Shown here: positions 1 to 45,621 of the stretch, piece by piece
How the letters are laid out: every line of letters begins with the position of its first letter
How positions within the stretch are numbered: the first letter of the stretch is position 1
Assembly: GCA_021738385.1 (NCBI GenBank)
Contig: JAIPCF010000013.1
Location: 1 to 45,621, forward strand
Origin: Sulfuritalea sp.
GTDB lineage: Bacteria > Pseudomonadota > Gammaproteobacteria > Burkholderiales > Rhodocyclaceae
Direction: 5' to 3'
Length of the DNA: 45,621 bases
Notes under the pieces: generated by a model
Databases searched by the model: none
What the model saw: the letters and a program-made list of their open reading frames with translations, nothing else
Told to the model about the DNA's origin: nothing
Translations under genes and position numbers: made by a program

Positions 1-6
1 CCAAGC

Positions 7-1434
7 TTACACGCTGAAGCCGCCCAGCTTGGTGTCGAGATACTCCATCAGTCCGGCGCGGGCACCTTCGCGGCCCAGCCCGCTTTCCTTCATGCCACCG
101 AAAGGCGCGGCGGCGGCGGTCGGGTTGATGTCATTGATGCCGACAATACCGAAGCGCAAGCCTTCGAACAGGCGCATGGCGCGACCGATGTCGCGGGTGT
201 AGACATAGGCCGCCAGCCCGTACTCGGTGTCGTTGGCCAGCGCCAGGATGTCGTCCTTGTCGTCGTACAGGCATACGGCGGCTACCGGGCCGAAGGTTTC
301 CTCTCGGTAGATCAGCATATCCGGCGTGACACCGGTGAGCAGGGTTGGTGCGTAGAAGCAGCCTCGATCCAGTCCGTCGCCCATCGAACGCTGACCACCG
401 CAAACCAGTCGCGCGCCCTTGGCGACAGCGTCCTGAACCTGTCGATCAACTTTTTCCAGCGCCGCCGCATTGTTCAAGGGGCCGATGCCGACACCCGGCT
501 CCATGCCGTTGCCGACCTTCATGACGCCGATGCGCTTGGCCAAGGTATCGATGAAGTCGGCAGCAATGGCCTTGTGCACATAGATGCGGTTGGGCGAAAT
601 GCAGGCTTGCCCGGTATTGAGAAATTTCACCCCCGCCGCGCCCTTGGCGGCATGCACCGGGTCGGCGTCGGCGCAGACGATGAAGGGGGCGTGGCCACCG
701 AGTTCCATGGAGACGCGCTTGAGCGTCGCGGCTGCTTCGCGCGCCAGCAATTTGCCGACAACCGTGGAGCCGGTAAAGGTGAGCTTGCGTACTGCGGCGT
801 GAGTGGAGAACACCACGCCGATCGGCTTCGGATCTTGTGCGGTGACCAGGTTGACCACGCCGGGTGGCACGCCGGCTTCATGCAGAATTTCGAACACGGC
901 ACGGGCGCATAGCGGTGTAGTCTCGGCGGGTTTGAGCACCACCGTGCAGCCGGCGGCAAGGGCCGGTGCGACTTTGCGCGTGATCATCGATACCGGGTAA
1001 TTCCACGGGGTGATCGCGGCTACCACGCCAACCGGTTGGTAGGCGACAAAAAAACGCTGGTCGGCGCGCGCCGAAGGAATGCTCTCGCCATACACACGCT
1101 TGGCTTCCTCGGCGAACCAGAGCAGAAAGTCGGCGGCGTACTGCACCTCGTTCTGGGCGGCCTTGAGCGGCTTGCCCTGCTCGCCTGTCATCAACTCGGC
1201 GAGCTGGGCCTTGCGCTCCAGCATCAGCGCCCAGGCTTTGTAAAGAATCGCCGAGCGCTCGTGCGCGGTACGCGTGGCCCAGGCAGGAAAGGCGCGAGCG
1301 GCGGCGGCGATGGCGCGCTCGGCATCTTCGCCGTTACCGTTCGGCAAGGTGCCGAGAATCTCGCCCGTGGCCGGGTTGCGGGAGTCGAATGTTGCGCCGC
1401 TGGCGGCGGCCAGCCAGTTACCGTCGATATACAT
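7..1434 (-). CDS. gabD: NAD(P)-dependent succinate-semialdehyde dehydrogenase family protein
   Basis: A 475-residue aldehyde dehydrogenase, the usual length for the family. Visible landmarks are the cofactor-loop motif FTGSTVVGK near residue 225, the catalytic-base motif MELGGHAPF near 248 and the nucleophile motif [11 protein letters not shown] near 280. The MELGG and GQAC context fits the GabD/succinate-semialdehyde branch, which oxidises a semialdehyde to succinate, for example in 4-aminobutyrate breakdown. The exact substrate cannot be fixed from sequence, and related semialdehyde dehydrogenases look alike. No 4-aminobutyrate aminotransferase lies next to it, so the context does not help. 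The start is the ATG opening MYIDGNWL, the normal N-terminus of this group. No strong Shine-Dalgarno is visible. The gene is complete, with its stop at the window edge. Confidence 0.85.
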
Positions 1435-1985
1435 GGGGATTCACGCTGCTGGGTCAGAAAGGTTTGAAATTGTCTCAGATTCGCTTGGCTGGCTGGGCGG
1501 CAAAAAGTCGGCGCTGATGATCCTGCCTCGCAACAAGGTGGTCGGGCAAGCATCGCCTTCCTTGCCGTGGCAAAAGGCAGCATGGCGATAATAAAGACCT
1601 TGAGCCGTCGCCATAAGAGCGGGCTCCTGCTTCCGGCGCCTGCCAGGAAAACCCGCGACCGCCCTCGCTCTCGCATGTTCGATGCGCCGCGGTCTGACAA
1701 GCAATCTCTGGAGTAGTTGCAGCTTTGCGTGTGGATCCTGTTGAAAACGAGCGTCAACAGTGTACGGCAAAGACCAAGACACTTAAGGCGACTGTATCGA
1801 TGTGTAACGCGCTCTACGTTGAGCACGGGTCAATCGCCGATGAGCATTCTTCTCTCTGAGTCGTCGACATGACGTCATTTGATGCGCATCGGAACATGGG
1901 AAAGCACCGGGACGAGTTTCCCATGGGTTGGGTGCTCATTCTTCGGTGCATGACAATTATCGCCGGCGGGTGGTTGCCTTCCCGG
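1435..1985. other. Gene-less stretch with one perfect inverted repeat
   Basis: Open frames here on either strand have no recognisable protein character. The one structured item is a perfect 9-bp inverted repeat, CATGGGAAA at 1895-1903 and TTTCCCATG at 1917-1925, separated by 13 bases. It sits just past the stop of the upstream minus-strand gene. It lacks a T-run on either side, so it is not a classical terminator. I see nothing else. Confidence 0.5.
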
Positions 1986-3146
1986 TCAAACTTCCAGCCG
2001 AATATCCGACGTTTCTGGATGCACAAGCCGTGGATACTCTCGCGAGGCATCGATGCAGCCGCCGTCGGCGTAGACGCCACTTGGATCGCGGAATCTCATC
2101 ATGCGATCCATGGTCGATTTCAATTCAACGGGGTCAGCCGATGTGTGGTCGACTCTCGCTTCGACGACGGCCTCATCCATATAATCACGGCCGGTCGCGT
2201 CATGCGCAACACCGTTTCGCCAATGAAAGACTTCCAGGCATTTGTACTTCAAAGTGTAAGGCGCGTCGGCCTTCCAGAAGTTTGAGAATAATCCACGACC
2301 GAGATAAATGACCCAAGAGCCTTCATAGCCACTGATATCAGACGATACAGGATCAGGATTCCTGAACCAGACCCGATCCCCGGGTACGTAGTATTGACCG
2401 GGAACGGGATTATCAATGGTTCCCTGCTCAATCAGAAATGCCTCATGGAAGGCTCCTGACATGATCGCCTTCTTTTCCCACCGCGCTTGCAAACGGTTTA
2501 ACAAATCGGGATTAACCAAGGCCAACTCCTGGGAAATTCCCAGAAGAATTACGTATTCCGTCGCCCGGTAGCATGAAAACGCATACCGCTTCCCCGAGAC
2601 GCCGGGCTGGGTGGCCTTTGTCAGCGCGTCGATGATGGGGAAGCCAGGGAGAATCGTGAAGCCCGAATCTTCCGAGTGCTGCCAGCAATCGGTCGGTCGC
2701 TCAATCGATCGGGTGTCGAATGCAAGTTGGGTCTTCTTGGCAGCCCTGACGATGTTCTCGCGAATACTAACCGCCGACTTGAACTCCTGATAGCTGGGAA
2801 ACTCCAGTTGGCGGGGACATGAAAACATCGCCGCAAGAATCTCGCAGTCGAGTTCTATGTCGGAAATACCAAGGGTTGAAACAAGGCGATCCGCTATTTG
2901 CAGGGTATCCGCATCGGGTGCAAGTTGGGGCGCGATTTCATCGCGCAGTGCCACTAGCAGAGCTCCATTCATATCCTTGAACGAGAGCAGTGTCGAGAGC
3001 CCCCGGTCTTCCAGCCGAATCAGCAGCTCCTTTCGAGCTGCTTCGTTTATGGCGTGAATTTTTACGCCTTTTACGCCAACTGGTGAAGTGTGAAATTGAT
3101 TGATCACGCCATCCTCGTTGAGTTTCCCAGGGGCTGTCAGGAGCAA
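1986..3146 (-). CDS. Tgl-like protein-glutamine gamma-glutamyltransferase homologue
   Basis: From residue about 115 to 330 this protein follows the layout of Bacillus subtilis Tgl, the papain-fold spore-coat cross-linking transglutaminase. I can match ENIVRAAKK (family KLRMNIVAAAK), a Trp-Ser-x-[ED]-x-G segment near 155, YAFSCYRAT at 188-196 (family YAFECATA, with the nucleophilic Cys, here Cys192), GDRVWFRNPD near 256-265 (family GDCLYFKNPE) and YEGSWVIYLG (family WRGENVILLG), which places Glu275 close to the second catalytic Glu. The Glu preceding the Cys in Bacillus is Ser191 here. The N-terminal 110 and C-terminal 55 residues are extra. The start is uncertain: I use a TTG at 3146, and the frame stays open upstream to a stop at 3225-3227 without ATG or GTG, so the 5' end may be truncated. 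It stands alone with no operon partner. Activity is inferred, not shown. Confidence 0.6.
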   Translation of the reverse strand: MLLTAPGKLNEDGVINQFHTSPVGVKGVKIHAINEAARKELLIRLEDRGLSTLLSFKDMNGALLVALRDEIAPQLAPDADTLQIADRLVSTLGISDIELDCEILAAMFSCPRQLEFPSYQEFKSAVSIRENIVRAAKKTQLAFDTRSIERPTDCWQHSEDSGFTILPGFPIIDALTKATQPGVSGKRYAFSCYRATEYVILLGISQELALVNPDLLNRLQARWEKKAIMSGAFHEAFLIEQGTIDNPVPGQYYVPGDRVWFRNPDPVSSDISGYEGSWVIYLGRGLFSNFWKADAPYTLKYKCLEVFHWRNGVAHDATGRDYMDEAVVEARVDHTSADPVELKSTMDRMMRFRDPSGVYADGGCIDASREYPRLVHPETSDIRLEV

Positions 3147-3701
3147 GTAGCAGCGGCAATAGTCAAGGACCGCCGTGTCGCCATTGGGTACGTGACTTGT
3201 TGGCGCTACCAGAGGCAGCAGACATCAGACATATAGGCTGCCAACCACTGCCAAAATTCCAGATACCCTCCGTTGGCAAGCATTGTACAAGACACCCGAA
3301 ATGGGTATCAGCGGACTCGGTCGAGGAGGGTACTACCTTGGGTGGATGAAATATCTGAGAGACAAGAGTTCGTAACCTTGCCCCTTGAGGAAGATAGTGC
3401 GCAATGCTCAATGGCCGCGGTTGGCCGATTGCCGAGGCAAGAATTCCCTCAAACGGCAGCATGCACTGCACGGTTTTCGTTGCCACTGAAAGTCTGGCGG
3501 TCACTTGTGGGCGCGTATTAGTCATTTACCGCATCCCGAAGTCGACCGCCGGGATCAATCAATACTGGACAACTCAAAAGCGGCGCAAATGAACCTGCTA
3601 CGCTACAAGGCGGTCAGGCAAGAAGAGCGCCCTCCTCGCGGTAGCTGTTGGAGCTACGGCGCTAGAATCGCACTTTCGACACTCACCGCAGGAGTATCAT
3701 C
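3147..3701. other. Gene-less stretch upstream of ilvD
   Basis: I see no convincing gene in these 555 bases. A minus-strand frame at 3163-3525 has no recognisable features. A short inverted repeat, GTAGCT at 3641-3646 and AGCTAC at 3652-3657, lies about 45 bases before ilvD. It has no following T-run, so it may be a leader hairpin rather than a terminator. A usable Shine-Dalgarno, GCAGGAG, precedes the ilvD ATG. Confidence 0.4.
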
Positions 3702-5549
3702 ATGCCCGCCTACCGCTCACGTACTTCCACCCACGGCCGCAACATGGCCGGCGCCCGCGCGCTGTGGCGCGCCACCGGGATGAAGGATGGCGATTTCGGC
3801 AAGCCCATCGTTGCCGTGGTGAACTCCTTTACCCAGTTCGTTCCCGGCCATGTACACCTCAAGGATCTTGGCCAGCTGGTCGCCCGCGAGATCGAAGCAG
3901 CGGGTGGCGTGGCCAAGGAATTCAATACCATTGCGGTCGATGACGGCATCGCCATGGGTCACGGCGGCATGCTTTACAGCTTGCCTTCGCGCGAGCTGAT
4001 CGCCGATTCGGTGGAGTACATGGTCAATGCCCATTGCGCCGACGCCATGGTGTGCATTTCCAACTGCGACAAGATCACCCCGGGCATGCTGATGGCCAGC
4101 CTGCGGCTCAACATTCCGACCGTGTTTGTGTCCGGCGGACCGATGGAAGCCGGCAAGGTCAAGTGGCACGGCGAGTACCGCATGGTGGACCTGATCGACG
4201 CCATGATCGAAGCCGGCGACAACAAGAACAGTGATGCCGATGTCGCTTCCATGGAACGTTCCGCCTGCCCGACCTGCGGTTCCTGCTCGGGCATGTTCAC
4301 CGCGAATTCGATGAACTGCCTGACCGAGGCGCTGGGCCTGAGCTTGCCGGGCAACGGCTCGATGCTGGCGACGCATGCCGATCGAGAAAAACTGTTCCTA
4401 AAGGCCGGGCGCGTGGTGGTCGAACTCTGCCGGCGCTGGTACGAGAATGACGATGCCTCCGCGCTGCCGCGTTCGATTGCCAGTTTCGCCGCGTTTGAAA
4501 ACGCCATTGCGCTCGACATTGCCATGGGCGGCTCGACCAATACCGTGTTGCATCTTTTGGCCGCCGCGCAGGAAGCTGGCGTCAATTTCAACCTGGCCGA
4601 CATCGACCGCATGTCGCGCAAAGTGCCCTGCCTTGCCAAGGTCGCGCCCGCAACGCAGAAGTACCACATGGAAGACGTGCACCGTGCCGGCGGCATCATG
4701 GCCATAATCGGCGAGCTCGACCGCGCCGGTTTGATCAATCGCGACTGCCCGACCGTGTTGTATCCCACCATGGGGGAAGCGCTGGATTGCTGCGACGTCA
4801 AACGAAACAACTCGCCGGCGGTGCATGAGTTCTATCGTGCCGCGCCCGGCGGTGTACCGACCCAGGTCGCGTTTTCGCAGAACCGCCGCTATCCGAGACT
4901 CGATCTGGATCGCGTTAACGGCTGCATCCACGACAAAGCGCACGCCTATTCCACGGACGGTGGCCTGGCGGTGCTCTACGGCAACATCGCCGAGAAGGGC
5001 TGCGTAGTCAAGACAGCTGGCGTCGATGACTCCAACCTGAAATTCACCGGCCGCGCGCGGGTGTGCCAGTCGCAGGAAGAGGCCGTGGAGAAGATCCTCA
5101 CCGACCAGATCGTCGCCGGCGACATCGTGATCGTGGTCTATGAAGGTCCCAAGGGCGGTCCCGGCATGCAGGAAATGCTGTATCCGACCTCGTATCTGAA
5201 GTCCAAGGACCTGGGCAAAGTGTGTGCGTTGCTCACCGACGGCCGCTTCTCCGGCGGTACGTCAGGCCTGTCGATCGGGCACGCCTCGCCGGAGGCCGCC
5301 GCGGGCGGCGCCATCGGACTGGTGGAAGAGGGTGACACCATCGAAATCGACATTCCCAACCGGCGCATTCATCTCGCCATCGAAAAGTCGGCGCTGGCGG
5401 CACGGCGCGTGGCCATGGAGGCGCGCGGTGCAGCAGCGTGGAAGCCGGTGAATCGCGTGCGCGAAGTCTCTTCCGCACTCAAGGCCTATGCCGCCATGAC
5501 CACCTCGGCCGATACCGGCGCTGTAAGAGATACCTCACAACTTTATTGA
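3702..5549 (+). CDS. ilvD: Dihydroxy-acid dehydratase
   Basis: IlvD dehydrates 2,3-dihydroxy-3-methylbutanoate and its isoleucine-pathway homologue to the 2-oxo acids, the third common step of valine and isoleucine synthesis in the cytoplasm. The 615 residues match the E. coli enzyme almost word for word at the N-terminus ([47 protein letters not shown]). Iron-sulfur ligands are visible in [12 protein letters not shown] and [11 protein letters not shown]. The C-terminal [19 protein letters not shown] motif is intact. The start ATG has a GGAG eight bases upstream. It appears to be a single-gene unit. Its stop codon lies inside the FNR-like box of the next operon, so the two transcription units abut without spare DNA. 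Confidence 0.97.
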
Positions 5550-5586
5550 CTTACATCAAGCCTACATTGGAATATAAGCAGATAAT
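5546..5586 (+). promoter_or_regulatory. FNR/Anr-type box with -10 element (class II promoter)
   Basis: TTGAC-TTAC-ATCAA at 5546-5559 matches the FNR/Anr half-site pair TTGAT-N4-ATCAA at nine of ten positions. GATAAT at 5581-5586 is one base off the sigma-70 -10 hexamer. If transcription starts near 5594, the box is centred at about -41.5 and the hexamer falls at about -13 to -8, the geometry of class II FNR-activated promoters. The octaheme cytochrome start lies 34 bases further on behind GGAGG at 5617-5621. Anaerobic activation of the downstream cluster is the inference. Confidence 0.65.
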
Positions 5587-5627
5587 GATTAACGTAATCT
5601 CTTATATGCAGTCGATGGAGGTGTCTC

Positions 5628-7238
5628 ATGGGTCATTCAATCATTCGGGCAACGCTGCTAGCGTGCAGCGCTGCCTGGTTGGCCGTTACAGGACCTGTTT
5701 TTGCGGATGAACCGAAGCCGGAAGTCAAGCCGCTCAAGCTCACCACTACAGCCAATCACACCAAATTCAAGGAGTTGCAGCAGCAATTTCTGACGGGTCC
5801 GGATGTCACCAAGGCATGCCTTTCATGCCACACCGAGGCTGCGGGACAGATTCACCGCACCAAGCACTGGAAGTGGGAATACCTAAACCCGGCGACCAAC
5901 CAGAAGCTGGGCAAGAAAAACGTCCTCAACAACTACTGCATTTCAATCGCGGCCAATCAGGCGGCGTGCACCAACTGTCACGTCGGCTACGGCTGGACGG
6001 ACAACAGTTTCGATTTCACTTCCGAACAGAACGTTGACTGTCTCGTATGCCACGACACCACCGGGTCATACAAAAAGGAGTCGGGAACGGGCGGCAGAGT
6101 ATTTGGCAAGGATACGGAGTTTCCGCCGGGCTCAGGCAACATCATCAAAGGCATCAACCTGAGCAATATTGCGCAAAAGATCGGCAAGACCAGCCGTGAT
6201 ACCTGCGGAGGTTGTCACTTCCGCGGTGGCGGCGGTGATGGCGTCAAGCACGGCGACTTGGACAGCTCGATGGCCGTGCCCGAAAAAGAGCTTGACGTGC
6301 ATATGGACGCGCTGGGCCTGGATTTCACATGCGCGACTTGCCACAAGACTTCCAGCCATGATGTTGCCGGAAGCCGCTACGCACCCACAGCGAAGGACGA
6401 CAAGGGCATACAGACGCGTGGCAAGGCCGGCAGCGGCAACCCCGCGACTTGCGTCGCCTGCCACGGCAACGGCCCGCACAAGAAAGAAGCGCGCTTGAAT
6501 CAGCACGCGAGCAAGGTCGCCTGCCAGACTTGCCACATACCGACATTTGCCCGTGGTGGTATCCCGACCAAGATGGAGTGGGACTGGTCCACGTCGGGCA
6601 AGCTCGACAAGGATGGCAAGCAGTTCGCCATCAAGGACGAAAAAGGCCACAACATCTACGAGTCACGCAAGGGTGACTTCAAGCTCGGCGAAGATGTCGT
6701 ACCGGAGTACGCCTGGTTCAACGGGCATGTCGAGTACACTTTGCTGACCAGCACGATTGAAAAAAGCGAAACGGAGCGTACACCGATCAACAAGCTGGGC
6801 GGTAGCGCGACCGACGGCAAATCCCTGATCTGGCCAATGAAGGTTTTCCGCGGCACGCAACCCTATGACCCGGTGAACAAGACATTGGTGACGCCGCATA
6901 CCACCGGCCCCACAGGCTACTGGAAAACCCTGGTCTGGGATAAGGCGATCGAGGAAGGCATGAAGGATTCCGGTCGGCCCTTCTCTGGCAAGGTGGATTT
7001 CGTCAAGACCACAATGTCATGGCCGATCACCCACATGGTCGCACCGAAGGAAAAAGCGCTGGGCTGCGTCGAATGCCATAGCAAGGAAAGTCGGCTGGCC
7101 GGTATCCAGGGCATCTACATTCCGGTGCGTGACAACAACCGGCTGCTGGACACCATCGGCTGGAGCGTGATCTTCCTGACCCTTCTTGGCGTCATCGGTC
7201 ACGGCGCCCTGCGCATCGTCACCGGCCGCAGGCATTGA
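5628..7238 (+). CDS. Octaheme c-type cytochrome, tetrathionate reductase (OTR) family
   Basis: A 536-residue exported multiheme cytochrome. A signal peptide ends near VFA-26. Eight CXXCH heme sites begin at Cys64, 114, 138, 193, 235, 275, 299 and 480. One transmembrane helix at about 508-530 is followed by a short basic tail, so the heme domain is held on the periplasmic face. Heme number and overall order fit the octaheme tetrathionate reductase family described in Shewanella, whose purified member reduces tetrathionate and also nitrite and hydroxylamine. The true substrate here is unknown. The next gene is a cytochrome b, a likely quinol-linked electron partner. Expression is probably switched on without oxygen (FNR-like box at 5546). 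Octaheme sulfite reductase (MccA) or hydroxylamine oxidoreductase-like enzymes are less likely alternatives. Confidence 0.82.
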   Translation: MGHSIIRATLLACSAAWLAVTGPVFADEPKPEVKPLKLTTTANHTKFKELQQQFLTGPDVTKACLSCHTEAAGQIHRTKHWKWEYLNPATNQKLGKKNVLNNYCISIAANQAACTNCHVGYGWTDNSFDFTSEQNVDCLVCHDTTGSYKKESGTGGRVFGKDTEFPPGSGNIIKGINLSNIAQKIGKTSRDTCGGCHFRGGGGDGVKHGDLDSSMAVPEKELDVHMDALGLDFTCATCHKTSSHDVAGSRYAPTAKDDKGIQTRGKAGSGNPATCVACHGNGPHKKEARLNQHASKVACQTCHIPTFARGGIPTKMEWDWSTSGKLDKDGKQFAIKDEKGHNIYESRKGDFKLGEDVVPEYAWFNGHVEYTLLTSTIEKSETERTPINKLGGSATDGKSLIWPMKVFRGTQPYDPVNKTLVTPHTTGPTGYWKTLVWDKAIEEGMKDSGRPFSGKVDFVKTTMSWPITHMVAPKEKALGCVECHSKESRLAGIQGIYIPVRDNNRLLDTIGWSVIFLTLLGVIGHGALRIVTGRRH

Positions 7239-7246
7239 CAAAAATG

Positions 7247-7316
7247 GACCCCCACGCTCACTTTGTTCGCTGCCCCCCGAGGGGGCGTTCGCTGCCCTTC
7301 GGGTGGCCGGGCGGGC
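7247..7316. repeat. Intergenic GC-rich dispersed-repeat copy between cytochrome genes
   Basis: The stretch begins with CCCCCACGCTCACT and contains a GCCCCC-CGA-GGGGGC hairpin at 7272-7286, followed by TTCGCTGCCCTTCGGGTGG. From memory this phrase recurs between genes in many Burkholderiales genomes, so I read it as a copy of a dispersed intergenic repeat. It splits the octaheme and cytochrome b genes and could stabilise or terminate part of the transcript. There is no T-run after the hairpin. Confidence 0.55.
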
Positions 7317-7334
7317 AACGAAAGGAGAACTGTA

Positions 7335-7931
7335 ATGGCTGAACGTATCTACGTCTTCAAGCGCTTCGAACGCTTCTGGCACTGGTCGCAGGCTGCGCTG
7401 ATCATCTTCCTGATGCTCACCGCCTTCGACATCCACGGCACCTACACCATCTTCGGCTTCGAGAAGGCGGTCGAATACCACACCATCGCCGCCTGGTCGC
7501 TGATGGGGCTGTGGGTGTTCGCGATCTTCTGGCACTTCACCACCGGCGAATGGAAGCAATACATCCCGACCACGGAAAAGGTCATGGCGATGGCAAACTA
7601 CTACCTGTTCGGCATCTTCAGGAACGCACCGCACCCCTTCCGCCTGACGCAGCTGCGCAAGCACAATCCGCTGCAGCGCTTGGCCTACCTCGGCGTGATG
7701 CTGTTCATCGGCCCGCTGATCTGGATCACCGGCGTGCTCTACCTGTTCTATGCCGACTGGCCCAGCCTGGGCCTGGGCGGCCTGTCGCTGGAATGGGTCG
7801 CCACCGGCCACGTCATCGGCGCCTTCCTGATGCTGGCCTTTCTCATCGCCCACGTCTATCTGACCACCACTGGCCATACGCCCACGGCCCATATCAAGGC
7901 CATGGTCACCGGCTGGGAAGATGTTGATTGA
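7335..7931 (+). CDS. Membrane cytochrome b (cytochrome b561 / b-type domain)
   Basis: A 198-residue integral membrane protein with four to five hydrophobic helices. It opens with the motif RFERFWHWSQAALIIFLMLT, typical of the di-heme cytochrome b subunits of hydrogenases, formate dehydrogenases and thiosulfate reductases. Candidate heme-ligand histidines are in FWHWS (helix 1), EYHTIAAW and FWHFTTGEW (helix 2), TGHVIGAF (helix 4) and IAHVYLTTTGH (helix 5). The likely role is passing electrons between the quinone pool and the octaheme cytochrome. I place the start at the ATG following AAAGGAG (7321-7327); an upstream in-frame extension would lie in the repeat and is unlikely. The final GHTPTAHIKAMVTGWE resembles the tails of such subunits. 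Confidence 0.85.
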   Translation: MAERIYVFKRFERFWHWSQAALIIFLMLTAFDIHGTYTIFGFEKAVEYHTIAAWSLMGLWVFAIFWHFTTGEWKQYIPTTEKVMAMANYYLFGIFRNAPHPFRLTQLRKHNPLQRLAYLGVMLFIGPLIWITGVLYLFYADWPSLGLGGLSLEWVATGHVIGAFLMLAFLIAHVYLTTTGHTPTAHIKAMVTGWEDVD

Positions 7932-8025
7932 TTGATCAATTTTGGGCAACGATACAATGTCTGAATCAGTCGGCCAAACGCCTTAACTAAAATCCCATAA
8001 CCCGATTTGCCTAAGGAGTACAAAC

Positions 8026-8412
8026 ATGAAAATGAACAAGACCCTGACAGCCGGAGCCGCCTTGTGCCTGCTCGCTACCTCGGCCTTCGCCTACGACGGC
8101 AACTGGAAAGTCGGCCGCATCTACTACCGCAGCGTCTGCACCTCCTGCCATGCCGCGTTGCCGATCGGCACGATCAATCCGAGCACCAAGACCAAGGCCG
8201 AATGGGCCGCCTACCTGACGGCAGACAAGCACGCTAAAGGCAAGGAAACGGTCAGCCAGTACGTCAGCAAGGCGTATCGCGCGAGTATCAAGGCCGGCAA
8301 CAAGGCGGCCGAGAAGTTCGCCAACAACCCTGATTCTGAACTCGCCGCGGATATCAAGGCCTTCCTGATCAAGGGTGCCAAGGACGGCGATTCTCCGGCA
8401 ACTTGCAGCTAG
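8026..8412 (+). CDS. Small periplasmic monoheme c-type cytochrome
   Basis: A 128-residue precursor with a clear signal peptide ending at SAFA-22, followed by one heme site, CTSCH at 38-42. The mature chain has no methionine, so the usual His/Met heme ligation is impossible. His69 or the cysteine next to the C-terminus (Cys127) are the visible alternatives. The rest is Lys/Ala-rich helix. An AAGGAG precedes the ATG. A possible -10 (TACAAT, 7953-7958) lies in the 94-base gap after the cytochrome b gene, so this gene may have its own promoter as well. By position it probably carries electrons in the octaheme/sulfur cluster. I do not recognise a named family beyond cytochrome c. Confidence 0.8.
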   Translation: MKMNKTLTAGAALCLLATSAFAYDGNWKVGRIYYRSVCTSCHAALPIGTINPSTKTKAEWAAYLTADKHAKGKETVSQYVSKAYRASIKAGNKAAEKFANNPDSELAADIKAFLIKGAKDGDSPATCS

Positions 8413-8439
8413 TCGCTAAGTCTCGATCGGGGAGCGGTG

Positions 8440-9684
8440 ATGAGCGGCGATAGCGGGTCGGGCTGGTCGGCAGGCTTCAAGGCCGACTACGAGCGGATAT
8501 TCGTCGATGAGTGGTCACCCTTTGTCGGTGCCATGCTGCTGGTCTTCGTCATCATCGGCTTGATGACCAGCGGCCTCGTCTGGGGTGTGTTCGGCGGCGT
8601 CAAGTTCTGGGGCGACTGGTTCAACAACTTGATCGGCCTTGGCCCTTTGCTTGGGGTTCCGCACGAGCTTGACGGTTTCACCATGCACCGCATGTCGCTG
8701 ATGAACATCATGCTGGTGCTCGGCGCCTTCTCGGCTGCGCTGTTGTCGCGCCAATTCAGCCCCAATCGCCCACCGAAACTCGAATATCTCTGGGCCGCGA
8801 TCGGCGGCAGCATGCTCGGCATCGGCGCGGCACTGGCCGGCGGCTGCACCACCGGAGGCTTCTTCAATCCCGTGCTGCATTCCTCGCCGGCTGGATGGGC
8901 CATGGCGGCCGGCCTGCTGGCCGGCGCGGCAATCGGACTCAAGCTCTTGCTGTGGACCCTGGAGCATGTCGAATGGGGAATGCAGGCGCCGCCCGCGCTC
9001 GACATTCCCGACGGAGTTCGCCAGAAGTATCCCTTGCTCGGGCTGGCGGTGATCGTCGCCGTGCTGATCTGGGCCACGCAATGGTACGGCTCGGACGACG
9101 ACAAACTCGTGGCCAGGGCGGTGATCGTGGTGGCCGGTTTTGCCATCGGCTTCATCATGCACCGCTCGCGCCTGTGTTTTGCCCGCGCCTTTCGCGAACC
9201 CTTCATGACCGCCGAAGGCGACATGACCAAAGCGGTGATTCTCGCGCTGACGATCGGGATACCGCTCGCCGCGCTGCTGTTCCAGAAAAAGGTCATCGAT
9301 CCCTACCTCGCCATTCCCGCCACGTTCTGGATTGGCTCGCTGGTCGGCGGCCTGATCTTCGGCATCGGCATGGTGTTTGCCGGTGGCTGCGCCTCTGGAT
9401 CGCTGTGGCGCATGGGAGAGGGTCACCTCAAACTGTGGGTGGCGATGTTCTTTTTCTCGTGGATGGGATCGACCGCCAGCGCCGTGTTCAAGAGCCTGGG
9501 CCTGACCTCCATCGACGAAACCAATGTCGAACTGTTCGAAATGACCAAGCTGGGCTTCCAGGCCTATCTGCCGGAAATGCTTGGCGGCTGGGGCTGGACG
9601 CTGCTGATCGGCGGCGGCCTGTTGCTGCTCTGGTACGCGCTGGTTCGTTACAACGAAAGCACCGAAAAATTCACCGTCCTCTAA
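8440..9684 (+). CDS. YeeE/YedE family transporter (TsuA-like sulfur-compound importer)
   Basis: A 414-residue polytopic inner-membrane protein of the YeeE/YedE (Sulf_transp) family. Two homologous halves each carry the family's Gly-Gly-Cys loop: ALAGGCTTGGFF (Cys136) and VFAGGCASGSLW (Cys317). A third conserved segment, HRSRLCFARAFRE, contains Cys246. In the characterised thiosulfate importer TsuA such cysteines line the path and bind thiosulfate, which supports thiosulfate or a related sulfane-sulfur compound as substrate here. GTG and ATG starts lie side by side at 8437 and 8440. I favour the ATG, five bases after GGGGAG. It follows the small cytochrome by 27 bases and is followed by two rhodanese genes, an arrangement pointing to sulfur handling. 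Confidence 0.85.
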   Translation: MSGDSGSGWSAGFKADYERIFVDEWSPFVGAMLLVFVIIGLMTSGLVWGVFGGVKFWGDWFNNLIGLGPLLGVPHELDGFTMHRMSLMNIMLVLGAFSAALLSRQFSPNRPPKLEYLWAAIGGSMLGIGAALAGGCTTGGFFNPVLHSSPAGWAMAAGLLAGAAIGLKLLLWTLEHVEWGMQAPPALDIPDGVRQKYPLLGLAVIVAVLIWATQWYGSDDDKLVARAVIVVAGFAIGFIMHRSRLCFARAFREPFMTAEGDMTKAVILALTIGIPLAALLFQKKVIDPYLAIPATFWIGSLVGGLIFGIGMVFAGGCASGSLWRMGEGHLKLWVAMFFFSWMGSTASAVFKSLGLTSIDETNVELFEMTKLGFQAYLPEMLGGWGWTLLIGGGLLLLWYALVRYNESTEKFTVL

Positions 9685-9710
9685 TCATCACGCTCCAAGG
9701 AGATCAAATT

Positions 9711-10481
9711 ATGATGAAGCTCAAACTGTTTGCCATGGTGGCTTCCATAGCCCTTGTTTCCGGCTGTGCCCAGACGCCGCCGGGCTCTGCGAATGCCAAG
9801 GCCGCCGAATCTGCGGATGGGCTGATCCGCTACCAGCACGTCGTCGACTATGCCTACATCAAGAAGCACGCCGCGTTGCCGCGCGACGAAAAGGCCTCGC
9901 TGATCGTCGATTCGCGTCCTGCCGCGCGCCGCTACGACATCGGTCACATTGCCGGCGCCATCAACATTCCGGAGTCGCAGTTCGACAAACTGGCCCCGAC
10001 CATGCTGCCCGCCGACAAGAAAGCCGAGATTATCTTCTACTGCCAGGGTCCAACCTGCGACCTCTCGGCCAAATCGGCATTCAAAGCCGAGAAGCTTGGC
10101 TATACGAACCTCAAGGTCTATGAAGCCGGTATCCCGGACTGGCAGGCCAAGGGCGAACCCGCCTCCGTCAGCACGGCCTTCATGCAGAAGATCATCGCCG
10201 AAAAGGCCGACATCGTGCTGATCGACTCACGGCCCGCCCGCCGCGTCAAGAGCGAAGGCACCATCCCCGGCGCCATCAACATTTCCGACACCAGCTTCGA
10301 CAAGGAAGTCGGCAAGCTGCCGCAGGACAAGCAGAAGGAAATCATCTTCTTCTGCCAGGGCTTCGCCTGCGACCTGTCCGACAAGTCGGCCAAGAAGGCG
10401 ATGGCGCTCGGTTACAAGAAGGTCCGCACCTACGCCGCTGGCTTCCCAGCCTGGAAGGCCGCCACCGAAGGCAAGAAATAA
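9711..10481 (+). CDS. Tandem-rhodanese lipoprotein
   Basis: A 256-residue protein beginning with a lipoprotein signal (lipobox LVSGC, Cys19) followed by two rhodanese domains, about 40-150 and 151-250. Each has a putative active-site cysteine in nearly the same unusual loop: CQGPTCD (Cys111) and CQGFACD (Cys215). Standard sulfurtransferases have loops such as CRxGxR. The second cysteine four residues after the first could form a disulfide or persulfide pair. The two halves are clearly internal duplicates (VDSRPAARR and IDSRPARRV; GHIAGAINIPES and GTIPGAINISDT). It is expected on the periplasmic membrane face, possibly handing sulfane sulfur to or from the transporter encoded just upstream. 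An AAGGAG precedes the ATG pair at 9711/9714. Confidence 0.82.
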   Translation: MMKLKLFAMVASIALVSGCAQTPPGSANAKAAESADGLIRYQHVVDYAYIKKHAALPRDEKASLIVDSRPAARRYDIGHIAGAINIPESQFDKLAPTMLPADKKAEIIFYCQGPTCDLSAKSAFKAEKLGYTNLKVYEAGIPDWQAKGEPASVSTAFMQKIIAEKADIVLIDSRPARRVKSEGTIPGAINISDTSFDKEVGKLPQDKQKEIIFFCQGFACDLSDKSAKKAMALGYKKVRTYAAGFPAWKAATEGKK

Positions 10482-10542
10482 GGCAGCAGGGATGGCGGGA
10501 TTCGCCATCCCCATCCCCCCGTCAAGCCATGGAGATCCATAC

Positions 10543-10965
10543 ATGAAGAACTCTTATCTAAAAATCGTCCTGTGCGCCGCCACACTGGCATTTGCCTCGC
10601 TGGCTGCGGCCGCCGACATTCCCATTGAGGCTGGCAAGGAGAAAGGCAGCATCAGCGTCGCCTCCTTCAACCGCATCGTCAAGGAAAACCCGTCGCAGAT
10701 CGCCATCGTCGATGTGCGCGACGACAGGGAATTCAAGAAGGGCTCCTTCCCCGGCGCCATCAACATGCCCGTCGGCGACGTAGAGAAAAAAATGGGCGAG
10801 TTGCCGAAGGACAAGCCGGTGGTTTTCGTCTGTCCGACCGGCGCGCGTTCCGGCGAAGCCTACGACACGGTGAAAATGCTCGGTGGCAACGTGAACGCCT
10901 ACTTCGTCGACGCCAACATTGCGTTCGGCTCGGACGGCACCCAGACCGTCACCGAGAGGAAGTAG
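10543..10965 (+). CDS. Periplasmic single-domain rhodanese
   Basis: A 140-residue precursor with a signal peptide ending around AAAA-24 and one rhodanese domain. VDVRDDREF, GAINMP and the active loop CPTGARS (Cys97) are all normal for a sulfurtransferase, in contrast to the modified loops of the preceding lipoprotein. It would move sulfane sulfur in the periplasm. The chosen ATG has GGAG (10531-10534) upstream; an upstream in-frame codon would give a non-signal extension. Its stop overlaps the next start by one base, so the two are translationally coupled. Confidence 0.85.
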   Translation: MKNSYLKIVLCAATLAFASLAAAADIPIEAGKEKGSISVASFNRIVKENPSQIAIVDVRDDREFKKGSFPGAINMPVGDVEKKMGELPKDKPVVFVCPTGARSGEAYDTVKMLGGNVNAYFVDANIAFGSDGTQTVTERK

Positions 10966-11429
10966 TGACCGAGTTCCAGCGCCTTTACACCGGCCGCCTC
11001 TGGTCGGTGCTGGCCTGGGATCAATTGGCTGCACTATGGCAGCGTATCGACCCTGCCGCCGGCTGGTATCTGCAGGCGGTGGGTGTCCCCAGTCCGGGCA
11101 CCGCCTCGGAAAGGGTTGTCGTTGCGTCCGCGGGACCCACCCCGGCGGATGCAACGACTGTCAGCGCCTTTATCACCGGTATCGACGCTTTGCTGCGGGC
11201 GGATCATCATGAATCCTATTGCGGCATTGTGTACGCGGACGATCTAGAAAATCCCCGCTTAATCAAGATCTTCGATCCAAATAACTTGGGTTCTTCCTGC
11301 GGCTCGTCGAAAAATCCTCCGCCACCGGGTTGGATCATGAGCCGTGTGGCGCCCGATGAAATCATTTCCGCCCGGTCCGCCCCCGCAAACCGGAGGCGTT
11401 GGTGGCAAAGCTTGCTCGGAGATAGCTAG
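10965..11429 (+). CDS. Conserved-looking protein of unknown function, coupled to rhodanese gene
   Basis: A 154-residue, probably cytoplasmic protein starting at a GTG that overlaps the stop of the preceding rhodanese gene by one base. No signal peptide or membrane helix is visible. The N-terminal half is hydrophobic-aromatic (RLWSVLAWDQLAALW). The second half has a striking segment, ESYCGIVYADD then KIFDPNNLGSSCGSSKNP, with two cysteines in strongly patterned contexts and a proline run, which looks like a conserved ligand or sulfur-handling site. I do not recognise the family. Tight coupling to the rhodanese suggests it belongs to the same sulfur pathway, perhaps as a cytoplasmic acceptor or assembly factor. 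It is the last gene of the apparent cluster. Confidence 0.7.
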   Translation: MTEFQRLYTGRLWSVLAWDQLAALWQRIDPAAGWYLQAVGVPSPGTASERVVVASAGPTPADATTVSAFITGIDALLRADHHESYCGIVYADDLENPRLIKIFDPNNLGSSCGSSKNPPPPGWIMSRVAPDEIISARSAPANRRRWWQSLLGDS

Positions 11430-11513
11430 GCGGTTCCCGCCCGTATTCGCGGTTTTAGCCCCCTGTGGCTTAAGGCATAGTGCGTGCTACTCGCTCCCAG
11501 CAGGCACAAGACC

Positions 11514-11906
11514 ATGCCCGATCGCACTTCTCTCAAGTTTCTGGTCGTCGATGACTTTTCGACCATGCGCCGCATCGTGCGCAATTTGTTGAAAGAACTT
11601 GGTTTCACCAATGTTGAAGAGGCTGCCGACGGTGTCGCAGCTCTGGCCAAGCTACGTGATGGAGGCTTTGAGTTTGTCGTATCCGACTGGAGCATGCCGA
11701 ATATGGACGGCCTCACTCTGCTGCGGACGGTCAGGGCTGATGCGCAGCTGAGTAGCTTGCCCTTCATCATGATTACTACCGAAGCCAAAAAAGAAGACTT
11801 CAATACGGCGGTGCATGCCGGCGCCTCGGGTTGCATCGTCAAACCTTTTAATGCGGCCACCCTGCAAGAGAAGCTGGACAAGATTTTCGAAGCGATGGGA
11901 ATCTGA
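11514..11906 (+). CDS. cheY: Chemotaxis response regulator CheY
   Basis: A 130-residue single receiver domain nearly identical in wording to E. coli CheY ([31 protein letters not shown] equivalent, EAKKE, GASG..VKPF). Acidic pocket residues Asp13/Asp14, phospho-acceptor Asp58 ([10 protein letters not shown]), the switch Thr and the conserved Lys in VKPF are all present. Phosphorylated CheY normally binds FliM at the flagellar switch. The start ATG opening MPDRTSLKF fits the family length. There is no chemotaxis or flagellar gene anywhere in the window, so it is an orphan here, placed between a sulfur cluster and a thioredoxin-domain gene. A role in type IV pilus twitching is conceivable but not shown. 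Confidence 0.93.
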
Positions 11907-11964
11907 CAGCATTTGACCGGAAGGACGCGGCACATACCTGACAAAATCAATCGGGTATAGTTGA

Positions 11965-11979
11965 GCCTCAGTTTGAGGC
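11965..11979 (+). promoter_or_regulatory. Hairpin covering the ribosome-binding site of the YyaL-type gene
   Basis: GCCTCA-GTT-TGAGGC forms a perfect 6-bp stem with a 3-base loop. The 3' arm contains GAGG (11975-11978), the only Shine-Dalgarno for the ATG at 11985. Folding would hide the ribosome-binding site, suggesting modest translational control. Confidence 0.4.
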
Positions 11980-11984
11980 CCGCC

Positions 11985-13970
11985 ATGACAAAGCTACCAC
12001 TCAATCGGCTTTCTGCCGAAACTTCGCCCTATTTGCTGCAACACGCTGACAACCCGGTTCATTGGCAGCCTTGGGATATGAGGGCACTCGCAATGGCGCG
12101 CGATGAGAACCGACCTATCCTGCTTTCGATTGGATACTCTGCCTGTCATTGGTGCCATGTGATGGCACACGAATCCTTCGAGGATTCAGCAGTTGCGGCG
12201 GTGATGAACCGTTTGTTTGTCAATATCAAGGTTGATCGCGAGGAACGCCCTGATCTTGACCAGATCTACCAAGCTGCACACCAGATTCTGACTCAGCGCA
12301 GCGGCGGCTGGCCATTGACGATGTTTCTTACTCCGGACGGAACGCCTTTCTTCGGAGGCACTTACTTTCCCAAGGAAGCCCGATACGGACTGCCTGGTTT
12401 TGCTGATTTGTGCGAACGCGTGGCGGAGGCTTTCGCTGATCGCCAGGGCGATATCGACGTGCAGAATGCCGAGTTGCGCAGAGTGCTGGCCGGAACAACG
12501 CCAAAGAGTGAGGCGACTGCCGTTGGCTTCAATAAGGGACCGCTGGAAGCCGCCGAAAAACTGCTGGCTGCAGGTTTCGACAGCAAAAATGGTGGCTTCG
12601 GCAGCGCGCCGAAATTCCCTCATCCGACCGACCTCGCTTTTCTCTTGAGCAGAAGCGCGCCCGAGTCGCGCCAGATGGCCTTGACCACCTTGACTCGAAT
12701 GTGTGAAGGCGGAGTTTACGACCAGATAGGCGGTGGCTTCTGTCGTTACAGCACGGATGATCATTGGGAAATACCGCATTTCGAAAAAATGCTCTACGAC
12801 AATGGCCCCTTGCTTGCATTGTGTGCTGACGCATGGAAGCAAACCAGCGATACTACCTATGCCCGCGTCTGCGAAGAAACTACCGCCTGGGTGATGCGGG
12901 AAATGCAAGACAAAGACGGTGGCTACTACTCTTCGCTTGATGCCGACTCGGAAGGTGAGGAAGGCAAATACTATGTCTGGGACCGAAGTGAAATCGAGCG
13001 CGTGCTGACACCGCAAGAGTCGGCACTGGTGATACGGCATTGGGGCTTCGATAGACCGCCAAACTTCGAAGGCCGACACTGGCATGCGAAGGTTGTAGGT
13101 GTTTTGGGCGAAGAAGAGGCACCCTTGCTCGCGTCAGCGCGAGAAAAACTATTTGCCGCGCGTGAAAAGCGAATCCGCCCGGCGCGCGACGAGAAGGTGC
13201 TGACCAGTTGGAATGCGTTGATGATTGAGGGCATGGCCCATGCCGCCCGCGTTTTCGAACGTGACGACTGGCTCGAGTCGGCACAGCGTGCGATGGACTT
13301 CATTCGCCGAACGATGTGGAAGGATGGCCGTTTGCTGGCGACCGCCAAAGACGGCCGGGCGCATCTGGATGCCTATCTTGATGATCACGCTTTTCTGCTC
13401 GCCGCCGTTCTCGAACTGATGCAGGCAGAGTTTCGCCCCTGCGACTTGGCATTTGCTACTGAACTCGCCGATAGCTTGCTCGCCAGATTTGAGGATCGCG
13501 ATGCAGGGGGATTCTTCTTTACCGCCCACGATCACGAAAAACTAATTCATCGCCCAAAAACAGGGCACGACAATGCGACTCCAGCTGGCAATGGTGTCGC
13601 TGCTTTTGCACTTCAACGCTTGGGCCATATACTCGGACGTAGCGTCTTTTTGAAAGCGGCCGAGAGGACGCTAATAATGCTCTGGCCGCAGATAGTGAGG
13701 TCTTCCGCTGGATATAGCAGCACGCTTCAAGCGCTGGAGGAAGCACTTACTCCAACTGAAATAATTATTCTTCGCGGACCGGCTGACAAGCTGGTCGATT
13801 GGCAGCAGAAACTGGGCGCGAATCCATCCCGGATGATACTGGCGCTTCCCAATGGGCTGGCCGGTCTGCCCGCTACGCTGAACAAACCTGAAAGCGGTCA
13901 GGTCAACGCATGGGTATGTAGAGGCGTTATTTGTTTAGCACCGACTGAGAATTTGGTGGACTTGCTATAG
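11985..13970 (+). CDS. Thioredoxin-domain protein, YyaL/spermatogenesis-associated 20 (DUF255) family
   Basis: A 661-residue cytoplasmic protein of the YyaL/SSP411 family: an N-terminal thioredoxin-like DUF255 domain (about 1-170) with the CxxC-type motif SACHWCHVM, followed by a long (alpha/alpha)6-barrel-like part resembling N-acylglucosamine epimerase folds. Family hallmarks seen are [18 protein letters not shown] at the N-terminus, [52 protein letters not shown] and [13 protein letters not shown]. The biochemical role of the family is not established. I start at the ATG opening MTKLPLNRL, where family homology begins, rather than an in-frame TTG 24 bases upstream. Its ribosome-binding site sits inside a small hairpin. 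Confidence 0.92.
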
Positions 13971-13971
13971 G

Positions 13972-14003
13972 GTAATCACTGATTTTCAATAAAACGTGAT
14001 TAC
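13972..14003. repeat. Inverted repeat GTAATCAC/GTGATTAC downstream of the YyaL-type gene
   Basis: GTAATCAC (13972-13979) and GTGATTAC (13996-14003) are a perfect 8-bp inverted repeat with a 16-base AT-rich spacer. It begins directly after the upstream stop codon and lies 71 bases before the small cytochrome c start. There is no T-run, so an operator for the cytochrome gene is as likely as a weak terminator. Confidence 0.35.
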
Positions 14004-14074
14004 GGTAATATTCGTGCCGACCTGCTTTGTCGTTTCAGCTACCGTCAAATTTAAACACCCAAAAGGAACCCAAC

Positions 14075-14383
14075 ATGAAATCTGTCTTGATCTCCGCGCT
14101 GGTTGCTGCCGGCGTTCTGGCTTCGGCCCCGGCTTTCGCCAACAAGGACCTCGCTACCAAGAGTGGCTGTCTCGCCTGCCACGCTGTCGACAAGAAGATG
14201 GTCGGCCCCGCTTATCAAGCTATCGCAAAGAAGTACAAAGCCAGCGACGAGGCCATACTGTTTGACAAGGTCAGGAAGGGCGGAAAGGGCGTTTGGGGTC
14301 CGATCCCGATGCCGCCTAACGTCGCCGTAAAGGACGCCGATCTGCACGCGCTGATTAAGTGGATTCTCGGCGGCGCAAAGTAA
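14075..14383 (+). CDS. Cytochrome c551/c552-type class I monoheme cytochrome
   Basis: A 102-residue precursor with a signal peptide ending APAFA-22 and a mature domain of about 80 residues, the size of cytochrome c8/c551. The heme site CLACH, followed by AVDKKMVGPAY, is diagnostic for this class. The later segment GVWGPIPMPPN contains the axial Met ligand, and the C-terminal helix LHALIKWILGGAK is typical. It is a soluble periplasmic electron carrier, often donating to cytochrome oxidases, nitrite reductases or peroxidases. AAAAGGA precedes the ATG. It is a single-gene unit, bounded downstream by a strong intrinsic terminator. Confidence 0.93.
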   Translation: MKSVLISALVAAGVLASAPAFANKDLATKSGCLACHAVDKKMVGPAYQAIAKKYKASDEAILFDKVRKGGKGVWGPIPMPPNVAVKDADLHALIKWILGGAK

Positions 14384-14405
14384 GAAATAGGGTGTAGCCG
14401 AAGAA

Positions 14406-14447
14406 AAGACCAGTCCCGTCCAATAGACGGGGCTGGTCTTTTTGTTT
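14406..14447 (+). terminator. Rho-independent terminator of the cytochrome c gene
   Basis: A 15-bp stem with one G-T wobble, AAGACCAGTCCCGTC (14406-14420) and GACGGGGCTGGTCTT (14426-14440), closes a 5-base loop and runs into TTTTGTTTT. The adenines at the stem base could also allow some termination on the other strand. Confidence 0.9.
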
Positions 14448-14467
14448 TACTTTGCTTGCATTACCGA

Positions 14468-14569
14468 TTGACAAGAGGCTGCGAGAAGGCAAGAATCGCA
14501 GCGCTTGATGATTCGTCTTTCGACGAACATTGATTTTTTTCTGAGCGGATCATTGGATTTGATCCAATG
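14468..14569 (+). promoter_or_regulatory. Candidate promoter and operator-like palindrome upstream of livK
   Basis: TTGACA at 14468-14473, a 17-base spacer and AAGAAT at 14491-14496 form a plausible sigma-70 promoter. Further down, CATTGGAT-TTG-ATCCAATG at 14551-14569 is a perfect 8-bp palindrome ending 42 bases before the livK start. It would lie in the transcribed leader if that promoter is used. It suits a dimeric repressor or a leader hairpin. Confidence 0.4.
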
Positions 14570-14611
14570 CATCAACTAAAATTCTCACTCGAACTGATCG
14601 GAGCAAAAGAT

Positions 14612-15835
14612 ATGAATGTGCCTATGAAAGCGCTTTCGCTGTCTGTACTATCCGCCATCGCCCTGATGGGCTGCGGGAAGGAAGCCCCTCCCCCGGCGGC
14701 TGAAGTTAAGGCTGCTGCCCCAGCCGCACCTGCTGTAACAGTTGTCAAGATCGGCCACGTTGGTCCGCTGACCGGTGGTATTGCTCACCTTGGCAAGGAC
14801 AACGAAAATGGCGCCCGTTTGGCTATTGATGAAGCCAATGCGATGAACCCGATGATCGGCGGTCAGAAGGTCAAGTTCGAGCTGATGCCCGAAGATGACC
14901 AAGGCGATCCGAAAGTTGGCAACACAGTTGCGCAGAAACTGGTTGATGCCAAAGTCGCCGGTATCGTCGGCCACCTGAACTCCGGCACCACGATTCCCGC
15001 ATCGGCAATTTATAACCAGGCTGGTATTCCGGTAATTTCCGGTTCTGCCACAAACCCCACCTTCACCGAGCAGGGCTTCAAGGTTGCTTTCCGCGTTGTA
15101 GCCCGTGATGACCAGCAAGGTCCCGCCATTGCCAACTATCTTTTGTTGAACAAGCCCAAGACAGTTGCGATCATTGACGACGCCACCGCTTACGGCGAAG
15201 GCTTGGCCAACGAGGTTGAAAAGACCATGAAGGCCGCCGGCGTTACCGTCCTGCCGCGCGAAAAAGGTACCGACAAGACCGTCGACTGGAAAGCTGTGCT
15301 GACCAAGGTCAAGGGCAAGAGTCCGGATGCCGTGTTCTACGGCGGCATGGATGCAACTGGCGGCCCGCTGATCAAGCAGGCGCGTGAGTTGAACATGAAG
15401 GCCCAGTTCGGATTCGGTGATGGTGGCTGTACCGACAAGATGGGTGAGTTGGCAGGTGCTGCCGCCGAAGGAATGGTCTGCTCGCAAGCGGGTATTCCGG
15501 TTCAAGCAGCGGGTGCCAAGTTTCTTTCAGCCTACAAGGCGGCGTTCAATATCGAGCCGATTCTCTACTCGCCATTTACCTACGACGCAGCCAAGCTGCT
15601 GATTGCCGCAATGCAGAAAGCGGGTTCCGCTGATCCGGCGAAGTACCTGTCGGCTCTGGCCGCCAGCAATTTCGACGGCGCCAGCGGTAACATCCAGTTC
15701 GATGCAAAGGGTGACCGCAAGGATGCAGAGATCACCATCTTCACGCTCAAGGGCGGCAAGGTTGCACCAACTGCCATCATCAAGGGCGGCAAGTCCATGA
15801 CGCTTGACGAGTACGCCAAGGCAAACGCCAAGTAG
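14612..15835 (+). CDS. livK: Branched-chain amino-acid ABC transporter, substrate-binding lipoprotein
   Basis: A 407-residue periplasmic binding protein of the Leu/Ile/Val-binding type I fold. It carries a lipoprotein signal (lipobox LMGC, followed by an Ala/Pro linker KEAPPPAAEVKAAAPAAPA) and then the mature domain starting KIGHVGPLTGGIAHLGKDN. Family phrases include NGARLAIDEAN, EDDQGDPKVGNTVAQKLV, VAGIVGHLNSGTTIPAS and FRVVARDDQQGPAIANYL. It delivers ligand to the LivHM channel. The start ATG has GGAG eight bases upstream; another Met four codons later is possible. The ligand could be Leu/Ile/Val, but the same family also binds amides, urea or aromatic acids. It is separated from livH by a terminator hairpin, which would allow excess binding protein. 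Confidence 0.93.
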   Translation: MNVPMKALSLSVLSAIALMGCGKEAPPPAAEVKAAAPAAPAVTVVKIGHVGPLTGGIAHLGKDNENGARLAIDEANAMNPMIGGQKVKFELMPEDDQGDPKVGNTVAQKLVDAKVAGIVGHLNSGTTIPASAIYNQAGIPVISGSATNPTFTEQGFKVAFRVVARDDQQGPAIANYLLLNKPKTVAIIDDATAYGEGLANEVEKTMKAAGVTVLPREKGTDKTVDWKAVLTKVKGKSPDAVFYGGMDATGGPLIKQARELNMKAQFGFGDGGCTDKMGELAGAAAEGMVCSQAGIPVQAAGAKFLSAYKAAFNIEPILYSPFTYDAAKLLIAAMQKAGSADPAKYLSALAASNFDGASGNIQFDAKGDRKDAEITIFTLKGGKVAPTAIIKGGKSMTLDEYAKANAK

Positions 15836-15851
15836 TAGATAGCAACAAACT

Positions 15852-15888
15852 CCGGGGAAGTCGCTAAAGCGCCTTCCCCGGTTTTTTT
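15852..15888 (+). terminator. Terminator/attenuator between livK and livH
   Basis: A perfect 9-bp stem, CCGGGGAAG (15852-15860) and CTTCCCCGG (15873-15881), with a 12-base loop is followed by seven T residues. Its T-run ends 13 bases before the livH ATG. Partial read-through would let livHMGF be expressed at a lower level than livK. Confidence 0.88.
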
Positions 15889-15901
15889 GCCGCGACTATT
15901 C

Positions 15902-16894
15902 ATGGACATTTTTCTTCAGCAGATCATCAATGGCCTTACGACCGGCAGCGTATATGCCGTTGTTGCGCTGGGTTATACGATGGTCTACGGCATCATTCAG
16001 CTGATCAACTTTGCCCACGGTGAAGTGGTAATGATCGGGGCCATGGTGGCCTTCACCTTTATTACTTCGCTGGCTGGCGGAAATCTTCCCGCGCCTGTGA
16101 TTTTGCTTGCCGGTGTGCTCGCTGCTGTCCCGACCTGCATGGTGATCGGGTACTTGCTCGAGCGAGCTGCTTACCGTCCATTGCGCCATGCGCCGCGACT
16201 GGCTCCGCTGATTACCGCCATTGGCATGTCGATTATTTTGCAGCACCTCGCACTGCTGGTTTGGGGCCGCAACCCGATGTCCTTTCCGCAAATCATGGAG
16301 AACCCGATTATTCCCATTGGTGGCGCTGTCATCAGTGGTGTGCAAATCGGCATCATTCTGCTCTCCTTCATGATGATGGCCGGTCTGACATGGTTCGTCT
16401 ATCGCACCCGCTTTGGTATCGCCATCCGCGCTACTGCGGAAAATGTACGCGTCGCGGAGTTGATGGGAGTCAATGCCAACCGGGTGATTGCCGCCACATT
16501 CATCATTGGTGCCGGGCTCGGCGCAGTTGCAGGTGTTATGTTTGGAACGTATTACGGCATTGTTCATTACACGATGGGCTTTACCCTGGGCCTCAAAGCG
16601 TTTTCGGCCGCGGTACTAGGCGGTATCGGCAATATTGCCGGCGCAATGGTGGGGGGAATACTGCTCGGCCTGGTCGAGGCGTTGGCCACCGGCTATATTG
16701 GCGATTTGTCTAACCTGTGCCACTGGCCAGGCTTGGGTACCAGTAGCATGCTCGCTGAACGCTGCGCGGATGGCGGCAACTTTGTCGTATTCGGATCCAA
16801 TTATCAGGACGTTTTCGCCTTCCTGATGTTGATTCTGGTTCTTGTTCTGCGTCCATCCGGTTTGCTGGGCGAGCGCGTGTCGGAGCGGGCATGA
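15902..16894 (+). CDS. livH: Branched-chain amino-acid ABC transporter permease LivH
   Basis: A 330-residue polytopic permease. It starts DIFLQQIINGLTTGSVYAVV, the classic LivH opening, and has ALGYTMVYGIIQLINFAHGE, the EAA-like loop ATAENVRVAELMGVNANRVI and the C-terminal LVLVLRPSGLLGERVSERA. It pairs with LivM to form the channel. I start at the ATG at 15902. No clear Shine-Dalgarno is present because the preceding bases are the livK terminator tail; an in-frame TTG at 15887 is less likely. An insertion near residues 267-305 (SNLCHWPGLG...) is longer than in E. coli LivH. Its stop overlaps the livM start (ATGA). Confidence 0.93.
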   Translation: MDIFLQQIINGLTTGSVYAVVALGYTMVYGIIQLINFAHGEVVMIGAMVAFTFITSLAGGNLPAPVILLAGVLAAVPTCMVIGYLLERAAYRPLRHAPRLAPLITAIGMSIILQHLALLVWGRNPMSFPQIMENPIIPIGGAVISGVQIGIILLSFMMMAGLTWFVYRTRFGIAIRATAENVRVAELMGVNANRVIAATFIIGAGLGAVAGVMFGTYYGIVHYTMGFTLGLKAFSAAVLGGIGNIAGAMVGGILLGLVEALATGYIGDLSNLCHWPGLGTSSMLAERCADGGNFVVFGSNYQDVFAFLMLILVLVLRPSGLLGERVSERA

Positions 16895-17946
16895 ATATGC
16901 TTAAAGGCCGGGTTGGCCTGATCATGCTCGGTACTGCATTGCTGATCCTACCCTTTGTTCTGGGTATGGCTGGAACGGCATGGGTACGCATTACCAATTT
17001 CGCGGTCTTGTACGTGCTGCTTTCGCTGGGCCTCAATATCGTGGTCGGCTATGCCGGTTTGCTTGACCTGGGCTACATTGCCTTTTTTGCAGTAGGTGCC
17101 TACGTCTATGCGTTGCTGGCATCGCCGCATTTCGGGATCCATTTGCCATTCTGGATCATCCTCCCTATAGGGGCCTTTGTGGCGTGTATTGCCGGCATGG
17201 TACTGGGCGCTCCAACCCTGCGCTTGCGAGGGGACTATTTGGCGATCGTTACTTTGGGTTTTGGCGAGATTGTGCGTATTTTCATGAACAATTTGTCGAA
17301 TCCGATCAACATCACCAATGGCCCGAAGGGTGTCAACTTGATCGACCCGTTTCATATCGGGCCAATAAATTTTGCGAAAACCGACACGTTTGCCGGTCTT
17401 GATGTCAGCGGGCCCATCAAGTACTACTATTTTCTTCTTGTGGTCCTGATGGTCGTTATCGTCATCAATCGTCGTTTGCAAGATTCGCGAATCGGGCGCG
17501 CCTGGGTGGCGATTCGCGAAGATGAGATGGCGGCAAAGGCAGCCGGGATCAATACGCGAAATATCAAGCTGCTGGCGTTTGCCATGGGCGCATCCTTTGG
17601 CGGTATTTCAGGTGGCATGTTTGCCGCGATTCAAGGCTTCGTCAGCCCCGAAAGCTTCATCCTCAACGAATCGATCATGGTGCTGGCCATGGTTGTGCTG
17701 GGTGGCATGGGGAACATCTGGGGTGTGGTCGCCGGCGCCATTGTGCTGGCATTTGTTCCGGAAGTCCTTCGCTATACGGTCGAACCTGCCCAGATGGCGC
17801 TGTTTGGCCGAACACTGGTCGAACCGGAAGTATTGCGCATGCTGATTTTTGGCAGCGCACTGGTGCTCACTATGCGTTTCCGTCCGGCCGGCTTCTGGCC
17901 TGAGACTCGCCACAAGCGCGAATTCATCGAGCCCGCCGAGAAATGA
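16891..17946 (+). CDS. livM: Branched-chain amino-acid ABC transporter permease LivM
   Basis: A 351-residue second permease subunit. Typical LivM wording is visible: LSLGLNIVVGYAGLLDLGYIAFFAVGAYVYALL, LRGDYLAIVTLGFGEIVRI, the EAA loop GRAWVAIREDEMAAKAAGIN, GMFAAIQGFVSPESF and VLGGMGNIWGVVAGAI. Eight or so hydrophobic helices are apparent. Translation is coupled by ATGA overlaps to livH upstream and livG downstream. Confidence 0.95.
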   Translation: MNMLKGRVGLIMLGTALLILPFVLGMAGTAWVRITNFAVLYVLLSLGLNIVVGYAGLLDLGYIAFFAVGAYVYALLASPHFGIHLPFWIILPIGAFVACIAGMVLGAPTLRLRGDYLAIVTLGFGEIVRIFMNNLSNPINITNGPKGVNLIDPFHIGPINFAKTDTFAGLDVSGPIKYYYFLLVVLMVVIVINRRLQDSRIGRAWVAIREDEMAAKAAGINTRNIKLLAFAMGASFGGISGGMFAAIQGFVSPESFILNESIMVLAMVVLGGMGNIWGVVAGAIVLAFVPEVLRYTVEPAQMALFGRTLVEPEVLRMLIFGSALVLTMRFRPAGFWPETRHKREFIEPAEK

Positions 17947-18713
17947 CCAGTACGCTGCTTGAGGCTCGTGGTGTAGGCAAGCGTTTTGGCGGCGTGCAGG
18001 CGCTCAAGGATGTATCGATAACCATTAATCAAGGCGAGATCTATGGCCTGATAGGGCCCAACGGTGCTGGCAAGACAACGTTCTTCAATGTATTGACAGG
18101 CCTTTATCCCCGCGACGGAGGTGAAGTTCTGTTTGCCGGTAAGCCATTAAATCTCTCAAGCCCTCATGAAGTCGCCAAGGCGGGTATCGCGCGTACATTT
18201 CAGAACATTCGTCTGTTTGGCAATATGACATCGCTGGAGAACGTCATGGTGGGCCGTCATGTGCGCACGCATGCGGGTGTTGTTGGCGCCATTTTGCGAT
18301 CGCGCTCCGAGCGGGAGGAAGAGGACGCGATTCGTCGTCGGGCAGAGGAGCTACTTCATTATGTCGGTGTAGCAGACCGTGCCAATGATCTGGCTCGACA
18401 TTTGTCGTATGGAGACCAACGCCGATTGGAAATTGCGCGGGCTTTGGCAACCGAGCCCAAACTGCTTGCGCTCGACGAGCCGGCAGCCGGAATGAACGCA
18501 ACCGAGACGGCAGCGCTGCGTGTGTTGATAGAGGGTGTGCGCAATGATGGTCTGACGGTGCTGCTGATCGAGCATGATGTGAAGCTCGTGATGGGACTTT
18601 GCGATCGGGTTGCCGTATTGGAATATGGCGAAAAAATTGCCGAAGACGTTCCTGCGGTGGTCCGCGCCGACCCAAAAGTTATAGAGGCTTATATTGGCAC
18701 AAGCGCTCATTGA
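17943..18713 (+). CDS. livG: Branched-chain amino-acid ABC transporter ATP-binding protein LivG
   Basis: A 256-residue ATPase with Walker A GPNGAGKTTFFN, signature LSYGDQRRLEIARAL, Walker B LLALDEPAAGMN and switch His in LIEHDVKLVM. The insert between Walker A and signature and the tail VRADPKVIEAYIG are standard for LivG. It energises import together with LivF on the cytoplasmic face of LivHM. Its end overlaps the livF start by 20 bases. Confidence 0.96.
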   Translation: MTSTLLEARGVGKRFGGVQALKDVSITINQGEIYGLIGPNGAGKTTFFNVLTGLYPRDGGEVLFAGKPLNLSSPHEVAKAGIARTFQNIRLFGNMTSLENVMVGRHVRTHAGVVGAILRSRSEREEEDAIRRRAEELLHYVGVADRANDLARHLSYGDQRRLEIARALATEPKLLALDEPAAGMNATETAALRVLIEGVRNDGLTVLLIEHDVKLVMGLCDRVAVLEYGEKIAEDVPAVVRADPKVIEAYIGTSAH

Positions 18714-19407
18714 AGCCCTGAATCTGGAGATCCACTATGGTGGAATCGCCGCGGTCAAGGGTATTTCCTTTGTGGTCGAAAAAGGCGAGATGGTCTGCAT
18801 GATCGGGGCCAATGGTGCCGGTAAAACCTCGACACTGAAGGCGCTGGCGCGAATGGTGGATTGCAGTGGTGAAATTCACTACGCCGGCGAGCGGATAGAA
18901 AAGGTACCGGGTCATACGCTGATCAGAAAAGGTCTGGCACTGGTACCGGAAGGACGAGGTATTTTTGCGCGCCTGACCATTACAGAGAATTTGGCGATGG
19001 GCGCTTACCATCGTAATGACAAGCTCGAAATCGAAGCCGATATCGAACGTGTGTTCGGCATGCTGCCACGCCTCAAGGAGCGCGAGCATCAGGTCGCGGG
19101 TACGCTTTCAGGGGGCGAACAGCAAATGCTGGCAATCGGTCGTGCACTGATGGGTCGCCCCACGCTTTTACTGCTCGACGAGCCTTCCATGGGGCTTTCT
19201 CCAATCATGGTGGACAAAATATTCGAGGTCGTGCGCGACGTTGCAGCTCGGGGAGTAACCATTCTCCTTGTCGAGCAGAATGCACGTCTTGCGCTGGATA
19301 TCTGCTCGCGTGGTTATGTAATGGAGAGTGGCAAGATCACACTGGCCGACACATCAGACGTATTGCTCGCCGATCCTCGAGTGCGTGCAGCTTATCTCGG
19401 TGAATAG
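18694..19407 (+). CDS. livF: Branched-chain amino-acid ABC transporter ATP-binding protein LivF
   Basis: A 237-residue ATPase with Walker A GANGAGKTSTLKAL, signature LSGGEQQMLAIGRAL, Walker B LLLLDEPSMGLSP and switch His replaced by the LivF-typical LVEQNARLAL. The start is a TTG at 18694, chosen because AGAGG lies seven bases upstream and the frame then opens at the family N-terminus ALIEALNLEIHYGG. It is the last gene of the transporter operon; no strong terminator is visible in the 108 bases before the convergent reductase gene. Confidence 0.95.
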   Translation: MAQALIEALNLEIHYGGIAAVKGISFVVEKGEMVCMIGANGAGKTSTLKALARMVDCSGEIHYAGERIEKVPGHTLIRKGLALVPEGRGIFARLTITENLAMGAYHRNDKLEIEADIERVFGMLPRLKEREHQVAGTLSGGEQQMLAIGRALMGRPTLLLLDEPSMGLSPIMVDKIFEVVRDVAARGVTILLVEQNARLALDICSRGYVMESGKITLADTSDVLLADPRVRAAYLGE

Positions 19408-19515
19408 GCCGGTGTTGGGTTTGGGCGCGCCAAGGTACTCAAATCCGTAGTTTCTTGCCAAATACGCTCCGTTTTCGACTGGCATCGTCGAAACGATCTC
19501 AAACAGGCTGCGCAA

Positions 19516-20562
19516 CTATCCTGACGACTGAGGGGTTTGAGATGGTGCGAAGCTAAACGCATCTGCAAAAAACTCTTCAGCGGGTAGGCCGTGCGCTGCA
19601 AATTCGGTACGTGCTGCGTCAATCATGGCAGGTGCTCCGCAGGCGTACACCTGGTAGCCGGAGAGATCGCTGTGATCGTCGAGAACCGCGCGATGCACAA
19701 GGCCTGTGCGCCCCTGCCATGCGTCTTCCGGCATGGCATCGGATAGCACCGGCTGGTAATGAATGTGTTCGTGCTCAGCCGCCCAGCTTTGCGGTAGCTC
19801 AGGCAAATAGAGTCCATTACGGTTACGCGCGCCCCAGTAGACTTCCATTGGTCGCGTGATCTGGCTGTGAATGGAATGCTCAACCAGCGCCTTTATCGGT
19901 GCAAATCCAGTACCGCCTGCAAGAAGAATTAATGGTTTTGTAGATTCTTCGCGCAGATAAAAGCTTCCGTAGGGTCCCTGGAAGCGCAGAATGTCCTTCT
20001 CTTTCATGCCGGCAAATACATGATGAGTAAACTCGCCACCGTCGATATGCCGAACATGCAATTGCAGCAGTCCATCGTCATGCGGCGCATTGGCAATCGA
20101 GAATGCACGTCGCTTGCCGTCTTTTAGCAGAAACTCGACATACTGCCCGGCAAGGAATTGAAGGCGCTCATTTGCCGGCAGTTTGAGGCTAAGAACCACT
20201 ACATCAGTTGCCACGCGCTCAAGTTTTTGTACCCGGCAAGGCATGATCTTGACCGGAATATCTCCTGCTTTGCTGACCTCACGACATTCGAGTACAAGGT
20301 CGGAGAGAGGCTTTGCGCAACAGAACAATGCCAAGCCGCTCTCGCGATCCGCGGAAGACAGCGCTTGATCCTGGGCTATACCATGATCCACCAAGCCATC
20401 TATTACTCTGCCTTTGCACGAGCCACAGGCGCCATTTCTGCAGCCATAGGGAAGCGTAAGGCCATTGTCCAAGGCTGACTGCAATATGGTTTCACGACCG
20501 TCGGTGGTGAATTCGTGTCCACTGGGCCGAAGTGTGATGCGAAATGAAGCAACTGGGGCCAT
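19516..20562 (-). CDS. 2Fe-2S ferredoxin-domain NAD(P)H reductase (CDP-6-deoxyglucoseen reductase / phenol hydroxylase reductase type)
   Basis: A 348-residue flavo-iron-sulfur reductase. The N-terminal plant-type ferredoxin domain (1-95) has the cluster ligands CRNGACGSCKG and a fourth Cys in ALFCCAKPL. The FAD domain follows (about 100-200) with RAFSIANAPH. The NAD domain starts at LLAGGTGFAPIKAL and ends with YACGAPAMIDAARTEF. This order is shared by AscD-like reductases and by reductase components of mono- and dioxygenases. No oxygenase is nearby, so the electron acceptor is unknown. In betaproteobacteria such a gene is commonly annotated as CDP-6-deoxy-delta-3,4-glucoseen reductase without proof. 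It is divergent from the epimerase gene, with only 14 bases between starts. Confidence 0.88.
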   Translation of the reverse strand: MAPVASFRITLRPSGHEFTTDGRETILQSALDNGLTLPYGCRNGACGSCKGRVIDGLVDHGIAQDQALSSADRESGLALFCCAKPLSDLVLECREVSKAGDIPVKIMPCRVQKLERVATDVVVLSLKLPANERLQFLAGQYVEFLLKDGKRRAFSIANAPHDDGLLQLHVRHIDGGEFTHHVFAGMKEKDILRFQGPYGSFYLREESTKPLILLAGGTGFAPIKALVEHSIHSQITRPMEVYWGARNRNGLYLPELPQSWAAEHEHIHYQPVLSDAMPEDAWQGRTGLVHRAVLDDHSDLSGYQVYACGAPAMIDAARTEFAAHGLPAEEFFADAFSFAPSQTPQSSG

Positions 20563-20576
20563 GCGATAATCGTCCG

Positions 20577-21461
20577 ATGCGTAGATTGCTGATAATTGGT
20601 TGCGGTGATGTAATGCGCCGCGCGCTGCCCCAACTCGTAAAGCGCTGGCAGGTTATGGCCTTGGTGCGGCAGCACGATCCACAATTCGCGGGGTTAGGCA
20701 TCTCGCAAATTACGGGCGACCTGGACCAGCCTGACACTCTGAATCGGCTTTCTGGAATTGCGGATGCGGTTATTCACAGCGCACCACCACCGGCCCATGG
20801 AAAAGAAGACACACGCACCAAGAATTTGATTGCCTGCTTACAGCGCGGCAAAAGTCTACCACGTCAACTTGTGTATATAAGCACCAGTGGCGTGTATGGT
20901 GACTGTCAAGGCGCACGGGTAAATGAGACTCGGCCGCTGGCGGTAAAGTCGGCTCGTGCACTGCGGCGAATGGATGCCGAGCGGCGCTTGCGCCAATTCG
21001 GACGTCGAAGTCTTTGTCGCGTAGCCATACTGCGCGCTCCCGGGATTTATGCGGCCGATCGGCTACCGTTGGAGCGCTTGCACAAGCAGTTGCCCCTTAT
21101 CCTCCATGTTGAGGATAGTTACACCAACCACATTCACGCCGAGGACCTGGGGCGTGCATGCATCGCTGCGCTGATTCGTGGCCGACCCAACCGGATCTAC
21201 AACATCACCGACGACTCGATGCTGGCGATGGGCGAGTGGTTCGACGCTCTGGCGGATGCGTTTGCACTACCCCGGGCACCACGCCTGCCAAGAGAAGAGG
21301 TTCGCCGCTTGGTACCACCACTGCAGTGGTCATTCATGAACGAATCACGCCGACTGGACAACACGCGAATGAAACAGGAGCTGCGTTTGCAACTACGCTA
21401 CCCGAACGTGACCAGAGGAATCACAGCAGCAGCCATCAAGGAAGCATCATGCTCTGGATAA
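20577..21461 (+). CDS. NAD-dependent epimerase/dehydratase family protein (YeeZ-like SDR)
   Basis: A 294-residue extended-SDR protein. The nucleotide loop is LLIIGCGDVMRRALPQL (GxGxxG-like, atypical). YISTSGVYGDCQGARVNETRP contains the catalytic-type Ser and Tyr-x-x-x region seen in E. coli YeeZ, and the VEDSYTNHIHAEDLGRACIAAL segment is typical of SDR domain 2. The expected YxxxK Lys is not obvious. Its substrate is unknown. I start at the ATG opening MRRLLIIG because the Rossmann strand begins there. It overlaps the following hemJ start by 13 bases, so the two are co-expressed. Confidence 0.8.
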   Translation: MRRLLIIGCGDVMRRALPQLVKRWQVMALVRQHDPQFAGLGISQITGDLDQPDTLNRLSGIADAVIHSAPPPAHGKEDTRTKNLIACLQRGKSLPRQLVYISTSGVYGDCQGARVNETRPLAVKSARALRRMDAERRLRQFGRRSLCRVAILRAPGIYAADRLPLERLHKQLPLILHVEDSYTNHIHAEDLGRACIAALIRGRPNRIYNITDDSMLAMGEWFDALADAFALPRAPRLPREEVRRLVPPLQWSFMNESRRLDNTRMKQELRLQLRYPNVTRGITAAAIKEASCSG

Positions 21462-21865
21462 AAGCCTTTCACATCATTTTTGTGGTCAGCTGGTTTGCAG
21501 GTCTTTTCTACTTGCCTCGCATATTTGTAAATCTTGCCATGGTCCCGGCCGAGAGCGATGCCGAGAGGGCGCGACTACTGCTGATGGCAACCAAGCTGTT
21601 TCGATTTGTTACACCGCTTGGCGTGCTGGCGATCGGATTGGGGTTGTGGCTATGGTTTGGCTACGGCTTTACCGGGACCTGGCTACATGCCAAGACAATG
21701 CTGGTTATCGGTCTGGTTGCTTACCATGTCTGGTGTGGAATTTTGCTCGCTGAATTTTCCAGTGGTGTCTCGACCAAGACCCATATCTGGTTTCGTTTCT
21801 TTAACGAAGTGCCGGTTCTTGTGTTGATTGCCATATGCATCCTGGTGGTCGTGAAACCTTTCTGA
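21449..21865 (+). CDS. hemJ: Protoporphyrinogen oxidase HemJ family membrane protein
   Basis: A 138-residue integral membrane protein with four hydrophobic helices. The opening LWIKAFHIIFVVSWFAGLFYLPRIFV is the HemJ signature, with the conserved His near residue 8, and the later TWLHAKTMLVIGLVAYH contains the conserved Lys. HemJ oxidises protoporphyrinogen IX to protoporphyrin IX in heme synthesis, which fits a cytochrome-rich organism. AAGGA precedes the ATG inside the end of the previous gene. CopD-like or unrelated small membrane proteins are less likely. Confidence 0.9.
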   Translation: MLWIKAFHIIFVVSWFAGLFYLPRIFVNLAMVPAESDAERARLLLMATKLFRFVTPLGVLAIGLGLWLWFGYGFTGTWLHAKTMLVIGLVAYHVWCGILLAEFSSGVSTKTHIWFRFFNEVPVLVLIAICILVVVKPF

Positions 21866-21952
21866 TCATGCGCGGCAACAGAGATGGATTAGCCATGAAG
21901 CGCCACCTCACAGGGACATAATGTTTTCTTTCACATTGACCGGGATTTTGCT

Positions 21953-23122
21953 GTGAATCACTATTTTGCGACTTGCCCGCGAGGCCTTGAAACACTTCTG
22001 GCAGAAGACTTGACCGTTGTCGGCGGCAAGGAGATTGCCACCGTGCCGGGCGGTGTGGCTTGCAACGGTAGTCTGGAGACCGGTTATCGCATCAACCTTG
22101 AGTCACGAATTGCAACGCGGGTTCTTTGGCGCATTGCGCGAGGTGGATACCGCAATGAAGCCGAAATCTATCAACTTGCCTACGATGTGGATTGGTCCCG
22201 CCTGTTTTCAGTAGATCGGTCGATTCGTGTTTACGTTACCGCGATTCGATCGCCGCTCAAGAGCATTGAATTCATCACCCTGAAGGTCAAGGACGCTATT
22301 TGTGACCGCTTTCGTGCCGAAACCGGGCGACGCCCCAGCGTCAACACAAAATCCCCCGAGATCCGTGTACACCTCTTCGTTACTGAACAGCAAGCTACGC
22401 TATATCTCGACACGTCGGGTGAGCCGCTTTACGTGCGTGGTCACAAGCTGGCCAAGATTGGAGCGCCGCTCAAGGAAAACCTTGCAGCCGGTATCCTTCG
22501 ACTATCAGGCTGGCAACCGGGCACACCACTGCTGGACCCGATGTGTGGAAGTGGTACCTTCCTGTTGGAGGCAGCACAGGTCAGTCTTGACGATGCACCA
22601 GGTTTGTCACGCGAGTCAGGCGACTTCGGCTTCGAGCATCTCAAGTCATTCGATGCGGGACTCTGGCGCAAATTGCAGTATGAAGCCGCCGAGCGCCGGC
22701 GCGAGGCCAACGCTTTGCCGATATTTGGCAGCGACCTCTCCGCCGATGCGATCGCCCGTACGCAGCAGAACCTCGCCCATGCCGGACTTGACAAGGTCGT
22801 CACACTGGAGCGGTCAGACTTGCTGCAGAGGTCTGCACCTGCGCCTTCGGGTGTATTGGTTGCCAATCCTCCTTATGGAGAGCGTCTCGGCAGCGAGGAT
22901 GAGCTTGCCGCTTTCTATCCGCTATTGGGTGATGCGCTTAAACAGCGATTCATCGGATGGAACTGCTGGTTTCTGTCCGCCGACACGCGACTACCGAAAT
23001 TGATTCGGCTGCAAACCTCACGCAAGGTTCCGCTCTACAACGGGGCACTGGAATGCCGGCTGTACAACATCGAGATCATCGCCGGAAGCCGGCGGCGCAC
23101 GCGGGAAAACGAACCGGTTTAA
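21953..23122 (+). CDS. rlmL: THUMP-domain 23S rRNA (guanine-N2)-methyltransferase, RlmL type
   Basis: A 389-residue class I methyltransferase. The N-terminal THUMP region (about 45-155) is followed by a Rossmann domain with LLDPMCGSGTFLLEAA (SAM motif I) and the catalytic NPPYGERLG (NPPY). E. coli RlmKL is about twice as long, because there an RlmK domain is fused to this RlmL part; here only the RlmL half is present, as in many betaproteobacteria. The predicted role is N2-methylation of 23S rRNA, equivalent to G2445. The start is the GTG opening MNHYFATCPRGLE. The stop overlaps the convergent pilU stop by four bases. Confidence 0.9.
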   Translation: MNHYFATCPRGLETLLAEDLTVVGGKEIATVPGGVACNGSLETGYRINLESRIATRVLWRIARGGYRNEAEIYQLAYDVDWSRLFSVDRSIRVYVTAIRSPLKSIEFITLKVKDAICDRFRAETGRRPSVNTKSPEIRVHLFVTEQQATLYLDTSGEPLYVRGHKLAKIGAPLKENLAAGILRLSGWQPGTPLLDPMCGSGTFLLEAAQVSLDDAPGLSRESGDFGFEHLKSFDAGLWRKLQYEAAERRREANALPIFGSDLSADAIARTQQNLAHAGLDKVVTLERSDLLQRSAPAPSGVLVANPPYGERLGSEDELAAFYPLLGDALKQRFIGWNCWFLSADTRLPKLIRLQTSRKVPLYNGALECRLYNIEIIAGSRRRTRENEPV

Positions 23123-24255
23123 ACAATATCCAGATGCTGGATGCCGGCGTTGCGGTCCATGGCGGCTGAATCCTTGCTGTGCAACTTGATCATCAGCCGA
23201 ACTTCGTTCATTGAATCGGCGAAGCGCAGCGCGTCGTCATAGCTGATGCGGCCTTCTTCAAAGAGGTCGAACAGTGCCATATCGAAAGTTTTCATACCGA
23301 GCTCCTTCGATTTTTTCATGATCTCCTTGATGCCGTGAATTTCACCCTTGAAAATCAGGTCGGCGATCAGCGGAGAATTGAGCAGGACTTCGACGGCCGC
23401 AGCACGCCCCTTGCCTTCCTTGACAGGAATCAGGCGCTGCGAAACGACTGCCTTGAGATTGAGCGACAGATCCATCAGCAACTGCGGCCGACGTTCTTCG
23501 GGGAAAAAGTTGATAATTCGGTCGATCGCCTGATTGGCATTGTTGGCGTGCAGTGTGCCCATGGCCAGGTGGCCGGTCTCGGCAAAGGCAATGGCGTGTT
23601 CCATCACGTCCTTGTCACGGATTTCGCCGATCAGGATGACATCAGGTGCTTGGCGCAGAGTGTTCTTCAGTGCGATTTCCCATGAATCCGTATCGACCCC
23701 GACTTCACGTTGGGTAATTACGCAATTGCGATGCTCGTGGACATATTCCACCGGGTCTTCGATCGTTATGATGTGACCGTAGCTGTTCTGGTTTCGGTAA
23801 CCGATCATTGCGGCCAATGAGGTGGACTTTCCAGAACCCGTGCCACCGACAAATAACACCAGGCCGCGCTTGGTCATTGTGACGTCTTTCAGTACCGCTG
23901 GCAGCTTGAGATCGTCGAATTCCGGAATCTGTACATTGATGGTACGCAGAATCATGCCCACACGTCCTTGCTGCATAAATGCATTGACGCGGAATCGGCC
24001 GATGCTGGCGGGCGATATGGCGAAATTGCATTCTTTGGTTGCCTCGAACTCGGCAGCCTGTTTGTCATTCATGATCGCCCGTGCCAGTTCCTGCGTGTGC
24101 TGTTGCGATAGCGGCTGCGTGGTCGCAGGCGTCATCTTGCCGTCGATCTTCATGGCCGGCGGAAAACCGGCCGTAATGAACAAGTCCGACCCCTTCTTCT
24201 GCATCATCATGGTCAGAAGCTGGTACATGAACTTCAGTCCTTCATCGCGTTCCAT
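23119..24255 (-). CDS. pilU: Twitching motility ATPase PilU
   Basis: A 378-residue PilT-like retraction ATPase with Walker A GGTGSGKSTSLAAM, the Asp box IITIEDPVEY, Walker B ILIGEIRDKDVME and the His box GHLAMGTLHANNANQAIDRI. It is PilU rather than PilT because of the longer C-terminus and typical segments MYQLLTMMMQKKGSDLFIT and RGLVLFVGGTGSGKS. PilU assists PilT in disassembling type IV pili at the cell base. It lies downstream of pilT on the same strand, separated by 121 bases containing two hairpins. No other pilus genes are in the window. Confidence 0.95.
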   Translation of the reverse strand: MERDEGLKFMYQLLTMMMQKKGSDLFITAGFPPAMKIDGKMTPATTQPLSQQHTQELARAIMNDKQAAEFEATKECNFAISPASIGRFRVNAFMQQGRVGMILRTINVQIPEFDDLKLPAVLKDVTMTKRGLVLFVGGTGSGKSTSLAAMIGYRNQNSYGHIITIEDPVEYVHEHRNCVITQREVGVDTDSWEIALKNTLRQAPDVILIGEIRDKDVMEHAIAFAETGHLAMGTLHANNANQAIDRIINFFPEERRPQLLMDLSLNLKAVVSQRLIPVKEGKGRAAAVEVLLNSPLIADLIFKGEIHGIKEIMKKSKELGMKTFDMALFDLFEEGRISYDDALRFADSMNEVRLMIKLHSKDSAAMDRNAGIQHLDIV

Positions 24256-24287
24256 GGTGCATTTCTCCGTTCGTTTCGTGCGACGTT

Positions 24288-24330
24288 AGCCGCGTCAGCG
24301 GCTCCAACTGATAACCTCCCCGAGGGGAGG
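24288..24330 (-). repeat. Two GC-rich hairpins between pilT and pilU
   Basis: AGCCGC-GTCA-GCGGCT (24288-24303) and CCTCCC-CGAG-GGGAGG (24315-24330) are perfect 6-bp stems in the pilT-pilU gap. Neither is followed by a T-run on the minus strand. They may stabilise or process the mRNA so that pilT and pilU are expressed at different levels. Confidence 0.4.
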
Positions 24331-24376
24331 AAGGGAGGGGCGTGCGTATCAATTTCGAAGGACAATTTCCCGGGCA

Positions 24377-25420
24377 TCAGCCAGGGAAATTGTCCTTGTT
24401 GGCGGCTTTGCTGCGTGCCTCGCTGGCCGAGATGACTCTTCGCTTGACCAGATCCTGCAGATTCTGGTCAAGAGTTTGCATGCCGAACTGCTGACCGGTC
24501 TGGATCGCCGAATACATTTGAGCCACCTTTGCTTCGCGGATCAAGTTGCGAATGGCGGGCGTCCCAACCATGATCTCATGTGCGGCAACCCGCCCGGTAC
24601 CGTCCATGGTCTTGCACAAAGTTTGTGAAATTACTGCCTTGAGTGATTCCGACAACATGGCGCGGATCATTTCCTTCTCCGCGGCTGGGAACACGTCGAT
24701 GATACGGTCAATGGTTTTAGCAGCTGATGACGTGTGCAGCGTACCGAACACAAGGTGACCTGTTTCCGCGCCGGACATGGCCAGTCGAATGGTTTCCAGA
24801 TCGCGCATTTCGCCGACCAGAATCACGTCCGGATCTTCACGCAGGGCAGAGCGCAACGCATTGTTGAACGACAAAGTGTGCGGGCCGACTTCGCGTTGAT
24901 TGATCAAGCATTTCTTTGACTCATGCACGAATTCGATCGGGTCTTCAACAGTGAGAATGTGACCGTATTCGCTTTCGTTCTTGTGGTTGACCATCGCCGC
25001 CAGCGTAGTCGACTTGCCCGAACCGGTCGGCCCGGTGACCAGCACCAGACCGCGCGGCTGGTCGGCCAGTTCTTCAAAAATCTTGGGGCACTTGAGATCT
25101 TCCAGCGACAGGATTTTCGAAGGAATCGTTCTCAAAACCGCCGCAGCGCCGCGATTCTGGACGAAGGCATTGACGCGAAAGCGCGCCAGATTCGGAATCG
25201 CAAAGGAAAAGTCGCACTCGAGATTTTCCTCATAGACCTTGCGCTGCCCGTCGTTCATGATGTCATAAATCATGGCATGAACATCTTTGTGTTCCATCGG
25301 CGGCAGGTTGATTTTGCGTACATCGCCGTGTACCCGGATCATCGGCGGGAGGCCTGAAGACAGGTGCAAATCGGAGGCCTTGTTCTTGACTACGAAGGTG
25401 AGCAGTTCTGTGATGTCCAT
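24377..25420 (-). CDS. pilT: Type IV pilus retraction ATPase PilT
   Basis: A 347-residue hexameric ATPase driving pilus retraction. It shows the PilT opening DITELLTFVVKNKASDLHLSSGLPPMIRVHGD, Walker A GPTGSGKSTTLAAM, Asp box ILTVEDPIEF, Walker B ILVGEMRDLETI, the His box GHLVFGTLHTSSAAKTIDRI and the AIRNLIRE motif needed for retraction. It is divergent from yggS. The 46-base gap holds TGTATACTTTACAG, which offers -10-like elements to both strands. Confidence 0.97.
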   Translation of the reverse strand: MDITELLTFVVKNKASDLHLSSGLPPMIRVHGDVRKINLPPMEHKDVHAMIYDIMNDGQRKVYEENLECDFSFAIPNLARFRVNAFVQNRGAAAVLRTIPSKILSLEDLKCPKIFEELADQPRGLVLVTGPTGSGKSTTLAAMVNHKNESEYGHILTVEDPIEFVHESKKCLINQREVGPHTLSFNNALRSALREDPDVILVGEMRDLETIRLAMSGAETGHLVFGTLHTSSAAKTIDRIIDVFPAAEKEMIRAMLSESLKAVISQTLCKTMDGTGRVAAHEIMVGTPAIRNLIREAKVAQMYSAIQTGQQFGMQTLDQNLQDLVKRRVISASEARSKAANKDNFPG

Positions 25421-25466
25421 ATGCGCTTTCCTGTAGATGGGGTGCTGTATACTTTACAGCCTCTAT

Positions 25467-26162
25467 ATGACATCAATCGCCGCCAACTTGCAAGCAGTGC
25501 GTGCACGTGTTGCCACCGCCTGCAATGCTGCCGGGCGGGAGGTGGAGTCCGTTCAATTGCTTGCTGTCTCCAAAACATGGCCGGCGGAAAGCGTACGCGA
25601 GGCCGTAGTGGCTGGGCAGCGCGCGTTTGGCGAGAATTATGTACAAGAAGCGGTGGATAAGGCCGCCGAATTGGCGAAACATGGCCTGGGTCCCGATCTT
25701 GAATGGCACTTCATCGGGCCTTTGCAAAGCAATAAGACACGATTGGTGGCGGAAAATTTCGCTTGGGTACACTCGGTCGACCGGCTAAAAATCGCGCAAC
25801 GACTGGCGGCGCAGCGCCCAACTGGTTTCACGCCATTGCAAGTTTGTATTCAGGTGAATGTTTCCGGCGAGAATTCTAAAAGTGGCTGTGCGACGGATCA
25901 AGTCTCCGCCTTGGCACATTCTGTAGCGGCTCTACCGGGACTGCGTCTTAGGGGCTTGATGGCAATTCCAGAGCCGAGTGAAGATAGAGATCTGCAGCGA
26001 CGCCGATTTGCCATGTTGCGTAATGTATGCGAGCACCTGAATGATGAAGGGTTGACGCTTGATACGCTTTCGATGGGGATGTCACACGATCTCGAGGCCG
26101 CCATAATGGAAGGGGCGACCATTGTGCGAGTCGGCACTGCCATCTTCGGGGCGAGGGCGTGA
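25467..26162 (+). CDS. yggS: YggS family pyridoxal-phosphate homeostasis protein
   Basis: A 231-residue PLP-binding protein (PLPBP/YggS/PROSC), a barrel that buffers PLP without known catalysis. Seen: LLAVSKTWP, with the PLP-binding Lys, then FGENYVQEA, WHFIGPLQSNKTR, VHSVDRLKIAQRL, CIQVNVSGENSKSG and LSMGMSHDLEAAIMEGATIVRVGTAIFG, the phosphate-binding C-terminus. The start ATG opens MTSIAANLQAVR, the family N-terminus. It heads the yggS-proC-yggT-yggU unit, a widespread gene order. Confidence 0.96.
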   Translation: MTSIAANLQAVRARVATACNAAGREVESVQLLAVSKTWPAESVREAVVAGQRAFGENYVQEAVDKAAELAKHGLGPDLEWHFIGPLQSNKTRLVAENFAWVHSVDRLKIAQRLAAQRPTGFTPLQVCIQVNVSGENSKSGCATDQVSALAHSVAALPGLRLRGLMAIPEPSEDRDLQRRRFAMLRNVCEHLNDEGLTLDTLSMGMSHDLEAAIMEGATIVRVGTAIFGARA

Positions 26163-26268
26163 TGGCGCATCGGCACAGCGGTTTCAGCATATTCATTTCA
26201 ATTCCATCCCGGCTTGTGCCGCGCCTCCCTCGCGGTTTATCCGCGATGAAGTTTCTGGAGCATTGTTC

Positions 26269-27081
26269 ATGAAGATTACATTTGTCGGTGGTGGCAATAT
26301 GGCGGTCGCCTTGATTGGCGGTATGCGCAAGCAAGGTTTTTCAGCGGCCGGGATACAGGTGGTCGAGCCCTTTGATACGGCGCGAGAAAAGATTTCAGAT
26401 GCTTTTGGCGTCCGCTGCACGGCCAGCGTGGACGCGGCTGCGCTCAATTGCGAGACGCTGGTGCTGGCGGTCAAGCCACAGCAGCTACGGGAGGCAATCG
26501 CTCCCTTGTGCGGCAGGCTTGGCAATCAACTTGTCGTCAGCATTGCAGCTGGAATACGCTTGACTGACATTTCTCGCTGGTTGGGCGGTTATAGCAAACT
26601 GGTGCGAACCATGCCCAATACGCCGGCATTGATCGGCGCTGGTGTAACCGCGTTGTGCGCAGACGCTTCGGTAGATCGCGAAGGCCGCAGCAATGCCGAA
26701 AAAATTCTGAAAGCGGTGGGCAGTACGGTCTGGATCGAAGATGAGCCGCAGATGGACGCAGTAACTGCGGTGTCCGGTAGCGGCCCAGCCTACGTGTTCT
26801 ATTTTCTCGAAGCGATGGAGTCAGCCGCGATCAGGCTGGGCTTCGATCCACAGGCAGCACGCAAATTGACGGTAGAAACCTTTCTTGGTGCAACTCGCCT
26901 CGCCGAACAGAGCAGTGAGCCCATATCGGCGTTGCGCGAACGGGTGACGTCCAAAGGTGGTACCACAGAGGCAGCTTTGCAGTCTTTCGCCGCAAGCGGA
27001 ATATCAGATGCCATCGGGCGCGGCATCGTAGCAGCCGAGGCTCGCGGCAGGGAGCTCGGCGATGTGCTGGGCAAGGACTAA
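26269..27081 (+). CDS. proC: Pyrroline-5-carboxylate reductase
   Basis: A 270-residue enzyme reducing 1-pyrroline-5-carboxylate to proline. The Rossmann motif ITFVGGGNMAVALIGGM, VLAVKPQQL, VRTMPNTPALIGAGVTAL and VSGSGPAYVFYFLEAMESAA followed by TSKGGTTEAAL are all diagnostic. I start at the ATG preceded by GGAG (26257-26260), giving normal length. An upstream in-frame ATG at 26122 would overlap yggS and add 49 unrelated residues. It lies between yggS and yggT on the same strand. Confidence 0.97.
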   Translation: MKITFVGGGNMAVALIGGMRKQGFSAAGIQVVEPFDTAREKISDAFGVRCTASVDAAALNCETLVLAVKPQQLREAIAPLCGRLGNQLVVSIAAGIRLTDISRWLGGYSKLVRTMPNTPALIGAGVTALCADASVDREGRSNAEKILKAVGSTVWIEDEPQMDAVTAVSGSGPAYVFYFLEAMESAAIRLGFDPQAARKLTVETFLGATRLAEQSSEPISALRERVTSKGGTTEAALQSFAASGISDAIGRGIVAAEARGRELGDVLGKD

Positions 27082-27087
27082 GCACTG

Positions 27088-27666
27088 ATGCTTACACAAA
27101 TATTTCTGTTCATCCTGAATACCATCTGTAGTCTATTGACTCTGGTATTGCTAGTGCGTTTTGCCATGCAATGGGCACGCACACCCTTTCGCAATCCGCT
27201 GGGGGAGTTCGTGATCGCCGCAACTGACTGGATGGTGCGGCCGGTGCGACGCTTGGTTCCGGCACTGTTTGGTTTCGACACGACTAGCATGCTGCTGGCC
27301 TGGCTTTGGCAAGTGGTCGATCAGGGGCTGATGCTGGGTCTTTCGGGTGTATTGCTCGCCGTCTCACCAGCGCCGACTTTTGTCGTGGCTTTGTTGGCAG
27401 CATTGGAAGTGGTGAAAATGGGCTTGTACATAGTGGTCGGCGTGGTCGTGGTTTCCGCAGTGTTCTCCTGGGTCAACCCCTACGCTCCTTTGGCGGGCGT
27501 GTTTAACACACTGACCCAACCACTGTTACGCCCATTCCGGCGCTTCATTCCAACCCTGGGAGGAGTCGACCTCTCACCGCTGGCATTGCTGTTGATACTG
27601 CAGATAGCCTTGTTCATCATTGCCAGCCTGCGTCACAGCATATTTCCCATGATTCTTGTGTCATGA
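27088..27666 (+). CDS. yggT: YggT family membrane protein
   Basis: A 192-residue inner-membrane protein containing two YggT repeats. Each is a hydrophobic helix pair with the motif VNPYAP.. or its degenerate counterpart, seen as RFAMQWARTPFRNPLGEFV in the first half and FSWVNPYAPLAGVFNTLTQPLLRPFRRFIP in the second. The function is not firmly known; relatives are linked to osmotic stress and division-site organisation. The gene is six bases after proC and overlaps yggU by four bases (ATGA). Confidence 0.92.
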   Translation: MLTQIFLFILNTICSLLTLVLLVRFAMQWARTPFRNPLGEFVIAATDWMVRPVRRLVPALFGFDTTSMLLAWLWQVVDQGLMLGLSGVLLAVSPAPTFVVALLAALEVVKMGLYIVVGVVVVSAVFSWVNPYAPLAGVFNTLTQPLLRPFRRFIPTLGGVDLSPLALLLILQIALFIIASLRHSIFPMILVS

Positions 27667-27956
27667 CCTGGCTGCTGGTCACCGAGCCTGACGCGGCGAC
27701 TCTGCGCTTGCATGTTCAGCCCGGCGCAAAGAAAACCGAAGTCGTCGGACTGTATGGCGCAGCGCTAAAAATTCGATTGGCTGCACCGCCGGTCGATGGC
27801 AAAGCCAATGCTTGCCTGATTGCTTTTTTGGCCGAACAGTTGGGTGTGAGCAAATCCGCAATCCGTTTATTGAGCGGCGACACATCGCGTGCCAAACGTC
27901 TGCGTATTGCCGGTGTCGATCCGGCCATCTTGAAAGACCGACTGACCCGGGCTTAA
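27663..27956 (+). CDS. yggU: DUF167 / YggU family protein
   Basis: A 97-residue protein with the YggU hallmarks LHVQPGAKKTEVVGL, LKIRLAAPPVDGKANACLIAFLAE and the GDTSRAKRLRI ending. The family has a small alpha/beta fold of unknown role. It ends the yggS operon. Its stop overlaps the convergent pyrC-like gene by four bases. Confidence 0.92.
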   Translation: MTWLLVTEPDAATLRLHVQPGAKKTEVVGLYGAALKIRLAAPPVDGKANACLIAFLAEQLGVSKSAIRLLSGDTSRAKRLRIAGVDPAILKDRLTRA

Positions 27957-29242
27957 TTCAGCGTTCCGTCAAAGGCCAGGTGGCCGTCGATCAGGGTATA
28001 GCGTACCCGGCCCGGCAGGTGTTGGCCCAAAAATGGCGTGTTCTTGCCCTGGCTCTTGAGGTTTTCCCGGCTCACCAGAAACTCGGCAGCGGGATCAAAT
28101 ATGCAAATATCTGCTGCCACACCCAACGCAAGGCTGCCCGCCTTTACGCCGAGAATGCGTGCCGGATCCGAGGTGATGCGTGCCAACGCGGTTACCAGTG
28201 GCAGTTTCATTTCCAGCGCCCACTTCAGCGTCAGCGGCAGCAGCAGCTCCAGCCCCGTGGCACCGGCCTCCGCTTCCTCAAAAGGTGTCTGTTTGGCATC
28301 GTCATCGACCGGCGTATGGTCGGAAATAAGCGCATTGATGGCACCCGACGCCAGGCCTTCGCGCAATGCATCGCGATCACTTTGACTGCGCAGTGGCGGG
28401 TCCAGGCGCGCGTGGGCATTGAAGAAACCGATGTCCCTGTCGGTGAGATGCAAATGGTTGATCGTTACCTCGCAACTGACATCAATGCCTGCAGCACGTG
28501 CGGCAACAATCATTTCCAGGCCCGCCGCCGAACTGATGCGGCGCAGATGCAGGCGGACGCCGGTTTCTCGGACCAGATGCAGCAAAGTGGCGATCGCAAT
28601 GGTTTCCGCCGCCACCGGGATGCCAGCCAGGCCAAGGCGGGCAGCGACTTCACCATCGTGGGCGACCCCTTTTCTGGAAAGAAAAGGATCTTGCGCCTGC
28701 AACCAGACCGGAAAGCCAAACGTTGCTGCATACATCATCGCGCGTAGCAGCACCTGAGTGTCGACTATGGCGCGATTGGCCTGGCCGAATGCCACGCAGC
28801 CGGCTTCGCTCAGTTCCGCCATTTCGGTGAGGGCCTGGCCTTCCAGTTGTGTCGTCAGCGCACCCACCGGATGAACATGGGCGAACTCTGGCAGTCGCGC
28901 TCGGTGGCTGAGCATTTCCACCAGCCCGGGCTCATCCAGCACGGGGTCGGTATCCGGTGGGCAGGCCAGGCGCGTAACGCCGCCAGCCGCGGCGGCGGCC
29001 ATTTCGGACTCCAGCGTTGCCTTGTATTCAAAACCCGGTTCGCGCAGGCGCGCAGCAAGATCGACCAAGCCGGGGCAAACAATGCAGCCGCTTGCGTCAA
29101 GCACGCTACTGGCTTCAAAGTTGGCCGGCGCGTTGCCGATGCCTACAATGCGGCCGGCGGCGATAAACAGATCTAGCGGCTTGTCGGTCTTGCTTGCCGG
29201 GTCAATCATTCGGCCGTTCTTGATGTGGATTTTCATGCTCAA
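27953..29242 (-). CDS. pyrX: Inactive dihydroorotase-like protein (PyrC'/PyrX), ATCase partner
   Basis: A 429-residue amidohydrolase of the class I dihydroorotase family that has lost its metal site. Active relatives read DxHxHxREPG near residue 60; here it is [10 protein letters not shown] with both His gone. The later ligand segments also lack His (LQAQDPF where HxED is expected; LHLRRISSA where HxxHxS is expected). Asp in SDHTP and the segment [19 protein letters not shown] remain. In Pseudomonas the equivalent PyrC' is catalytically dead but needed to assemble the PyrB aspartate transcarbamoylase dodecamer. That role fits the four-base overlap with pyrB here. An active dihydroorotase should exist elsewhere in the genome. 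Confidence 0.9.
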
Positions 29243-30219
29243 GTACTCCCTGCCAGCATGGCCATCACCGCCATGCGCACGGCGATACCGAAGGTCACTT
29301 GCGGCAGGATCACGGCTTGCCCGCCATCGGCAACGGCGGAATCGATCTCTACACCTCTATTCATCGGACCAGGGTGCATCACGATGGCATCAGGTTTGGC
29401 CAGCGCCAGCTTGTCAGGTGTCAGGCCATAGGATTTGAAAAATTCCTGTGTCGATGGCAGCAGAGCGCCCTGCATGCGCTCACTCTGCAGGCGCAGCATC
29501 ATCACCACGTCAACGCCACGCAGGCCTTCACGCATGTCGTTGAACACCTTCACGCCAAGGCGTTCAATTCCCGTCGGGAGCAGGGTTTTTGGAGCGATGA
29601 CGCGTAAATCCGGAACACCGAGCGTGGTCAGCGCATGTATCTGGCTGCGCGCCACACGCGAGTGCAGAACGTCGCCGACAATGGCCACTGAAAGCTGGGT
29701 GAAGTTCTTTTTGTAGTGACGAATGGTGTACATGTCCAGCAGACCCTGCGTCGGATGCGCATGACGGCCATCGCCGGCATTTATCACGTGTATGTGGTCG
29801 TGCCCGGCAACGCCGAGGTGTTGCGCGATCAGGTGCGGGGCGCCACTTGAGGCATGACGCACGATGAACATGTCGGCTTGCATCGCGGCGAGATTGTCAG
29901 CGGTGTCGAGCAGGGTCTCTCCCTTGTTGGCCGAAGAGGTGTTGATATTGAGATTGATGACGTCGGCGGAAAGCCGCTTTGCGGCAATCTCAAATGTGGT
30001 GCGGGTACGCGTCGAGTTCTCGAAGAACAGGTTGAACACGCTTTTGCCCCGCAACAGTGGCACTTTCTTGACCTCACGTTCTGAAACTTCCGAGAAGGGG
30101 GCGGCCGTATCGAGAATGCGCGTCAAAATCTCGCGTGGCAAACCCTCGATGCTCAGCAGATGCGTTAACTCACCATTTCGATTGAGCTGCGGATTCTGCT
30201 TGTCTCGCAAGGGTCTCAC
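29239..30219 (-). CDS. pyrB: Aspartate carbamoyltransferase catalytic subunit
   Basis: A 326-residue enzyme condensing carbamoyl phosphate with aspartate, the first committed pyrimidine step. Carbamoyl-phosphate binding is seen in [31 protein letters not shown] and [12 protein letters not shown] also match. The N-terminal extension, about ten residues before [10 protein letters not shown], is typical of class A ATCases that pair with a PyrC-like subunit. It overlaps pyrR upstream and pyrX downstream by four bases each, so translation is coupled. Confidence 0.96.
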
Positions 30220-30782
30220 TTCCTGCCCCCGTCGCCAGATTCGGTATCGGCAATTGCCTCCCCAGGCTCTGCCGGCTTGTCTCTATCGACCAGCCTGAAT
30301 GACAGCTTGCCGTCACCAGCCCGTTCCAGCGCCAGCATCTGCGTGTCGGGCAGGCTCAGTGAATGGGGGCAGAACGTGGCAGCAACGGGAAGCTCACGGC
30401 CGGAGCGATCGGCAAGTACGGCGAGGCCGATCCTTGCCGGGCGGCCGTAGTCGAACAATTCGTTCATGGCGGCGCGGATAGTGCGGCCGGTGAATAGCAC
30501 GTCGTCGACAATAACAATGTGCGCGCCCTCAACTTCAAAGGGAATTTGAGAGGTTTTGGCATTGTTGTGTAATCCGCGCTGATGATAGTCGTCGCGGTAA
30601 AACGATACATCCATTGAGCCGGCGGGAATTTTCAATCCCAGTGCGGCATGCAGCTTCTCGGCGACCCAGACACCGCCGGTGTGGATACCGACCAGAGCCG
30701 TTTTGGCGGGATCGACATGGGCTCGCATGGCATCGGCGAGGTCGGTACAGAGCTTTTCGGCGTCAGGCAGGGATTTGGGCAT
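30216..30782 (-). CDS. pyrR: Bifunctional pyr operon regulator / uracil phosphoribosyltransferase PyrR
   Basis: A 188-residue phosphoribosyltransferase. The PRPP loop [19 protein letters not shown] and the segments [13 protein letters not shown] and [13 protein letters not shown] match PyrR. In Gram-positives PyrR binds pyr mRNA; in proteobacteria its regulatory role is less clear, though it may still make UMP from uracil. I start at the ATG opening [11 protein letters not shown], 20 bases inside the end of ruvX; longer upstream frames would read antisense-like sequence of ruvX. The C-terminal 25 residues are polar, with no obvious function. Confidence 0.92.
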
Positions 30783-31266
30783 TGGCGTGACTGTTTGTGT
30801 GGCGAATGGCAAGAAGTTCAAACCAGCTCTGGAGAATAATGCATGCAGCTTCGGCGTCAAGCTGTTGTTTGCGTTTCTGCCAGGAAAGCCCTTGGCCACG
30901 CAAGTTTGCATCGGCCTCGGTAGAGCTGAATCGTTCATCGACATACTCGACCGGAAGCCGGAAGCGGCCTCGCAGTTGATTTGCAAAACGCTCACAGCGC
31001 GCCGTCATTTCATGCGAACTGCCGTCGTCGTTCAACGGGCGGCCGACAAGCATACGCACGGGTTGCCATTCATTGATCAATTCAGCGATTGCGGTAAAGC
31101 GAGCATCGTTTGCCTCACTGCTGATCGTGGTCAAGGCGCGTGCCGTCCCCGGCAGACCTTCGTCCAGTACTGTACCGATCGCAACACCGATGCGCTTTTC
31201 GCCAAAATCAAAAGCGAGTACCGAACCGGTGGGTTGGATCGTGCGTTCCGCCCCTGTCTCAGGCAT
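30763..31266 (-). CDS. ruvX: RNase H-fold Holliday-junction resolvase-like protein RuvX (YqgF)
   Basis: A 167-residue YqgF/RuvX protein. The first acidic strand [15 protein letters not shown], then [23 protein letters not shown] and the final Asp in [17 protein letters not shown] form the expected RNase H-like active site. The family processes the 5' end of pre-16S rRNA. It overlaps yqgE by eight bases and pyrR by 20 bases. The extra dozen N-terminal residues before the first strand are slightly longer than usual. Confidence 0.93.
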
Positions 31267-31831
31267 GGCCCGCGACTTCGGACAGGTTGGCGAAATCCAC
31301 CCCTAGCAATTGCATCGCCGCCGGCAGTCGCTCTTCGGGAGGCACTGAAAAAATGATGCCAAGATCTGCCTCGACAGTCAGCCAGGCGTTTTGCGACAAC
31401 TCCCACTCCAGTTGTCCGGCCGTCCAGCCGGCATAACCGAGGCTGACCAACACCTCGGCGGGCTCTCCGGTGCTACCCATGGCGAGGAGTATGTCGCGCG
31501 AACTGGTCAGCGCGGTCGTCTCGCTAACGTCAAGCGAAGATTGCCAATGCCCTGGCGGACGATGCAGTACAAAGCCACGATCCGTCTGTACGGGACCACC
31601 GAAATACACCGGCAACCCGGCGAAGCGCGCTTCTGCCTGCTCATTGTCAAGTGGGATACCTACCCGCTCAAACAATCCTGCGAGACTCATATCTATCGGA
31701 CGATTGACAACAATCCCGATCGCGCCGTCAGCGTTATGCTCGCAAATAAAGGTCAGTGTGCGAGAAAAATTTGGATCGGTCATGGCTGGCATGGCGATCA
31801 AAAAATGGTTGGAAAGATTGGCGGTTTCCAT
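31259..31831 (-). CDS. yqgE: YqgE/AlgH family protein
   Basis: A 190-residue UPF0301 protein. [42 protein letters not shown] at the N-terminus, [16 protein letters not shown] and the later [16 protein letters not shown] are the family hallmarks. The function is unsettled (AlgH was first linked to alginate regulation). I use the ATG opening [10 protein letters not shown]. It heads the five-gene overlapping unit yqgE-ruvX-pyrR-pyrB-pyrX. Confidence 0.94.
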
Positions 31832-31938
31832 AAGCGTGCTGTCATTGTAATCTTTCAGTCCATTCCCGAGTATCCCCCGGCAGATCATCCGACTTGCTCC
31901 GGCTTGTCCGGAGCCGACGGAACGCGAACGAGAACAGG

Positions 31939-32166
31939 CTATCCGTTTCCGTTGCGTAGTGCTATTTCTTCACGGTGATAGGCCAGCATGAGAATATCCA
32001 AGTTGGCCTGAATCGAGTCCGGAACGTCTTGCAAATCGGTCGATTCCGGGTCTAATCCCTCCCAAGCATGGGCGATGGACCAGAGAGACATGAATTCCTG
32101 CTTATTGAGGACAAAAATGGGCTTCTCGCCCTTCTGCATCCACCGCAAAAGTAGATCGCCAATCAT
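31939..32166 (-). CDS. Small protein sharing a domain with the element-borne 231-residue protein
   Basis: A 75-residue acidic protein with no signal or membrane segment. I do not recognise a named family. It aligns without gaps to the N-terminus of the unknown protein at 35574-36269: LN-x2-[DE]F-x2-LW, then W-x-G-x-DP, a later PD, and a C-terminal [IV]-x-[FL]R. It begins 22 bases after the HigA antitoxin stop on the same strand, so it may be a third gene of that toxin-antitoxin operon. A possible -10 (TATAGATA) also lies just upstream. Its function is unknown. Confidence 0.6.
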
Positions 32167-32188
32167 CCGCTTCGTTATCTATAAAGAT

Positions 32189-32476
32189 TTAAGCGGCTTC
32201 AAGCTCAATATGCACACGGCGACCGAGCGATGCCGCAATGTTTACAAGTGCGTCAAGCGAGAACCGCGAAATGCGCCCCCGTAGCAAATCGTTGATGCGT
32301 GGCTGGGTTACACCGCAGTGCTTTGCAGCTTCTTTTTGGGTCCAGCCATTCTCTTCAATGAATCCCGTGATCTTGTCGATCAACTCGGAGCGCACGCGAA
32401 GGTTCACTGCCTCTTCAGGCGTGTCGGCAATAGCGTCCCATACGCTGGCGTAGTTTTCAACTTTCGGCTTGCTCAT
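32189..32476 (-). CDS. higA: HigA-like antitoxin, XRE-type helix-turn-helix
   Basis: A 95-residue protein whose C-terminal half carries the helix-turn-helix WTQKEAAKHCGVTQPRINDLL followed by RISRFSLDALVNIAASLG, the usual antitoxin DNA-binding fold of HigA/HTH_37 type. Such antitoxins block a RelE-like toxin and repress their own operon. The start overlaps the stop of the toxin gene (ATGA), the toxin-first order typical of HigBA. GGGGTGA precedes the ATG. Antitoxin and regulator function are inferred; its toxin partner appears interrupted. Confidence 0.85.
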   Translation of the reverse strand: MSKPKVENYASVWDAIADTPEEAVNLRVRSELIDKITGFIEENGWTQKEAAKHCGVTQPRINDLLRGRISRFSLDALVNIAASLGRRVHIELEAA

Positions 32477-32799
32477 AGTTCACCCCTCATCAGTTGGGCA
32501 AAGCGTGTTTTGGCAGTTTCAATATCGCGCTTCGATGTTGCTTGTGTCTTCTTCTGGAAGGCGTGAAGTACATAGACCGCATCCGCCAACCGTGCTGTGT
32601 AAATCACTCGGTAAGTTCCCGCATCATCCCAAACCCGAATTTCCTCGACACCCTTTCCAATCGAGGGCATGGGTTTGAAGTCGTTTGGCTGCTTTCCCTG
32701 TTGCACTCGATCAAGCTATCGACCGGCATCTTGCTTAGCATCCGATGGAAACTCGCGCAGGCGTTTGAGCGAGTCACCGAGAAATCGTACAGGTTTCAT
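32473..32799 (-). pseudogene. higB: HigB/Gp49-like RelE toxin interrupted by an internal amber codon
   Basis: Read from the ATG at 32797-32799, the frame starts MKPVRFLGDSLKRLREFPSD then AKQDAGR, the standard opening of phage Gp49/HigB-like toxins. It meets TAG at codon 28 (32716-32718) and continues in the same frame with LDRVQQGKQPNDFKPMPSIG, EEIRVWDDAGTYRVIYTAR, VYVLHAFQKKTQATSKRDIE and a normal end overlapping higA. A single CAG-to-TAG change explains it. A GTG at 32704-32706 could restart translation, but the product would lack the first helix. Either the toxin is dead or an amber suppressor reads it. RelE-type toxins cut mRNA at the ribosome. Confidence 0.8.
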
Positions 32800-33074
32800 G
32801 AATGAAGTATATCAATACGGATATAAATTTCAAGCCCTGGTTGCGCCTACCAAAACCAAGCGATCAAAACGCGTGTCTGCATGTCGGCAAGCGCAAAACT
32901 GCCGCGCCTGCTGCCAACACATAGCGTATCCCCTCGCCACCGCCTCACGGGTTCGCTTCGCCAGACTGCCTAAAGCATGCAGCCTGCCCTTGACCCGGTC
33001 GCGAGGCTGCTTGTCTACTGGTCGAGCGCGCTACATTTCCTACACTGTTCCTACACAAACAAAATTCTCTAGAA
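32800..33074. repeat. Gene-less stretch with tandem TTCCTACAC repeats
   Basis: No convincing gene is seen. TTCCTACAC occurs at 33037-33045 and again at 33049-33057, a 12-base period, about 50 bases left of the tRNA-derived repeat. Such short tandem repeats next to an attachment site resemble arm-type sites for a tyrosine recombinase. They may mark a second element that inserted at the same tRNA. Confidence 0.4.
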
Positions 33075-33104
33075 ATTAAAAAGGCCTCCATCGCTGGAGG
33101 CCTT
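33075..33104 (-). terminator. Displaced copy of the tRNA-Met terminator
   Basis: The minus strand reads AAGGCCTCC-AGCGAT-GGAGGCCTT then TTTAATTT, a perfect 9-bp stem. The same hairpin with a C-for-T change lies beside the intact tRNA-Met at 37308-37331. This copy was probably separated from the tRNA by the element insertion. Confidence 0.75.
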
Positions 33105-33106
33105 GC

Positions 33107-33162
33107 TATGACTGGTGGTGATGAGTGGACTTGAACCACCGACCCCCGGATTATGAATCCGA
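33107..33162 (-). repeat. attL: displaced 3' end of tRNA-Met (56-bp direct repeat)
   Basis: These 56 bases are identical to 37334-37389 and include the last 50 bases of tRNA-Met, from the anticodon stem-loop to CCA. Immediately after 33162 the match stops. Because it lacks the D-arm and 5' acceptor strand it is not a functional tRNA. It marks the left boundary of a 4.2-kb insertion at the tRNA 3' end. Confidence 0.9.
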
Positions 33163-33276
33163 ATAGTGGTGTTTTACGGTGTTTGACGCAGCCAGCACTT
33201 CCGTATAATTACGTTGCTATACAACGTGTTAATGTATTTAGTTGTTTTAATGACCATGCGGCTGTTTGATTCAGCT

Positions 33277-33335
33277 TGAGTACACAGTGAGTACACGGCA
33301 TAATTTCGTCGACCCAATTTTGTCTGTGTACTCAC
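33277..33335. repeat. GAGTACAC repeats upstream of the integrase fragment
   Basis: TGAGTACACAG (33277-33287) and TGAGTACACGG (33288-33298) are tandem with an 11-base period, and an inverted copy, TGTGTACTCAC, sits at 33325-33335, ending 10 bases before the integrase ATG. The same unit recurs at the other end of the element (37262-37272). They look like integrase arm-type sites or an operator for the integrase gene. Confidence 0.6.
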
Positions 33336-33345
33336 GTGAATCGAA

Positions 33346-33619
33346 ATGGCCAACCTTACAAAGACATACATCGAGCGCTTGCCGCGGCCTGAAGCCGGAA
33401 AGCAAGCTTTCTACTGGGACGACGACCATCGAGGCTTGGGGGTCCGCGTAACCATCGGCAGCAAGGTCTTTGTTTTTCAGTCACGCCTGAATGGCCAGGT
33501 AATCCGCTCCACGATCGGCGACTTTCCGACCTGGAGCGTCGCGATGGCTCGCGAGCGAGGCCGCGAACTCATGGTCATGATCGACAAGGGCATCGATCCG
33601 CGCCAAGTGGCCAAGGGGG
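33346..33619 (+). pseudogene. Truncated tyrosine-recombinase integrase (N-terminal arm-binding domain only)
   Basis: The first 91 residues are the N-terminal DUF4102-type arm-binding domain of tRNA-targeting phage integrases: [60 protein letters not shown] and [12 protein letters not shown]. After this the frame runs to 33831 through sequence that is antisense to the replication gene, with low-complexity Ala/Gly and no core-binding or catalytic domain (about 300 residues missing). A deletion has joined the integrase to the end of the rep gene. It cannot catalyse recombination, so the element is stuck unless helped. It begins 184 bases right of attL, the expected place for an integrase. Confidence 0.85.
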
Positions 33620-35261
33620 CAACGGCCGGATGCGGGCGCGCGGCTGCGGCTGGCGCCGCGGGCCGTGCGTCCTCTCCGGCCGTGCCCCTGCTGGTGCGTT
33701 GCAATGTCCAATTGTGCAGTCTGGTACGCAATACCTCAGCATTCGTCTTGACGCCGACCACAACCGGGCCCACTGGCTCGTTGTACTTGCTGGTGTCGTC
33801 GGTTTCTTCTTTCGCCAGCCTGATGGGCTGATCCTTGCGCGGCCGTGTGCTGCCACCCATGAGCTCGATAAACCGCGCCCATTTGCCGGTGTCGGCAGCC
33901 TCAAAGGCATCCTTGAGCAAACCATCGGGGGCGCCGCTGAGTCGACGCAGTTCGCGCCAGATGGATACGGGAGCACCGCCGATTTGCTGAAACTGGCGAA
34001 TGCCCCAGGTCGAAGCCCACGCTTCCACCCGTTCCGCTGCGTTCTTTGACTCGATGCCTTCGAGGTCGGCCTCGAGACCATAACCGTCGATATTCTTCGA
34101 GACATACTTGGCGATGTAGCCAGTTGCCGTGCCTTTGCTCTTGTCGATAGCCTTGGCCGTGAATCGGTGTTTTGCGGCGCCGGGCTCGTCGCCGTCTTCA
34201 CGCAGGGCATAGTCGCGCATGATCTCTTCCACGCGTGCCTGGTGCTCCGGTTTCATGAAGAACAGAAAATGCCAGTGTGGCGTGCCATCGTGTTGGGGCT
34301 CGGCAACTCGGAAGCCATAGACCGGGATACCGAGCCGCTTGAGCTTGGCACGGATGCGGGCCCAGAGGCGGCACAGATATTTCTGAGCCGCGTCCGGGAG
34401 TGTTCCATTGTATTTTGGATTGGGCATGCCGTCCTTTGACAGGACCGCATGCATTCGTGAGGGACACGTCAGGGAGTAGAAGACCCCGGCGTGGCCAAGG
34501 TCCTGGGCAATTTGCTCGAAACCGGCGATGCGTGTCATGAGCTCGCAGCGCCGGATTCTCGGATTTGAAATACTGGCTTCGGCCAGTTCCTGGAGGCTGA
34601 GTTCCTGGCCGAGTTCATTCACAGCCAGCATGCTTTCGAGTGCGTAACGATTGCGTCGCTTTTGGCTGCGGCGCCTCTTGATGGTGTCGTCGCTGACGTA
34701 AATGCCCGCATGGCGATGCACCAGGCCGAGACCGATGGACTCGGCTTCAAGGCGGCGAGCATGAGCAACCCGCAGCGCGCGAACCCACCAGCGTTCATCG
34801 GTCAGGCGCGCAATGACGCCTTCGACGGTAACGAGCGGGGAATCGATGCTTGGCGGGACTACGCCAAGCTCTTGCGCGCGCTTCCAGAGTTTTGCCGCGA
34901 GTTCAATGTCATTGAGAAATAGGCGGGCGGTTTGTCTGTTCTCGAACGCCAACCGCTTGGCCGCCGCCTCGATGTCGTCGTCCGTGGCCTTATGCGGCAG
35001 TGGCAGGCCATCCAATCGCTGTCTTGTCTGCAGGAGGAAGGTATCGGCTGCCGAACGGCCATCGAAGATGACTCGCGCCTCATAGGCTGCCGCAACTGAC
35101 CGGGCCAGATTCGGCGTCAGAGGCGCGAAGGTCTTGACCCGTTGGTGGAATGCCTTGTCGTCCGGTTCGAGCTCGAAAACGCCCAGGAGCGCCCGCTCGC
35201 CGATCATGACCGCAGGCGCCAGCAGTTCCCGCAAGCCGGGGGCGTGATGCCTCATGGCCAC
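33477..35261 (-). CDS. Replication gene A (P2 gpA-like) HUH endonuclease, 3' end altered
   Basis: Up to about residue 545 this is a phage P2 gpA-type rolling-circle initiator. The metal motif PHWHFLFFM (HUH, about 350) is followed by the two-tyrosine motif [13 protein letters not shown] (YxxxY), where one Tyr nicks the origin and stays joined to [20 protein letters not shown] is a typical upstream segment. The last roughly 48 residues (after APLATWRG) are read from the opposite strand of the integrase fragment, so the natural C-terminus was replaced by the deletion at about 33620. Core motifs are intact, so nicking activity may survive. It follows the AlpA-like gene by five bases, suggesting regulated co-expression. 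It points to a phage satellite or integrated rolling-circle plasmid. Confidence 0.85.
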
Positions 35262-35266
35262 CCCTC

Positions 35267-35458
35267 CTATTGACGGACCGGGGTTTGCCGGCGTGAGTCG
35301 ATATAGGCGTTGAGATCGCTGATGCGATAGCGAACGGCGCGGCTGCCGATGCGAATAAAGGGCACTTGTGCCCCCGCCCAGCGATCGCGCTCAAGGAAAG
35401 CTTCGCTAACGCCCAGGATGGGCGCGGCTTCCTTGGTGGTGAGAAGTTTGTCTTGCAT
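35267..35458 (-). CDS. AlpA/excisionase-like helix-turn-helix protein
   Basis: A 63-residue MerR/AlpA-type DNA-binding protein: [20 protein letters not shown] (helix-turn-helix), then [21 protein letters not shown], the wing seen in AlpA and excisionase families. Members control integrase or excision genes in prophages and satellites. It lies just upstream of the rep gene on the same strand and probably regulates it or the element's excision. A 115-base gap separates it from the unknown gene upstream. Confidence 0.88.
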
Positions 35459-35573
35459 GACTGCCTCCGTGTTTGAACATCACGGTTGCAGTATTGGCGG
35501 CGCGGTCAGAGGTGAATAGGCTCTGGAATTTTTAGAAACCTGACTGAAATTTTCGCAACAGTTGCGATTTTCT

Positions 35574-36269
35574 CTAAGTGCTTGTTTGAGCGCGTCGTCC
35601 ACCCTGTTTCGCTTGGTCGGGCGCGAAATCACGAGACCATTTCTTGAAAGCATCCGCCGTAAAAACGCTATGCAAACCAGCTTCTTTCATGAGCGCATGC
35701 GTTCGAACTGCTTCATATAGAAGGTTGCGATCTTGTTTCCAGAGGTGACGAGCAAGTTCCAGGCAGGCTACTTTTCTGCGGCGCTGTTCAGTCAGGCGTT
35801 CATACCAGCCATCCTTGTCGTCGTCTTCGTCGGGCGCGGATAGCGCGGCCGTAGCCTCTGCCGGCGCCCAGAACGACGGGAAATCTATCCGTACCTTTTC
35901 GCACCAGGACAGTATGTTGCTTCTCTCTATATACAAGCTGGAGAGAAACGCCTTGTCAAAGCGGCCTTTCGCTTGGCATTCCCATAGCTGCTTGCGCCAG
36001 GGATTCAGGTCCATGACGAAAAAAATCATCGGGTCGTAAGGCACTTTGTAGCCGCTTTGCCGCCGAAACTGTACGTCGCCGGTGTAAAAGCCGCGAATCA
36101 GTCGGAAAGTAATTTGCTTCACCTGATCCGGTGGCTCCGCCGCATCGAAGTTCTGCGGATCGATGCCCAGCCAACGGAATGATGCAGCCCAGAGAGTCTC
36201 GAAGTCCGCCGTATTCAGGAAGGCGCTCTTCGGTACTGCATCCTGCCGTTTGAATATCCATCCCAACAT
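35574..36269 (-). CDS. Element-borne unknown protein with a domain shared with the gene at 31939
   Basis: A 231-residue soluble protein. Residues 1-75 align without gaps to the 75-residue protein at 31939-32166 (LNTADFETLWAASFRWLGID lines up with [20 protein letters not shown]; both continue DP...PD). The remainder is charged, with SSLYIERSNILSWCEKVRID and a C-terminal helical part rich in Arg/Lys. I do not recognise the family and see no catalytic motif, signal peptide or membrane helix. AAGGGA precedes the ATG. It is transcribed away from the Fic gene, towards alpA and rep. It could be an element maintenance or defence factor, but that is speculation. Confidence 0.7.
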   Translation of the reverse strand: MLGWIFKRQDAVPKSAFLNTADFETLWAASFRWLGIDPQNFDAAEPPDQVKQITFRLIRGFYTGDVQFRRQSGYKVPYDPMIFFVMDLNPWRKQLWECQAKGRFDKAFLSSLYIERSNILSWCEKVRIDFPSFWAPAEATAALSAPDEDDDKDGWYERLTEQRRRKVACLELARHLWKQDRNLLYEAVRTHALMKEAGLHSVFTADAFKKWSRDFAPDQAKQGGRRAQTST

Positions 36270-36384
36270 GGTTTGTGATCCCTTTCCCTAGGACGGCCCT
36301 TTGGTAGCTGCCCGACAATCTGCAAGGTGCATAATTGCCAGATCGTAGGCAAACTTGCATCAGCCCAGCCATAATACCGCCTGA

Positions 36385-37023
36385 ATGCGTAATAGATATG
36401 ACGTAAGCGGCTTGCCTGAAGCCCAATTCGAACCTGGCTCACGCGGCCGGGTGCTGCGTAACTCGCTTGGTATCTATCGCAAGCGGGAGATGGATAGCGT
36501 CGAGGCCGAGCGCTTGGCGAAGGCAACGGATTGGGCGATCCGTCATTACGATGCAGACCATCGTTTTAGTGCAGATGACGTTTGCCTGCTGCATCGGCAA
36601 TGGTTGGGCACCGTCTATCCGTGGGCGGGTGATTATCGGCAGGTCAACATTGGCAAAGGCGGATTTGCCTTTGCCATGGCAGCGCAGATACCACGCCTGA
36701 TGCAAGAGTATCAACGCGATGTACTTGCGACCCATACGCCGTGCCAATTCGACAGCATTGAACGGGTAGTCGAGGCGCTGGCTGTCGCCCATTGCGAGCT
36801 GGTTCTGATCCACCCGTTTCGCGACGGCAATGGGCGAATCACGCGCTTGATTTCGACCCTGATGGCCCTGCAAGCCGGCCTTCCGTTACTCGACTTCTCG
36901 GGAATCAGGGGGCCAGCACGGAAAAACTACTTCCTGGCGGTGCAAGCCGCAATGGGTAGGAACTACGAACCGATGAAGGAAACCTTCCGCGCGGTACTGC
37001 GTAGAAGCGGTTGGACCGGCTAA
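36385..37023 (+). CDS. Fic family protein (putative AMPylase toxin)
   Basis: A 212-residue Fic-domain protein. The catalytic motif HPFRDGNGR (about 148-156) is fully canonical, with the His base and the Asp/Asn/Arg set that bind ATP-Mg. The flap region PWAGDYRQVNIGKGGFAFA is also typical. Such enzymes transfer AMP to target proteins such as gyrase and topoisomerase IV and act as toxins unless an inhibitory helix with [ST]xxxE[GN] blocks ATP. I see no such helix inside this protein, so an external antitoxin is expected. The ORF convergent with its 3' end (37020-37184) carries SMAIEG. The gene lies at the right end of the tRNA-Met element. Confidence 0.9.
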   Translation: MRNRYDVSGLPEAQFEPGSRGRVLRNSLGIYRKREMDSVEAERLAKATDWAIRHYDADHRFSADDVCLLHRQWLGTVYPWAGDYRQVNIGKGGFAFAMAAQIPRLMQEYQRDVLATHTPCQFDSIERVVEALAVAHCELVLIHPFRDGNGRITRLISTLMALQAGLPLLDFSGIRGPARKNYFLAVQAAMGRNYEPMKETFRAVLRRSGWTG

Positions 37024-37184
37024 GTCTTCGCGGTCTTCCTTGCTGTCGGAGACAAAGCTGTCTCGGCGGCTTTGCGTACCCCCTCGATCGCCATTGACGA
37101 CAAGACGTTGACGCGCAAGGCCTGTTGGTAGGCTTTGGCGTTCTTCAGATGGGGGTTCTGCGTAAGCAGGGATTTCTTTTGCAT
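37020..37184 (-). CDS. Candidate Fic antitoxin (VbhA-like inhibitory-helix protein), convergent
   Basis: A 54-residue Lys-rich protein, MQKKSLLTQNPHLKNAKAYQ then QALRVNVLSSMAIEGVRKAA. SMAIEG matches the [ST]xxxE[GN] inhibitory-helix motif that defines antitoxins of Fic enzymes such as VbhA; the Glu would displace the ATP gamma-phosphate. Length and helical character also fit. It is unusual in that it is on the opposite strand and its last four bases overlap the end of fic, whereas class I antitoxins are normally upstream on the same strand. An upstream in-frame start at 37271 exists, but the ATG at 37184 gives the compact product. Function is inferred from motif plus location. Confidence 0.6.
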   Translation of the reverse strand: MQKKSLLTQNPHLKNAKAYQQALRVNVLSSMAIEGVRKAAETALSPTARKTAKT

Positions 37185-37261
37185 AGAGGCAAGTATAGGA
37201 GGCTCACTCCCAACCATCAAGTATTTGGGAGCGGACCTTCCATCAACACGCCCCATGTCAA

Positions 37262-37283
37262 GTGAGTACACAGTGATTACATT
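37262..37283. repeat. GAGTACAC repeat at the right end of the element
   Basis: GTGAGTACACA at 37262-37272 is followed by the degenerate copy GTGATTACATT. It matches the tandem unit at 33277-33298, again with an 11-base period, and lies 62-72 bases from attR. Presence near both attachment sites supports an integrase arm-site reading. Confidence 0.6.
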
Positions 37284-37302
37284 TTGCTTTTTTGGCTACC
37301 AA

Positions 37303-37331
37303 CGAAAAAGGCCCCCATCGCTGGAGGCCTT
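37303..37331 (-). terminator. Rho-independent terminator of tRNA-Met
   Basis: The minus strand reads AAGGCCTCC-AGCGAT-GGGGGCCTT then TTTCG, a 9-bp stem with one G-T wobble followed by a T-run, starting nine bases after the tRNA CCA. It differs from the displaced copy at 33081-33104 at one stem base. Confidence 0.85.
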
Positions 37332-37333
37332 GG

Positions 37334-37389
37334 TATGACTGGTGGTGATGAGTGGACTTGAACCACCGACCCCCGGATTATGAATCCGA
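37334..37389 (-). repeat. attR: 56-bp direct repeat within tRNA-Met
   Basis: Identical to 33107-33162. Here it forms the 3' two-thirds of the complete tRNA-Met, so the insertion rebuilt a functional tRNA on this side. Distance between the two copies is 4.2 kb. Confidence 0.9.
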
Positions 37390-37416
37390 TGCTCTAACCG
37401 ACTGAGCTACATCACC
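37340..37416 (-). tRNA. tRNA-Met (CAU anticodon)
   Basis: A 77-base cloverleaf with encoded CCA. The acceptor GGTGATG pairs with CATCACC, the D-arm is GCTCAGTCGGTTAGAGC, the anticodon loop is TTCATAA (CAU), and the T-arm contains GTTCAAGTC. A purine at position 1 paired in the acceptor stem argues for elongator rather than initiator tRNA. A lysidine-modified tRNA-Ile(CAU) is the alternative. It is the integration target of the 4.2-kb element and is followed by its own terminator. Confidence 0.92.
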
Positions 37417-37490
37417 GTTCGAAGGGGCGCAATTATCCTCGCCGCACGCTTGCCTTGTCAAGGTGAGCGCTGGTGGGCGACAATTGCAGT

Positions 37491-38648
37491 ATGAACTTCG
37501 ATGTCGTTATTGTGGGCGGTGGCTTGGCCGGTTTGGCCATGGCAGCGGCTTTGCGCCGCTCGACTTTGTCGGTGGCTCTGGTGGAAGGGCGGCAGCCTGT
37601 ATTTACCGACGCCTGGGATTCGCGCATATATGCGATCAGTCCCGCCAATGCACGCTTTCTTGAGGCGCTGGGAATCTGGAGTCATCTGGACAAGGCACGC
37701 ATGGAGCCGGTTCGGGCCATGGAGATTCTTGGCGATGACGGTGGTCGGCTGAATTTCACGGCTTACGGCAGCGGCGTGTCGGAGCTGGCCTGGATCGCGG
37801 AATCTTCAATGATGCAGCGCGAGCTATGGGAGACGGTCAAGCGTCAGGGAAATTTGAGCTTGTTGTGCCCGGCGAGCCCTAAAGACCTTTCGTTTGAGCT
37901 TGATTCCGCTCAACTGACACTTGAGGATGGTCGATGTATTGGGGCACGCCTGATTGTCGCAGCCGATGGAGCTGAATCCTGGACCCGCACTACGGCAGGT
38001 ATCGCGGTGCGCTTTGATCCCTATGACCAGTTGGGCGTGGTCGCCAATTTCGAATCTGATCAAGCGCATCGTGGCGTGGCATTTCAGTGGTTTGGCAAGG
38101 AAGGGGTGTTGGCCTGGCTGCCGCTGCCGGGCAATCGTATCTCGATCGTCTGGTCGACGCCCGAGGAGCATGGACGCTCGCTACTTGCACTTGATCCAGT
38201 CGCCCTTTGTGCTCGGGTCGCAGAGGCGGGTAGCGAGCGGCTTGGCACGTTGAAATTGATTACCCCCGCGCGCGGATTTCCGCTGCGCCTGATGCGAGCT
38301 CCACAGTCCGTGGCTCCACGCCTGGCGTTGATTGGAGATGCGGCGCATACGATCCATCCTTTGTCCGGCCACGGCATCAATCTGGGTTATCAAGATGCCA
38401 AGGTGCTTTCAAACATCCTGTGCAATAAACCTGGCCATGTTGATTGTGGAGATTTTGGACTATTGCGTGGATACGAGCGTGCGCGCAAGGAAGAGGTAGT
38501 GACTTTACAGGCGGTGACTGATAGCCTTCACGACCTGTTTCAGCCTGCGGGGGTGCGCTTGACCCGTTTGCGCAATATTGGATTGAACCTTACCAACACT
38601 TTGCCAGTCGTAAAGGACCTGCTGGTCCGCTACGCGCTGGCGTCCTGA
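37491..38648 (+). CDS. UbiH/UbiF/VisC/COQ6 family FAD-dependent hydroxylase
   Basis: A 385-residue flavin monooxygenase of the ubiquinone ring-hydroxylase family. FAD binding is seen in FDVVIVGGGLAGLAMAAAL. The middle motif around LIVAADGAESWTR (DG) and the second FAD motif LIGDAAHTIHPLSGHGINLG are intact. It hydroxylates the benzoquinone ring of ubiquinone precursors with O2; which position (UbiH, UbiI, UbiF or UbiL type) cannot be settled by eye. I start at the ATG opening MNFDVVIVGG. It precedes dsbC by 17 bases, an arrangement that recurs in related betaproteobacteria by my recollection. Confidence 0.9.
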   Translation: MNFDVVIVGGGLAGLAMAAALRRSTLSVALVEGRQPVFTDAWDSRIYAISPANARFLEALGIWSHLDKARMEPVRAMEILGDDGGRLNFTAYGSGVSELAWIAESSMMQRELWETVKRQGNLSLLCPASPKDLSFELDSAQLTLEDGRCIGARLIVAADGAESWTRTTAGIAVRFDPYDQLGVVANFESDQAHRGVAFQWFGKEGVLAWLPLPGNRISIVWSTPEEHGRSLLALDPVALCARVAEAGSERLGTLKLITPARGFPLRLMRAPQSVAPRLALIGDAAHTIHPLSGHGINLGYQDAKVLSNILCNKPGHVDCGDFGLLRGYERARKEEVVTLQAVTDSLHDLFQPAGVRLTRLRNIGLNLTNTLPVVKDLLVRYALAS

Positions 38649-38665
38649 ATAGTCATGGAGAATTT

Positions 38666-39346
38666 ATGAAGTTGCCCCTGCTTGCTGCTGCCCTTGCTTG
38701 TTTATCGCTCGCCGCCTTTGCTGATCAAGCCGATGTGAAAAAAGCCGTCGAGGCCAAACTCGGCAAAGTCGACTCTATCGCCAAAGCGCCCATGGCCGGC
38801 ATGTGGGAAGTTTCCGTCGACGACCAGATCATCTATGTCGACGACAAAGCGGGTTTCCTGATCCTTGGCAGCTTGCATGACTTGAAGACAGGCAAGAATC
38901 TGACTGCGGAAAAGGTTTTCAATTCCCTGCCGCTCGAGTTGGCCGTGAAGCAGGTGCGTGGTCCCGGCAAAAACATAATGGTGACCTTTGAAGACCCGAA
39001 CTGCGGATTCTGCAAAAAGCTCGCGAATGACATTCTGACGTTGAAAGATGTAACGGTATATACCTTTCTGTACCCGGTGCTGGGCGATGATTCCTACGAC
39101 AAGTCGAAGGCCATCTGGTGTGCGAAGGACAAAGCCAAGGCCTGGACTGACTGGATGAACAACGGCAGGAAACCGCCTACTGCCTCAGAGAAGTGCGACA
39201 TCGCTGGACTGGAAAAGTCCATGCAGCTTGGCCGCAAACTGCGGATTAACGGTACGCCAGCAATCTTTTTTGCAGGTGGCGAACGTGTCGGCGGCTATAT
39301 TCCGGCACAGGAAATCCAGAAGCGCTTCAGCAGTTCGGGTAGCTGA
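38666..39346 (+). CDS. dsbC: Thiol:disulfide interchange protein DsbC
   Basis: A 226-residue periplasmic disulfide isomerase. A signal peptide ends near AAFA-19. The dimerisation domain follows (about 20-85, including MWEVSVDDQIIYVDDKAGFL), then a thioredoxin domain with FEDPNCGFCKKL (CGFC; most DsbC have CGYC) and the cis-Pro motif INGTPAIFF. A second cysteine pair (IWCAKDKAKA, SEKCDI) corresponds to the structural disulfide of E. coli DsbC. It would help mature cysteine-rich periplasmic proteins such as the multiheme cytochrome upstream. GGAG precedes the ATG. Confidence 0.94.
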   Translation: MKLPLLAAALACLSLAAFADQADVKKAVEAKLGKVDSIAKAPMAGMWEVSVDDQIIYVDDKAGFLILGSLHDLKTGKNLTAEKVFNSLPLELAVKQVRGPGKNIMVTFEDPNCGFCKKLANDILTLKDVTVYTFLYPVLGDDSYDKSKAIWCAKDKAKAWTDWMNNGRKPPTASEKCDIAGLEKSMQLGRKLRINGTPAIFFAGGERVGGYIPAQEIQKRFSSSGS

Positions 39347-39742
39347 CCAGCCAACAGTCTCTCCCTATGAGCCGCCTGCTCAGTCTGGAATCGAGGCGAC
39401 TGTGGATGCCTTTTTTCCAGATCGCGATGCCGTCCGGTGGCCAGTCCATAGATGCGCAGCAGATCCTCTTCGGATACATCGATGAAGGAGTCCATTTGCG
39501 TCAAGGCGTATACAAAGTCTTCATGTGAAATTTACTGATAGCCGGTGCCGGAAGTATCTACCGGCACGGCGAAAAGCAGCACGGCAGACGATTCGATCGA
39601 GAGCGCCAGAATGAGGGTGTCGGACGCGCCGAGTATGGCGAGGCTTGCCGCGTAGACCACCATCAGGCTGAGGAAGCCGCCCAGCGCCGAAATGAGTTTT
39701 TCACGGTGGCTTACCGGACTGAGTTCGATACTGAGAAACCCC
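39300..39742 (-). pseudogene. Decayed HPP-family (HPP-CBS) membrane protein remnant
   Basis: Read on the minus strand, 39742-39535 encodes SHREKLISALGGFLSLMVVY then SIESSAVLLFAVP, like the start of HPP-family integral membrane proteins (family wording LxSALGAFLG... ASMGASAVLLFAVP). It then diverges and meets TAA at 39532-39534. In the same frame the sequence resumes with HEDFVYALTQMDSFIDVSEE then DLLRIYGLATGRHR, resembling the linker before the CBS pair of HPP-CBS proteins. Most membrane helices and the CBS part are missing, and no start codon is in frame upstream (a TGA lies just before). The tail overlaps dsbC. I read this as a gene collapsed by deletion. The assignment is by memory of family wording. 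Confidence 0.55.
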
Positions 39743-40120
39743 AGTCATGGCGAAGACGCTGCCGGACTCGGAGATTTCATTAACTGCCCCTTGATCCAAA
39801 TTGCTCTGGCCTTTAGTGCCTGACCCGATAGATGAAAGTCGTCATGAACCGACGTACCGGGGAGCAGAATAGCCCGGACGGGCGCATTTGACGTCGCTGA
39901 TCCAAGCTGGGCGCGCCGGAATGCAGTCAGTACAATGTTTCATTCTTGTATTTGCCTAACGCGACTTACATCGTGGATGACTTCTCAATGTTTCACATCG
40001 CTCAAGATAAGCAGCCCGTCTTCATTCAAGAGAAAGAACCGGCGCCTGAAAATATCGCACGAACTTTAAAAGTCGGCGATGGTGATACGGCGCCGCGGTT
40101 CTTCAGGAGAGCCTGACGCA
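39743..40120. other. Gene-less stretch upstream of the zinc-ribbon gene
   Basis: No coding frame with protein character and no strong hairpin is seen in these 378 bases. The last part, with CAGGAGA at 40104-40110, supplies the ribosome-binding site of the following gene. Confidence 0.5.
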
Positions 40121-40825
40121 ATGGCAATCAGTTGCTCTTCGTGCCGGGCGCCAATGGAAGCGCATCGCTTCGAGCGCAAGCTCACGGGTGATATCGAGCT
40201 TGATCTGTGTTTCGCCTGCCAGGGCATCTGGTTCGACGAGCATGAGAGTCCGCGACTCGCCCCCGCCGGAGTGATTGCACTTTTCAAGCTCATTCATGAT
40301 CATCGCGATGACCAGCGCTTGCCTTTAAGCAGCCCCTTGAGCTGCCCGCGCTGCCAAGAACGATTGATTCCGTCGCAGGATCGTGTCAAGAGTGGCTTGT
40401 TCAATTACCAGCGTTGCGGTCAGCACGGCCGCTTCATTACGTTTTCGCAGTTCATGATAGAGAAGGGTTTCGTGCGCCAGTTGAACGGTGCCGAGATCAA
40501 GGAACTCAAGGCCCGCATTGGCGCCGTGCGTTGCACCGGTTGCGGAGCCCCGGTGGATATTCGCAAGGACAGCGCCTGCACGCATTGTCGAGCTCCCATC
40601 GCCATTCTCGACCCGCAAGCGGTCGAAACTGCACTGGCCGGTTTTCAGCGGGCGGCGCTCAAGCAGCAAGCCCCTTCTGATCCTGCGGTGTTGGCTGAGG
40701 CAATTCTGTTCAGCGAACGCGAGCGCAGTCAGCGCCAGCGAGAGCGCGGCAATGGACTGAATTCAGACATCGGCGATTTGCTGCTTGATGGGGTTTCAAT
40801 GCTTTGGAATGTCTTGAGGCGATGA
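40121..40825 (+). CDS. Zinc-ribbon (zf-TFIIB type) protein
   Basis: A 234-residue soluble protein built of zinc ribbons: CSSCRAPMEAHRF...LDLCFACQGIWFDEHE (the zf-TFIIB hallmark, about 5-45), CPRCQERLIP...YQRCGQHGRF (about 80-115) and CTGCGAPVDIRKDSACTHCRAPI (about 143-166). The C-terminal part is polar, with an Arg/Glu-rich run, and ends in a short hydrophobic helix. The biochemical role of this family is not established. I use the ATG opening MAISCSSCRAP. It overlaps mobA by four bases (ATGA), so the two are expressed together, but a molybdenum link is only positional. Confidence 0.82.
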   Translation: MAISCSSCRAPMEAHRFERKLTGDIELDLCFACQGIWFDEHESPRLAPAGVIALFKLIHDHRDDQRLPLSSPLSCPRCQERLIPSQDRVKSGLFNYQRCGQHGRFITFSQFMIEKGFVRQLNGAEIKELKARIGAVRCTGCGAPVDIRKDSACTHCRAPIAILDPQAVETALAGFQRAALKQQAPSDPAVLAEAILFSERERSQRQRERGNGLNSDIGDLLLDGVSMLWNVLRR

Positions 40826-41406
40826 GCCAGCAAATAACGGGTGTGGTTCTCGCAGGCGGCCTGGGGCGGCGCATGGGCGGAGTAGACAAGGGTCTGCAGG
40901 AGCTGAACGGCCGGCCGATGGTGCAATGGGTTCTTGAAAGACTGGCACCGCAGGTGGATGCGGTCTGGATCAGCGCCAACCAGAACATTCAGCGATATGG
41001 AGAATTTGGCTATCGCGTGCTACCAGACCGGATTCCCGATTTCGCCGGACCATTGGCCGGATTGCACGCGGCGCTGACTGTGGCAGAAAGCCCTCTGCTG
41101 GTGACCGTACCCTGTGATTCGCCCTTTTTGCCAAGCGACCTGGTGGCACGATTGCATGCGGCACTGGAAAGCCAAAATGCCGACCTCGCCGTGGCGCGGG
41201 TCGGCAGTCAGCTTCATCGCGCGTTCTGTCTGGTTCGGCGCGAGTTGCTGCCGGAACTGGAAGCGTTTCTTGGATCGGGAGAACGCAAAGTGGGCCTCTG
41301 GCATGCCTCGTTGAATGTGGTCGAAGTGGGCTTTGATGACCAGCCGGAGAGCTTTGGCAACATCAACACCCTGGAAGAACTTCAGGCACTTCGGCAAGCA
41401 GACTGA
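40822..41406 (+). CDS. mobA: Molybdenum cofactor guanylyltransferase MobA
   Basis: A 194-residue GTP-binding nucleotidyltransferase. TGVVLAGGLGRRMGGVDKGL is the GTP-binding signature, followed by NGRPMVQWVLERL, PDFAGPLAGLHAAL and VPCDSPFLPSDLV. MobA adds GMP to molybdopterin to make the dinucleotide cofactor used by periplasmic reductases such as nitrate or TMAO reductases. The start ATG overlaps the preceding stop; an upstream in-frame start would duplicate sequence of the previous gene's end. Confidence 0.95.
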   Translation: MSQQITGVVLAGGLGRRMGGVDKGLQELNGRPMVQWVLERLAPQVDAVWISANQNIQRYGEFGYRVLPDRIPDFAGPLAGLHAALTVAESPLLVTVPCDSPFLPSDLVARLHAALESQNADLAVARVGSQLHRAFCLVRRELLPELEAFLGSGERKVGLWHASLNVVEVGFDDQPESFGNINTLEELQALRQAD

Positions 41407-41641
41407 TGCGTTTGCCGTGTTGCGGCTCCACCGTGCGCTCGGTGGGCTATTCAACGCCTTTGCAATCTGAGCAGACAGGGCGATATAAGCCGATAACAAG
41501 ATGAACGCGGCAATTCGCAACACCCCAATGCCGATAGCGTGCGCGAAGTGGGGAATACTGCACAACCGGATGTGCAGGATTGTGCTTCAATAAGGGTATA
41601 TGGGTTTCTATTTTTTGGCTTTGTTTTAAGGGAGTACAACC

Positions 41642-43018
41642 ATGGATTGGACAATGAATCGCGCGGGCGTTAGCGCCCCGGGTCTTGCTACCCTGCTGGG
41701 TCGCTTGGGTCTTTGCCTCTTCCTGCTGGGCGGATCGGTTCCGGTGTACGCGGCTCCGTCGCTCGAATTCAAACCGATCGCGTCTGAAACCGGAAAACGG
41801 TATGCAACAGTCTGGCGGATTCGCGGCGACGTCTTCGCCTCGGCCAAGGACGGTGCCAATGAAAGAGCTCTAAGCGTGGGCTCTCCGGTTTTTGTCGGCG
41901 AGCGCGTGCGTGCCGGGCAGCAATCGGAAGCCGTGCTCAAGACGGTTGATGCAGGTGCCATGGCAATTCGTCCGGGCACAGAGTTCGTCGCCGAGCAATT
42001 TGCAGCCGAGGACAAGCCGACAGACAGCTTCACCGTGCGGCTCTTCACCGGTTCCCTGCGAGTCATTAGCGGCTGGATCGCTCGTACCAATCGTTCGGGA
42101 CACAAGATCGTCACGGCATCGGCGACGATCGGCATCCGTGGCACCGACCACGAACCCTATGTTCTGTCGGCTGCACTAGCCAAGACGACAGGCAATCCGG
42201 CTGGCACCTACGATAAGGTCAATCGTGGTGGAACGACAATGGAGGTCGGCGAGAACAAGCTCGATATCGATACGGGCCGGGTTGGCTTTGTCCGCGCCCC
42301 ATCTCCTGTCAGGCATCGGGCGCTGCTGACAATATTGCTTCCCGTATTGCTGGACAAGGTGCCAAATTTCTATGTTCCGGGTGAGTTCGACGCGGAGCTG
42401 GACCGCTACTCCGCAACGGCTGATGAAGACGCGCTCAAGCAACTTGAACAGAGGCGCAAGGACCCCAAGAGCGAAACCATGGCGCCGAAAGTCGAGCCCG
42501 TGCCTCAGAAAGCCGCGCCAATGCCTCTGGAGAAGGCACCCATGGCTCCCGCCGTTCCCTCAGCAGCACCCGTGACGACCAAGCCTGAACCAATGGCGAC
42601 ATGCGATCCGACGACAATCGCCAAGTCCTGGCTGGGGCAGTTGGACGCTTCGATTGCCCGCAATGATGCGCCAAGCATCATCGCCATGTTCGCCGACAAC
42701 GCAGAAGTCCGTGCAACGGTGCGCGACAAGGACGGTGAAACGACCAGTGTCGATTTGGGACGCGAGGAGCTGGTGCAAAGCACGCTCGCTGCAATGAAGG
42801 CGCTGACGAATTACAAACAGCGCCGAGTTTGGACAGAAGGAAAAGCAGCGAGTCTGTATGCCAACACCGACTGTGAGCGAATCAGTCTGAGGTCGGTCGT
42901 GGTCGAGCAGGGGCAACTGTCCGGCAAACCGTACCGCTTCGAGTCTCTGGAAGAGTATGTGCTTGAATTTCGTGCCGGAAAGTGGCTCGCGGTCAAAGCG
43001 CATACGACTCAGCAGTAG
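41642..43018 (+). CDS. FecR-domain periplasmic protein with C-terminal SnoaL-like domain
   Basis: A 458-residue exported protein. A signal peptide ends near VYAAP-39. The FecR domain (about 55-185) has ATVWRIRGDVFA, VFVGERVRAGQQSEAVLKTV and SATIGIRGTDHEPYV, the wording of stand-alone FecR proteins that bind envelope ligands or modify surface assembly. A Pro/Ala/Met-rich linker (about 280-315) separates a last domain (about 325-458) resembling NTF2/SnoaL folds: SWLGQLDASIARNDAPSIIAM, DLGREELVQSTLAAM and EEYVLEFRAGKWLAVKAHT. GGGAG precedes the ATG. No sigma or TonB partner is adjacent, so it is not part of a classical FecIR system. Confidence 0.8.
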   Translation: MDWTMNRAGVSAPGLATLLGRLGLCLFLLGGSVPVYAAPSLEFKPIASETGKRYATVWRIRGDVFASAKDGANERALSVGSPVFVGERVRAGQQSEAVLKTVDAGAMAIRPGTEFVAEQFAAEDKPTDSFTVRLFTGSLRVISGWIARTNRSGHKIVTASATIGIRGTDHEPYVLSAALAKTTGNPAGTYDKVNRGGTTMEVGENKLDIDTGRVGFVRAPSPVRHRALLTILLPVLLDKVPNFYVPGEFDAELDRYSATADEDALKQLEQRRKDPKSETMAPKVEPVPQKAAPMPLEKAPMAPAVPSAAPVTTKPEPMATCDPTTIAKSWLGQLDASIARNDAPSIIAMFADNAEVRATVRDKDGETTSVDLGREELVQSTLAAMKALTNYKQRRVWTEGKAASLYANTDCERISLRSVVVEQGQLSGKPYRFESLEEYVLEFRAGKWLAVKAHTTQQ

Positions 43019-43057
43019 GTGCGCGGTGGGTGATGAGTTTCGGCTGAAAAGGCTGAC

Positions 43058-43131
43058 TGGAGCGGGTGAAGGGAGTCGAACCCTCTTCATCAGCTTGGGA
43101 AGCTGAGGTAATGCCGTTATACGACACCCGC
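43058..43131 (-). tRNA. tRNA-Gly (CCC anticodon)
   Basis: A 74-base cloverleaf with acceptor GCGGGTG paired to CACCCGC, encoded CCA, anticodon loop TTCCCAA (CCC) and T-arm GGGTTCGACTCCC. It reads glycine codon GGG. It lies 61 bases downstream of rng on the same strand, with a hairpin between. Confidence 0.95.
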
Positions 43132-43149
43132 GTCGGAATGAATTCTAGC

Positions 43150-43174
43150 AGCCTGTCGGGCCTCCCGGCAGGCT
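43150..43174 (-). terminator. Hairpin between rng and tRNA-Gly
   Basis: AGCCTGTCGGG-CCT-CCCGGCAGGCT is an 11-bp stem with one wobble and a 3-base loop. No T-run follows on the minus strand, so it is a weak terminator at best, or a processing site between the rng mRNA and the tRNA. Confidence 0.45.
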
Positions 43175-43192
43175 GGAGGCAGGCCGCCGGGC

Positions 43193-44662
43193 TTACATCA
43201 GGACAATGTCGAACTGCTCTTGCGTGTATCCGCTTTCCGCGTGTAGGGATATCGGCAGGCCAATGAATTCCGAAAGCATGGCCAAACCCTGTGACTCTTC
43301 CTCTTGAAAGAGATCGATCACCGCTGGTGAGGCCAGTACGCGCATCTCGCGCGAAGTGAATTGGCGTGCCTCTCTTAGCAATTCGCGCAGAACTTCATAG
43401 CAGACCGTTTGCGCCGTTTTCACTTCGCCGCGTCCGTTGCAGGTCGGACAGGGTTCGCACAGGACATGCGCGAGGCTCTCCCGAGTTCGCTTGCGCGTCA
43501 TCTCGATCAGGCCGAGCTGGGTAAAACCGGATACGGTCACGCGTGTGTGGTCGCGGATCAGCGCCTTGTTGAACTCCGCGAGAACAGCGGCCTTGTGTTC
43601 TTCATCTTCCATGTCGATGAAGTCGGCAATGATGATGCCGCCGAGATTGCGCAACCGGAGTTGGCGCGCAATGGTTTGCGCGGCTTCCAGATTGGTCTTG
43701 AAGATGGTGTCGTCAAAATTGCGTGAACCGACATAGCCGCCAGTGTTGACGTCAACGGTGGTCATGGCTTCGGTCTGGTCGAAAATCAGATAACCACCGG
43801 ACTTCAGATCGACACGGCGCGCCAGCGCCTTCTGGATTTCTTCTTCGACGCCGTGCAAATCGAACAACGGACGATCGCCGGTGTAGTGCAACAGGCGATC
43901 GCTTACCTGCGGCACATACTCGTGGGCAAAGTTTTGCAGTTTCTGGAAATTTTCGCGCGAGTCGATCAAAACACCGGTGGTTTCGCTGCTCACCAGATCA
44001 CGCAACACTCGCTGCGCCAGGGTCAGGTCGTGATGCAGGAGTGTGGGGGGCAGTGCGCCAACGGCTCGACTCTGAATCTCGGTCCAAATGCGGCGCAGAT
44101 AGGCAATGTCGGCCGCCAGTTCGTCGTCACCGGCATCGACGGCGACGGTACGCAAAATGTATCCACCGGGCTGGTCCGGCGGCAGCAGAGCCTGAATCCG
44201 CGCCCGCAGTTTTTCGCGCTCGGCGTCTTCCCCGATGCGCTGCGAGATGCCAATGTGGCTGTCTTGCGGCAGGTGCACCAGCAGGCGCCCTGCAATGGAT
44301 ATCTGGGTAGTCAGGCGCGCGCCCTTGGTTCCGAGTGGATCCTTTTGCACCTGCACCATCAGTGACTGCCCTTCACTGAGAATGCGTTCTATTGGTCGGG
44401 TTTCATGGCTACCGAAACCATTACCACCGCTACGCTCGCTCCAGATGTCGGCGACGTGCAGGAACGCGGTGCGCTCCAGCCCGATTTCGATAAATGCCGA
44501 TTGCATTCCTGGCAATACGCGCACGACTCTGCCCAAATACACATTGCCGACAATGCCGCGACCGTCTGTCCGTTCGATGTGCAGTTCTTGCACCACGCCC
44601 TGTTGCAACAAGGCGACGCGCGTTTCCTGCGGTGTGAAATTGATCAGGAATTGTTCGTTCAT
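43193..44662 (-). CDS. rng: Ribonuclease G
   Basis: A 489-residue RNase E/G family endoribonuclease. The N-terminal S1 domain (about 35-125, GNVYLGRVVRVLPGMQSAFIEIGLERTAFLH) is followed by the catalytic core with DQTEAMTTVDVNTGGYVG (Mg ligand Asp) and RNLGGIIIADFIDM (second Asp). The Zn-link equivalent CEPCPTCNGRGEVKT is present. RNase G matures the 5' end of 16S rRNA and degrades some mRNAs. Length equals E. coli RNase G and excludes RNase E. It follows maf by 120 bases. Confidence 0.96.
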   Translation of the reverse strand: MNEQFLINFTPQETRVALLQQGVVQELHIERTDGRGIVGNVYLGRVVRVLPGMQSAFIEIGLERTAFLHVADIWSERSGGNGFGSHETRPIERILSEGQSLMVQVQKDPLGTKGARLTTQISIAGRLLVHLPQDSHIGISQRIGEDAEREKLRARIQALLPPDQPGGYILRTVAVDAGDDELAADIAYLRRIWTEIQSRAVGALPPTLLHHDLTLAQRVLRDLVSSETTGVLIDSRENFQKLQNFAHEYVPQVSDRLLHYTGDRPLFDLHGVEEEIQKALARRVDLKSGGYLIFDQTEAMTTVDVNTGGYVGSRNFDDTIFKTNLEAAQTIARQLRLRNLGGIIIADFIDMEDEEHKAAVLAEFNKALIRDHTRVTVSGFTQLGLIEMTRKRTRESLAHVLCEPCPTCNGRGEVKTAQTVCYEVLRELLREARQFTSREMRVLASPAVIDLFQEEESQGLAMLSEFIGLPISLHAESGYTQEQFDIVLM

Positions 44663-44782
44663 TTATGTATTTTCCGCATACCTGGCTTTTCTCAATTGGG
44701 GGAGCGGTTGCCGTTTAGTGGGCACGGAACGTTATTTCCGTCTTCGCCGAAAAGCCGTTTCGGGTGCCATTTAGCAAGGAGG

Positions 44783-45394
44783 TTACAGCGGATGGCCAAA
44801 TTCGCGCAAGAGCATGGCGGTTTCGCACAACGGCAATCCGACGATTCCGGAATGCGAGCCATGAATCTCTTCGATGAATGCGGCAGCACGACCCTGAATG
44901 CCGTAGGCACCCGCCTTGTCCATCGGCTCGCCGCCGCGGATGTAGTGGCGAATTTCGTCCACGGTCAGTGTGCGAAAGCGCACTTCGCTGACAGAAAGCC
45001 GGTGTTCGAGCCGATCACCGCGTCCCACGGCTATTGCTGTCAGTACCCGGTGGCTGCGGCCGGAAAGCCTGCCCAGAATTTCTTCAGCATCTGTTTCGTC
45101 GCGCGGTTTGCCGATGATTTCGCCATCGAGATCGAGAGTGGTATCGGCGGCCAGAACGGGACGGACGACCAACGGCCGTTGCGCGAGCAGGCCGACCCCA
45201 AACGCGGCCTTGGCGCGCGCTACGCGTTGTACATAAGCTTCGGGTGTTTCGCCCGCAAGCCAGGACTCGTTTACTTCCTCGTCTTCGCGCGGTTCGGTTC
45301 TAAATAAAAGCAAGTCGAAGCGCACGCCGATCTGGGTCAGCAACTCACGTCGGCGCGGACTTCTGGAGGCGAGGTAAATACGGGGATCCATCAT
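44783..45394 (-). CDS. maf: Maf family nucleotide pyrophosphatase (YhdE type)
   Basis: A 203-residue house-cleaning enzyme that hydrolyses non-canonical and some canonical nucleoside triphosphates. The Maf signature LASRSPRRRELLTQIG, the substrate-binding VARAKA, the base VLAADTTLDLDGEIIGKP, SGRSHRVLTA and YGIQGRAAAFIEEIHGSHSGIVGLPL are all present. The pattern is nearest to the dTTP/UTP branch (YhdE), which often lies beside rng as here. Two ATGs at 45394 and 45391 are equally usable. Confidence 0.94.
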   Translation of the reverse strand: MMDPRIYLASRSPRRRELLTQIGVRFDLLLFRTEPREDEEVNESWLAGETPEAYVQRVARAKAAFGVGLLAQRPLVVRPVLAADTTLDLDGEIIGKPRDETDAEEILGRLSGRSHRVLTAIAVGRGDRLEHRLSVSEVRFRTLTVDEIRHYIRGGEPMDKAGAYGIQGRAAAFIEEIHGSHSGIVGLPLCETAMLLREFGHPL

Positions 45395-45433
45395 GACTGA
45401 ACAGTTGAAATTGCGGGGTATTCAAGAATAGCT

Positions 45434-45621
45434 TCAGTCGCGATGATAGGGGTGGCCCTTTATCACGCTGGCCGCTCGATACAGCGCCTCGGCAAGAATC
45501 ACCCGGACAAGGGCGTGCGGCAGGGTCAGGCTCGAAAGTCGCAGGATTTCGTTGGCGCTGCCTTTAATCCGGGTATCGAGCCCGTCAGGGCCGCCGATGA
45601 TGAACGCAACATCCCTGCCAC
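45434..45621 (-). CDS. rlmH: 23S rRNA (pseudouridine-1915-N3)-methyltransferase RlmH, 3' part
   Basis: Only the C-terminal 62 residues lie in the window: [20 protein letters not shown], with the SAM-binding GGPDG knot, then [19 protein letters not shown] and the universal ending GHPYHRD. RlmH methylates a pseudouridine in helix 69 of 23S rRNA. It is 39 bases upstream of maf on the same strand, giving the order rlmH-maf-rng-tRNA-Gly. The gene is cut by the window edge, not broken. Confidence 0.95.

Follow-up and report, generated by a model that had tools for sequence, protein, structure and literature searches.

What does an octaheme cytochrome c of the tetrathionate reductase family (OTR) do when its gene is followed by genes for other cytochromes, a YeeE/YedE-family transporter and rhodaneses? 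The question arises from a stretch of 45,621 nucleotides of a Sulfuritalea sp. (contig JAIPCF010000013.1, hereafter the window). OTR has been assigned to tetrathionate in some papers and to nitrite in others (as far as the available passages of PMC4484225 and PMC11237559 go), and the import of periplasmic sulfur for cytoplasmic oxidation is described as poorly understood in the available text of PMC11582611. In the open PMC literature, with subscription papers and preprints outside the scope of the search, no account of the gene set was found. Judged from sequence, the gene set is real, conserved and common to many sulfur-oxidising bacteria, and its function, discussed below, is a prediction; new in this analysis are the association of OTR with dsrA and the FNR/ANR-type box upstream of OTR.

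Gene content and conservation of the locus

The initial annotation had described a cluster of seven consecutive genes on one strand, starting at 5546, which is 82 bases 5' of the OTR start codon and falls within the end of ilvD (5549). In an ORF check of the window all seven open reading frames were present on the + strand at 5628-11429, and models confirmed the families named for OTR, the cytochrome b, the transporter and the rhodaneses:

5628..7238, + strand: OTR, octaheme cytochrome c, tetrathionate reductase family
7335..7931, + strand: b561-type cytochrome b (PF01292)
8026..8412, + strand: monoheme cytochrome c, one CXXCH motif (heme CTSCH)
8440..9684 (alternative GTG start at 8437), + strand: YeeE/YedE-family transporter (PF04143)
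9711..10481, + strand: double-rhodanese protein (PF00581 twice)
10543..10965, + strand: single-domain rhodanese (PF00581)
10965..11429, + strand: seventh protein, 154 aa, no family assigned

The intergenic gaps from OTR to the seventh gene are, in order, 96, 94, 27, 26, 61 and -1 bases, the last value being the overlap of the seventh gene's start with the stop of the single rhodanese by one base.

It had also been proposed that OTR, cytochromes, rhodaneses and transporter act as one unit, a proposal that would fall if the set were confined to this genome. The co-occurrence search was run, and the set recurs far beyond the Sulfuritalea genome, being conserved both in public loci and in a draw of 250 genomes. 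The public loci are the best 80 of 195 candidates, a choice that leans towards near relatives, and they include records named Sulfuritalea, Sulfuricella, Sulfurisoma, Thiobacillus and Thiogranum. Among the 42 intact loci of these best 80 (at least 6 kb on both sides of OTR), a cytochrome b was nearby in all 42, a cytochrome c in 36, the double rhodanese in 34 and the transporter in 23, so the last is dispensable to the unit. Relatives' loci carry further sulfur genes, namely a DsrE-family protein (13 of the same 42), a half-size YeeE pair (11-12 of 42) and DUF302. The seventh protein, which had been counted as part of the set, looks separate from it: it was found in 10 of the 42 intact loci and in 15 of the best 80, all in the Sulfuritalea-like part and in some 500-600 bases further off. 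By this gene content, the first six genes are the conserved unit, and the seventh protein is probably a lineage-specific neighbour.

OTR was found in 23 of 250 genomes drawn evenly from the order. At the thresholds used, and with only part of the first-look candidates scored in some genomes, three partner subfamilies occurred only among these 23: cytochrome c family A1, to which the monoheme cytochrome of the window belongs (7 genomes, 7/7 within 5 kb of OTR), the double-rhodanese subfamily (7 genomes, 5/7) and the transporter subfamily (9 genomes, 9/9). The hypergeometric chances for the three subfamilies occurring with OTR only are 2e-8, 2e-8 and 9e-11, with phylogeny ignored and with the cytochrome c and double-rhodanese profiles built from OTR-adjacent sequences.

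Properties of the encoded proteins

The window OTR scores 604 bits against TIGR04315 (cut-off 375), which places it in the curated family, matches PDB 1SP3 at E 1.3e-108 and contains eight CXXCH motifs. Its Cys104 and Lys207 align with Cys64 and Lys153 of 1SP3, which we take to be the residues at the active heme of the Shewanella enzyme, and equivalents of both are present in 96 of 96 dereplicated OTR sequences, 1SP3 among them. In the available text of PMC4484225, heme II is the catalytic heme of Shewanella OTR. The N-terminus of the window protein is signal-like, and a C-terminal hydrophobic helix spans residues 506-524.

In the OTR tree, a long branch of its own (1.22 changes per column) leads to 1SP3, and a distant OTR branch has tandem rhodaneses directly upstream of OTR (loci L172 and L174). 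Tree rows were labelled as rhodanese-type when a cytochrome c or rhodanese profile matched within 5.5 kb of OTR; for L215 this label is false, as its basis is a 19-bit match. Six rows labelled "other" fall within the rhodanese-type clade: four of them (L009, L053, L056, L082) are cut by contig ends, in L203 the transporter adjoins OTR, and for L208 (with L222) the rhodanese lies elsewhere in the genome.

The cytochrome b matches PF01292 at E 1.5e-23 and is the presumed quinone partner of OTR; its best NCBIfam match, thiosulfate reductase cytochrome b, was rejected as an identity at 129 bits (cut-off 204). The monoheme cytochrome c, probably exported, matches PF13442 weakly (21 bits, cut-off 27), and its structure model (mean pLDDT 74) gave 18 PDB matches at E <=10, none at <=0.001 and the best at 4.5.

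The transporter (414 or 415 residues, depending on its start) scores 145 bits against PF04143. Its only cysteines, Cys247, Cys318 and Cys137, align with Cys22, Cys91 and Cys293 of 6LEO, the three pore cysteines of TsuA. The TsuA-like label it had been given did not survive comparison with both curated TsuA models (NF052577, 103 bits against a cut-off of 400; NF041049, 77 against 645), and the order of its halves is swapped with respect to TsuA, with residues 232-351 matching 7-125 of 6LEO and residues 34-159 matching 199-315. Selenium-type YedE was likewise rejected, the best NCBIfam match being a selenium-metabolism model below its cut-off. A domain scan of the seven operon genes and two flanking genes found no TusA domain that would mark a TsuB/YeeD-type partner.

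The double rhodanese has the active-site loops CQGPTC and CQGFAC, whose cysteines (111, 116, 215 and 220) are invariant across nine aligned sequences, the window's included, and by its lipobox-like VSGC it is a probable lipoprotein. The single rhodanese (PF00581, E 5.4e-13) has the active loop CPTGARSG with Cys97 and a signal-like N-terminus, and from these N-termini we infer export of the rhodaneses. The two are fused in frame in 48 of 51 loci that have both; the exceptions, with two separate genes, are the window, L004 and L011. For the seventh protein no Pfam or NCBIfam family exceeded its cut-off; its mean column identity over 16 sequences is 67%, and its structure model is poor (pLDDT 43).

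The upstream control region

Two features precede OTR:

5546..5559, + strand: FNR/ANR-type box TTGACTTACATCAA, motif TTGAY-N4-RTCAA, overlapping the ilvD stop codon
5581..5586, + strand: -10-like hexamer GATAAT, 21 bases after the box

TTGAY-N4-RTCAA is the consensus of FNR/ANR sites, for which a class II layout is known, and we take the spacing of box and hexamer at 5546-5586 to be that layout. The box was first spotted by eye and tested afterwards. Of 51 rhodanese-type loci with OTR as first gene, 40 (the window included) carry it upstream, a count that omits OTR copies with less than 320 bases upstream or a short or weak profile match. In a spacer control on the same 51 loci, a spacer of 4 gave these 40, spacers of 0-3 and 5-9 gave none, and a spacer of 10 gave one. 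The motif is contained in 47 of the 80 examined stretches of the public set. For 13 of 37 non-redundant box-bearing promoters the top -10 match is GATAAT at 21 bases, while the remaining ones have different hexamers, many at 21-24 bases; a generic sigma-70 promoter scan upstream of OTR reported no promoter. A second box at 16460, within an ORF, was rejected as a real site and treated as chance, since at least two matches arise in 2 of 100 window shuffles.

The FNR/ANR-type box points to expression at low oxygen, which would be compatible with reduction. The box is rare upstream of OTR in more distant lineages, and two counts go against the reading that we prefer below: the box precedes the first gene in none of seven public loci that start with cytochrome c, and in only one of five rhodanese-type OTR-first loci from the class and order draws.

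Association of OTR with dsrA and soxB

In the order, dsrA is present in 20 of 23 OTR genomes and in 2 of 27 controls, and in the class in 22 of 31 and 11 of 41, the controls being non-random and phylogeny ignored in both comparisons. Three of the 31 class genomes (G093, G096, G401) have an OTR that is partial or below cut-off, and without them the count is 21 of 28 (p 2e-4). Partial dsrA matches were scored as present in G050 (broken pieces), G659, G093 and G268. For soxB, 22 of 23 OTR genomes of the order exceeded the cut-off against 13 of 27 of the non-random controls, with matches below the cut-off scored as absent. Four added genus-mates outside the 23 (G002, G004, G005, G007) are all positive for soxB and dsrA, with dsrA in pieces in G004.

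The transporter also tends to accompany dsrA (21 of 24 genomes with it, 14 of 24 without it), with a marginal Fisher p of 0.049 that ignores phylogeny and is not independent of the order draw, because genomes overlap (e.g., G661 and G469 share coordinates). In this test G665 was placed with the genomes without a transporter, even though its locus L039 contains a fragment of one that the contig end truncates; reassigning it gives 22 of 25 against 13 of 23. G662 (L036) likewise has a 40-residue transporter remnant.

Proposed function and alternative explanations

At a probability of roughly 0.47, slightly short of even odds, our preferred reading is that the operon encodes a low-oxygen, quinone-linked periplasmic sulfur oxidoreductase with a sulfane-sulfur relay and an importer, feeding cytoplasmic Dsr. 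Quinol would supply electrons, by way of cytochrome b, to OTR, and OTR would reduce an S-S bond in the periplasm (of tetrathionate, another polythionate or polysulfide); the monoheme cytochrome c may give electrons another way out or in. The tandem rhodaneses would carry sulfane sulfur as persulfide to the YedE-type transporter, which would deliver it into the cytoplasm, where Dsr, present in most hosts examined, would oxidise it in its oxidative direction. Least certain in this prediction are the transport step and, for OTR, both the substrate and the direction of the reaction. As to transport, the available text of PMC10812762 reports that polysulfide uptake was accelerated only by the two-part YedE1E2 and not by the full-length YedE3 proteins from E. 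coli and Cupriavidus; the window transporter is full-length like these inactive proteins, which counts against our reading. A conserved operon with a low-oxygen site, found mostly in dsrA genomes, offers a genetic target in culturable genera for both the role of OTR and sulfur import.

The hosts resemble sulfur oxidisers by gene content, which makes an exclusively reductive role less than obvious. The association with dsrA and soxB likewise indicates hosts that oxidise sulfur, so that oxidation under nitrate has to be weighed as well. OTR would then oxidise thiosulfate or rhodanese-bound persulfide and cytochrome b would pass the electrons to quinone in a nitrate-dependent manner, with the transporter again leading to Dsr. 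The soxB and dsrA counts among OTR hosts (22/23 and 20/23) agree with this, as do the genus names of the public records listed above (from the best 80 of 195). Denitrification is another process governed by sites of the FNR family, which makes the box compatible with sulfur oxidation by nitrate respiration too. Nevertheless, we consider this opposite direction rather unlikely, given that the available text of PMC4484225 presents the characterised enzyme of Shewanella as a reductase and that the closest published analogue is a reductase operon (available text of PMC12142623).

OTR and cytochrome b could also work together as a reductase of nitrite or hydroxylamine, next to sulfur genes that have a separate job. 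The box could in that case be of the NO-responsive kind. Shewanella OTR does reduce nitrite and hydroxylamine besides tetrathionate, according to the accessible part of PMC4484225, but the confinement of three partner subfamilies to OTR genomes among the 250 of the order, the OTR-dsrA association in two samples (order and class) and the rhodaneses adjoining even the distant OTR branch make such a division of labour improbable. We give equally little credence to shared low-oxygen regulation without shared chemistry. In that case OTR and cytochrome b would respire a sulfur compound, and the rhodaneses and the transporter would serve to assimilate or detoxify sulfur or selenium. OTR with cytochrome b does occur without the other genes: in 29 OTR-first loci from the class and order draws, the retrieved stretch has neither cytochrome c nor rhodanese. 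The transporter's sub-cut-off match to a selenium-metabolism model also agrees with such a role; against it, no genome among the 250 drawn was found to have a partner subfamily and lack OTR.

Comparison with known systems

The OTR of Shewanella oneidensis (1SP3) shares with the window protein the curated family, all eight heme motifs and the Cys64/Lys153 equivalents. It binds the small tetraheme cytochrome STC (available text of PMC4484225), whereas in the window the cytochrome b gene comes next and OTR has its C-terminal hydrophobic helix.

Desulfurivibrio dismutans, as described in the available text of PMC12142623, has a Psr operon with a three-rhodanese protein, together with YeeE/YedE and Dsr. 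Common to both are a quinone-linked periplasmic sulfur enzyme, exported rhodaneses (two domains plus one in the window operon, matching the three there, export being predicted), YeeE/YedE and cytoplasmic Dsr. The catalyst there is Psr and not an octaheme cytochrome, and YeeE/YedE lies outside the Psr operon; no molybdopterin domain of a Psr-type catalytic subunit was found in the nine proteins scanned from the window operon and its flanks. It is conceivable, though we think it very unlikely, that our unit supplies the reduction and import half of a sulfur dismutation that Betaproteobacteria carry out without molybdenum. When oxygen is absent, OTR and cytochrome b would use quinol electrons to reduce part of a periplasmic sulfur intermediate, and the remaining sulfane sulfur would go through the tandem rhodaneses and the YedE-type transporter to oxidative Dsr, refilling the quinol pool. 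If true, the arrangement would match that of Desulfurivibrio, except that an octaheme cytochrome replaces Psr.

In clusters 5-T and 4 of Dethiobacter alkaliphilus a SirA-like octaheme cytochrome adjoins rhodanese-domain proteins, and it increases in thiosulfate-grown cells; these octahemes are, however, only 20-23% identical to Shewanella Otr or SirA, and the available passages of PMC10376724 mention no cytochrome b, monoheme cytochrome or transporter in these clusters. SoxT1A of Hyphomicrobium denitrificans is a YeeE-like sulfur importer for cytoplasmic oxidation with neighbouring thiol proteins, but it is tied to Sox and sHdr, not to OTR, and has 330-350 residues (available text of PMC11582611), whereas the window transporter, compared by description only, has 414 or 415 residues and swapped halves. 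YedE1E2 is a two-part YeeE/YedE system reported to import zero-valent sulfur (accessible part of PMC10812762); half-size pairs occur in OTR loci of relatives and are absent from the window operon. The YTD cluster of sulfur-disproportionating bacteria (PMC13047784, a paper in which the word "octaheme" is absent) differs by its TusA and DsrE-like genes, neither of which the domain scan found in the window operon; it shares the YeeE-type transporter, and some relatives of the operon have a DsrE-family protein. In lucinid symbionts the carrier is SoxY and not a rhodanese, and no transporter is described in the available text of PMC11237559; there too, otr stands next to sulfur-carrier genes (soxY-S3/soxZ) in sulfur oxidisers.

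Gene Set and Its Conservation

The domain content proposed in the initial annotation was confirmed by domain and family profiles, and comprises an octaheme tetrathionate reductase family cytochrome (OTR), a b561-type cytochrome b, a monoheme cytochrome c and a YeeE/YedE transporter; the rhodanese domains also stood, two of them carried by a probable lipoprotein and the third by a protein whose start resembles a signal peptide, and an unknown protein completes the set. In the draft genome containing the window (3.34 Mb), these are arranged as follows:

5628-11429, + strand: seven genes, with intergenic gaps of 96, 94, 27, 26, 61 and -1 bases

The start of each gene is preceded by a purine-rich stretch. 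Between OTR and cytochrome b, positions 7255-7320 are GC-rich with an inverted-repeat look (CCCCCGAGGGGGCG, a single occurrence in the window).

OTR loci were collected by a profile search of genome contigs, where the best 80 of 195 candidates were kept. Cytochrome b was present in 75 of these best 80, and in the other five the record stops 1-132 bases past the OTR match. In the 42 intact loci from this set (at least 6 kb on each side of OTR), cytochrome b was found in 42, cytochrome c in 36, the double rhodanese in 34, the third rhodanese in 32, the transporter in 23, a DsrE-family protein in 13, half-size YeeE proteins in 11 and 12, the unknown protein in 10, DUF302 in 6 and a TlpA-like protein in 5. 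The double and third rhodanese form one open frame in 48 of the 51 loci holding both, and are split in the window, L004 and L011. Among the class and order stretches (L143-L180), 33/38 carried cytochrome b; it was missing from L172 and L175-L177, while L178 ends at a contig edge. The unknown protein (10965-11429) and its 15 relatives, seen in Sulfuritalea-like loci only, are highly conserved, without known family, and have a CheY-like gene nearby.

Exclusiveness with OTR and Host Genomes

Of 250 genomes drawn from the order, 23 had OTR above the cut-off. With query profiles that were built from OTR-adjacent genes, the cytochrome c family was found in 7/250 genomes at an E threshold of 1e-15, the transporter subfamily in 9/250 at 1e-60 (weakest match E 3e-186) and the double rhodanese in 7/250 at 1e-30, all of them among the 23 with OTR. 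Every cytochrome c and transporter lay at most 5 kb from OTR, as did the double rhodanese in five genomes; it was on a different contig in genome G469 and distant in G619. The hypergeometric chance, ignoring phylogeny, equals 2e-8, 9e-11 and 2e-8, respectively.

OTR hosts were compared for soxB and dsrA with control genomes that were not a random draw: in the order, soxB was above the cut-off in 22/23 OTR genomes vs. 13/27 others (Fisher p = 4e-4), and dsrA was found in 20/23 vs. 2/27 (p = 8e-9). A second draw (class outside the order) gave dsrA in 22/31 OTR genomes and 11/41 others (p = 3e-4). Because of the nature of the hosts, these dsrA genes are taken for the oxidative kind. Among 48 genomes reached from loci, dsrA was present in 21/24 with this transporter and 14/24 without it (p = 0.049). 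This transporter and dsrA are both absent from the three genomes of Aromatoleum and the two of Accumulibacter, which do carry OTR together with the cytochromes and rhodaneses.

Putative FNR/ANR-Type Site

Upstream of OTR, TTGACTTACATCAA (5546-5559) matches TTGAY-N4-RTCAA. When 310 bases ahead of the OTR profile match were searched, this box was found in 40/51 rhodanese-type OTR-first public loci, window included (from the best 80 of 195; rhodanese-type means a cytochrome c or rhodanese profile near OTR). The motif occurs 57 times across 1.34 Mb of public loci, and 47 of 80 upstream windows searched in the public set contain one. In the 51 loci, N4 gave 40 matches, spacers 0-3 and 5-9 none, and spacer 10 one; of 60 half-site orderings tried, only two besides the true one exceeded 1 (13 and 12), with a consensus overlapping the same site. 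GATAAT starts 21 bases past the box in 13 of 37 non-redundant box-bearing promoters, Sulfuritalea-like ones including the window, which we take to be the class II FNR layout (box, then a -10-like hexamer at 21 bases).

Other groups speak against the site: the box was found in 0/7 public loci beginning with cytochrome c (from the best 80 of 195), in 4/14 and 5/15 DUF302-first loci, and, in the draws from class and order, in 1/5 rhodanese-type OTR-first loci, of which L215 is mislabelled. The putative site therefore characterises those family members that resemble Sulfuritalea and Rhodoferax rather than the unit in general. A second such motif (16460-16473) lies within an ORF and is probably due to chance.

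Transporter

The window transporter scored 145 bits against PF04143. It fell below the cut-offs of both TsuA models and of both selenium YedE models. Aligned to 6LEO, its two halves are in swapped order, and its only cysteines (Cys247, Cys318 and Cys137) fall on Cys22, Cys91 and Cys293. These three are described as conserved, and Cys91 and Cys293 as indispensable (PMC11582611).

Many Sulfuritalea-like loci (L008, L014, L019, L063 and others) have a half-size YeeE pair between cytochrome c and YeeE, thus two sulfur transporters per operon; the pair is absent from the window. The genome that contains the window encodes a second YeeE/YedE-family protein (L001, contig C41, 21184-22161), with a PF04143 match at 1-308 in the usual order.

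Proposed Function

We favour a reading in which the unit supplies Dsr: a putative quinone-linked sulfur oxidoreductase, controlled by low oxygen, would act in the periplasm, a persulfide relay would hand sulfane sulfur to the transporter, and the transporter would deliver it to Dsr in the cytoplasm. Among published schemes, the closest is that of Desulfurivibrio dismutans, where an exported three-rhodanese protein lies within the Psr operon and sulfur is handed on by YeeE/YedE in the direction of Dsr (PMC12142623). SoxT1A brings in sulfur for oxidation (PMC11582611), and Dethiobacter has a SirA-like octaheme cytochrome whose gene lies with those of rhodanese proteins and whose level goes up with thiosulfate (PMC10376724). 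Import of zero-valent sulfur is reported for the two-part YedE1E2, but not for the full-length YedE3 proteins tested alongside (PMC10812762), which counts against the transporter step of the favoured reading; against this objection, many relatives carry the half-size YeeE pair in the same operon.

All components are of known kinds. No description of the gene set was found in open-access literature, including the accessible parts of the papers cited here, and as far as that literature shows, what is new is how they are combined, how exclusive the combination is, its link with dsrA and the putative FNR/ANR-type site.

Octaheme Cytochrome Family

The window OTR scored 604 bits against TIGR04315 (cut-off 375), and 1SP3 was the sole PDB sequence matching it at E 0.001. 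In all 96 dereplicated OTRs, 1SP3 included, the eight CXXCH motifs are kept, as are the equivalents of Cys64 and Lys153 of 1SP3 (Cys104 and Lys207 in the window). Cys64 and Lys153 lie at the active heme. The C-terminus carries a hydrophobic stretch in 41/42 rhodanese-type, 20/21 DUF302-type (DUF302 gene beside OTR) and 27/29 other OTRs.

A quick tree was built from 96 OTRs, in which the sequences closest to that of the window belong to records of Sulfuritalea and to a single MAG titled Burkholderiaceae. DUF302-type loci (21/21) fall on a single branch (support 99), and a separate clade of 46 OTRs (support 98) contains 40 labelled rhodanese-type. Two loci outside the order (L172, L174) have tandem rhodaneses directly upstream of OTR, and since their OTRs belong to neither clade and form a long branch, this suggests a second, independent association.

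DUF302 is directly upstream of OTR in L064-L066, L068-L071, L073, L075 and L077-L081, and in class and order loci such as L145, L154, L205 and L207; a TlpA-like thioredoxin-fold protein is often near OTR in this clade. A different partnership is seen outside the order in L144, L147 and L150, where OTR-cytochrome b pairs adjoin further conserved multiheme cytochrome genes. Both OTR kinds occur in one locus, L220 (genome G644, contig C1, 1160847-1179703), ordered DUF302-OTR-cytochrome b-cytochrome c-YeeE-rhodaneses-OTR-cytochrome b, with the sulfur genes flanked by two OTR copies.
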